A model generated the notes under the pieces. It did no database searches, had not been told where the DNA came from, and worked only from the letters and a program-made list of their open reading frames with translations. A program made the position numbers and the translations under genes. This document shows positions 1 through 37,532 of a DNA stretch of 37,532 bases, piece by piece. Position 1 is the first letter of the stretch. Each line of letters begins with the position of its first letter. Origin of the DNA: a virus. The stretch is from positions 1 through 37,532 of IMG/VR virus record IMGVR_UViG_3300030389_001063; one strand, given 5' to 3'.

Positions 1-942
1 ACTCGTGACATAGCGACTGTTGTAGGGTTCGCTATCGGTGGACCAGCAGGTGCTGCTATAGGTCAAGGTATAGGCTCATTAGCTGAAGGCAGAGGTTTAA
101 AGAAAAGCGTAGGTAGTGCTGGTAAAACGTTTTTAGGTGCTAGTGCACTCTCAGGTGCGGGTATAAAAGGTGGACAAGGTTTTGGCACAGGAATTACAGG
201 CACTACACCCTCTGGTTTTGGTATAGGGGTAGGACCAGCAGGAGCTACTTCAGGTGGTATACCTGGACTTTTTGAAAGTATGGGTGCTGATTTTACTAAT
301 TTACTTACTGGTAATATGGGTGGCTCTAGTTTAACTAGCCCAGCTTTTAAAGGTTTAAGCACACTCGAAAAAGGTATTTTAGCAGGCGGATTACTTAGTG
401 CTGCAGGCGGTGTTAAGGGTTTAACTGAAGATGAACAAACTAGGTTCACAACACCAGATTATTTCGCTGACCGTTTAGGCGGAGCTGGTGCTGGCGGTGG
501 GTTAAGCGGGGCTATTAGTCCGTTCCCTACGCAAACTGCTGCGGGTATACCTACTTCTACGTTAGTAGACACAGCAATGGCTGACCCTTTACAAGCTATT
601 ATATTAGACGAAATTAGAAAAAGAGAACAACAAGATTTATTTCAGTTACCTACTTTTGATATAGTTACTCCCGCTAAAGACGGCGGAGTTATACGGTTAG
701 CTGACGGCGGTCAGTTACCGGAAATAGATTTAAGAGAACATGGCGGTGATATTAGTGACCCTATGGGTTCAGGTGATAAAGATACCGTACCCGCACTATT
801 AGCAGACGGTGAGTTCGTAATGACTAAACAAGCTGTTAAGGGCATAGGCGACGGTGACCACAGTAAAGGTATTAGTAATTTATACGCTATGATGAATAAA
901 AACGAGAAAAAAGCTCAAAGCATGGGCATAGGCAGGGCATAA
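1..942 (+). CDS. Virion-associated protein with ADGEFVMT motif (5' partial)
   Basis: The reading frame is open from base 1 to the TAA at 940-942, so the gene begins upstream of the window and 313 codons are visible. The first ATG inside the window (280) is probably internal, because the upstream codons encode the same Gly/Ala-rich style of protein. The N-terminal half is hydrophobic and Gly-rich (AIGGPAGAAIGQGIGSLAEG-like), which suits membrane insertion or packing inside a virion. The C-terminal part carries DTVPALLADGEFVMTKQAVK, a motif I recognise from structural or tail-associated proteins of marine podovirus-like phages. The stop overlaps the next ATG by one base (TAATG), so it is co-translated with the following virion gene. 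Exact role (tail, internal or tape-measure-like) is not determined. Confidence 0.75.
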   Translation, partial: TRDIATVVGFAIGGPAGAAIGQGIGSLAEGRGLKKSVGSAGKTFLGASALSGAGIKGGQGFGTGITGTTPSGFGIGVGPAGATSGGIPGLFESMGADFTNLLTGNMGGSSLTSPAFKGLSTLEKGILAGGLLSAAGGVKGLTEDEQTRFTTPDYFADRLGGAGAGGGLSGAISPFPTQTAAGIPTSTLVDTAMADPLQAIILDEIRKREQQDLFQLPTFDIVTPAKDGGVIRLADGGQLPEIDLREHGGDISDPMGSGDKDTVPALLADGEFVMTKQAVKGIGDGDHSKGISNLYAMMNKNEKKAQSMGIGRA

Positions 943-2297
943 TGTCAAATGGTACAGATACAGACATAACTAATCAACAAACATTTATGCAAACTACCGC
1001 TCCGCCGAGGTTCGCTACGGACTTTTATCAAGGCGGTTTACCTGGAGTTCCTGGATTGGTGCCTATCGCCAATCAAATGTTTACTAACCAACTTTACGGT
1101 TTAAGTCAAGGCTTAACGCCGTTTGACTATGGTTCACGTATAGCTGGTTTTACACCAGCAGAAAGAGCAGGCTTCGGTATGACGCTTGATAGTTTAGGCA
1201 GTTATCAACCCGCACTAAATAGAGCTGGTGATATACTTGAGGGTAGTTTAGCGGGTATACAAGGCTCGGGTGCACAAGGTCAAAGTATGATAGGCACAGC
1301 TGGTATGGGTTTAAGTCAATTAACTGACCAAGCTAGTAACTTATACGGTCAAGCTCCAGGTGCAGCTTTGAGCGGAGCTATGGCGGGTACTGGTGCTATA
1401 GGTCAAGGTATAGCAGGTAGTCAAGCTGGTTTAGGAGCTTTCAATCCTAACGCAGTAAGTAATTTTATGAACCCTTTTGAAGACCAAGTAGTACAACGTA
1501 CACTACAAGATCTTGAAGAACAAGGAGCTAAATCAGATCAGGTAGGTAGAGCTAGAGCTATAAGTCAAGGAGCTTTCGGCGGTAGTAGAGCTAGGTTAGG
1601 TGCTGAGGAAAGAGAAAGAGCTTTACGTGAAGCTCAAGCACGTAGCGTAGCTAATATACGTGGAGCTGGGTTTGATAGAGCTATGCAACAAGCTATATCT
1701 ACTGATGAAGCAGCAAGACGTAGAGCGTTAAGTCAAGCGGGTTTGATGGGTCAGTTTGGTAGTCGGTTAGCGGGTATAGGTACTAACTTAGCGGGTATAT
1801 ACGGTAACGTAGCTGGAGGACTAGGCGGTTTAGGAGCTAACTTCGGTAGAGTTATGGGCGGTTTAGGTACTGATATGGCCAATATAGGTTTAAGAGGCGG
1901 ACAGGCTGGTACGGGTATAGCTGGTGCTTTAGGTAATTTAGGTACTACTCAATACGGTTTACAAGGTCAAGATATCAACAGAATATTAAACATGGGTAGA
2001 ATGCAACGTGGCATGGACCAAGCTAGATTAAGCGAGGCTTACGGTGACTTTGTAGGTAAATATAACCTACCTACTAATATATTAGGTCAATACGCTAATA
2101 TAATGGGCGGTATAGTGCCTAACTTAGGTACTATTACTAAAGGTTATGATCAACCTAGTGATACTGGTTTAGGTTTAGGCGATCTAAGTAATTTAGTAGG
2201 AGCTGTCAAAGACTTTAGAAGTTTAAAAGGTGGTGGTAGCTCTGGCAGTGGTCGTTTCTCAGTACAAAATATTAACCCTCCTTTTGCTAGGTCATAA
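942..2297 (+). CDS. Gly/Ala-rich virion protein (QGAFGGSR family)
   Basis: A 451-residue protein that is very rich in Gly, Ala, Gln and Leu. A central helical segment (about residues 175-270) holds FMNPFEDQVVQRTLQDLEEQ followed by ISQGAFGGSRARLG and a charged Glu/Arg heptad-like stretch. NPxxxxVV...QGAFGGSR is a signature I associate with structural (neck, tail or internal) proteins of pelagiphage-type genomes. That link is family knowledge, and no enzyme motif is visible. After the helix the chain returns to GLGGLGANFGRVMGGLG-type repeats, probably extended helices or coiled coils. It overlaps the upstream gene by one base and lies 3 bases from the next, so it is part of one virion operon. 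Confidence 0.75.
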   Translation: MSNGTDTDITNQQTFMQTTAPPRFATDFYQGGLPGVPGLVPIANQMFTNQLYGLSQGLTPFDYGSRIAGFTPAERAGFGMTLDSLGSYQPALNRAGDILEGSLAGIQGSGAQGQSMIGTAGMGLSQLTDQASNLYGQAPGAALSGAMAGTGAIGQGIAGSQAGLGAFNPNAVSNFMNPFEDQVVQRTLQDLEEQGAKSDQVGRARAISQGAFGGSRARLGAEERERALREAQARSVANIRGAGFDRAMQQAISTDEAARRRALSQAGLMGQFGSRLAGIGTNLAGIYGNVAGGLGGLGANFGRVMGGLGTDMANIGLRGGQAGTGIAGALGNLGTTQYGLQGQDINRILNMGRMQRGMDQARLSEAYGDFVGKYNLPTNILGQYANIMGGIVPNLGTITKGYDQPSDTGLGLGDLSNLVGAVKDFRSLKGGGSSGSGRFSVQNINPPFARS

Positions 2298-2300
2298 CTG

Positions 2301-4667
2301 ATGGCTAACGGTATACCTTCAATAAGCAGTAACGTAAATATTGATGAAGAAATTATTGACTCAGTTATTGAAAACGCTGATAAAGTAACAGCTGACGAAA
2401 ATAGTAGTTTAGCTGACCAATCAAGAACGGCTATATTCAAAGGTGCGGTAGATACTACTACCGACGTTAAAGAAATAACTGACTTATATAACGTAGTTAG
2501 CGGTTTATCAGACCTTGAAGATTATCAACAATTAGGAGCTATTAGGCAATACGTAGCTGATAGTTTACCCGCCCCAGACTACAAAAAATTTATTAAAGAA
2601 CCTAGCGGAGCTTTACCGTTATATGCTTTAGGTGCCTCGTTAAAAAATTCTGAGTTAAGAGGTGACACTAATAAAGCTAAATTAGTAAGAGCTACAACTG
2701 CATATTTAGCGGGTAAAAATCAAGAAGATGCAGCTTTTGATAACGCTAAGAAAAAATTTGAGTTTGAAAGAGCAGCGAAAGTTGATCAAATAGCTAAAGA
2801 GTTGTTTGTTGATACTATGAAAAATAAAAACGAGTTAGCTAAAAAACTAGTTGATAATAAATATTTCGGTACTAGGGATTTATATTATCAGGTGGGTGGT
2901 GACGGTAAGTTTGACTATAGTAATCCGTTATTTTTAAGTCAAGTAGAAGCTAATAAATACGTAACTACTAACGGGGTAAGTTCTTTACGAAAAGCTACTG
3001 GTGATGAAGAAAAACTTAACAATGTACGTGTTGAAACTGTTAACCCTGACAATACTGTTACCGTTGAAGAATTAATGTTACCTAATTACAAAATTAGAGA
3101 GATGGAACGTAACCCTAATATAACTATAGGTGACCCTAGAGGTGATACTAACGGTGATACCTATATTATAGAAGATAATAACGGTAAAAAAAGTAAACGT
3201 TTTTTAAACGTAGATCAATATAATAACGTACAAACACAAGTTGATAGCGGTAATTTAAAATCAGTTACGGCTATACCTAGCGGTACTGCTAAATATATTG
3301 ACGCTTTAGATAACGGTTTAGTAAAAACTTTGACACACGAACAAGCGTTGATGGATCCTGAAAGATACTTCCCCTATACTACTAGTTTAACAGCTAAAGT
3401 CAACCCAGATACAGGTGAGATAGAAATCACTCAAAGTGCTACTGGTGGTGGTAGTAACGCTATGTATAAAGAAGGTCTTAAAAACGAACAAGAAACTTTT
3501 GATCAAGCTAGTAATATAACTAATAACGTTTTAAATTTTCACACAGCTAATACTGAAGTTAGAAATATCATAAGTGATTATCAAAAAGCGGGTATGAATC
3601 CTAATGAGTTATTTAGTGACGCTACAGTTATAGCTAGTTTAGGTACTAGACTAATAAAAGATTTTGAAACTTTTACTAGTATATTAACCACTCCGCAAGG
3701 TAATGACGTTAGCGGTACTAATTTCAAAGGTGCGGGTACTACCTTTATGATAGCTGATACAATATCTAACGATATGAACGAAACTGAAATAAGGAGAAAT
3801 GAAGTAGGTTTTGATGAATTTAAAAATTCTATACTTAATAATACTGAGTATATTGCAGCTAGAGAACAATTTATGAAAGGTGATTTAGCTACTAAATTAT
3901 TAGCAGCAAACGTATCACGTGAAACTATAGAGGCAGCATTTTTTGACTTAGCTTTACAAAGTGCTTCAACCTACAGTAAGGGCGACGGGCTTGACCTTAG
4001 AGCTATGAGTGATAAAGACGTTATATTTAACATAAGAAACGTAGGTGGTCAAGCTAGTACCTTAGAGGGTTTTTTAGCGGTTAATAACCGTTTTACTAGG
4101 GGTTTAATAAACTCTAATATAAGAAAACTAAAAACACTAGAAGAAAATTACCCACTACTAGACTCACTAGTTAAGCCTGACGGCGTAAGTATTGACATAG
4201 AAAGACAAGATAAACTTAAAAAACATATTAAAGGTGAAATAGAAAAACTTGAAGATATATCGCCTTTATATGCGGGTACGCCCCTTGATATAGTTTACGG
4301 CGTAGCTGGGCGTGAGTATCAAGCTGATGACGTAACTAAAATCGATATGTCTGATGTATTTTTAAGCCCTGAGTTATTACAAGATACTAATAGAGCTAGA
4401 GTATTAAATCAAAACTTCGGTATCACTAACCTAACTCAAAACTATGACGTTAACACTACTTTGAGTAACGGTCAAACTATATCACAATTAATAATGCAGT
4501 ATCAAACGTTTTTAAATAACGGTGATACTGAGAGGTTAGATATATTTAGTAAAAACTTACAGAAAAGAATAAGTGCTGAAGAACTAGCTGCATTTAACTT
4601 CTTTAATAGAATTTTCGCTCAGAAAAAACAAGAGAGAATTAACGAACTTACAGGAGATACTGATTAA
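2301..4667 (+). CDS. Large putative internal virion protein, unknown family
   Basis: A 788-residue, mostly hydrophilic protein with no enzyme motif that I can identify. It starts MANGIPSISSN and is predicted to be helical and charged over long stretches (for example residues 125-180 and 600-680). It contains many Asn/Thr-rich segments typical of virion structural proteins. The start follows the preceding stop by 3 bases, and the stop TAA overlaps the next ATG (TAATG), so translation is coupled. Size, position between a QGAFGGSR protein and a hydrophobic large protein, and composition suggest an internal-core or ejection protein. It could also be a tail component. The next protein also starts MANG, which may only reflect codon context. 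Confidence 0.7.
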   Translation: MANGIPSISSNVNIDEEIIDSVIENADKVTADENSSLADQSRTAIFKGAVDTTTDVKEITDLYNVVSGLSDLEDYQQLGAIRQYVADSLPAPDYKKFIKEPSGALPLYALGASLKNSELRGDTNKAKLVRATTAYLAGKNQEDAAFDNAKKKFEFERAAKVDQIAKELFVDTMKNKNELAKKLVDNKYFGTRDLYYQVGGDGKFDYSNPLFLSQVEANKYVTTNGVSSLRKATGDEEKLNNVRVETVNPDNTVTVEELMLPNYKIREMERNPNITIGDPRGDTNGDTYIIEDNNGKKSKRFLNVDQYNNVQTQVDSGNLKSVTAIPSGTAKYIDALDNGLVKTLTHEQALMDPERYFPYTTSLTAKVNPDTGEIEITQSATGGGSNAMYKEGLKNEQETFDQASNITNNVLNFHTANTEVRNIISDYQKAGMNPNELFSDATVIASLGTRLIKDFETFTSILTTPQGNDVSGTNFKGAGTTFMIADTISNDMNETEIRRNEVGFDEFKNSILNNTEYIAAREQFMKGDLATKLLAANVSRETIEAAFFDLALQSASTYSKGDGLDLRAMSDKDVIFNIRNVGGQASTLEGFLAVNNRFTRGLINSNIRKLKTLEENYPLLDSLVKPDGVSIDIERQDKLKKHIKGEIEKLEDISPLYAGTPLDIVYGVAGREYQADDVTKIDMSDVFLSPELLQDTNRARVLNQNFGITNLTQNYDVNTTLSNGQTISQLIMQYQTFLNNGDTERLDIFSKNLQKRISAEELAAFNFFNRIFAQKKQERINELTGDTD

Positions 4668-6811
4668 TGGCTAACGGTAATAATCAAGAACCAGTAGTAG
4701 ATATTGATCAATTTTTAACGCCTGAGTACTTAGCTAAAGTACCTGATGCACCTCAGCCTGAAGTTCAACCTATGCCAGCTCAACCGTACTATCAAGACGA
4801 TAGTGATAATATTATTAAAAATAATATGAAAAACTATCTAGTAGAACAGGGCGTAAATAAAAATACTATAGATACTTTGTTAGGGGCTCCTGGTAGTTGG
4901 CGTGATAGATTTTTTACTACTATCCCTGGAACTAACGTAAAAGTCCCCGCTTTAGGTAGAATATTTAACCCAGACTTTGACGGTATAGAGGTAGCTAAAA
5001 ATTATTACAATATTGATGTAAGGGTTAGTGCACCTACAGGAGTAGTAAAAGATAGTCAATACTTACCGCCTGATAGTTATTTTTACGGCGTACAAGGTTT
5101 ATTAAAAGAACAATATCCTAACGTAGCTATAAAAGATTTTGACGTAAAAAAAGACCCAGTAACTGATAAACTTACTTATATCAACCCTGAGAACGGTAAA
5201 CGTCAATACGTAAATGCACCTGGAGTGGACTATGGTGATTTTAAAGCTTTTATTGAACCTATGGTCATAGATATTTTAGGGGCTGGTCTTGGTTTAACAT
5301 CAGAGGCTGGACTGCGTAGGTTAGGTACTAATAAAGCAGGTAGAGCTGTAGTTGGTGCTATTTCAAGTGGTTTAACTTTAGGTGCACTAGAAGCAGGTAC
5401 TGATTTACCTACTAGTGCTACTTTACCGTTAGCGGTAACTAGCGGTTTAGTAACTTATAAATATCCTGTAGTAGGTTTAACCGCACAAGGTGCTGCCACT
5501 GCACATTTTGTTTGGCGATACAACAACCTGCAAGGGTTAAAAGAACGTGGTCTGTTAACTGAAAAATATACTGATGAAGAAATACTGTCTTCTGCTTTAC
5601 GAGAATCAGGTATGGTTTATTTAGCGGATCTGGGTGCTTCTGGTGCTTTTTCTACTATCGGTAAATTATTCGGGGGTAACCCTTTAGATGTGCTCCCTGG
5701 CTCAAGTTACGACCAGTTTGAAGAAGCTTATAAAAATATTCAGAAAAAAATAGATGACCCTACTACGCCTCCTACTGAAAAAGCAATACTAGAAAAAATG
5801 ACTACACAAGACGTAGCTAGAGCTGCAGACTTAGAAGATGAAGTTATACCAGATACTACTTTAATTAGAGCACAGCAAACTATTGAGGAAGCAGCAACTA
5901 AATCAAGTAAACAAGGGCAAGAGATAGCTTTAAAGTTAAGTGAAAAACAAAACTTAATAAATAAAAGATACGGTGAGTTTTTTGATGAAGCTGGTATAGA
6001 CTCAGGTATATTTACTACCTTTGACCCCGTACCTACTAAAGTTTTATTAGGTCAAAATTTATACAAAACTTTAAATTTAGGTTCTAAACAAACTAACCCA
6101 CAACTTAAAAAACTATACAGTAACCGTGCCAATATAAAAGCTGAGCCAGAAAAATTATTTAATGATATGTACGCTCCTGGTAAAATCAGTGTATTCAAAG
6201 AAGTTTTTGAAAGAGCTAGTAAAAAAGGTGACACTGAAAGTATACAGTTAATGAAAGAACTAGCTTATGATGATTTTTTAAAAGCTACAAGTAAAAACGG
6301 TAAGTTTCAAAGCGGACAGCTTGATACTTATTTAAGAAGCCACGGTCCATTAATGGAAACCCTATACGGTAAAGAGATGGTTGACGGTTTAAAAACTTAT
6401 AATAACTTTATTAAAAAGATAGATAACGGTAGCGTTAGAGTAGAAGGTTATGATAATGTTATGTTTTCTAAAGCTATGAATGCTATAGCTAGAGCTTATA
6501 CAGGTATATTCACCGTAAAGGGTCGTATTATGACGGCAGCAGCTCAAGGTAGAACTGGTGCTAGGGAAAATCAATACATCAAATTAATTAATGACCCTGA
6601 GGAAATGATAAAAGCTATACAGAGTAAAGGTTTTTATGATAACCCAGATAACATCACTACGTTCGGGCTTTTAGGTACTGGGTATTACTTAAACGGCGTA
6701 CTAACTGATAAAGGTGAATTAGCAGACGTACCTAGCGTTATTCCTCTAGATGATATAAACTTAAATGAACTATTGATGCCTATTGAAGAAGATAAGGAAG
6801 AAGATAAATGA
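4667..6811 (+). CDS. Putative ejection/internal virion protein with hydrophobic domain
   Basis: A 714-residue protein. Residues 1-190 are soluble and include YINPENGKRQYVNAPGVDYG, an NP-x-G...PG-x-D pattern that I have seen in internal-core-like proteins of marine phages. Residues about 194-280 form a long Gly/Ala-rich hydrophobic stretch (IDILGAGLGL, AVVGAISSGLTLGALEAG, LPLAVTSGLV) that could cross or insert into a membrane. Residues 350-650 are charged and helical. A hydrophobic segment in the middle of a large virion protein suits DNA ejection through the host envelope. That is an inference. The gene overlaps both neighbours (TAATG upstream, ATGA downstream). Confidence 0.65.
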   Translation: MANGNNQEPVVDIDQFLTPEYLAKVPDAPQPEVQPMPAQPYYQDDSDNIIKNNMKNYLVEQGVNKNTIDTLLGAPGSWRDRFFTTIPGTNVKVPALGRIFNPDFDGIEVAKNYYNIDVRVSAPTGVVKDSQYLPPDSYFYGVQGLLKEQYPNVAIKDFDVKKDPVTDKLTYINPENGKRQYVNAPGVDYGDFKAFIEPMVIDILGAGLGLTSEAGLRRLGTNKAGRAVVGAISSGLTLGALEAGTDLPTSATLPLAVTSGLVTYKYPVVGLTAQGAATAHFVWRYNNLQGLKERGLLTEKYTDEEILSSALRESGMVYLADLGASGAFSTIGKLFGGNPLDVLPGSSYDQFEEAYKNIQKKIDDPTTPPTEKAILEKMTTQDVARAADLEDEVIPDTTLIRAQQTIEEAATKSSKQGQEIALKLSEKQNLINKRYGEFFDEAGIDSGIFTTFDPVPTKVLLGQNLYKTLNLGSKQTNPQLKKLYSNRANIKAEPEKLFNDMYAPGKISVFKEVFERASKKGDTESIQLMKELAYDDFLKATSKNGKFQSGQLDTYLRSHGPLMETLYGKEMVDGLKTYNNFIKKIDNGSVRVEGYDNVMFSKAMNAIARAYTGIFTVKGRIMTAAAQGRTGARENQYIKLINDPEEMIKAIQSKGFYDNPDNITTFGLLGTGYYLNGVLTDKGELADVPSVIPLDDINLNELLMPIEEDKEEDK

Positions 6812-7635
6812 GTTTTTTAAAACGTATATTTCAAGGTGGGGGAGCTGGTGATAATGTAAATATATTACCACCAGACCAAGGTATGCCCCCACGTGATTTC
6901 CGTGATCCTTTCTTTACTCAAGCGGGTATTTATAGTTTACCGTTTTCTAGAAGAGAATTAATTACGCCTAGACCTACGCCTACTGACCCTAGAGGTTTGA
7001 TGAGTCAATTAAACGCACTATACGATAGAACTATCACACCTTATATAACTCCACAAGAAGAAACACCACCACCAGATGACGGAGGCGGTACACCACCAGA
7101 TGATGGAGGCGGTACAAGTGGAGGCGGTACAGGTGGAGGCGGTACAGGTGGAGGCGGTACACCACCACCAGATGGACCACCTAGAATACCACCAGGAGAT
7201 GGAAGATTCCCGCCCATAGACTTTCCTCCTATAAGACCGCCTATAATACCACCCGACTTTCCTCCTATGGTACCTCCGAGTATGCCACCTATAGTACCTC
7301 CGAGTATGCCACCTGTGATGCCACCAAGTATGCCTCCTATGATTACACCACTTACTCCACCTATACAAGTTCCGCCGAGAGATGATATGGTGTTTGGTGG
7401 TGGTAGCCCTACGTTTGATGAACGTGGACCAGTGTTTGATATAGAATCTATTAGGAATTTAATTGAACTTGATGATGAACCGGAAATGACTGAAAGTCCT
7501 ATGATGATAGGGGGAATATCACAACTTTTACCTACTCTACCTGACCCGACTATAAGTGAGATGGATAGAATAATGGAGGACTTTGATAGATTTAGTCCTC
7601 AGCGTTTGGGTATGGGTATGGGTCGTGTAGGTTAA
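6808..7635 (+). CDS. Proline-, glycine- and methionine-rich repeat virion protein
   Basis: A 275-residue low-complexity protein. The N-terminus (MSFLKRIFQGGG) is short and basic. Residues about 90-125 are Gly-Gly-Gly-Thr repeats encoded by 15-bp tandem DNA repeats. Residues 125-190 alternate PP with Met, Ile or Asp (PPSMPPIVPP, PPSMPPVMPP), giving a polyproline-like rod. The C-terminal 80 residues are acidic and non-repetitive. The ATG lies in an ATGA overlap with the preceding virion gene, so it belongs to that operon. Its 3' end overlaps the convergent nuclease gene by 44 bp. Function is unknown; a flexible linker or fibre-like virion component is plausible. Confidence 0.65.
   Translation: MSFLKRIFQGGGAGDNVNILPPDQGMPPRDFRDPFFTQAGIYSLPFSRRELITPRPTPTDPRGLMSQLNALYDRTITPYITPQEETPPPDDGGGTPPDDGGGTSGGGTGGGGTGGGGTPPPDGPPRIPPGDGRFPPIDFPPIRPPIIPPDFPPMVPPSMPPIVPPSMPPVMPPSMPPMITPLTPPIQVPPRDDMVFGGGSPTFDERGPVFDIESIRNLIELDDEPEMTESPMMIGGISQLLPTLPDPTISEMDRIMEDFDRFSPQRLGMGMGRVG
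7081..7160 (+). repeat. 15-bp tandem repeat (GGAGGCGGTAC core)
   Basis: The 11-mer GGAGGCGGTAC occurs at 7081, 7105, 7120, 7135 and 7150. The last four copies have an exact 15-bp period and encode Gly-Gly-Gly-Thr-(Gly/Ser). Slipped-strand copy-number change would keep the frame. Confidence 0.9.
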
Positions 7636-7948
7636 CAAAAGCCTCAGCGTCTATAACTACTAACGGTTTACTTCTATTCCTTTTAATAACTACTAACGGC
7701 TCGTAACCTTTACAGTTCTGTGTAGCTTGTTCATAAGCTGACCACACATTAAGTTTTTCTACGTTTTTACATTCAATACTATAAGGAAATTTTTTTCTTG
7801 AATTTTTACCTAGTATTATATCTTCGCCCTGACTACCCATAGGTCTACTCTCTAAATCTTCTGGGTCAAGGTTTAAATATTTAACTAACGTTTTAGCAAA
7901 CCATTGTTGCAGTTTACGCCCTTTAGCTTTAGCTGATGATGTTTTCAT
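7592..7948 (-). CDS. PD-(D/E)XK nuclease, putative Holliday-junction resolvase-like
   Basis: A 118-residue protein. The sequence GSQGEDIILG...YSIECKN places an acidic residue (ED) and an E-x-K pair in the arrangement of the PD-(D/E)XK nuclease fold, as in small phage resolvase/VRR-like nucleases. The basic N-terminus (KTSSAKAKGRKLQQWFAK) is typical of this group. A TTG at 7957 in the same frame would add three residues. I prefer the ATG at 7948 because it forms an ATGA overlap with the stop of the upstream SNF2 gene. Coupling with a helicase suggests recombination or branched-DNA processing during replication. Specific resolvase activity is inferred; a general endonuclease is the alternative. 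Confidence 0.75.
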   Translation of the reverse strand: MKTSSAKAKGRKLQQWFAKTLVKYLNLDPEDLESRPMGSQGEDIILGKNSRKKFPYSIECKNVEKLNVWSAYEQATQNCKGYEPLVVIKRNRSKPLVVIDAEAFVNLHDPYPYPNAED

Positions 7949-9390
7949 GTTAACCAATCCTTATATTTTTCTTCACCTAATATTGTACTAGCTATTGATT
8001 GTTTTTTACGTAAGGCTTTTACTATTTTTTCATCAACAGTGCGTTCACACACTATATCAATATAGGTTACTTTATTAGTTTGACCTATACGATGTGCACG
8101 GTCTTCTGACTGTAAACGTTTTTCAAGGTCGTAATTATTACTGTAATATATAACGGTATTAGCTTCAGTCAAAGTTATACCGAAGCCACCCGTTTGAGTA
8201 TTACCTACAAAAAACCGTAAAGGATTATTAGGGTCTTGAAATTTATTTATAACTAATTCACGGTCAGTATTATTGACGTCGCCGTAATAAGTACCTACAC
8301 TATTTTCACCGTAAGTATCTACTAGCATTTTTTCTATCTTTTTTATGTCGTGTCTGTAGTTAGCCCAAATAATTACTTTACCGCTAGTTTCCTCTAAAAT
8401 AGAGGACAATTCTGAGAGTCTTTGTGAGGGTAACTCGGTAATATACCCGTCATCAGTCCTTATGAATCCACATGATATTTGATGTAATCTAGTTATTTGT
8501 GTCATTATATGGTTTATAGTAACTGACTTACTATTAGCTAGTTGTGTATAAGCGAAACGTTGTAATTCTTTATAAGCTTTTTTCTGCTCAGGGGTCATAG
8601 CTATATTTCTACGTACATAAACTTTTTCCGGTAAATCTAAACAATCTTTTTTCAATACTCTATGGCTAAACTTACTTAAACTTTCATTTAACTCATCTAG
8701 ATTTTTATACCCGACTACTAATTTAAAAGTTCTACCGTTGCCAGTTTTTTCTACTAAATCTGCGTACCTTGCCCTAAAAGAATAAAAACTACTAAACCCT
8801 AACAAGGCGGGGTCTAAAAATAAACACTGACTATATAAATCTAATGGGCTTTTAGTTACTGGTGACCCAGTTAATATTCTACGGTAGTTAGCGTATTTAC
8901 CTAGAGCCATACAAGTTTTACTTCTTTTAGCCTCTGGGTTTTTTATAGTTGTACTTTCGTCTACTATAAACATAGTTTTATTACTCATTACAAAACGACC
9001 TGCAAAGTCTCTACCTTTTTTAGTGCTTAATGCTTCAATGTTCATTACTAATATTTTTAATCTAAAATCATTAGTAAATAATTTTTTAAATTCTTCTTTT
9101 AATTTTTGTGTGTGGTTACTTGACCATTGTACTAGGTCGTACGTTACATGGTCTGGTGTATGGTTAGGCACTTCTTTAGTTACCCAAGTTCCGTAAACAC
9201 CTTTAGGGGCTACTATTAATACGTTGTATACATTACCTTTAGCGTATTGATAAACGAAAGTATCTACCGCCACTTTAGATTTACCACAACCCATCTCCAT
9301 AAATAAAGCGTACTCAGTTTTATCACAAGAAGTTTTTAACGCCTCTAACTGATGGTCATAAGGTTTAGTTTTAAATATAAAATCTGTCAT
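7945..9390 (-). CDS. SNF2-family DEAD/DEAH helicase (SF2)
   Basis: A 481-residue superfamily 2 ATPase of the SNF2 type. Motifs seen: Walker A MGCGKSK (33-39), VLIVAPKGVYGTW (motif Ia region, about 57-69), Walker B-like VDEST (143-147), LTGSP motif III (173-177), and in the second RecA domain GGFGITLTEA and SEDRAHRIGQ (motif VI). The YDHQLEAL N-terminus matches the Q-motif region of phage SNF2 proteins. It lacks accessory chromatin-binding domains, as is usual for phage versions. It probably translocates on double-stranded DNA in replication or recombination. It is the first gene of a two-gene minus-strand operon with the PD-(D/E)XK nuclease and is divergent from the early genes at 9835. Confidence 0.95.
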   Translation of the reverse strand: MTDFIFKTKPYDHQLEALKTSCDKTEYALFMEMGCGKSKVAVDTFVYQYAKGNVYNVLIVAPKGVYGTWVTKEVPNHTPDHVTYDLVQWSSNHTQKLKEEFKKLFTNDFRLKILVMNIEALSTKKGRDFAGRFVMSNKTMFIVDESTTIKNPEAKRSKTCMALGKYANYRRILTGSPVTKSPLDLYSQCLFLDPALLGFSSFYSFRARYADLVEKTGNGRTFKLVVGYKNLDELNESLSKFSHRVLKKDCLDLPEKVYVRRNIAMTPEQKKAYKELQRFAYTQLANSKSVTINHIMTQITRLHQISCGFIRTDDGYITELPSQRLSELSSILEETSGKVIIWANYRHDIKKIEKMLVDTYGENSVGTYYGDVNNTDRELVINKFQDPNNPLRFFVGNTQTGGFGITLTEANTVIYYSNNYDLEKRLQSEDRAHRIGQTNKVTYIDIVCERTVDEKIVKALRKKQSIASTILGEEKYKDWLT

Positions 9391-9408
9391 CTATCTTGTC
9401 TCTAAGTT

Positions 9409-9451
9409 GGTGGTGGTTGTCAATGAATAGTAACGGAGGACAGCCACCACC
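9409..9451. repeat. 13-bp inverted repeat with 17-nt loop
   Basis: GGTGGTGGTTGTC (9409-9421) pairs with GACAGCCACCACC (9439-9451), with 12 Watson-Crick pairs and one G-U pair if transcribed from the + strand. It lies 19 bp upstream of the SNF2 start. There is no T-run after it on either strand, so it is not a classical terminator. A protein-binding site, cruciform or RNA hairpin is possible. Confidence 0.8.
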
Positions 9452-9533
9452 TAGTATTAGCGATTTTGTTTTAAAGCGAGGTAGGGCATGAATTAAACCC
9501 TATATTCTTTAAACCTAATACTTAATACGTAGG

Positions 9534-9552
9534 TTAGTATATATCATACTAA
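9534..9552. repeat. 7-bp inverted repeat (TTAGTAT/ATACTAA)
   Basis: TTAGTAT (9534-9540) and ATACTAA (9546-9552) form a perfect dyad with a 5-base centre inside the divergent control region. Size and spacing fit an operator half-site pair, but the binding factor is unknown. Confidence 0.6.
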
Positions 9553-9559
9553 AAATAAA

Positions 9560-9590
9560 TACCTATTGGCACGTTTTACGCTAATAGGTA
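9560..9590. repeat. 11-bp inverted repeat (TACCTATTGGC)
   Basis: TACCTATTGGC (9560-9570) pairs with GCTAATAGGTA (9580-9590), 10 perfect pairs and one G-U, with a 9-base loop. It is part of the dyad cluster between the two divergent operons. Confidence 0.7.
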
Positions 9591-9716
9591 GATAATAGCC
9601 TAGCTAATAGCCCTCGTAAACCGCGTTAGTATAAGCTTTATGGTTAGTTGTTATTAAACCTATTACCTTTTTAAAGAAAAAACTTTATTTTTATTTTAAA
9701 ATAAACTAACCTTATA

Positions 9717-9818
9717 TATAGGTAATAGCTAAACGTGTATTTTATCTATATTTATATTTGACTCCTCTTATATTTATTAATTAATACAATTTTTAAAATA
9801 TACGTTTAGTTACCTATA
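9717..9818. repeat. Long imperfect inverted repeat just upstream of the early operon
   Basis: The left arm (9717-9744, TATAGGTAA then CTAAACGTGTATTTTA after a 3-base bulge) is complementary to the right arm (9794-9818, TAAAATATACGTTTAG then TTACCTATA), with one mismatch over about 25 paired bases. The right arm ends 16 bp before the ATG at 9835. A weak promoter-like pair lies between the arms, so the repeat could be an operator or looping site for early transcription, or an origin dyad. Confidence 0.7.
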
Positions 9819-9834
9819 GAGAAAAGAGAGAAGA

Positions 9835-10143
9835 ATGGCAGTATATGTAGTACAAAAACCAGACGAGCGTCAAAACATACTTTCCGCTACTGAGTACGGT
9901 GAGTTAGTTTTTATTTTAGAAGATAATAAAACTAATATGATGTTTAGTCCTAAACCTACCACATCTAAAATATTAAATAAATTAAAATACTTTAATGATA
10001 ATGATTATTTATTATTAATAGGTGATCCCGCAGCCATAGGTATCTCAGTATATTACGCTTTACATTTTAATAGAGGTAAGGCTAACTTACTAAAGTGGGA
10101 TAACCGAGAGCATAAATATTACAATATAGAGGTAGAAGTATGA
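9835..10143 (+). CDS. Conserved small early phage protein (GDPAAIG family)
   Basis: A 102-residue protein of no known function. It has FNDNDYLLLIGDPAAIG followed by a short basic, Trp-containing C-terminus (LLKWDNREHKYYNI). I recognise this pattern as a common first early gene in marine podovirus-like genomes. A purine-rich GAGAAAAGAGAGAAGA run precedes the ATG and could serve as the ribosome site. It is the first gene after the divergent control region and overlaps the next gene by ATGA. Confidence 0.8.
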   Translation: MAVYVVQKPDERQNILSATEYGELVFILEDNKTNMMFSPKPTTSKILNKLKYFNDNDYLLLIGDPAAIGISVYYALHFNRGKANLLKWDNREHKYYNIEVEV

Positions 10144-10643
10144 GTACACTAGAGTTAGTAAGTAAAAAGGCACAAGAGCTTTTAGAGTTAGAAAAACTAA
10201 TAGATCAAAAACAAGCTGAGCTAAAAGAAGTTCAAAACAAATATAAAAAAGTAAGTGAGGAAGATATACCTAGTATGTTAAGTGAACTAGGTTTAAGTGA
10301 AATAACTATGAGTGACGGTAGTAGAATAAACACCGCACAATACTACTCAGCTAGAATAACTCCTGATAAAATGGACGATGCGTTTAAATGGCTTAACAAT
10401 AACGGTCATGGAGATATAATTAAAAACACAGTTACAGTAAGTTTCGGCAGGGAAGAAAACGACTCAGCCGTAAAACTCGCTAACGAATTAGCTGGACAAG
10501 GATTAGACCCCGCCCAGAAAAAGTGGGTAGAGCCTATGACTTTAAAAGCGTTTGTTAGAGAGCAGGTGGAAAATGGGAACGACCTACCCCTTGAAACCTT
10601 TAATGTATATATAGGTCAAAAAACAAGGATAATTAAAAAATGA
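10140..10643 (+). CDS. Conserved phage early protein with N-terminal coiled coil
   Basis: A 167-residue protein. Residues about 5-40 are a charged heptad-like helix (QELLELEKLIDQKQAELKEV), probably a coiled coil. The rest contains GLSEITMSDGS, FKWLNNNGHGDIIKNTV and VEPMTLKAFVREQVENG, conserved blocks I recognise from early-region proteins of related marine phages. The function has not been assigned. It is translationally coupled (ATGA) to both the GDPAAIG protein and the SSB-like protein, which suggests a role in early DNA metabolism. Confidence 0.8.
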   Translation: MSTLELVSKKAQELLELEKLIDQKQAELKEVQNKYKKVSEEDIPSMLSELGLSEITMSDGSRINTAQYYSARITPDKMDDAFKWLNNNGHGDIIKNTVTVSFGREENDSAVKLANELAGQGLDPAQKKWVEPMTLKAFVREQVENGNDLPLETFNVYIGQKTRIIKK

Positions 10644-11428
10644 ACCAAGAAAACTTAAACAATAAAAATGAAATAAGTGAAACTAAAACCACTGACGTTG
10701 CCTTAACCTCAAGTATGTTTGCTGAAGATGCGGGTAGTGGCTTAGAAAACGTAACATCAGAGGACATGGCTATACCTCGTTTAAAAATACTTCAAGCTTT
10801 GAGCCCAGAGGTAAATAAAAACGACGGTAAGTATGTTGAGGGTGCAAGTGCTGGTGACGTTATTAATACGGTAACCAATAACTTATATACTGATGATAAC
10901 CCACTGGTAGTTTTACCTGTGGCGTATAAAAGATTGTTTTTAGAGTGGACTCCTAGAGAGTCGGGTGGTGGGTTAGTAGCTCAGCACGACGACGCTTCTA
11001 TATTAGATAAAACTACTAAAAATAATTTTGGTCAAGATGCGTTACCTAATGGTAATTATATTCAAACCTCTGCTACACACTTCCTATTAGTGATAAATCA
11101 AGACGGTAGTTTTGATCAAGCAATGTTGGCTATGGCTGGTACTCAGCTTAAAAAGTCAAGAACTTGGAACTCTATGATGGCTAGTGCTAAAATGAATGTT
11201 GACGGTAAAGTATTTACCCCACCTAGTTTTAGCCACAAGTATACTCTTAAAACTGTACAAGAGTCTAACGACCGTGGTGCATGGTTTGGTTGGAGTATTA
11301 CATCAGGTGGTGCGTTATCAAAAGATGAGATGGTCTATTACGAGGCAGCAAAGGGGTTTGCTTCTTCAGTGAGTGGTATGTCTTTTGGCGGTACTACTGA
11401 CGAGCCTAGCACAGAAGCACCATTTTAA
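10640..11428 (+). CDS. Putative single-stranded DNA-binding protein-like
   Basis: A 262-residue protein with a polar N-terminus, then EDMAIPRLKILQALSPEV and FLEWTPRESGGG, and a core with QLKKSRTWNSMM and GAWFGWSI. The C-terminus is acidic and ends DEPSTEAPF, resembling the acidic tip ending in PF that SSB proteins use to recruit partners. Related proteins in phage genomes are often placed among DNA-binding/SSB-like proteins. I rely on tail and context (just before primase and helicase) and have no fold match, so the call is tentative. It is the last gene before a strong terminator, which would give high expression of the first three early genes. Confidence 0.5.
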   Translation: MNQENLNNKNEISETKTTDVALTSSMFAEDAGSGLENVTSEDMAIPRLKILQALSPEVNKNDGKYVEGASAGDVINTVTNNLYTDDNPLVVLPVAYKRLFLEWTPRESGGGLVAQHDDASILDKTTKNNFGQDALPNGNYIQTSATHFLLVINQDGSFDQAMLAMAGTQLKKSRTWNSMMASAKMNVDGKVFTPPSFSHKYTLKTVQESNDRGAWFGWSITSGGALSKDEMVYYEAAKGFASSVSGMSFGGTTDEPSTEAPF

Positions 11429-11434
11429 TTAAAT

Positions 11435-11461
11435 AAGGGGAGTTCAGGCTCCCCTTTTTTT
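11435..11461 (+). terminator. Rho-independent terminator after SSB-like gene
   Basis: AAGGGGAG (11435-11442) pairs with CTCCCCTT (11449-11456) around the loop TTCAGG, and seven T residues follow (11455-11461). It lies 7 bp after the stop of the SSB-like gene and 11 bp before the primase start, so it should limit readthrough into the replication genes. Confidence 0.92.
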
Positions 11462-11471
11462 AGGAGAGACC

Positions 11472-12983
11472 TTGGAGCTGGCTAAAGCATTTGACGATTT
11501 ATTTAAGGGTTCAGAAAGAGCCCATGGCACTTTTAATGTCGATGAAACTAATAATGGTCAAAAGAAGTCAGGAGTTGCTAAAACTATTAAAACTGTAGGT
11601 GCCTCCTTAAAAAATTGGCAAAATCATTTAGAGGGTATAATCGGCTTAGGTATTATACCTATCAACGAAAATAATCAAGTAAGGTGGGGCGTTATAGATA
11701 TCGATACGTACTCACTTGATATCCCTAACTTAGTAAAAAAGATAGAAAACTTTAATCTACCGCTAGTGGTCTGTAGGTCTAAAAGCGGAGGTGCACATGT
11801 TTTTTGTTTTATGAAAGAGTTTATTTCTGCTGGTGATATGCAGGACAAGTTAAGGGAGTTATCGGCTGGTTTAGGTTATGGCGGAGTTGAAATATTTCCT
11901 AAACAACGTGAGGTCTTAGTAGATCGTGGTGATATAGGTAGTTGGTTAAACATGCCTTATTTCCAAGGTGCCACCTCTACTAGGTACGCTCTAGACCCCC
12001 AGAGCGGTATAGCCCTAACTCCCTCCCAATTTATTAATCTTAGTTTAGAACGTAGCTTAACGTTAGAAGAATTACAAAAACTAACCGTACCTGAAGTTGA
12101 TGAATTAGAGGGTGGACCACCGTGTTTAAAAACTTTATTAAAACAAGGTTTCCCTGAGGGTACACGTAACAACGGTCTATTTAATGTAGGGGTTTATTTA
12201 AAACAAGCTACGCCTGAAAGTTGGGAAACTGAAATAGAAGAGTATAACCGTAAGTTCGTTATACCGCCGTTACCCGCTCAAGAAGTTTTAGGGTTAATCA
12301 GTACACTAAAGAAAAAAGATTATAACTATAAATGTAGTGATGAACCTATACGTTCTTATTGTGACGTTAGTAAATGTCGTACCTGTAAGTTCGGGGTAGG
12401 CTCTAGTAACACTACGCCTATGTTTTCTAGTTTAGCTAAACTTAATTCATCTCCTCCTTTATGGTTTTTATCTATAGACGATAAACGTTTAGAACTAACT
12501 ACTGAACAGTTACAGAATCAAACTAAGTTTCAAAGAGCGTGTATGGAGATATTAAATTTGATGCCACCTAAAATGAAAGAGGTTTCGTGGCAGGCTATGA
12601 TACAAAGTTTAATGGATAGTGGTATGGAGATTATAGAGGTAAGTTCAGACGTATCTACTGAGGGTCAGTTCTTAGAGTTACTTGAATCTTTTTGTACTGA
12701 TGTAGCCCAAGCAGGTACACGTGAAGAAATATTGTTAGGTAAACCATTTACAGAAGAAGGCATTACATATTTTAGAATAAAAGATTTACGTGAGTTTTTA
12801 CTAAAGCACAGGTTTACTGAACTAGAAACTAATAAGATAGCCAGTAAGTTAAGGGATATGAAAGCACAGACTAAGTTCTGGAATATAAAAGGTAGAGGTA
12901 CTAACGTTTGGTATGTCAAAGCCTTTGAGTATAAAGATGAAACACTAGACGGACATGACTTTGAGGAGCGTGGGTTACTATGA
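11472..12983 (+). CDS. Archaeo-eukaryotic-type primase (AEP superfamily)
   Basis: A 503-residue protein. The catalytic core shows RWGVIDIDTY (D76, D78 as the metal-binding pair) and CRSKSGGAHVFCF (103-113, the Ser/His nucleotide-binding motif), followed by GGVEIFPKQ and GSWLNMPYFQ, a combination typical of phage/TOTE-like AEP primases. Four cysteines at 288, 297, 302 and 305 likely bind zinc or an Fe-S cluster. The C-terminal 200 residues look like a winged-helix-type region. There is no helicase domain; the next gene provides one. The start is TTG, chosen because AGGAGAG lies 3-9 bases upstream, and no ATG fits in frame before the core. Confidence 0.85.
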   Translation: MELAKAFDDLFKGSERAHGTFNVDETNNGQKKSGVAKTIKTVGASLKNWQNHLEGIIGLGIIPINENNQVRWGVIDIDTYSLDIPNLVKKIENFNLPLVVCRSKSGGAHVFCFMKEFISAGDMQDKLRELSAGLGYGGVEIFPKQREVLVDRGDIGSWLNMPYFQGATSTRYALDPQSGIALTPSQFINLSLERSLTLEELQKLTVPEVDELEGGPPCLKTLLKQGFPEGTRNNGLFNVGVYLKQATPESWETEIEEYNRKFVIPPLPAQEVLGLISTLKKKDYNYKCSDEPIRSYCDVSKCRTCKFGVGSSNTTPMFSSLAKLNSSPPLWFLSIDDKRLELTTEQLQNQTKFQRACMEILNLMPPKMKEVSWQAMIQSLMDSGMEIIEVSSDVSTEGQFLELLESFCTDVAQAGTREEILLGKPFTEEGITYFRIKDLREFLLKHRFTELETNKIASKLRDMKAQTKFWNIKGRGTNVWYVKAFEYKDETLDGHDFEERGLL

Positions 12984-14479
12984 CACATAACGTAGTCCTT
13001 GGACCTCCAGGTACGGGTAAAACTACTTACCTATTAAATACCGTCGATAAGCTATTTACAGACGGCGTACGCCCCTCTGAATTAGGTTATTTAGCTTTTA
13101 CTAAAAAAGCTGCAAACGAAGCTTTAAGTAGGGCTATGACTAAGTTTGATTATGATAAAGATGAGTTACCGTATTTTAGAACTATACACTCATTGTGTTA
13201 CTTCTGGTTAGGTCTTACTACTGCTGACATACTAGACCGTAAAGCATTACGTGCTTTTAGTGAGTTAGTGGGTGAACGTATAGGTAGTGCTTGGGACGGT
13301 GAAAATTACATGGCGTTGACTAGTAAGGGTGATAAGATGTTGTTCTTAGAAAATATGGCACGTAACATGTGTATAGATTATAAACAATGTTGGTCACGTT
13401 CCGGTTATGATATTAGCTGGTTACACTTTGATTGGTTCTGTAAGAGTTACGTAGACTATAAAGAAAAACATTATTTAAAAGATTATACTGACATGTTATC
13501 AGGTTTCCTGCACCATAAAAGCACACCACAATTAAAAGCGGTTATAGTAGATGAAGCTCAAGACTTATCACAACTGCAGTGGCGTTGTATATATAAACTT
13601 GTCAAAAATACTGAGCATGTTTATTTTGCTGGTGATGATGACCAAGCTATTTATACTTGGGCTGGTGCGGATACTGATGAGTTCATAAATTTAAAAGGTA
13701 AGAATATATACTTAGAGCAGTCTTACCGTGTACCTAAAAAAGTACATGATGTAGCTTTTAAAGTAGTTAATAGAATACAAAATAGAAAGCCTAAAACTTG
13801 GCTACCCCGTAGTGAAGAAGGTGACGTCAGTTATCATAAAAGTTTTGAACATATAGACATGTCAAAAGGTGAGTGGTTAGTTTTAGCACGTAACAATTAT
13901 TTATTGAGTCCGGTTGAGGAATACTTAAAAACTATGGGTTACTTCTATTATAAAAATAATAAAGCCTCTATAAGTGAGGTATTGATTCAAGCTATAAAAG
14001 ATTGGGAAAAATTACGTAATGGCGGTAAACTAAAAGCTGAGGAAGTTAAAAAGATTTATAACTATATGCGTGCTGGGGTAGGAGTTAAAAAAGGTTATAA
14101 AACTCTTAAACAAGCTGACCCTAAAAAAGAACTGGATATCAATAGTTTAAAGCGTAATTATGGTTTACTGGTTGATAAAATATGGCATGAGTGTTTTGAT
14201 TTATTAGGTGATACTCAAAAAGAATACATAGTTTCCTCATTACGTAAAGGTGAAAAAACCATGGACATACGCATACGCCTTAGTACTATACATGCTATAA
14301 AAGGCGGTGAGTGTGATAACGTGATATTACTTACTGACTTAGCTAACCGTACTTATGAAGAATTATATAAAAACCCTGACGATGAGTGTCGTGCTTTTTA
14401 CGTAGGGGTAACTAGAACTAAAAAACATCTACACATTATATCTAGTAAGACTAGGAGAGAGTTTAACTTATGGATTTAA
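12980..14479 (+). CDS. UvrD/Rep-like superfamily 1 DNA helicase
   Basis: A 499-residue helicase with a full SF1A motif set: Walker A GPPGTGKT (8-15), Ia-region YLAFTKKAANEAL, II DEAQD (191-195), III GDDDQAIYTWAGAD (218-231), IV QSYR (247-250), V-region TIHAIKGGE, and VI YVGVTRTKK near the C-terminus. It is shorter than bacterial UvrD, as is usual for phage forms. It probably unwinds DNA at the fork or in recombination. The ATG overlaps the primase stop (ATGA), so primase and helicase are made together. No DnaB-type helicase is present in the window, so this protein or the SNF2 protein may serve as the fork helicase. Confidence 0.95.
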   Translation: MTHNVVLGPPGTGKTTYLLNTVDKLFTDGVRPSELGYLAFTKKAANEALSRAMTKFDYDKDELPYFRTIHSLCYFWLGLTTADILDRKALRAFSELVGERIGSAWDGENYMALTSKGDKMLFLENMARNMCIDYKQCWSRSGYDISWLHFDWFCKSYVDYKEKHYLKDYTDMLSGFLHHKSTPQLKAVIVDEAQDLSQLQWRCIYKLVKNTEHVYFAGDDDQAIYTWAGADTDEFINLKGKNIYLEQSYRVPKKVHDVAFKVVNRIQNRKPKTWLPRSEEGDVSYHKSFEHIDMSKGEWLVLARNNYLLSPVEEYLKTMGYFYYKNNKASISEVLIQAIKDWEKLRNGGKLKAEEVKKIYNYMRAGVGVKKGYKTLKQADPKKELDINSLKRNYGLLVDKIWHECFDLLGDTQKEYIVSSLRKGEKTMDIRIRLSTIHAIKGGECDNVILLTDLANRTYEELYKNPDDECRAFYVGVTRTKKHLHIISSKTRREFNLWI

Positions 14480-14480
14480 C

Positions 14481-14509
14481 TTTACATTTACTTTGATTAT
14501 TACTAAAAT
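14481..14509 (+). promoter_or_regulatory. Sigma70-like promoter upstream of the modification operon
   Basis: TTTACA (14481-14486), a 17-base gap and TAAAAT (14504-14509), placing transcription start near 14516, 15 bp before the ATG at 14531. The same TTTACA-N17 design occurs at five other sites. It follows the helicase stop directly. Confidence 0.7.
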
Positions 14510-14530
14510 TTTTATTAGAGACTATAGCCT

Positions 14531-15019
14531 ATGAACATATTTTACGTACATAAAGATCCCGCACATGCTGCTATGTGTTTACCTGATAAATTAGTAGTTA
14601 AGATGCCGTTAGAGTCAGCTCAAATGCTTAGTACGGCTCATAGGTTATTAAGCGGTGAAGACTACTGTGAGGAGCGGGGTATATATAAAACAGCTTATAA
14701 AAACCACCCCTGCACTATATGGGCTAGGGAAACTAGTCAAAACTATAGGTGGTTATATTATCACTTTGTATGTTTATGTTTAGAGTATCAAGCTAGATAT
14801 GACCGTGAACATTTAACGTTTACTAAACTCTCTAACGCTTTAGCTAGTCTGCCTTTAGGTATAAAGTCTGGCGGTATGACTAAGTTACCACAAGCTATGC
14901 CCGATCAATATAAAAACGATGACCCAGTACAAGCTTACCGAGATTATGTAGTTAATGAAAAAACTTACGCACAGTGGAATAAAATACCAGACAGACAACC
15001 AGAGTGGTGGATTATATGA
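14531..15019 (+). CDS. Conserved phage protein (CDK/LVVKM-LSTAHRLL family), unknown
   Basis: A 162-residue protein starting MNIFYVHKDPAHAAMCLPDK, with LVVKMPLESAQMLSTAHRLL, YKNHPCTIWARETSQNYRWL and QAMPDQY. I recognise the family (MNIFYL...CDKHVVKM...LLSTAHR...NHPC..W.R) as widespread in phages without a known role. His, Asp, Lys and the NHPC cysteine are the conserved polar residues. It is the first gene after the TTTACA promoter and its stop overlaps the next ATG (ATGA), so it is co-expressed with the thymine-modification genes. A role in base modification is inferred from position only. Confidence 0.8.
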   Translation: MNIFYVHKDPAHAAMCLPDKLVVKMPLESAQMLSTAHRLLSGEDYCEERGIYKTAYKNHPCTIWARETSQNYRWLYYHFVCLCLEYQARYDREHLTFTKLSNALASLPLGIKSGGMTKLPQAMPDQYKNDDPVQAYRDYVVNEKTYAQWNKIPDRQPEWWII

Positions 15020-15849
15020 ATAATTACCCTAAAACTGATTTTAATAATTACATGATAGAACGTCACAGTATTTATGAACGTAGAGCTGAAGGTCAACCGT
15101 ATCCGTGGACTGAAGACCCTATACTAAATGAATATAGTTTTTGTAACGTGTACCGTGAACTAGATAGGGTAACTATATGGATACGTGAGAACTGGCGTGA
15201 GCCTTACGCTGACCACCCTAACTTACCGTTCGCTATGGCTATGGCTAGGCAAATAAACTGGCCAGATACGTTAGAAGAGATAGGTTTCCCTGAACACTGG
15301 AACCCTGAACGTATCAAGGCTATAATGCAGGGTAGGTTAAATAGAAAAGAAAAAGTTTATACTGGGGCGTACATGTTAACTGGTACGTTAGGCGGTACTA
15401 AAGTTGAGCAAACCATAGATAAAATACTTACGCCGTTATATGAGATGCCCCCTAGAATTATAAGTAACTCATTAGAGGAAACATGGAAACGTTATCTACC
15501 TTATCCTGGATTTAGCGGTTTTATGGCTTATGAAGTAGTAACTGATTTACGACACACTAAATATTTAGAAAACGCTGAGGATATTATGACTTGGGCTAAT
15601 CCTGGTCCAGGAGCTAAACGTGGGTTAAATAGAATACACGGTAGAGAGTTAGAAAAAAGCATACCTAAAGCACAGTTAATTAGTGAGATGAAAGAGTTAC
15701 TTGATTTATGTAACATGGCACCTTTACCGTTAGAGATGAGGGATATAGAACATTGCCTATGTGAGTTTGATAAGTATGAAAGAGTACGGTTAGGTCAAGG
15801 TAAACCACGTGCTAAATATAAACCTAAAATACAGGAGGAGCTGTTATGA
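15016..15849 (+). CDS. 5-hydroxymethyl-dU kinase helical domain / aGPT-PPlase-type enzyme
   Basis: A 277-residue protein. Residues 15-36 (ERHSIYERR, PYPWTEDPI) and 44-64 (NVYRELDRVTIW, REPY) match the signature I know from the helical domain of phage 5-hydroxymethyldeoxyuridine DNA kinases and alpha-glutamyl/putrescinyl thymine pyrophosphorylases. GPGAKRGLNRI (197-207) resembles a DNA-binding helix-hairpin-helix as in DNA glycosylase-like folds. No P-loop kinase domain is present, so it is a stand-alone helical form. Expected substrate is hydroxymethyluracil in DNA. The ATG at 15016 is chosen over GTG 15004 because it overlaps the previous stop (ATGA). The next two genes encode a TAGT-type glycosyltransferase and a TS-fold enzyme, the expected partners. 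The exact reaction is uncertain. Confidence 0.8.
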   Translation: MNNYPKTDFNNYMIERHSIYERRAEGQPYPWTEDPILNEYSFCNVYRELDRVTIWIRENWREPYADHPNLPFAMAMARQINWPDTLEEIGFPEHWNPERIKAIMQGRLNRKEKVYTGAYMLTGTLGGTKVEQTIDKILTPLYEMPPRIISNSLEETWKRYLPYPGFSGFMAYEVVTDLRHTKYLENAEDIMTWANPGPGAKRGLNRIHGRELEKSIPKAQLISEMKELLDLCNMAPLPLEMRDIEHCLCEFDKYERVRLGQGKPRAKYKPKIQEELL

Positions 15850-16628
15850 AAATTTATATACCTACTCGAGGTAGAGCTGATGACCAAGTTACGTTATCAT
15901 TTTTCCCTGAAAGTTTAAGAAAAGAAGTTGTACTAGTTATAGACTCTGATGAAGAACATTTATATAAAGATAAATACGATTGTCAGTTTATGGTTATACC
16001 AGAAGATATAAAGGGTATAGCTAAAAAACGCCAGTATATACACAAGCATACTGATGATAAAAAGATAGTTATGTTAGATGATGACTTACGTTTTTATATT
16101 CGTAAATCAGATAGTGACTGGCATTTACGTTACTTAGAACCTGATGAGTATCCCGCTTTATTCGGTTTACTAGACGTATGGTTAGATGACTACGCCCACG
16201 TAGGCGTTAGTGCTAGGGAAGGCAATAACCGTGTAGAAAAATTAGCCGTAGAAAATACAAGGTACATGAGAGTATTAGGTTATAACTTAGATATGTTTGA
16301 CGGTATAGAACTAGGTAGAGTACAGGTTATGGAAGATTTTGATATTAACTTACAACTATTACGTCAAGGTAAACCTAGTAAGGTCAGCTACTATTACGCA
16401 CAGGGGCAAAAAAGTTCTAATGCTGCTGGTGGGTGTAGTGAGTGGCGTACTATAGATGTTCATAACGCAGGGGCTGAAAAGTTACATAGTTTACACCCTG
16501 AGTTTGTTAAGATAGTAGAAAAAGAAACTAAGACAGCTTGGAACGGCATGCCCCGTAAAGATGTAAACGTTCAATGGAAAAGAGCTTTTAACAGCGGTAC
16601 TGATTTAAAACAAGGAGGATTATTTTAA
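15846..16628 (+). CDS. TAGT-type DNA-base glycosyltransferase (GT-A fold)
   Basis: A 260-residue protein beginning MKIYIPTRGR. VMLDDDLRF carries a DDD metal-binding triad (78-80). HVGVSAREGNNR (119-129) and VMEDFDINLQLLRQG (161-175) add conserved acidic and basic residues, followed by AAGGCSEWRT. This series matches the phage glycosyltransferases associated with TET/JBP or hydroxymethyluracil enzymes (TAGT, related to a domain of animal GREB1). It probably transfers a sugar to a 5-hydroxymethyl pyrimidine in DNA. A strong AGGAGGAG ribosome site precedes an ATGA-coupled start. The donor sugar cannot be told from sequence. Confidence 0.8.
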   Translation: MKIYIPTRGRADDQVTLSFFPESLRKEVVLVIDSDEEHLYKDKYDCQFMVIPEDIKGIAKKRQYIHKHTDDKKIVMLDDDLRFYIRKSDSDWHLRYLEPDEYPALFGLLDVWLDDYAHVGVSAREGNNRVEKLAVENTRYMRVLGYNLDMFDGIELGRVQVMEDFDINLQLLRQGKPSKVSYYYAQGQKSSNAAGGCSEWRTIDVHNAGAEKLHSLHPEFVKIVEKETKTAWNGMPRKDVNVQWKRAFNSGTDLKQGGLF

Positions 16629-17630
16629 ATGGAAGTTATTAATTGTAGAAACGTAAATGACGGTTTTATTAAGGCGTTAGATAAAATAGAAATAGATCAT
16701 GTAGTATTAGAAAGTAGGGTAGGTGAAGTTATGGAGTTCCCTACGCCTGTTACTACTGTGTACAAAAACCCTACAGAAAGAGTTCTGTTTGAAGAGATAA
16801 GAGACGCTAACCCGTTCTTTCATTTTATGGAGAGTTTATGGATGTTAGCTGGTCGTAATGATTTAGCTTATGTAGAACAGTATAATAAACGTATGCGTGA
16901 GTATAGTGATGACGGTGTTGACCTGCATGGTGCTTATGGGTATAGGTGGATTAATCACTTTGATTTTGATCAAATAGATAGTATTATCAAACGTTTAAAA
17001 GCTATTCCTAATGATAGACGTAGCGTACTACAGATGTGGGATCCTAAAGTAGACTTAAATAGAGACGGTGTAGACGTACCTTGTAATACGGTTATATACT
17101 TTAAGGTTAGGGACGGTAAGCTTAATATGACCGTTAGTAATAGGTCTAACGACGTTATATGGGGTACTTTCGGGGCTAACGTAGTACATATGTCTATGCT
17201 ACAAGAATACATAGCTAGGTCACTAGGTATAACAGTAGGTACGTATTATCAAGTTAGTGATAGCTTTCATGTGTATACTAATATTTTTATAGATATGTGG
17301 AAAAAGTTAGCTGAAGATGATGCCTTTGATTTTTATTCTATGAGACACTATATTAACCCTTATGAAAACAGGGCGTTAAAACCTTACCCACTAATGAAAG
17401 TTTCTAAAGAAGAGTGGGATAAAGACTTACATAAGTTTTTACAACGTGAGCCTTTAGGTGATAAAAAGTTTAATGATTCATTCTTTACTAAAGTGGCTTG
17501 TCCTTTACAAGATGCTTGGTACTTATATAAGCAAAAAGAATATGACTTTGCTTTATCAGAAGTACAAACTTGCAGTTCAGGTGATTGGGCTACTGCTGGT
17601 TTTGAGTGGATTGATAGAAGAATAAAATGA
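16629..17630 (+). CDS. Thymidylate-synthase-fold enzyme (dTMP or 5-hydroxymethyl-dUMP synthase)
   Basis: A 333-residue protein with thymidylate synthase hallmarks: ESLWMLAG (E68, folate/dUMP region), GAYGYRW, catalytic Cys152 in VPCNTVIYF, NRSND (R172, S173, D175), FGAN (N184, the residue that selects uracil over cytosine) and SFHVYTN (H214, Y216). N184 rather than Asp argues against a dCMP hydroxymethylase. Cys is followed by Asn where classical ThyA has His. ThyA activity would supply dTMP; a hydroxymethylase would supply hmdUMP. Its place directly after two hydroxymethyluracil-type modification genes favours the second, but sequence alone does not decide. AAGGAGG precedes the ATG. Confidence 0.85.
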   Translation: MEVINCRNVNDGFIKALDKIEIDHVVLESRVGEVMEFPTPVTTVYKNPTERVLFEEIRDANPFFHFMESLWMLAGRNDLAYVEQYNKRMREYSDDGVDLHGAYGYRWINHFDFDQIDSIIKRLKAIPNDRRSVLQMWDPKVDLNRDGVDVPCNTVIYFKVRDGKLNMTVSNRSNDVIWGTFGANVVHMSMLQEYIARSLGITVGTYYQVSDSFHVYTNIFIDMWKKLAEDDAFDFYSMRHYINPYENRALKPYPLMKVSKEEWDKDLHKFLQREPLGDKKFNDSFFTKVACPLQDAWYLYKQKEYDFALSEVQTCSSGDWATAGFEWIDRRIK

Positions 17631-18319
17631 GCATTAGGATAGAGCAGTGGTCATATAGTAGGTTGACCACTTATGAAGGATGTCCTAAGAAAGCTTACTA
17701 CAGTTGTATAAAAAAGATACGAGAGCCAGGAAATAAATATATGGAACGTGGTAAAGAGGTTCATAAAAACTGTGAGAACTATATCAGAGGACATATTGAT
17801 GAGTTACCTACAGCACAGTTAAAAGATTTTCAAGATGGCTTTGATTTATTACGTCAGATGTATCTTGAAGGTTCGGTAATTTGTGAGGGTGATTGGGCTT
17901 TTGATATTGACTGGAAGTCTACAGGTTGGTTTGATAGTGATACATGGGGCAGAGCTAAAGTTGACGCTTTTGTACATGACGCTAATAATCCCACGGTAGC
18001 TAGAGTTATAGATTTTAAAACTGGTAAGTATGAAGGTAACCAAGAAAGTCATAGAGAACAATGTGAACTTTACGGGGCGGTAGTGTTAGCTAGATACCCA
18101 GAAGTAGAAAGTATAACTACTGAGATGTGGTATTTAGATCACAATAAGATAGAACGTTATATGTATACACAAGAGAGTATAAAAGCACGTAAAGAAAAAA
18201 TAAATGAGAGAGCTATTATTATGACTACCGCAGAAGAGTTCCCCGCTACACCTAGTAGTTTTAGATGTAAGTGGTGTTATTATGGTAGAGAAAGAATATG
18301 CCCAGATAGATATGATTGA
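17627..18319 (+). CDS. Cas4/RecB-like Fe-S PD-(D/E)XK exonuclease
   Basis: A 230-residue nuclease. The N-terminus WSYSRLTTYEGCPKKAYY provides Cys19. RGKEVH (41-46) gives the conserved His, GRAKVDAF (108-115) the Asp, and VIDFKTGK (127-134) the D-x-K catalytic pair, with Gln145 further on. Cys214, Cys217 and Cys225 near the C-terminus complete a four-Cys [4Fe-4S] site, as in Cas4 and AddB. It likely processes DNA ends in recombination or replication. ATGA overlap with the TS-fold gene upstream. There is no CRISPR array or cas1 nearby, so it is a phage replication/recombination nuclease and not part of a CRISPR system. Confidence 0.9.
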   Translation: MSIRIEQWSYSRLTTYEGCPKKAYYSCIKKIREPGNKYMERGKEVHKNCENYIRGHIDELPTAQLKDFQDGFDLLRQMYLEGSVICEGDWAFDIDWKSTGWFDSDTWGRAKVDAFVHDANNPTVARVIDFKTGKYEGNQESHREQCELYGAVVLARYPEVESITTEMWYLDHNKIERYMYTQESIKARKEKINERAIIMTTAEEFPATPSSFRCKWCYYGRERICPDRYD

Positions 18320-18899
18320 GGTTTATAAAAAATATTTTGAAGAATATAGTATGAATATTATAGATACATGGGATGAACCTAATGTACGTGAGTTCCAAGG
18401 TAAATTAGTTAAAGGCAGACCTACAAGGGGCTTCGGTAGTTCTAGTTTCGAGTATGCTGGTAAGTTATACGAACCAGAACCTTGGTCTGATGAAATGTAC
18501 GAATTAAAACAAAAGAGTGAAAAGTTACTATGGTTAGAACTAGGTATTGATAAACTATTGACTTTTTGTCTTTGTGGGTACTATGGTGTTGATGGCAAAG
18601 GTATCCCCCACCACAGCGACACCGTGCCCACACTAGACGATTGTATAGTTTCTATATCACTAGGTGCACCTAGAATATTTGTACAACGTACTTATCAAAA
18701 CCCAGTCAAAGAACACACTAATACAAGTGAGATAGAAACTAAAATAGAAAACTTTAAAATTGATGAAAAGTTTTTCCTATTAGAACATGGTGACGTCATA
18801 GTATTTGACGGTCATAATCAAATGTATACAACTCACGCTGTGCCTAGTATGGAACACGCCGGAGAACGTATAAACTTAACTTTTAGGTCAGGCTTATAA
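18282..18899 (+). CDS. AlkB-like 2-oxoglutarate/Fe(II) dioxygenase
   Basis: A 205-residue protein with the AlkB fingerprint. HHSDTVP provides the H-x-D iron ligands (H111, D113), CIVSISLGAPRIF matches the strand after them, LEHGDVIVFDGHNQ precedes the distal His185 in THAVP, and ERINLTFR gives R196 and R202 for 2-oxoglutarate. Expected activity is oxidative removal of alkyl groups from DNA or RNA bases, or oxidation of a base in the modification pathway. The first ATG (18282) overlaps the nuclease gene by 38 bp; a second ATG at 18312 would give an 8-bp overlap and lose 10 residues. Neither has a strong ribosome site. Confidence 0.9.
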   Translation: MVEKEYAQIDMIEVYKKYFEEYSMNIIDTWDEPNVREFQGKLVKGRPTRGFGSSSFEYAGKLYEPEPWSDEMYELKQKSEKLLWLELGIDKLLTFCLCGYYGVDGKGIPHHSDTVPTLDDCIVSISLGAPRIFVQRTYQNPVKEHTNTSEIETKIENFKIDEKFFLLEHGDVIVFDGHNQMYTTHAVPSMEHAGERINLTFRSGL

Positions 18900-18915
18900 A
18901 TATATGGAGGATAAT

Positions 18916-19230
18916 ATGCAAGATGGCAGTAATTTTAATTTAATACAAAACTTAGCTGATACCGATGTGGCTAAACTAAAACATGCTCAAGAAAGCTACG
19001 GCGATAGTTGGCGTAGTCGGGGCGGGGTAGGAGCTTTTATGATGTTAGCCCGTAAGTGGGATAGGATAGAGAATCAGGCAATTAAAGAGGGTTACGATAT
19101 ATTTAAGACTATTAATAACGACCCCAGTAGTACAGGTATATTAGATGATATACGGGACTTACGTAGATATTTATTACTAGTAGAAAGTTATGTTACTGAT
19201 AACTGGCCAGAGGAACATAATAATGATTAG
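18916..19230 (+). CDS. YGDSW-motif protein (nucleotide-modification-associated/MazG-like helical)
   Basis: A 104-residue helical protein with ESYGDSWRSRGGVGAFMMLA, RKWDRIENQA and DDIRDLRRYLLL. YGxSW followed by KWDR and DDxxDLxxY resembles the DUF1599/Nmad1-type domains found near phage nucleotide-modification genes. That match is by eye. The upstream ATG at 18904 has no ribosome site, whereas GGAGG (18906-18910) sits 5 bases before the ATG at 18916, which I take as the start. It overlaps the cytidylyltransferase-fold gene by 8 bp. Confidence 0.75.
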   Translation: MQDGSNFNLIQNLADTDVAKLKHAQESYGDSWRSRGGVGAFMMLARKWDRIENQAIKEGYDIFKTINNDPSSTGILDDIRDLRRYLLLVESYVTDNWPEEHNND

Positions 19231-19633
19231 GGGTATAACGTTTAGTGCTTTTGATTTATTTCATGCGGGACATGTAGCTATGTTATCTGAAGCTAAGGGT
19301 GAGTGTGATTATTTAATAGCCTGTATACACGCTGACCCTAGTAAAGAAAATACTAATAAGAATAAACCTATACAAAGTTTATTAGAACGTCAAATACAGG
19401 TAAACGGTTGTCGTTACGTAGATGAAACTATTGTGTACGAAAGTGAAGAAGACTTACGTAATATATTAAGGACTATACCTTGGGACGTTAGAATTATAGG
19501 TGAAGAATACATGAATAAACACTTTACAGGTAAAAACGAGTTTGACTTACCCAGTAAAAAAGTTTATTACAACTACAGACAACACACGTTTAGTAGTAGT
19601 GAACTACGTAATAGAATTAAGGATATTGATTGA
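19223..19633 (+). CDS. Cytidylyltransferase-fold nucleotidyltransferase
   Basis: A 136-residue protein. FSAFDLFHAGHVAML holds the H-x-G-H motif (14-17) of the HxGH nucleotidyltransferase superfamily. RYVDETIVYE, RIIGEEYMN and SSSELRNRI (equivalent of the ISTTxI motif) follow in the order seen in glycerol-3-phosphate cytidylyltransferase-like enzymes. It would join a nucleotide to a small phosphorylated molecule. The substrate is unknown; making an activated sugar or alcohol for the DNA glycosyltransferase two genes upstream of the nuclease is an attractive inference. I chose the ATG at 19223, which follows AGAGGA and leaves the HxGH motif at the usual distance from the N-terminus. The stop overlaps the DNA polymerase start (TGATG). 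Confidence 0.85.
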   Translation: MIRGITFSAFDLFHAGHVAMLSEAKGECDYLIACIHADPSKENTNKNKPIQSLLERQIQVNGCRYVDETIVYESEEDLRNILRTIPWDVRIIGEEYMNKHFTGKNEFDLPSKKVYYNYRQHTFSSSELRNRIKDID

Positions 19634-21522
19634 TGTCTACACAACCAAGTTTGTTTACGCCCGAGGTGGACTGGTCTCCTCCTAGTAGCTTTCCTGAACT
19701 AAGTAATTATAGTGAGGTAGCTATTGACCTTGAGACGAATGACCCATTGCTCCTGTCTCATGGTCCATCTTGGGCTTTTGCTGATACTGGTCATGTTACT
19801 GGTATAGCTATAGCTACTAAAGACTTTAGTATGTACTTTCCTATACAACATAAAGGCGGGGGTAATTTAGATAGGAGAATGGTACTTAACTGGTTTACTA
19901 AACAGATGAGTTACAGTAATGATAAAGTTTTTCATAATTCTTTATATGACTTAGGTTGGATTAAACGTATAGGTATAAAAGTAGAAGGCACTATACATGA
20001 CACTATGTTTGCTGCCCCTTTAATAGATGAGAATCAATATGGGTACTCTTTAAATAAATTAGGTGAACGTTACTTAAATGAAATAAAAGATGAAACACTT
20101 TTAAAAGAAGCAGCACAAGCATACGGTCTTGACCCTAAAAAAGATATGTGGAAGTTACCCGCTAAATACGTAGGACAGTACGCTGAACAAGATGCAGCTC
20201 TTACGTTAAAACTGTGGCAGATATTTAAAAAAGTATTAAAGAGTGAGAACGTAGAAAAAATATACGACCTTGAAACTGGACTCATACCTATATTATTAGA
20301 CATGAGATATAAGGGCGTACCTGTTGACCTTATCAAAGCAGAAGAAGTGGGTAAGCAACTTAAAAAAGAAGAAGAAAGTATATTAAACAATATTAAAAAA
20401 GAACACGGCGTTTACCCTGACCTCTGGGCTGCAGCTTCTGTGGCGACAGTATTTGATAGGGCGGGGTTAAGTTATCCCCGTAGTCCTAAGATTAACGCCC
20501 CTAGTTTTACTTCAGCTTGGTTAGAAGGACACGATAATAAGTTAGCTAAAGATATAGGTAGAGCACGTAAACTTAATAAAGCTAGAACTACCTTTATAGA
20601 TAAAATGATTTTAGAACACAGCGTCAACGGTAGAATACACGGTGAACTGCATCCTTTACGTAGTGATACTGGCGGTACAGTTACGGGTAGATTTAGTAGC
20701 AGTAATCCTAATCTACAACAAGTACCAGCTAGGCACGATGTCATTGGACCTATGATTAGGAGCGTGTTTGTACCAGAACCTGATCATCATTGGGGTTGTT
20801 TTGACTACTCACAACAAGAACCTAGACTAACCGTACATTATTCAGCCGTAACTCAACAAGAGGGTGCTGAAGATGCAGTTGACGCCTATAGAAATAAAAA
20901 CGCAGACTTTCACCAAATAGTAGCAGATATGGCTAATATAAGCCGTAAGGAGGCTAAGGTTATAAATTTAGGGCTAAGTTACGGTATGGGTAAAGATAAG
21001 CTTATAAGTCAGTTAGATTTAAGCCCACAAGAAGCAGAGGAATTATTTGATACTTACCATAGCCGAGTACCATTTATTAAAGGGTTACGTGATCAGTGTG
21101 CTAGGTTAGGAGCTAATAGAGGTTACATAGTTACTCTACTGGGGCGTAAGTGTAGGTTTAATTTATTTGAGCCTAGCTTTGAACGTAAAACTCCCTACCC
21201 CTATGAGGAGGCAGTAGAGCGTTACGGTGAAAAAGTTAAGAGAGCTTTTACCTATAAAGCCATGAACCGTTTAATACAAGGTTCAGCAGCAGACATGACT
21301 AAAAAAGCCATGGTAGATTTATATAAAGAAGGATACTTACCACACACTCAAGTACACGATGAGTTAGATATATCAGTAAAAGATATTAATGATTGTAAAA
21401 ATATAATAGAAATAATGAGTGATTGTGTTAGTATTAAAGTGCCTAACTTAGTAGACGCTGAGATAGGTGACAGCTGGGGTACAGCCGTAAAAAACTACGA
21501 GGATTACTTCAATGTTATTTGA
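19633..21522 (+). CDS. Family A DNA polymerase with 3'-5' exonuclease
   Basis: A 629-residue polymerase. The exonuclease domain has IDLETN (D32, E34), FHNSLYDLGW (Exo II) and YAEQDAALT (Exo III). The polymerase domain has TGRFSSSNPNLQQVP, motif A FDYSQQEPRL (D391), motif B RKEAKVINLGLSYG (R438, K442, Leu446, Y450), and motif C QVHDELD (H575, D576, E577). Leu446 aligns with Phe762 of E. coli Pol I. It is the likely genome replicase. A TTG at 19630 lies in frame, but the ATG at 19633 overlapping the previous stop (TGATG) is preferred. No 5'-3' exonuclease domain is present. Confidence 0.96.
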   Translation: MSTQPSLFTPEVDWSPPSSFPELSNYSEVAIDLETNDPLLLSHGPSWAFADTGHVTGIAIATKDFSMYFPIQHKGGGNLDRRMVLNWFTKQMSYSNDKVFHNSLYDLGWIKRIGIKVEGTIHDTMFAAPLIDENQYGYSLNKLGERYLNEIKDETLLKEAAQAYGLDPKKDMWKLPAKYVGQYAEQDAALTLKLWQIFKKVLKSENVEKIYDLETGLIPILLDMRYKGVPVDLIKAEEVGKQLKKEEESILNNIKKEHGVYPDLWAAASVATVFDRAGLSYPRSPKINAPSFTSAWLEGHDNKLAKDIGRARKLNKARTTFIDKMILEHSVNGRIHGELHPLRSDTGGTVTGRFSSSNPNLQQVPARHDVIGPMIRSVFVPEPDHHWGCFDYSQQEPRLTVHYSAVTQQEGAEDAVDAYRNKNADFHQIVADMANISRKEAKVINLGLSYGMGKDKLISQLDLSPQEAEELFDTYHSRVPFIKGLRDQCARLGANRGYIVTLLGRKCRFNLFEPSFERKTPYPYEEAVERYGEKVKRAFTYKAMNRLIQGSAADMTKKAMVDLYKEGYLPHTQVHDELDISVKDINDCKNIIEIMSDCVSIKVPNLVDAEIGDSWGTAVKNYEDYFNVI

Positions 21523-21616
21523 TGTATTTATTTATAGTATAGGAACTTGGACAGCTATAGTAGTTTTATCAGCTGTTTATTTAATAATGTATGACCAATG
21601 GAACAACAGAAGATAG
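21512..21616 (+). CDS. 34-residue predicted membrane peptide
   Basis: ATG at 21512 to TAG at 21614-21616, starting inside the end of the polymerase gene and running 19 bp into the next gene. It encodes one transmembrane helix (IGTWTAIVVLSAVYLIMY) followed by DQWNNRR, with a basic C-terminus. GAGG at 21499-21502 lies 9 bases upstream as a ribosome site. It fills what would otherwise be a 75-bp gap. No known family. It could be holin-like or antagonise a host membrane process. Confidence 0.55.
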   Translation: MLFDVFIYSIGTWTAIVVLSAVYLIMYDQWNNRR

Positions 21617-22188
21617 ACAAAGACGACATAGCGTTTATTTACTTTACTGACGACAGTTACAAACGGGTTATTAAGTTCGGTATGCGTAATATGCATAAAG
21701 TAAAAGGCGGTGGCGTTTGGGTAGGTGACCCTAAAGTTATGGCACCAAATAATACCGTAGATCAGTGTGTTAAGATGTATAACGTGCATGCTAAAAATAA
21801 AGTAAAAACTTTTGATAGTCCTAAGCAAGCACAAATAAAACTATATAATATAGGCTATAAAAAAGCAGTTTTTATGGAGGAAACTGACATGAAAAACATT
21901 TATCAAACTAAAAAAGTAGATATACCTAAACCTAATAATCATTGTAAAACTGCTCGTGGTCGTGACCCATGGGATACTGATTGGTTAATAGAACTTACTG
22001 ATTTAGAACCCATGAGTCTAAAAAATAAAGAACGTTTAAAGTCTTATGTGTGGCCAAAAAACATTACGCCTACTATAGATATGATATTAGAGGCTAGTGA
22101 TTTAAGTATTAATGATATTAAATATGATATAAAGTTAGGTTATATCAAAGCATATAAAATAGTTGATGGTAAGAAAAAATATAAATAA
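21598..22188 (+). CDS. Hypothetical phage protein (196 residues)
   Basis: Not recognised. The N-terminal half has beta-rich text (IAFIYFTDDSYKRVIKFG, GGGVWVGDP). The C-terminal third is helical and basic, SYVWPKNITPTIDMILEASD followed by INDIKYDIKLGYIKAYKI, vaguely like a small DNA-binding helical domain, but I cannot support that. It overlaps the membrane peptide by 19 bp and the next gene by 23 bp. Confidence 0.7.
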   Translation: MEQQKIDKDDIAFIYFTDDSYKRVIKFGMRNMHKVKGGGVWVGDPKVMAPNNTVDQCVKMYNVHAKNKVKTFDSPKQAQIKLYNIGYKKAVFMEETDMKNIYQTKKVDIPKPNNHCKTARGRDPWDTDWLIELTDLEPMSLKNKERLKSYVWPKNITPTIDMILEASDLSINDIKYDIKLGYIKAYKIVDGKKKYK

Positions 22189-22447
22189 TTACGAGACCAT
22201 ACACGAGGTCACTTTCTTTGACCCTGACACTACAGGTATATGGTCACCTATGAAACTTGAAGTACAAGTAAATACTAAGCATCCTAAGTATTTAAACCTT
22301 TTACTTAACGAAATTAATATTTACGCTTGGCTACAAGATAACACACCAGAGTTAATGGAGGCTATGTTAAAAGCCATAAAGAATCATACACAACACAGTA
22401 ATTATCACTTTGTCAGAGTCAGGGTAGTGCCTGAGACACTTCACTAA
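22166..22447 (+). CDS. Hypothetical phage protein (93 residues)
   Basis: Not recognised. Mixed alpha/beta composition with VTFFDPDTTGIWSPMKLEVQ and a short C-terminal strand FVRVRVVPETLH. A TTG at 22163 is in frame, but I use the ATG at 22166. It overlaps the upstream gene and ends just before a TTTACA promoter, so it probably closes this transcription unit. Confidence 0.6.
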   Translation: MVRKNINNYETIHEVTFFDPDTTGIWSPMKLEVQVNTKHPKYLNLLLNEINIYAWLQDNTPELMEAMLKAIKNHTQHSNYHFVRVRVVPETLH

Positions 22448-22453
22448 ATAAAT

Positions 22454-22482
22454 TTTACATCTTAGTAAACCTTAGGTATAGT
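22454..22482 (+). promoter_or_regulatory. Sigma70-like promoter, possibly giving a leaderless transcript
   Basis: TTTACA (22454-22459), 17-base gap, TATAGT (22477-22482). The expected start point is about 22488-22490, which coincides with the ATG at 22490. No ribosome site lies between. Confidence 0.7.
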
Positions 22483-22489
22483 AAAGTAT

Positions 22490-22780
22490 ATGGATATAAA
22501 TAAAAATAAAAACTGGATAGAGTGTGCTATAGAACACTACGAGGACAGATGTAAAAGACTTGACCATAAAATTTGGGAAAGTAAATTACTAAGACATCTT
22601 AAAACTTACAGAAGCACTGCATGGAAAGAAAACCGCATACAAGAAATAAATGACATGCCTTTCCCCGCTAATGAGGATCACCCTTGTTTTGATGAGATAC
22701 ACGCTATCTATGAAAGTAAAGCTACTAGTTATGAGGAGTTTTTAAATGACTTTAGAGACGGATCTACCACTACCCACTAG
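22490..22780 (+). CDS. Hypothetical acidic/helical phage protein (96 residues)
   Basis: Not recognised. A charged helical protein (IECAIEHYEDRCKRLDHKIW) rich in Glu, Lys and aromatic residues. It has no ribosome site and begins where transcription from the 22454-22482 promoter should start, so it may be translated from a leaderless mRNA. Its end overlaps the next gene by 35 bp. Confidence 0.7.
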   Translation: MDINKNKNWIECAIEHYEDRCKRLDHKIWESKLLRHLKTYRSTAWKENRIQEINDMPFPANEDHPCFDEIHAIYESKATSYEEFLNDFRDGSTTTH

Positions 22781-22997
22781 GGAGGGTGGTACTAATAACA
22801 AGTACGACTTTTATAAATTGACAGAGTCAGGGTACAGTATGAGTTATCCTGCACCTGATGATTTAGCGGTACAACGAGTACGTATCGCTGCCAGTAGATA
22901 TGGTACTCGCAACTCAATAAACCTTACCACCCGTATAGTTTATGAGGAAAATGAACGTAGGATAAGGGTATGGCGTACCGAGACACCAGAGTTGTAA
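22746..22997 (+). CDS. Small conserved phage protein (RVRIAASRYGTR family)
   Basis: An 83-residue protein. RVRIAASRYGTRNSINLTTR followed by RRIRVWRTE resembles small basic proteins common in phages (pattern RVRxAAxxYGxRxxxxxxTR...RVWR), whose function is not established. GAGGAG (22733-22738) precedes the ATG by 7 bases, which supports the start even though it lies inside the previous gene. DNA or RNA binding is plausible from the Arg pattern. Confidence 0.75.
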   Translation: MTLETDLPLPTREGGTNNKYDFYKLTESGYSMSYPAPDDLAVQRVRIAASRYGTRNSINLTTRIVYEENERRIRVWRTETPEL

Positions 22998-23629
22998 TAG
23001 GTAAAGACAAACAACTAGAACCCGTACTATGTGCCTTAGATACCTGTACCGAACCCGTTACTGGTAATCAAGAAAAATTTTGTTCTAAAAAATGTTGTGT
23101 TAAGCATAACTATAAACGACATAATAATTATGCTAAAGGCGTTTATAAAGATTTAGATTTGGGTGCTGGACCCAGAAGTTTAGTTAGCCCAAGTTCTATA
23201 AAACATAATGAGACACACGTTTCTATTACTAACTTCGCTGTAGATGACTACCACGTTGACCCAGATATTTACGCCATAGCGGAAGCTAATCACGAGAAAT
23301 ACATACGTGATAGAGATGAGTACGAAGCTAGAGTAGTTATTGACGGTTTACAGGTATTTAAAGAAGCTTATAATGAGCACCACGATATTAAATATGAAAA
23401 AACAGCTTCTGAAAAAATTAGAGCTAACTATACTGAAGACCAAAAAATACATAGAAGAAACGTTAATAATGAGTATACACGTAAAAATAGAGAAAAAATT
23501 AGGGCTAAGGCTAGAGCTAGATATAGAGCTAACCCAGATAAATACAATGAAACTAGAAAAAAGTATAATTATTACACTAAACAACCTGACTTATTTAAGT
23601 TTGAAAAATGGCTAAGAAAAAGAAGTTAA
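22970..23629 (+). CDS. Zinc-binding phage protein with basic C-terminal helix
   Basis: A 219-residue protein. CALDTCTEPVTG and KFCSKKCCVKHN give a four-Cys zinc site near residues 21-42, probably a treble-clef or FCS-like finger. The C-terminal 60 residues are a highly basic helix (NREKIRAKARARYRANPDKY), similar to the linker of phage HNH/endonuclease VII-type proteins, but no HNH catalytic motif is present. Nucleic-acid binding is likely; nuclease activity is not supported. It overlaps the terminase small subunit gene by 22 bp. Confidence 0.7.
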   Translation: MAYRDTRVVIGKDKQLEPVLCALDTCTEPVTGNQEKFCSKKCCVKHNYKRHNNYAKGVYKDLDLGAGPRSLVSPSSIKHNETHVSITNFAVDDYHVDPDIYAIAEANHEKYIRDRDEYEARVVIDGLQVFKEAYNEHHDIKYEKTASEKIRANYTEDQKIHRRNVNNEYTRKNREKIRAKARARYRANPDKYNETRKKYNYYTKQPDLFKFEKWLRKRS

Positions 23630-24081
23630 CACCAAGACAAGAAAAGTACGCCCAGAACGTAGCTAAAGGTATGAGTAAAAAAGAAGCTGCAGTTGGGGCG
23701 GGATATAGCGAAAAGAATGCAGCTAGAGCGGGAAGTATGCTAGACAGTAAAGCTAACCCGTTAGTGAGTGAACGTATACAAGCCTTACAGAAAAAAGCAG
23801 CCAAGAAAGTAGAGCTTGACCTTAGTACCCATTTAACTGATTTAAGAGACATACGTGAGGGAGCCGTGCGTAACGGTGCTTGGTCTGCTGCTGTAACTGC
23901 GGAAGTTGCTAGGGGTAAGGCAGCAGGACTTTACATTAACCGTAGTGAGTTAGTAGTTAATAAAGTAGAGACTATGAACAAAGAACAAATACTAGAACGT
24001 TTAAAAGAATTATATTATGAAACTGGCGGTATATTACCAGCGGGTAAAATAATAGAAGGAGACAGTGAAAGTATTGACTGA
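23608..24081 (+). CDS. terS: Terminase small subunit
   Basis: A 157-residue protein with the Terminase_2-like N-terminus: KKKLTPRQEKYAQNVAKG, SKKEAAVGAGYS, then SMLDSKANPLVSERIQAL. This helix-turn-helix region binds the packaging site on phage DNA. The C-terminal part (KEQILERLKELYYE) may oligomerise or contact the large subunit. It is placed 8.2 kb away from the terminase large subunit gene, with many accessory genes between. No ribosome site is obvious, and it overlaps its neighbour on each side, so coupling is likely. Confidence 0.9.
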   Translation: MAKKKKLTPRQEKYAQNVAKGMSKKEAAVGAGYSEKNAARAGSMLDSKANPLVSERIQALQKKAAKKVELDLSTHLTDLRDIREGAVRNGAWSAAVTAEVARGKAAGLYINRSELVVNKVETMNKEQILERLKELYYETGGILPAGKIIEGDSESID

Positions 24082-24799
24082 TGAAAAAGTAAAAGACCTA
24101 TACTCAGCCCCCTACTTACTAAAGAATACTATGTTAGGTATAAAAAGTGATTGGATGCTTAATAAAACTACATGGGAGTTAGTTAAAAGTAGTATGAAAG
24201 AAATAAAAGAGTTTGAGGTTAATGACGGCAAGTACGACCTTGAAACTGAACTTACTAACTACCCTAAGCAATTAGTCAACGACGTGTACAGCGTACCGTT
24301 ATTCACGCAAGAGTTCTGCGACATGTTAATAGATGAAATAAAAAACATTAATGACGCTTATAACTTAGAGTTTGAACCTAATGATACTGAAGACTATTAC
24401 CGACAGATACCTGAAATAACTCTAGCTGATAATGTACCCGTACTACATGATGTGATGTGGTCGGTAGTACAGAACGTTTTGAACCCTATATTTTTCGCTG
24501 TGTGGCAACGTTATTCAGTACGTCCAGGCAGCATACAGATAGCTAACTACAACCCTAAAGAAAAGGTTGAGGGAGCTTGGCACCATGACCAGTCTGCAGA
24601 TATCTCGGTGGTGGTGCCTCTTAATACTGGTGGATATGAGGGTGGGGGTACTGACTTCTTTAACCGTGGAACAGTTGACCCTTTACCTAACGGTCATGCT
24701 TTATTTTTCCCTAGCTTTACTCACATGCACAGGGGTAAGGCAGTACTGTCCGGTGACCGCTACCTGCTGGTATTTTGGTTATTAGGAAATTACGACTAG
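24065..24799 (+). CDS. 2OG-Fe(II) oxygenase, prolyl-4-hydroxylase-like
   Basis: A 244-residue protein. The iron site is WHHDQSADIS (H173, D175) with the distal H222 in MHRGKAVLSGDR, and R232 should bind 2-oxoglutarate. GGYEGGGTDFF and LPNGHALFFPSFTH between them are typical of prolyl-4-hydroxylase superfamily folds. The substrate may be a protein, a nucleotide or a modified base; sequence does not say. The start is GTG at 24065, 3 bases after AAGGAG; the next in-frame ATG would remove 22 residues. It overlaps terS by 17 bp, an odd pairing since packaging and oxygenation are unrelated functions. Confidence 0.88.
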   Translation: MKVLTDEKVKDLYSAPYLLKNTMLGIKSDWMLNKTTWELVKSSMKEIKEFEVNDGKYDLETELTNYPKQLVNDVYSVPLFTQEFCDMLIDEIKNINDAYNLEFEPNDTEDYYRQIPEITLADNVPVLHDVMWSVVQNVLNPIFFAVWQRYSVRPGSIQIANYNPKEKVEGAWHHDQSADISVVVPLNTGGYEGGGTDFFNRGTVDPLPNGHALFFPSFTHMHRGKAVLSGDRYLLVFWLLGNYD

Positions 24800-24801
24800 G
24801 C

Positions 24802-24830
24802 TTTACATTTACTACCATCTTTATTTTAAT
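24802..24830 (+). promoter_or_regulatory. Sigma70-like promoter after the oxygenase gene
   Basis: TTTACA (24802-24807), 17-base gap, TTTAAT (24825-24830). The start point would be near 24837, with about 90 bases of leader before the small reading frame at 24928. The leader has GGTTGATCAGCC (near-palindromic) and imperfect pairing between AGCTACCT and GGGTAGGCT. Confidence 0.6.
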
Positions 24831-24927
24831 ATAACTAGGTTATAAGCTACCTACAAAGCAGGCGGTTGATCAGCCAAATAAGGGTAGGCTAAGATAATAG
24901 TTAAAATACGATGCGTGGCGAGACTAT

Positions 24928-25083
24928 ATGACTTATAACTTAGGTGGTTACTGTTGGGTAGACATGTCAAAGAGTATGCAAACTAGCGACCTTACTCCCG
25001 TGACCACCGCCTTTAATATGTTTACAGAGGCAGAAATATACGAAAGTGTGAGTAGTCTGAAAGGGATAGTAATATCTGATTAG
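24928..25083 (+). CDS. Possible 51-residue hypothetical protein
   Basis: Open frame ATG to TAG with MTYNLGGYCWVDMSKSM at the start and FTEAEIYESVSSLKGIVISD at the end. It lies in an otherwise gene-free 385-bp gap and is downstream of a TTTACA promoter. There is no good ribosome site (only GCGAGA), and no family match. It could be a chance frame in a leader RNA. Confidence 0.4.
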   Translation: MTYNLGGYCWVDMSKSMQTSDLTPVTTAFNMFTEAEIYESVSSLKGIVISD

Positions 25084-25184
25084 TGCAAAGGTTATAAACT
25101 TTGTTAATGAGTAGCTCTCAAACTATGTGGCTACCTGTCTCTGTAAGCATATCAATTATTAACAATATTAGGTAATATAATAAC

Positions 25185-25496
25185 ATGGCTTTATCACTCA
25201 TATTTAATAACGGTAAAAGACTAAAAAAACCTATTACCAAAGAAAAGACAAAGACATGGTACGTCCCGTACACAACTATCAACGTCGAGATGCACAAGAT
25301 AGAAGCAGATACCTATGAAGAAGCAATCAAAAAAGCTAACTTGCGTAATCGTAAAGGTAAGGTAAGAACTTATACCCTACAAGAAACACACTCAACAGAC
25401 GCTTTTTTACGCCCAGACATAGAGAACCCTAATACCTTGTTCGACCGCTTTATTCACTGCTTTAATATTCATATAGAAGATTTTGATAAAAGGTAG
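25185..25496 (+). CDS. Hypothetical phage protein (103 residues)
   Basis: Not recognised. A basic N-terminus (NNGKRLKKPITKEKTKTW), then a segment ADTYEEAIKKANLRNRKGKV that looks like a YEEA-type helix, and an acidic aromatic C-terminus. No clear ribosome site; TATAAT at 25176-25181 is too close to the start to be a useful -10. The 25084-25184 stretch upstream shows no gene. Confidence 0.6.
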   Translation: MALSLIFNNGKRLKKPITKEKTKTWYVPYTTINVEMHKIEADTYEEAIKKANLRNRKGKVRTYTLQETHSTDAFLRPDIENPNTLFDRFIHCFNIHIEDFDKR

Positions 25497-25556
25497 TGAT
25501 CAACCTTAATCTTATATATACTTTACCTATACTTTAAATAATATAGGAGGAAAAGT

Positions 25557-25769
25557 ATGGAAGATGATATTAATAAAGCGATAGCCACCCTTGAAAATGC
25601 GGTGCAATTTTATATTAATAATAACGACGACGCCCTAGAGTGTAGTTCACTTTACGGGAGTTTTACTATGGTCAAGTTAGCGTTAGAGCAGTTTAGTTTA
25701 CTCGGTAAATTAAAGACTGACGCTTACGGCGTGCCGACTGGCGTTGAGGCTAAGCGTAATGCTGTGTAG
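25557..25769 (+). CDS. Hypothetical small phage protein (70 residues)
   Basis: Not recognised; an acidic helical protein (DDINKAIATLENAVQFYINN) with a strong AGGAGG site 7 bases before the ATG. The preceding 60 bases contain TATACT (25528-25533), but no convincing -35 partner. It overlaps the zinc-finger gene by 11 bp. Confidence 0.7.
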   Translation: MEDDINKAIATLENAVQFYINNNDDALECSSLYGSFTMVKLALEQFSLLGKLKTDAYGVPTGVEAKRNAV

Positions 25770-25950
25770 CGTCTGTAGAGTTAAAGTACCCGAAGCTAGA
25801 CTTAGGCTAGGGTACTCTACTTGTTTAAGTTGTGGTGAGGTAGCAGCACAAAAGTTAGCTACCTTACGCAAGAAATCTATAGCCCCCGCTTATAATAAAG
25901 GGGCGTACCAATACATAACACTCAAAGATACTAAAACTATAGGGAGGTAG
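25759..25950 (+). CDS. Small zinc-ribbon protein (CxxC...CxxC)
   Basis: A 63-residue protein with MLCSVCRVKVPEARLRLG and STCLSCGEVAAQK. The two C-x2-C pairs, 15 residues apart, form a zinc ribbon of a type common in phage accessory regions (CxxC-x-PEARL...TCxxC). A TTG at 25744 is in frame, but the ATG at 25759 leaves the first CxxC at the N-terminus, as in relatives. Binding partner unknown. Confidence 0.7.
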   Translation: MLCSVCRVKVPEARLRLGYSTCLSCGEVAAQKLATLRKKSIAPAYNKGAYQYITLKDTKTIGR

Positions 25951-25952
25951 TT

Positions 25953-26138
25953 ATGAGTAAAGTTACTAAAGAACAAACATTAGCCTTATTGAGAGCTAAC
26001 AATATAGACCCAGATTTAGATTTTTTAGAAGACTTTAGTAAGTTCAGCATTAAAAAACAACACGAACTTATTAAAACTTTTAAGAAGTTCCCCGATATAA
26101 CCCCACGTTACAGGTGGATAGACAGGAGTAAAGTATGA
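25953..26138 (+). CDS. Hypothetical small basic phage protein (61 residues)
   Basis: Not recognised; helical with LLRANNIDPDLDFLEDFSKF and a basic C-terminus. AGGGAGG lies before the ATG. The stop overlaps the next start (ATGA), so it is expressed with the next gene. Confidence 0.65.
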   Translation: MSKVTKEQTLALLRANNIDPDLDFLEDFSKFSIKKQHELIKTFKKFPDITPRYRWIDRSKV

Positions 26139-26317
26139 CTGAAGATATACGTAACAGTTTTAAGATTAATAAAGACGGCGTACTAGAAAGCGTATTAGAA
26201 AATGAGGATACTGGTGAAAGAATACCAGATAACCCTACTAATAAAGATATACCTAAACACCTTAGGCATCTTAATAAAAAGACTATTAACAATCTCAAAT
26301 ATCTTTTTAGAGGTTAG
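26135..26317 (+). CDS. Hypothetical small phage protein (60 residues)
   Basis: Not recognised; hydrophilic, ending in a basic KKTINNLKYLFRG. The start is supported by CAGGAG and an ATGA overlap with the previous gene. Confidence 0.6.
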   Translation: MTEDIRNSFKINKDGVLESVLENEDTGERIPDNPTNKDIPKHLRHLNKKTINNLKYLFRG

Positions 26318-26318
26318 G

Positions 26319-26347
26319 TTTACATCAAACCTGACCGTTTATATTAT
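26319..26347 (+). promoter_or_regulatory. Sigma70-like promoter (TTTACA-N17-TATTAT)
   Basis: TTTACA (26319-26324) and TATTAT (26342-26347) with a 17-base gap. The start point would be near 26354, 26 bp before the ATG at 26380. Confidence 0.75.
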
Positions 26348-26379
26348 TTAATAGTTAGTTAATTTTATAGGAGAAAAAT

Positions 26380-26574
26380 ATGACACAAACTAATACTAAT
26401 AATAAAGAGCACGAGTATCAAGCTTATTTTGATTTACTCGACACTATGAGGCACGGCATGAATATGTTTGGTGCCCCAGCTAAGTTAAGGGAAATATTCC
26501 CTGAGATGGGTAGGCGTGAGTCTATGGATATCACCTCAGCTTGGATGGAAAAAAGGGGGGCTAATGATGAGTGA
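26380..26574 (+). CDS. Small conserved phage protein (FGAPAKLREIFPEMGRRES)
   Basis: A 64-residue protein. YFDLLDTMRHGMNMFGAPAK and LREIFPEMGRRESMDITSAW form a helical family I recognise from many marine phages (pattern LxxLRxxxxxNMFGAxxxLxxxF...ReA..il..W), without known role. TAGGAG lies before the ATG. It follows a TTTACA promoter directly. Confidence 0.75.
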   Translation: MTQTNTNNKEHEYQAYFDLLDTMRHGMNMFGAPAKLREIFPEMGRRESMDITSAWMEKRGANDE

Positions 26575-26971
26575 TAAATTACATAAGTATAATTCATACA
26601 AAGCCTTTATGGTTGACCCTTTTGACCAAAGCACTAGTATAGTTAATTTAGCCGTAGATGAGTACGGCTCTATACTGGGTAGCAGTAAAGCGGTTATTGA
26701 CTGTAACACTATTGATATTATTACTTTAAATGATAAGCATATGGCTATAGTTGATGACGAGGGTTTATATCGTAATGATACTAGATACTGTAAGTTAGCT
26801 GAGTACCCTCAACCCTTGGCGGGTAAGCTATTGATACTAGGTTATGACGAAGACGGCGAAAGCTGTAGCGTTGATAACGACTACGCTGAAGAACTTAGAA
26901 ATACTACTAGGTTTATGTCAGAAGACTTTGAAGGCGTTGAGCCTAAGTTTGAGTTTGTAAGTTGGTCATGA
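26567..26971 (+). CDS. DUF3846-like phage protein
   Basis: A 134-residue protein. IVDDEGLYRNDTRYCKLAEY and PQPLAGKLLILGYDEDGES match the DUF3846-type pattern (VDEEGL...PLAGKxLVLGxDEDG) known from phages and mobile elements; the function is unknown. A run of Gs (AAAAGGGGGG) before the ATG may act as a ribosome site. The start at 26567 is chosen; an ATG at 26564 is equally in frame. It overlaps its neighbours by 8 and 4 bp. Confidence 0.75.
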   Translation: MSDKLHKYNSYKAFMVDPFDQSTSIVNLAVDEYGSILGSSKAVIDCNTIDIITLNDKHMAIVDDEGLYRNDTRYCKLAEYPQPLAGKLLILGYDEDGESCSVDNDYAEELRNTTRFMSEDFEGVEPKFEFVSWS

Positions 26972-27297
26972 AAGACATACGTGAAGATAACTGGATCCCA
27001 ATCACTAACATAGTTGATTGGGGTTACAGCCGAGGACTATTGCCCGTTGACCCTACAGATATACAAGCTAAAAGTAGTCAAATGATTAAACTTACCGAAG
27101 AGATAGGCGAACTAGCTAACGGTATAAGTAAACAAGACCTGTGGGAAATAGCTGACGCTATAGGTGATTGTATGGTGGTGTTAATATTAATGGCACATCA
27201 ACACGGTTTGAGTGCTACCCATTGTTTAGAGGTAGCCCATAACGAAATAAAAGACCGTACAGGTACTCTTAAAGATGGTTATTATGTTAAGGACTAA
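26968..27297 (+). CDS. MazG-like nucleoside triphosphate pyrophosphohydrolase
   Basis: A 109-residue helical enzyme. MIKLTEEIGELANGI (E-E-x-x-E metal ligands) and EIADAIGDCMVVLILMAHQH (D-x-x-D ligands), then NEIKDRTG, match phage MazG/all-alpha NTP pyrophosphatases. It would hydrolyse (d)NTPs to monophosphates, or alter host ppGpp or nucleotide pools. In this phage it could clear unmodified or damaged dNTPs. ATGA overlap with the DUF3846-like gene decides the start; a TTG at 26962 is in frame. Confidence 0.9.
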   Translation: MKDIREDNWIPITNIVDWGYSRGLLPVDPTDIQAKSSQMIKLTEEIGELANGISKQDLWEIADAIGDCMVVLILMAHQHGLSATHCLEVAHNEIKDRTGTLKDGYYVKD

Positions 27298-27299
27298 GG

Positions 27300-27328
27300 T
27301 TTACATGCCTTACGACCTTACCTATTAT
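27300..27328 (+). promoter_or_regulatory. Sigma70-like promoter (TTTACA-N17-TATTAT)
   Basis: TTTACA (27300-27305), 17-base gap, TATTAT (27323-27328); TATAAT at 27326-27331 gives a 20-base gap. It directly follows the MazG stop, and the next gene starts 32 bp after the -10 element, behind AAGGAGG. Confidence 0.75.
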
Positions 27329-27362
27329 AATACTAGGTTAATTAATAATAAGGAGGAAACCT

Positions 27363-27554
27363 ATGAGAGACGAAGATTTTTACCAACGTGTTAAGAACAC
27401 TCTGCCTTGTAACATGGACGAGTGGACTGACGAACAGTTAAAGTCGCAGCTGCTAAAACTCAAGGACTTAAAGAAAGTAAATACTAAAGAAGGTGTTGAT
27501 TTTTATAAGTCTATGATATTACGAGTAGCTGAGGATAGGGGGTTACAATTATGA
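27363..27554 (+). CDS. Hypothetical small phage protein (63 residues)
   Basis: Not recognised; a charged helical protein (WTDEQLKSQLLKLKDLKKV). AAGGAGGAAACC precedes the ATG, a strong ribosome site. ATGA overlap with the next gene. Confidence 0.65.
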   Translation: MRDEDFYQRVKNTLPCNMDEWTDEQLKSQLLKLKDLKKVNTKEGVDFYKSMILRVAEDRGLQL

Positions 27555-27775
27555 AACACAACTACGAAGAAGTATTACAGTGTGACCTTTGTCCTAGGGA
27601 TATAGATATACACCGTGACCCTACGGGTAATGCTTACTGGAATCAAGGGCATAACGCCGAGCCGTTAGCTGAGGGTAGGTGTTGCGATATTTGTAACGCT
27701 ACTAAAGTTATACCAGCTAGATTAGAGGCTATACGCCGATATGAAAGAAGAGACGCTAGGCTAAATGATAAATAA
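27551..27775 (+). CDS. Zinc-knuckle phage protein (HNAEP-GRCCDICN)
   Basis: A 74-residue protein: CDLCPRDIDI, then YWNQGHNAEPLAEGRCCDIC and NATKVIPARLEAI. The C-x2-C and C-C-x2-C pairs with the HNAxP motif define a widespread phage zinc-binding family of unknown role. It has a short basic C-terminus. Coupled to the previous gene. Confidence 0.8.
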   Translation: MKHNYEEVLQCDLCPRDIDIHRDPTGNAYWNQGHNAEPLAEGRCCDICNATKVIPARLEAIRRYERRDARLNDK

Positions 27776-27851
27776 TTTAATAATACAACTAATAGGAGCA
27801 TTTTCCCTGCTCCTTTTTATCGCCGTAATATGGTGGAGGAGGATAAAATAA
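27765..27851 (+). CDS. 28-residue predicted membrane peptide
   Basis: ATG 27765 to TAA 27849-27851. One transmembrane helix (IIQLIGAFSLLLFIAVIWW) followed by RRIK. It overlaps the end of the zinc-knuckle gene by 11 bp, and its stop overlaps the next ATG (TAATG), an arrangement used by real genes here. There is only a weak AGG upstream. A terminator-like hairpin lies inside it (27794-27818), so it may instead be a spurious frame. Confidence 0.5.
   Translation: MINNLIIQLIGAFSLLLFIAVIWWRRIK
27794..27818 (+). terminator. Terminator-like hairpin inside the 28-residue frame
   Basis: AGGAGCA (27794-27800) pairs with TGCTCCT (27808-27814) around TTTTCCC, followed by five Ts. It would end transcripts from the 27300 promoter unless ribosomes or polymerase read through. 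Confidence 0.6.
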
Positions 27852-28303
27852 TGGGATTAGATTGTTATATAGTACACGGTAATGACCGTGATAAACCGTT
27901 TACGCATGAAGACGATGAGCGTATTAAAGACTTGAGTTTATGTGGAGGCTTATTTAGTGGTCACGGTAGGGACGGCTCGTTTAGAGGTAAAGTATATGAC
28001 CCCATTATACAACAGTTAAGTAAGGGTAAGCATTCATGGTACATCAAACAAGACGAGGATAACTTTATACCTAGTGACGTATTAAAAGAACAAGCTGATT
28101 TACTAGCTGAGTTAATACAAGCTAAAGTAGATTTAGCTGACGAAGAAGGTAGAGTTATAGGTGATGATGATATTATTTTCACCACCAACGATGAGTATGC
28201 TATATACGATAATGAAGAGTTTACCTATAAAGAGATAGATGATTTAATGACCCTGCTCCGTGTGGCAGCAGAGCGTAAAGCGGTCATGACGGTATGGTAT
28301 TAA
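27851..28303 (+). CDS. Hypothetical phage protein starting MGLDCYI
   Basis: A 150-residue acidic protein. The start MGLDCYIVHG and the block LCGGLFSGHGRDGSFRGKVY recall a family of unknown function seen in phages (MGLDxxI...SFRGK). No catalytic motif. The ATG at 27851 is chosen over the one at 27830 because GGAGGAGG (27835-27842) lies 8 bases upstream and the stop of the membrane peptide overlaps it. Confidence 0.7.
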   Translation: MGLDCYIVHGNDRDKPFTHEDDERIKDLSLCGGLFSGHGRDGSFRGKVYDPIIQQLSKGKHSWYIKQDEDNFIPSDVLKEQADLLAELIQAKVDLADEEGRVIGDDDIIFTTNDEYAIYDNEEFTYKEIDDLMTLLRVAAERKAVMTVWY

Positions 28304-28375
28304 AAGCTGTTTCCTATATATTGGCTGTGGAAAAAAGTTTTTCTAAAACTGTAAAAGTTTTCTATTTAGCCAATA

Positions 28376-28434
28376 AGCCAATAGCCACTGAGCGTAAAAG
28401 CTCTACTCTACTCCTTTAATCGTGGTTATTGGCT
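28376..28434 (+). repeat. 13-bp stem with nested hairpin (AGCCAATAGCCAC)
   Basis: AGCCAATAGCCAC (28376-28388) pairs with GTGGTTATTGGCT (28422-28434), 12 pairs plus one G-U. Its loop contains a second hairpin GAGC (28390-28393) / GCTC (28400-28403). Upstream copies of ATTGGCT and AGCCAATA could form alternative pairings, as in a switching RNA. Confidence 0.6.
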
Positions 28435-28610
28435 ACCCTATTACCGACCTATTGCCTATTTGAAGACAATAGTATTTAGTTGGGTAATTATTGGTACCAA
28501 CTAAAGTAAAACATGCAGCAGGTTTGGTAATTGAAATAACCGAATATCTACTCTATATATAGAGACAACTGAGAAAGCCTAGAGACAAGGACAACGGACC
28601 AAAATATATG

Positions 28611-28630
28611 GACCATTGACCATTGACCAT
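28611..28630 (+). repeat. 7-bp tandem repeat GACCATT
   Basis: Two full copies and a partial third (28611, 28618, 28625). A similar 7-bp tandem, AGCCAAT, lies at 28673-28689. Confidence 0.75.
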
Positions 28631-28765
28631 GAGACAAAGACAAAGACATCATGATCGTGATGCAAAGACAACAGCCAATAGCCAATAGCACACGGACCAT
28701 GATCCGTCGTCCGTGGTTCATCATGATCATGATCAAAATTAATTTAACTTTTTTTACAAAAACAC

Positions 28766-28794
28766 TTTACTTTTAGTTTACTTTACACTATCAT
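28766..28794 (+). promoter_or_regulatory. Sigma70-like promoter (TTTACT-N17-TATCAT)
   Basis: TTTACT (28766-28771), 17-base gap, TATCAT (28789-28794). The start point would be near 28801, upstream of the AGGAGG site and ATG at 28839. Confidence 0.6.
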
Positions 28795-28838
28795 ATACCT
28801 TGTATTAATTAATTAGGGCTATGCCCAGGAGGACTAAA

Positions 28839-29093
28839 ATGTCAAAAGCTAATACAACTAAAAAATCCGCTACTGCGGTCAAACCAGCTACTAACCCAGC
28901 TGTAACTTATGTCGATACTAGTAAAGCTAGAGTCGAGGGTGTTAACCTTAACCAGACTAGACTTAAAAAAGCTAGTAAGTGTGCCACGCTCAACGACCTA
29001 GTTACTGTGTACTCCGAGTTGTTTGGTAAAAATAACTACAGAGCGCATCTTAACTATGACATTAAGAAGGGTGCTATACAGCTACAGAGCTAA
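28839..29093 (+). CDS. Hypothetical small basic phage protein (84 residues)
   Basis: Not recognised. The N-terminus is Ala/Lys/Thr-rich and disordered (KANTTKKSATAVKPATNP); the C-terminus has ATLNDLVTVYSELFGKNNYR, a compact helix-strand block. AGGAGG (28827-28832), 6 bases upstream, decides the start at 28839 rather than 28821. It has its own promoter upstream and terminator downstream, so it is a single-gene transcript, and the 12-bp palindrome TGATCATGATCA lies on both sides. Confidence 0.75.
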   Translation: MSKANTTKKSATAVKPATNPAVTYVDTSKARVEGVNLNQTRLKKASKCATLNDLVTVYSELFGKNNYRAHLNYDIKKGAIQLQS

Positions 29094-29108
29094 TCTGTAG
29101 CGTCCTTG

Positions 29109-29139
29109 GAGGGTGGCCAGTGGACCACCCTCTTTTTTT
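29109..29139 (+). terminator. Rho-independent terminator after the 84-residue gene
   Basis: GAGGGTGG (29109-29116) pairs perfectly with CCACCCTC (29125-29132), followed by seven Ts (29133-29139). It ends 46 bp after the stop codon. Confidence 0.93.
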
Positions 29140-29544
29140 GTCCCCAGTGTTGATCATGATCACACAGTCCTTTAGGTAAAAAGTAAGTACTTACTATCGC
29201 TGAGACGCGAGCAGAGCTGTTCATCCAGGCGTCGCTGCGCGACACACAGCGTCCAGCAGAGCTGGACCACATACCATGGAGCGTGCCTACGGCACGCAGA
29301 GAGGACGCAGGTTTACTTTGCATTTACTCTTGGAAGAAGACACTCAGACCGCTGACGAGGATTTACAGTCCTTCCAGCGAGGTCGCAGCAGAGCTGCGAC
29401 ACAGACACCCCCACCCCCCTTATACGGCTAACGGTATATAGGTAGCCTATACTAACATTTTCACGCTCATTTACCGTAAAAATTAAGTTTTGAACTAAAC
29501 GTCCTATACTAAAATTTTTTGCAAAATTTTTTTATAATATTGAG
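29140..29544. other. Intergenic region with GC-rich hairpin island
   Basis: 405 bp without a convincing gene. It includes palindromes TGATCATGATCA (29151-29162) and AGTAAGTACTTACT (29182-29195), then a GC-rich part; 29191-29310 is about 62% G+C by my count. It ends in an AT-rich part with the dyad TATAGG/CCTATA (29436-29450 area) and two copies of CCTATACTAA, before the gene at 29545. Confidence 0.75.
29210..29400. repeat. Array of GC-rich hairpins sharing AGCAGAGCTG
   Basis: AGCAGAGCTG occurs three times (29210-29219, 29255-29264, 29387-29396). Two copies sit in perfect hairpins with loop CAGAG: GTCCAG/CTGGAC (29251-29267) and GTCGCAG/CTGCGAC (29382-29400). Other perfect stems are GTCGC/GCGAC (29231-29243) and GCGTGCC/GGCACGC (29281-29297). 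No T-runs follow, so they are not terminators. Confidence 0.8.
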
Positions 29545-29904
29545 ATGTCAAAACGCTTAGTAAATTATTTTGAATCAATCAAAGAAGTTTGTCCTTACTC
29601 AGCTCCATCATTTAAAAACGGTAAACTATTAGTTTTAGATTATGACCCTAAGTTAATAGAAGAGTATTATCAAGTAATAGATGACTATGATGCTATTATG
29701 TTTGAGTGTCACCCCTCGACGTCTCGCGACTCATTAATGTCCATACTAGAAGATCTATACGACGAGCGACCACGAGCCAAGTGGTTTTGGTCACACCCTA
29801 AGGACAAGCACCACAGTACACCTAAACCTAGTATAATAATGCAAAATAAAGTAAACTTGAAAAAAGCACGTAAGGAATTTTTTAGTAAACATGTCACTAG
29901 GTAA
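29545..29904 (+). CDS. Hypothetical phage protein (119 residues)
   Basis: Not recognised. An acidic N-terminal half (LDYDPKLIEEYYQVIDDYDA) and a basic, His/Trp-rich middle (RAKWFWSHPKDKHHSTPKP). Cys and His residues could bind metal, but no known motif is clear. No ribosome site is obvious after the AT-rich leader. It overlaps the large downstream gene by 14 bp, so it is probably the first gene of the late packaging operon. Confidence 0.65.
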   Translation: MSKRLVNYFESIKEVCPYSAPSFKNGKLLVLDYDPKLIEEYYQVIDDYDAIMFECHPSTSRDSLMSILEDLYDERPRAKWFWSHPKDKHHSTPKPSIIMQNKVNLKKARKEFFSKHVTR

Positions 29905-32323
29905 CCGACCAACATACGCTAGTCCCCCGCTAGATACTACCAGTCCACGTAAACGTTTTTTAAAAAGAGCGGAAAACTACCCTGAAATAGTAAAAAACTT
30001 TCAAACGGGTAATTTAGAACAAGCTTACGAGTCCTTTGTCCAGCTACCGTTTCTTGATCAAATGACCATGTACATGACTCCTGGTCTAGGTAATATAATT
30101 GACGGTTATGAGGCTAAGTATTTTAAAGATAAAGAAATTGAAGCTTTAGAAAAATCAGGGCGTAGACCACAAAAAGAATATGAAGTCGATTTAATGACTT
30201 TTGGGTATAACCCTATGGACGGTCCACTAAATAAACCTACTATGCCTAGTCCTTATAAAGGTTCAGGTGAAGCTAGGTTGTTCGGCGGTTTAAGTAATTT
30301 GTCCGCTGCTAGTTCACTCATAGGAGTGGGCGAAGTACCTAGTTTATTAAAGGGTGCTACTTTATTCGGGTTACGTAGATTAGGTAAGTTAGGCACAGAT
30401 ACCCCCGCTAAACCTAAAACTAAAGTTGGCGGTGAGGGTGGACCCCCGCCTGAGGGACCAGTAGCCCCCGTTATTGAAAATAATATAAGATATACGGCGT
30501 TTACTCCTAGGTATGTACCGCCTACTAAAACTAGATCAGAAACTAATAACATAGTATTAACTAGTACCGTAGCTTTAGCGGATACTCCGTTTTTTAGAAA
30601 AAACCCAGATAAAGCCGTACCTATAAATAATATCTTTCAAGCTATGGAACGTTACGGAGTAGAAGGCGGAGCTAAAGGTCAAAAGAATAATAACGTAACT
30701 AGACAAATAAAAAGTTTTGTTGATGAGGACTTTATAGCTAATAATAAAACTGTTACGCCTAGAGCTTTGATGGACCACATTATTAGTAACTCACCTAAAC
30801 TACAAGAGCATCATGCTTTTTACCCTAAAGGTGCACCAGAAGCTCAAAATACTTTTATAAAGTTTGCTAATCACCCTACTGCTTTTGATTTAAGTACCCC
30901 AGTTTTAAGAAAAGAACTTAATCCCAAAGATGTACTAAAAACTGACAGAAATAAATCAACATACGGTGAACGTACTTTTAATATGTATGATGACGGTAGG
31001 CTTTACGGAGGTGATTTATTAAAATATGAAGACGGATATATGTCACCTAGAGACCCTAATAACCCTGGAACTACTATACAATCAGGTCACGGGGGAATAG
31101 CTAAAGGTACTGGCTCTGACTTTACTGATACTGGCGGAAGGTACACTCATCAAAGATATACGGTAACTGACGTAGGTAAAGATAAAAACGTAACTATAAT
31201 ACAAGAGATACAAAGCGACCCTTATAGAATGACTGGTGATAAACAAAAATTAGTTACTAGAAATTTAGATGAAGCAGAAGGCGGTAGTATTAAAGAAATT
31301 ATTCCAATTTTAGATGAGCAATATACTCAGGGTGACGGTGCATTAGAAGCTATGAAACTTGCTAGTCCTGGCGGTTATAAAGCCATGGATGAAAACCGTA
31401 CTCTAGCACCTTTTTTATTAAAGTATGACGATATACTCGCTAGACAAGAAGCTGAAGTAGATACTTTTGTCAGAGCTAGAAATCAAGAAGCTTTTAATGA
31501 ATATGAAATAAATGAATCTTACTTTGAAACTGGTGAAAGGTTCGCTGATCAAATAGATGAAATAAAGGGTAGGTTCACTTTAGAAAAAGAAAACGCTTTA
31601 CGTGAGGCTTTAGGCGACGACTTTTTTGACGCAGGTAGTAAATACTATAACGAAGCAGTTAGAAAACTACCGAGAGCTGAAGCGGGTGATTGGTTTACTG
31701 ATAACGTTAAGTTCGGTATACAGACCGCTGTAAAAAATGATTCACCTTACGTATTACTACCTAAAAACGATAGAGCTTTAGTAAAAGCTGCAGGAGATAG
31801 TAATCTTGTTCTTTCTCCTAATCAATTAAAATATTTTGAAGAGTCACCAGCCCATAGAGTACGTTATAACGTTACCGTAAAACCTGACGGTAAAGGCGGG
31901 TTCGTAGAAAAAAATGCAGGTGAGATGAGCGAAACTATGAGACCTAATAGAAAAGACGGGGATGACGTAGTTTCAATAATTAACACTACAGAAAGTATGG
32001 ATAAGGATTTACCTAGCTCAAGTATCTATCCCCCTTATGATTCTTCACCAGAAACTATGTATTATATTGACGCTAAAAACATACGAGGCGGTAAACACTC
32101 TAGACGTGCTAACTCATATGCTAGAAATTACGATAGAAGTTTTAAACAAATAGAACAAGACTATAAGTTAATTTTAAACCCAACAGAGTTTACTGATGAA
32201 CTAGGTAACGAATATTTTAAAATAATGCTCACCCCTCAAGTAAAAGAAGCTTTTGAAGTATTACGGTTAAATAAAGGGGGGCACGTTACTAAACCCTTAA
32301 TGAACCTTAAATATGGAATATGA
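29891..32323 (+). CDS. Large virion-associated/polyvalent-type protein with EIQSD motif
   Basis: An 810-residue protein. VTIIQEIQSDPYR (near residues 435-447) resembles the EIQSD motif of phage polyvalent proteins, large multi-domain proteins injected with the genome. Around it are Gly-rich and acidic blocks. The C-terminus, RLNKGGHVTKPLMNLKYG, is a tail I recognise from virion-associated proteins of marine phages. An N-terminal segment has Gly-rich, slightly hydrophobic text (FGGLSNLSAASSLIGVGE). No enzyme active site is certain. It is translated just ahead of terL with an 11-bp overlap. It may be packaged and ejected into the host; a structural role is the alternative. Confidence 0.6.
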   Translation: MSLGNRPTYASPPLDTTSPRKRFLKRAENYPEIVKNFQTGNLEQAYESFVQLPFLDQMTMYMTPGLGNIIDGYEAKYFKDKEIEALEKSGRRPQKEYEVDLMTFGYNPMDGPLNKPTMPSPYKGSGEARLFGGLSNLSAASSLIGVGEVPSLLKGATLFGLRRLGKLGTDTPAKPKTKVGGEGGPPPEGPVAPVIENNIRYTAFTPRYVPPTKTRSETNNIVLTSTVALADTPFFRKNPDKAVPINNIFQAMERYGVEGGAKGQKNNNVTRQIKSFVDEDFIANNKTVTPRALMDHIISNSPKLQEHHAFYPKGAPEAQNTFIKFANHPTAFDLSTPVLRKELNPKDVLKTDRNKSTYGERTFNMYDDGRLYGGDLLKYEDGYMSPRDPNNPGTTIQSGHGGIAKGTGSDFTDTGGRYTHQRYTVTDVGKDKNVTIIQEIQSDPYRMTGDKQKLVTRNLDEAEGGSIKEIIPILDEQYTQGDGALEAMKLASPGGYKAMDENRTLAPFLLKYDDILARQEAEVDTFVRARNQEAFNEYEINESYFETGERFADQIDEIKGRFTLEKENALREALGDDFFDAGSKYYNEAVRKLPRAEAGDWFTDNVKFGIQTAVKNDSPYVLLPKNDRALVKAAGDSNLVLSPNQLKYFEESPAHRVRYNVTVKPDGKGGFVEKNAGEMSETMRPNRKDGDDVVSIINTTESMDKDLPSSSIYPPYDSSPETMYYIDAKNIRGGKHSRRANSYARNYDRSFKQIEQDYKLILNPTEFTDELGNEYFKIMLTPQVKEAFEVLRLNKGGHVTKPLMNLKYGI

Positions 32324-33827
32324 TTTAAACGATCTACCAGAAGACGTACTAAAAGAACACTTAGAACTAACTGAACGTTTAAAAGAAATAGAAAACGTTG
32401 AGGCTAGTAAAGATAATTTCTTAAACTTTGTAAAAAGCCAGTGGCCACAGTTTATTAGCGGTGCCCATCATAAAAAGATGGCGGAAGCGTTTGACCGTAT
32501 AGCTAAAGGTAAAATAAAAAGGCTTATTATTAATATGCCTCCGCGTCATACTAAAAGTGAGTTCGCTAGTCATTACTTCCCCGCTTACCTAGTAGGGCGT
32601 AACCCTAGTTTAAAAATACTACAAGCTACCCACACCGCAGACTTAGCAGTAAAGTTTGGGCGTAAAATTAGGGACTTAATGTTAACGGAAGACTTTCAAA
32701 AAGTTTTTCCTGATGTATTAATAAACCCAGACTCAAAAGCAGCAGGTAAATGGGAAACTCAAGATAAAGCTAACCCTAAATTAAAAGGTGAATATTATGC
32801 TGCTGGTGTGGGCGGTGCACTAGCGGGTAGGGGTGCTGACCTATTTATTATTGATGACCCGCACAGTGAACAAGATGCCATGAATCCTAAAAGCATGGAC
32901 GACACGTATGAGTGGTATACATCTGGACCGCGTCAACGTTTACAGCCAGGAGGAGCCATAGTAATAGTTATGACCCGTTGGAACGTGAACGACCTTACGG
33001 GTAGATTACTAAAAGATGCTGCCCGTGACCCTAAAGCCGACCAGTGGGAAGTTATAGAACTACCCGCCATATTACCTAGCGGTAAAGCTTTATGGCCAGA
33101 GTACTGGAAACTAGAAGAATTAGAAAGCGTAAAGGCTAGTTTGAGGGGCGGACCAAAGTGGCACGCTCAGTATATGCAGAACCCCACTAGTGAAGAAGGA
33201 GCACTTATTAAACGTGAGTGGTGGAACACATGGCCACATGATAAACCACCCGCCTGTGAATATTTAATACAAAGTTACGATACCGCTTTTTTAAAAAGCT
33301 CGATGGCGGACTACTCAGCTATAACTACTTGGGGAGTGTTTTACCCTGAAGGTAAAATAGGTGAAGAGTTTTATGACGGTAACGTACCACATATAATTTT
33401 ACTAGACTGTGTTAAGGGTAGGTATAGCTTCCCTGAACTAAAAGCCGTAGCTTATGAACAATATAGTGACTGGTCACCTGACGTAGTAATTATAGAAAGT
33501 AAAGCTACTGGTATACCCTTAACCCAAGAGTTACGTAACTTAGGTATACCCGTACAAAATTTTACCCCCAGTAAAGGTAACGATAAAATAGCTAGAGTCA
33601 ATGCTAGTACGCCTTTATTTGAGTCAGGTATGGTTTGGGCACCAGATACTAAATACGCTTATGAACTTATTGAAGAGTGTGCTGCTTTTCCTGCGGGTGA
33701 CCATGACGACTTAGTTGACTCAACCACACAGGCTTTATTAAGGTTCAGACAAGGTGGCTTTGTAAAACTACCTAGCGACTACCAAGAAGATGAGATATAC
33801 TATAAACGAAAAATAAGTTATTATTAA
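32313..33827 (+). CDS. terL: Terminase large subunit
   Basis: A 504-residue DNA-packaging motor. ATPase: MPPRHTKSE (Walker A-type, 75-83), DLFIIDDPH (Walker B, 176-184), MTRWNVNDLTGRL (coupling motif). Nuclease domain: SYDTAF, IESKATG and DHDDLVDSTTQAL supply the acidic metal ligands of the RNase H-like fold. Length and motif order are those of complete TerL. It packages DNA into the prohead with the TerS encoded at 23608 and cuts concatemers. The portal gene starts 4 bp later. Confidence 0.97.
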   Translation: MEYDLNDLPEDVLKEHLELTERLKEIENVEASKDNFLNFVKSQWPQFISGAHHKKMAEAFDRIAKGKIKRLIINMPPRHTKSEFASHYFPAYLVGRNPSLKILQATHTADLAVKFGRKIRDLMLTEDFQKVFPDVLINPDSKAAGKWETQDKANPKLKGEYYAAGVGGALAGRGADLFIIDDPHSEQDAMNPKSMDDTYEWYTSGPRQRLQPGGAIVIVMTRWNVNDLTGRLLKDAARDPKADQWEVIELPAILPSGKALWPEYWKLEELESVKASLRGGPKWHAQYMQNPTSEEGALIKREWWNTWPHDKPPACEYLIQSYDTAFLKSSMADYSAITTWGVFYPEGKIGEEFYDGNVPHIILLDCVKGRYSFPELKAVAYEQYSDWSPDVVIIESKATGIPLTQELRNLGIPVQNFTPSKGNDKIARVNASTPLFESGMVWAPDTKYAYELIEECAAFPAGDHDDLVDSTTQALLRFRQGGFVKLPSDYQEDEIYYKRKISYY

Positions 33828-33831
33828 AATT

Positions 33832-36246
33832 ATGGCAATAGAAAATAAACCTTCAGGTGAAATTGATTTAGAAATATTAGAAGATTTACCAGAAGATGCC
33901 CCTCAACAAGACTTAGGTATGGAAGTTGAACTACCTGAGGAAATGAATATCCAGGGAGACCTTACATCTAGTTTTGAAATAACACCAGAAGGTCAAGTAA
34001 ACCCCATAGGTGAAGAGATGTCAATGGTAATGACTGAACATCAAATGAACCTAGCTGAAATAATTGATCAAGCTGATTTAAATACTTTAAGTGATGAGCT
34101 ACTTTCAGCCTACGATAATGATAAAGAGTCACGTAAAGATTGGCTTGACACTTTTACTAAAGGTTTAGATTTACTAGGTATAAAAATGGAGGAAAGAGAA
34201 GAACCTTTCCCTGGTGCTACGGGTGTACATCATCCGTTATTGAGCGAAGCCGTTACCCAGTTTCAAGCTCAAGCATATAAAGAGTTACTACCCGCAGGCG
34301 GACCAGTCAAAACTAGAATAATGGGTAATGAAACGCCTGAAGTACAAGCACAGAATCAGCGGGTAAAAGAATTTATGAACTATCAAATCACTGAGGTCAT
34401 GAAAGAGTATGACCCTGAGATGGACAGTTTATTATTTTATCTACCTTTAGCGGGTAGTGCATTTAAAAAAGTTTATTACGATAATTTATTAGGTAGACCT
34501 ACTAGCCGTTTAGTAAAAGCTGAGGACTTAGTAGTCTCCTATGAAACTACAGACTTAGAAAGTAGCCCCCGTTTTACCCACGTTATAAGTATGACGGGCA
34601 ATGATTTAAAAAAATCACAACTAAACGGTACATATTTAAACATAGAAGTCACTGACCCTAGTGCAGATATAGAATATAACGAAGCTAAAGAGAAGATGGA
34701 CGAGCTACAAGGCATGTCACCTTCTATAAACGACTATGATGAGTACAATATTTTAGAGTTTCACGTTGATTTAGAGCTAGAAGGCATAGATGAGTTCGGT
34801 TTTGGTGTGCCTTACGTAGTAACTATACTAGAAGATGAGGGTAAAATCCTTTCAGTAAGACGTAATTGGAACGAAGGAGACGAATTATTCCGTAAAAAAG
34901 AGTATTTTGTACATTATAAGTTCCTACCAGGACTAGGTTTTTACGGTTTCGGGTTAATTCACATGATTGGTGGGCTAACTAAGTCAGCTACTTCTATATT
35001 ACGTCAGTTAGTAGACGCTGGAACTCTTAGTAATTTACCCGCAGGCTTTAAAGCTAGGGGTATGAGAGTACAAGGCGAGGATGAACCGCTCCGTCCAGGT
35101 GAATTTAGGGATGTTGATGTACCAGGAGGGGTGATTAGGGATGCACTAATGCCTTTACCCTATAAAGAACCAAGTAATGTACTCAGCCAACTACTAGGTG
35201 TACTGATAGATTCAGGTAGAAGGTTCGCTTCTATCGCTGATATGCAGGTTGGTGACATAGGTAGTCAACAATTACCCGTAGGAACTACCGTAGCTATGCT
35301 AGAAAGGGGTACAAAAGTGATGTCAGCTATACATAAACGCTTACATTACGCACAAAAGAAAGAATTTAAGCTTTTAGCGGGTATTTTTAGTAAAAGTTTA
35401 CCGCCAGTTTACCCTTATGACGTGCCAGGAGCTACTAGAGAGGTAAAAGCTACTGATTTTGACAATAGAATAGATATTTTACCCGTTAGTGACCCTAATA
35501 TCTTCAGTATGGCACAAAGAGTGATGTTAGCACAGCAAGAATTACAGATGGCGCAAGCAGCACCCGATATTCACGACTTAAGAGAGGCATATAGGCGTAT
35601 GTATGAGGCTTTAGAGGTAAAAAATATAGAATTAATACTACCTCCGCCTAGTGAAGTACCACCACGTGACCCTATAAGTGAACAACAAGCAGCATTAACT
35701 AACCAACCTATACAAGCTTTTGAGTTTCAAAATCATGACGCTTATATCCAAGCACATAGTGCCTTTTTACAGAACCCTATGATGCAACAGAATCAAGGGG
35801 CTATGGTTTCTATACAGGCTAACATACAAGAACACCAAGCTATGAAGTATAAACAACAAATAGAGCAGGTATTAGGTCAACCGTTACCAGATATGTCAGC
35901 TGGACCTATGCCACCAGAAGTTATGAACCAGATAGCTACTGCTGCAGCTCAAGCTACACAAGTAGTTACTGGTCAAGCGGAAGCTTTAGCTAGGGCACAA
36001 GAACTAGAACAAGTTGACCCGATAGTAAAACTAAAAGAAGCTGAAATACAACAGAGAGCTGAAAGTGATATGATTAGAGCTCAAGTTGACGCTCAACGTA
36101 TACAGTCACAAGAAGCTATAGCTGAAATGAAAATAGCACAACAACGTGAGTCAGCAGAAATGAAAGAAGAAGGCAACATACGTAAAGAATTTTATGATAT
36201 ACTAAAAGATGTCAGATCATCTGACACACAAACTAAAGGAGAGTAA
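33832..36246 (+). CDS. Portal protein
   Basis: An 804-residue protein. Residues about 130-290 have PFPGATGVHHPLLSEAVTQF, AQAYKELLPAGGPVKTRIMG and MDSLLFYLPLAGSAFKKVYY, a pattern typical of P22-like/podovirus portals. The middle holds a long helix region, and the C-terminus (about 620-800) is Gln/Ala/Glu-rich and probably a coiled coil that could reach into the capsid. The portal forms a dodecameric ring at the vertex and is where TerL docks. Position immediately after terL supports the call. Confidence 0.93.
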   Translation: MAIENKPSGEIDLEILEDLPEDAPQQDLGMEVELPEEMNIQGDLTSSFEITPEGQVNPIGEEMSMVMTEHQMNLAEIIDQADLNTLSDELLSAYDNDKESRKDWLDTFTKGLDLLGIKMEEREEPFPGATGVHHPLLSEAVTQFQAQAYKELLPAGGPVKTRIMGNETPEVQAQNQRVKEFMNYQITEVMKEYDPEMDSLLFYLPLAGSAFKKVYYDNLLGRPTSRLVKAEDLVVSYETTDLESSPRFTHVISMTGNDLKKSQLNGTYLNIEVTDPSADIEYNEAKEKMDELQGMSPSINDYDEYNILEFHVDLELEGIDEFGFGVPYVVTILEDEGKILSVRRNWNEGDELFRKKEYFVHYKFLPGLGFYGFGLIHMIGGLTKSATSILRQLVDAGTLSNLPAGFKARGMRVQGEDEPLRPGEFRDVDVPGGVIRDALMPLPYKEPSNVLSQLLGVLIDSGRRFASIADMQVGDIGSQQLPVGTTVAMLERGTKVMSAIHKRLHYAQKKEFKLLAGIFSKSLPPVYPYDVPGATREVKATDFDNRIDILPVSDPNIFSMAQRVMLAQQELQMAQAAPDIHDLREAYRRMYEALEVKNIELILPPPSEVPPRDPISEQQAALTNQPIQAFEFQNHDAYIQAHSAFLQNPMMQQNQGAMVSIQANIQEHQAMKYKQQIEQVLGQPLPDMSAGPMPPEVMNQIATAAAQATQVVTGQAEALARAQELEQVDPIVKLKEAEIQQRAESDMIRAQVDAQRIQSQEAIAEMKIAQQRESAEMKEEGNIRKEFYDILKDVRSSDTQTKGE

Positions 36247-36248
36247 TT

Positions 36249-36392
36249 ATGCCAGGAATGATGAAGAAAAAAGTAGCTATGATGAAAAGAGGCGGTAATG
36301 CAGCCAAAAAGAAAAAAGTAGCTATGATGAAAAGAGGCGGTAAAGCTGCGATGAAAAAGAAAAAAATGAATCGTGGTAAAAAGAAAAAATAG
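36249..36392 (+). CDS. 47-residue very basic repeat peptide
   Basis: ATG 36249 to TAG 36390-36392, starting 3 bases after the portal stop. Sequence is Lys/Met-rich and contains a 15-residue unit (KKKVAMMKRGG) twice. The DNA has a 45-bp tandem duplication (36264-36298 and 36309-36343 identical over 35 bp). Such tiny basic proteins next to portal genes occur in related phages and may bind DNA in the head. Confidence 0.7.
   Translation: MPGMMKKKVAMMKRGGNAAKKKKVAMMKRGGKAAMKKKKMNRGKKKK
36264..36343 (+). repeat. 45-bp-period direct repeat in the basic peptide gene
   Basis: Two copies of a 35-bp identical segment, offset by exactly 45 bp, so the frame is preserved. Confidence 0.9.
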
Positions 36393-36404
36393 TAAGGAGC
36401 TATT

Positions 36405-36575
36405 ATGAAAGAAGTAAAAGTGCCTAAAGCTAATAAAATAGATTTATCTAAACCAGTAACCGTAGGAGATATACTTTTTAAAAAGACCTTCGGTATGGGT
36501 AAAGGTAAAGCTAAAGGAGGCGGTGCTGCTACTAAAGGATTAGATTATAATATCTGTCCTAGCGGTAAGGAGTAA
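36405..36575 (+). CDS. 56-residue basic phage protein
   Basis: ATG after a TAAGGAGC ribosome site, ending at 36573-36575, with the stop overlapping the next ATG (TAATG). It has VTVGDILFKKTFGMGKGKAK and a C-terminal YNICPSGKE. Lys/Gly-rich; family not known. Confidence 0.65.
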   Translation: MKEVKVPKANKIDLSKPVTVGDILFKKTFGMGKGKAKGGGAATKGLDYNICPSGKE

Positions 36576-36802
36576 TGCCTGCGGTAAAACGTAAGCGTAA
36601 ATTTGCTAAAGTTAGTAAAAGTCGTAAAGGCGTACCTAAAGCTTATTTAAAAGGGGCTAAAAACCCTAAAGCTAGAGAACGTGAAATTTTACGTACTCGT
36701 AAAAAATATAAGTCAGGTAAAATGACTAAAAAAGACTATGAAGCGGTAGAACGCTCAAGAGCTAAAGATAAACGTAAAGTAAAAAGAAAAAGGAGAAAAT
36801 AA
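36575..36802 (+). CDS. 75-residue very basic protein (VPKAYLKGAKNPKARE family)
   Basis: Almost a third Lys/Arg. GVPKAYLKGAKNPKAREREI matches a family I recognise in marine phages and large viruses (VPKxYLxGAKN..AR..EI), unknown role, probably nucleic-acid binding or virion-associated. TAATG coupling upstream. Confidence 0.75.
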   Translation: MPAVKRKRKFAKVSKSRKGVPKAYLKGAKNPKAREREILRTRKKYKSGKMTKKDYEAVERSRAKDKRKVKRKRRK

Positions 36803-36803
36803 T

Positions 36804-37277
36804 ATGGCTACTCCAGCATGTGTTAAGAAATACGCTAAAAGTAGTGGTAAATCAGAATCTACTTTAAATAAAGTTTATAAAAGAGGTCAAGGGGCTTACT
36901 TTAGCTCAGGGTCAAGACCAGGACAAAGCTCACACTCATGGGGCTGTGGTAGGGTAAGAAGTTTCGCTACTGGTAAAGGCGGTGCACGTAAAGCTGACTC
37001 TGACCTTTTAGGTAAAGGTAAGAAAAAAAGAACTAAAAAATCCACGGGAGGTGGAGTCATGAATAATAGTCAAGAACGTAAGTTAAAAAATACTAGCAAA
37101 GCTGATCTAAATAGAGACGGCAGATTATCATCCTATGAAAAAGCTAGAGGTTTAGCTATTGAAAAAGCTATGGCTAAAGATAGTCAAACTCTGGTTAAAA
37201 AGAATAAGGGCGGACTTATAGCTAGAGCTTGCGGTGCTGTTATGGAGAACAAGCGTAAAAAAACTAAAATGCTATAA
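36804..37277 (+). CDS. DUF5824-like basic phage protein
   Basis: A 157-residue protein. SSGSRPGQSSHSWGCGRVRS and ATGKGGARKADSDLL resemble DUF5824-type proteins of phages (SGSRPGQ..HSWAxxRV.SF..GGxARxADxDL). DLNRDGRLSSYEKARG looks like a short EF-hand-type calcium loop. The C-terminus is RACGAVMENKRKKTKML, a tail common in this phage group. AAGGAG site upstream. Role unknown; head-associated is likely. Confidence 0.7.
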   Translation: MATPACVKKYAKSSGKSESTLNKVYKRGQGAYFSSGSRPGQSSHSWGCGRVRSFATGKGGARKADSDLLGKGKKKRTKKSTGGGVMNNSQERKLKNTSKADLNRDGRLSSYEKARGLAIEKAMAKDSQTLVKKNKGGLIARACGAVMENKRKKTKML

Positions 37278-37532
37278 TGGCTAAGTATCAGGGTAAAACT
37301 GTAAAACTAAATACCCCCAGACCTTTACGTAAAGGTGAAACGGGTTACGGTAAAAAACGTAAAGTAGTTTTTGTTAAAAACCCTAGCACTGGTAAAATTA
37401 AAAAAATAACTTTTGGGGACGCTAATTTAGGTATGCATAAAAATAACCCCAAACGTAAAAAAGCTTACTGCTCACGTAGTAAAGGTTTAGGTAGCGATAG
37501 AATGAAAGCTAACTACTGGGCACGTAGAGACT
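37277..37532 (+). CDS. Basic virion-type protein (3' partial)
   Basis: ATG overlaps the previous stop (TAATG), and the frame is open to the window end (85 codons). YQGKTVKLNTPRPLRKGETG, RKVVFVKNPSTGKIKKITFG and DANLGMHKNNPKRKKAYCSR recall small basic proteins near the portal in cyanophages and pelagiphages (YQGKxVxLNxPxxxRKGE...KKVxFGDPN...ARYWSC). Function unknown. The gene continues beyond the window. Confidence 0.75.
   Translation, partial: MAKYQGKTVKLNTPRPLRKGETGYGKKRKVVFVKNPSTGKIKKITFGDANLGMHKNNPKRKKAYCSRSKGLGSDRMKANYWARRD

Follow-up and report, generated by a model that had tools for sequence, protein, structure and literature searches.

A lineage-specific array of mini-hairpins beside the late genes of uncultured ocean phages: a candidate DNA-level control element

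What is a cluster of small, GC-rich hairpins doing where the replication module gives way to the late genes in a phage with a mean G+C of 37.1%? The window analysed here is the whole of the viral contig IMGVR_UViG_3300030389_001063, 37.5 kb (37,532 nt) long and classed as linear in IMG/VR. It encodes a terminase large subunit, a portal protein, a family A DNA polymerase and an AEP-TOTE primase, as well as UvrD and SNF2 helicases, thymidylate synthase and Pam3-like proteins. Among cultured phages, Pelagibacter phage HTVC027P has the closest terminase, with 61% identity. Because the contig of one relative reaches 62 kb and the HTVC027P genome 57.6 kb, the contig is probably a fragment. It belongs to a lineage of uncultured ocean phages related to HTVC027P and HTVC023P and kin to SAR11 viruses, and we infer that its host is probably SAR11-like. 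The region showed no direct DNA similarity to named phages.

Anatomy of the control locus

The left part of the noncoding locus (28500-28760) is composed of AT-richer palindromes and GATC-rich repeats, and includes the linker ACAAAGACAAAGAC (28634) and the GATC-rich repeat TGATCATGATC (28724-28735), of which a second copy lies at 29151-29162. In the contig and in nearly all relatives read, these left-part motifs are confined to a stretch of about 1 kb. A small gene of 90 aa follows on the + strand (28821-29093, ...LNYDIKKGAI...). It belongs to a family of paralogous proteins of 75-99 aa, which have a basic tail at the N terminus and an LNYD motif at the C terminus, and the members tested had no match in Pfam or PHROG. 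The family is present in up to two cassettes at the locus, with further copies elsewhere (L009 940-1182 and 1504-1746; L025 1567-1794 and 2272-2505; L051 6760-7032). In most relatives the small gene lies on the opposite strand, and its orientation flips even among close ones, being + in the contig and - in L002 and L003. The gene is followed by its intrinsic terminator, GGAGGGTGG...CCACCCTC-TTTTTTT (29108-29139, + strand), outside the hairpin array. The palindrome AGTAAGTACTTACT (29182-29195) adjoins the array in most relatives and is absent from L009-L012, L087, L090 and L091.

At 61.7% G+C, 29191-29310 surpasses every other 120-bp window of the contig; this agrees with the value of about 62% given in an earlier note on this sequence. 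The island includes a decayed hairpin, CGAGC-aga-GCTgt (29208-29220), whose stem is reduced to 3 bp; in the close relative L017 it is intact, as a perfect CGAGC-aga-GCTCG. It is followed by GTCGC-tgc-GCGAC (29231-29243; bottom-strand loop GCA), GTCCAGC-aga-GCTGGAC (29251-29267), GCGTGCC-tac-GGCACGC (29281-29297; bottom-strand loop GTA), a longer imperfect hairpin CGCTG...CAGCG (29350-29379) that is present in predicted folds, and GTCGCAGC-aga-GCTGCGAC (29382-29400), which is identical in the nearest relatives. The three copies of the loop sequence AGCAGAGCTG that had been reported before were located at 29210 (in the decayed hairpin), 29255 and 29387, and neither strand of the contig carries another. 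Counting as perfect the hairpins with stems of at least 5 bp, the segment 29191-29400 holds four, against a mean of 0.16 and a maximum of 2 in dinucleotide shuffles (four reached in 0 of 5000). The earlier count of four perfect hairpins is therefore right, but not their placement in 29191-29310, since three lie there and the fourth falls in the wider 29191-29400. Fold z-scores were -3.8 for RNA of the + strand, and -4.0 and -4.6 for DNA of the + and - strands.

As also remarked earlier, no T-run stands behind the array hairpins. They were rejected as intrinsic terminators on this ground, the sole qualifying site (29108-29133) being outside the array, 3' of the preceding gene. A tRNA was likewise sought and none was found. 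Searches of the contig and 15 relatives with Rfam covariance models gave nothing at gathering scores and only weak sub-threshold matches, so that a known structured RNA was rejected too.

Past the array comes a near-invariant C-tract, CCCCCACCCCCC followed by TTAT (29408-29419), which occurs once per genome. A late promoter-like site on the + strand, TTAAGT-16-TATACT (29483-29510), has its -35 starting 63 bp beyond the C-tract, and the conserved ATTTTTTGCAAA (29514-29525, + strand) stands immediately ahead of the first gene of the late operon (29545-29904, + strand). This gene encodes a protein of 119 aa (mean column identity 75% in A1), the core of which, WFWSHP...PSIIMQNK...ARKEY, is strongly conserved; the gene always comes directly after the control locus, and tblastn did not find it in named phages. 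An 810-aa gene, the terminase large subunit and the portal lie downstream. The -35 of the contig itself (TTAAGT) is weak; in most relatives the promoter takes the sigma70-like form TTTACT-16-TAGAAT. Between the C-tract and the start of the -35 lie 62-64 bp in 29 of the 29 core regions in which a promoter was recognised, by a regular expression picked after the sequences had been seen, and this distance is close to six turns of B-DNA. The sequence of the spacer differs among distant members, and a spacer that keeps its length but not its letters suggests that a protein complex assembles on one face of the DNA.

Distribution of the array among relatives

Relatives were gathered by searches with the neighbouring proteins and the C-tract. 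These yielded 42 non-redundant loci with the C-tract and the late core, and hairpins precede the core in nearly all of them. The order of the locus is small gene or genes, the palindrome GTAAGTACTTAC, hairpins, CCCCCACCCCCC-TTAT, about 60 bp of variable sequence, promoter, ATTTTTTGCAAA and late operon. Each relative carries one to seven GC-rich hairpins with A/C-rich linkers between them, and both hairpin count and promoter distance differ from one relative to another. Analysis of seven long relatives together with the contig indicates that the locus motifs are almost exclusive to this stretch.

Since the same motifs and order recur in independent contigs of other metagenomes, such as L017, an assembly chimera, a worry of the earlier note, is ruled out. 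Transfer from another source, which the note had also proposed, is unsupported: the commonest unit of the relatives, TTCCCTGCGGGGCACACAG, was found in this phage lineage only among 2.9 million viral contigs, and in 0 of 84,980 bacterial and archaeal genomes. Import is disfavoured because this unit was not found outside the lineage. The C-tract gave 93 matches in viral contigs, the majority of them in unrelated sequence. The idea of a mobile hairpin family holds in that the hairpins do form a family, but not as regards mobility across the genome, since in the genomes read they are at this locus only. Bacterial REP/BIME repeats are likewise GC-rich palindromic units of variable copy number; the array differs from them in being limited to one phage locus, with no host copies of the unit searched, and a REP-like mobile family was rejected for the absence of dispersed copies and the restriction of TTCCCTGCGGGGCACACAG to the lineage. 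A protein-recognised site, the remaining suggestion of the note, is still a live reading at the level of DNA; for a packaging site, positive support was not obtained.

In two distant relatives, L127 and L204, the core of C-tract and promoter is present at 63 bp without such hairpins, which indicates that the hairpins are not needed for the core and are a lineage-specific addition to an older one. Upstream of the C-tract in the subgroup of L011, L012 and L091, poly-C stretches and ATCTAT repeats replace most of the hairpins and the GTAAGTACTTAC palindrome is missing. A tandem duplication in L025 (around 2690-2790) comprises the palindrome and a CCCTGCGGGGC unit (about 45 bp), that is, a local duplication of array units.

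Stem changes and loop types

Comparison of close relatives revealed stems in which both arms had changed together. GCGTGCC/GGCACGC in the contig reads GTGTGCC/GGCACAC in L017, with the loop tac in both (C-G to T-A); GTCGCCC/GGGCGAC in L020-24 corresponds to GTCGCAC/GTGCGAC in L021 (C-G to A-T); and GCGAGC/GCTCGC in L002 to CCGAGC/GCTCGG in L003 (G-C to C-G). Either selection for pairing or template switching that involves the two arms (PMC8604942) can produce such compensation, and the data fit both.

The loops follow a rule. Among 61 unique hairpins the closing pair is C-G in 57; of the hairpins at other places in these genomes, 8 of 22 close in this way (Fisher p 2e-7, relatedness ignored). 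The triloops are TNC or ANA in 37 of 39 cases (20 TNC and 17 ANA), nearly all of them closed by C-G, against 2 of 10 elsewhere (p 4e-6, relatedness again ignored), and the tetraloops are mostly TNNC, with TGAC the commonest. Read on the bottom strand, TNC becomes c(GNA)g and TNNC becomes c(GNNA)g; the tetraloops are then mostly GNYA, which is outside the RNA family GNRA. All arrays share one orientation relative to the late genes, which means that the feature has a strand. In DNA, ANA loops are closed by a sheared A-A pair. For the c(GNA)g loop of the phage N4 promoter hairpin, a sheared G-A pair has been reported to give stability and extrusion at sub-physiological supercoiling, and N4 hairpins tolerate stem changes that preserve pairing (PMC4496689). 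On the letters of the loops, the rule and the GNYA tetraloops together lean towards DNA rather than RNA. Standard nearest-neighbour energy tables for DNA, which hold no special triloop terms, did not separate the array triloops from others, and the balance of G-T and A-C pairs gave no clear signal as a discriminator between DNA and RNA (internal G-T 2 and A-C 4 among 148 centres).

Candidate roles of the array

We tentatively favour the reading that the island is a lineage-specific hairpin platform that works as DNA in the late-gene control region, an account that we hold to be possible rather than established. The anatomy, the once-per-genome position, the compensation in stems, the loop rule and the fixed spacing of C-tract and promoter are observed, and the retention of structure and loop type while the letters change speaks for a conserved control element rather than junk or a faulty assembly. 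According to this proposal, the loops belong to a sheared-pair type, c(ANA)g on the top strand and c(GNA)g or c(GNNA)g on the bottom one, that would allow short hairpins to be extruded from DNA that is single-stranded or under negative supercoiling. Once extruded, the hairpins might then serve as a docking platform for one or more proteins, acting beside a palindromic operator and a C-tract about six helical turns from the late -35, and the outcome would be control of the switch to late transcription. It counts against this reading that L127 and L204 have an equally spaced core with no such hairpins, that hairpin count and promoter distance vary, and that the -35 of the contig is weak. A more specific version, in which an extruded array with the rule C-TNC-G / C-ANA-G (top strand) controls the late genes, and perhaps replication, through a host or phage protein and without a phage RNA polymerase, as a DNA-structure switch not described before, appears rather doubtful.

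The early promoters of N4 are DNA hairpins with a stem of 5-7 bp and, on the template strand, a C-G-closed GNA loop of 3 nt with a sheared G-A pair; they are read by the giant virion RNA polymerase that the phage encodes. The array resembles them in its short GC-rich stems, 3-nt loops, c(GNA)g on one strand and stem letters that are free as long as they pair (PMC4496689), and by their sequence 20 of the 39 triloops (the TNC class) read as GNA with C-G closure on the bottom strand, which the AGA/ACA hairpins do not. N4, however, needs a purine at the loop centre (-11) as well as -10G and -8G, whereas T, C and A occupy the central position in the bottom-strand loops of the array (GTA, GCA and GAA); and the array consists of several hairpins in a row followed by a sigma70-like promoter. 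A search for phage RNA polymerase (PF00940) in nine records gave no match, the control set being silent too, and in the relatives of 62 and 52 kb the biggest ORFs tested proved to match tail spike families. N4-type promoters are therefore unlikely, given a free loop centre and no RNA polymerase of their own found in the relatives searched.

It is rather improbable that the array acts instead as a structured RNA, with the + strand transcribed and the hairpins and unstructured A/C-rich linkers forming a leader, a regulatory RNA or an insulator, Rho- or hairpin-based, that separates early from late genes. The + strand linkers (A 33%, C 29%), the strong RNA fold (z -3.8), some tetraloops of UNAC type and the T-G pair kept on the + strand in the TGTCCC/GGGGCA unit speak for such an RNA, and good + promoters lie right upstream of the array in L025, L026, L031 and L091. 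Most arrays, including that of the contig, nevertheless lack a convincing upstream promoter and the conserved late promoter begins past the array, so that the array is generally no leader of the late mRNA. The stems are almost purely Watson-Crick, the bottom-strand GNYA tetraloops do not follow GNRA, and Rfam is without a match; UNCG tetraloops were rejected because the register is wrong for most stems, and we know of no RNA loop family of the form c(UNC)g. Equally improbable, in our estimate, is a neutral or selfish origin, in which local duplication multiplies palindromes, template switching keeps the arms perfect without functional selection, and the loops are just whichever ones fold most readily in single-stranded DNA. 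Homogenisation of palindrome arms by template switching is documented in yeast (PMC8604942), and the joint change of arms without intermediates, the fast shifts in copy number and order, the local tandem duplications in L025 and L024 and the existence of relatives without an array all fit it. Against it stand the single locus, the uniform orientation of the arrays with respect to the late genes and the persistence of a loop rule across most of the lineage.

Less probable again is a replication origin or single-strand initiation site whose hairpins are read by the phage AEP-TOTE primase. Such a primase is encoded in the contig (PF22548 match, 11472-12983, E 1e-9) and in most records searched (phrog_21866 in 7 of 10), and palindromes, GATC clusters and GC-rich and AT-rich parts occur together once per genome. 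There are precedents: the RepB' primase of RSF1010 reads a hairpin site, and ssiA/ssiB have in common with the array a hairpin flanked by single strands, together with an AEP primase (PMC4434180), while pRN1 requires a stem-loop conserved in structure and not in sequence, again with an AEP primase in the same genome (PMC4234260). The pRN1-type origin of AEP primase plasmids and some phages, however, is one stem-loop of about 100 nt, and here many tiny hairpins lie about 17 kb from the primase gene; unlike ssiA/ssiB the hairpins are multiple, and the GTG that should lie 3' of the hairpin has no consistent place, being found in 35% of bottom-strand 3' flanks and absent on the top strand. HTVC027P and HTVC023P carry the primase without an array, and fourfold-site skews across the island shift only modestly, in a direction unlike that of a bidirectional origin and, if anything, towards converging forks. 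A packaging signal or physical genome end is very improbable. The island is just upstream of the operon with terL, and 13 of 51 contigs begin at most 1 kb upstream of the first late gene, with one ending at most 1.5 kb downstream; yet the ends are scattered over 120-970 bp, as assembly trouble in hairpins or variable sequence would give, and the terminase small subunit gene is elsewhere (23608-24081).

If the hairpins do act as DNA, the idea known from N4, extruded hairpins as regulatory sites, would extend to phages that apparently use the host RNA polymerase, in relatives of phages that infect one of the most abundant bacterial groups of the sea. Concrete, testable predictions follow from the loop rule and from the spacing of six turns. 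Even under the neutral reading, the array would be a clean natural example of palindrome arms that co-evolve.

Other observations were made along the locus. In the genome-scale relatives G002, G004, G005 and G007, as in the contig, + strand genes on the late side of the island consistently have lower fourfold-site T-A and G-C skews than those on its early side. The clustering of contig ends (13/51) in the IMG/VR contigs of the lineage is a sign of assembly breaks at the locus. No mini-hairpin array was seen in HTVC027P or HTVC023P. In the cultured phage HTVC023P, one strong hairpin, CCCTGGCGC-tagc-GCGCCAGGG, stands right before terL (MN698239 17025-17046; L038 7774-7795), and HTVC027P has a repeat-rich noncoding stretch followed by a + strand gene upstream of terL (MN698241 about 17.6-18.2 kb; L037); both are possibly analogous to the array site.
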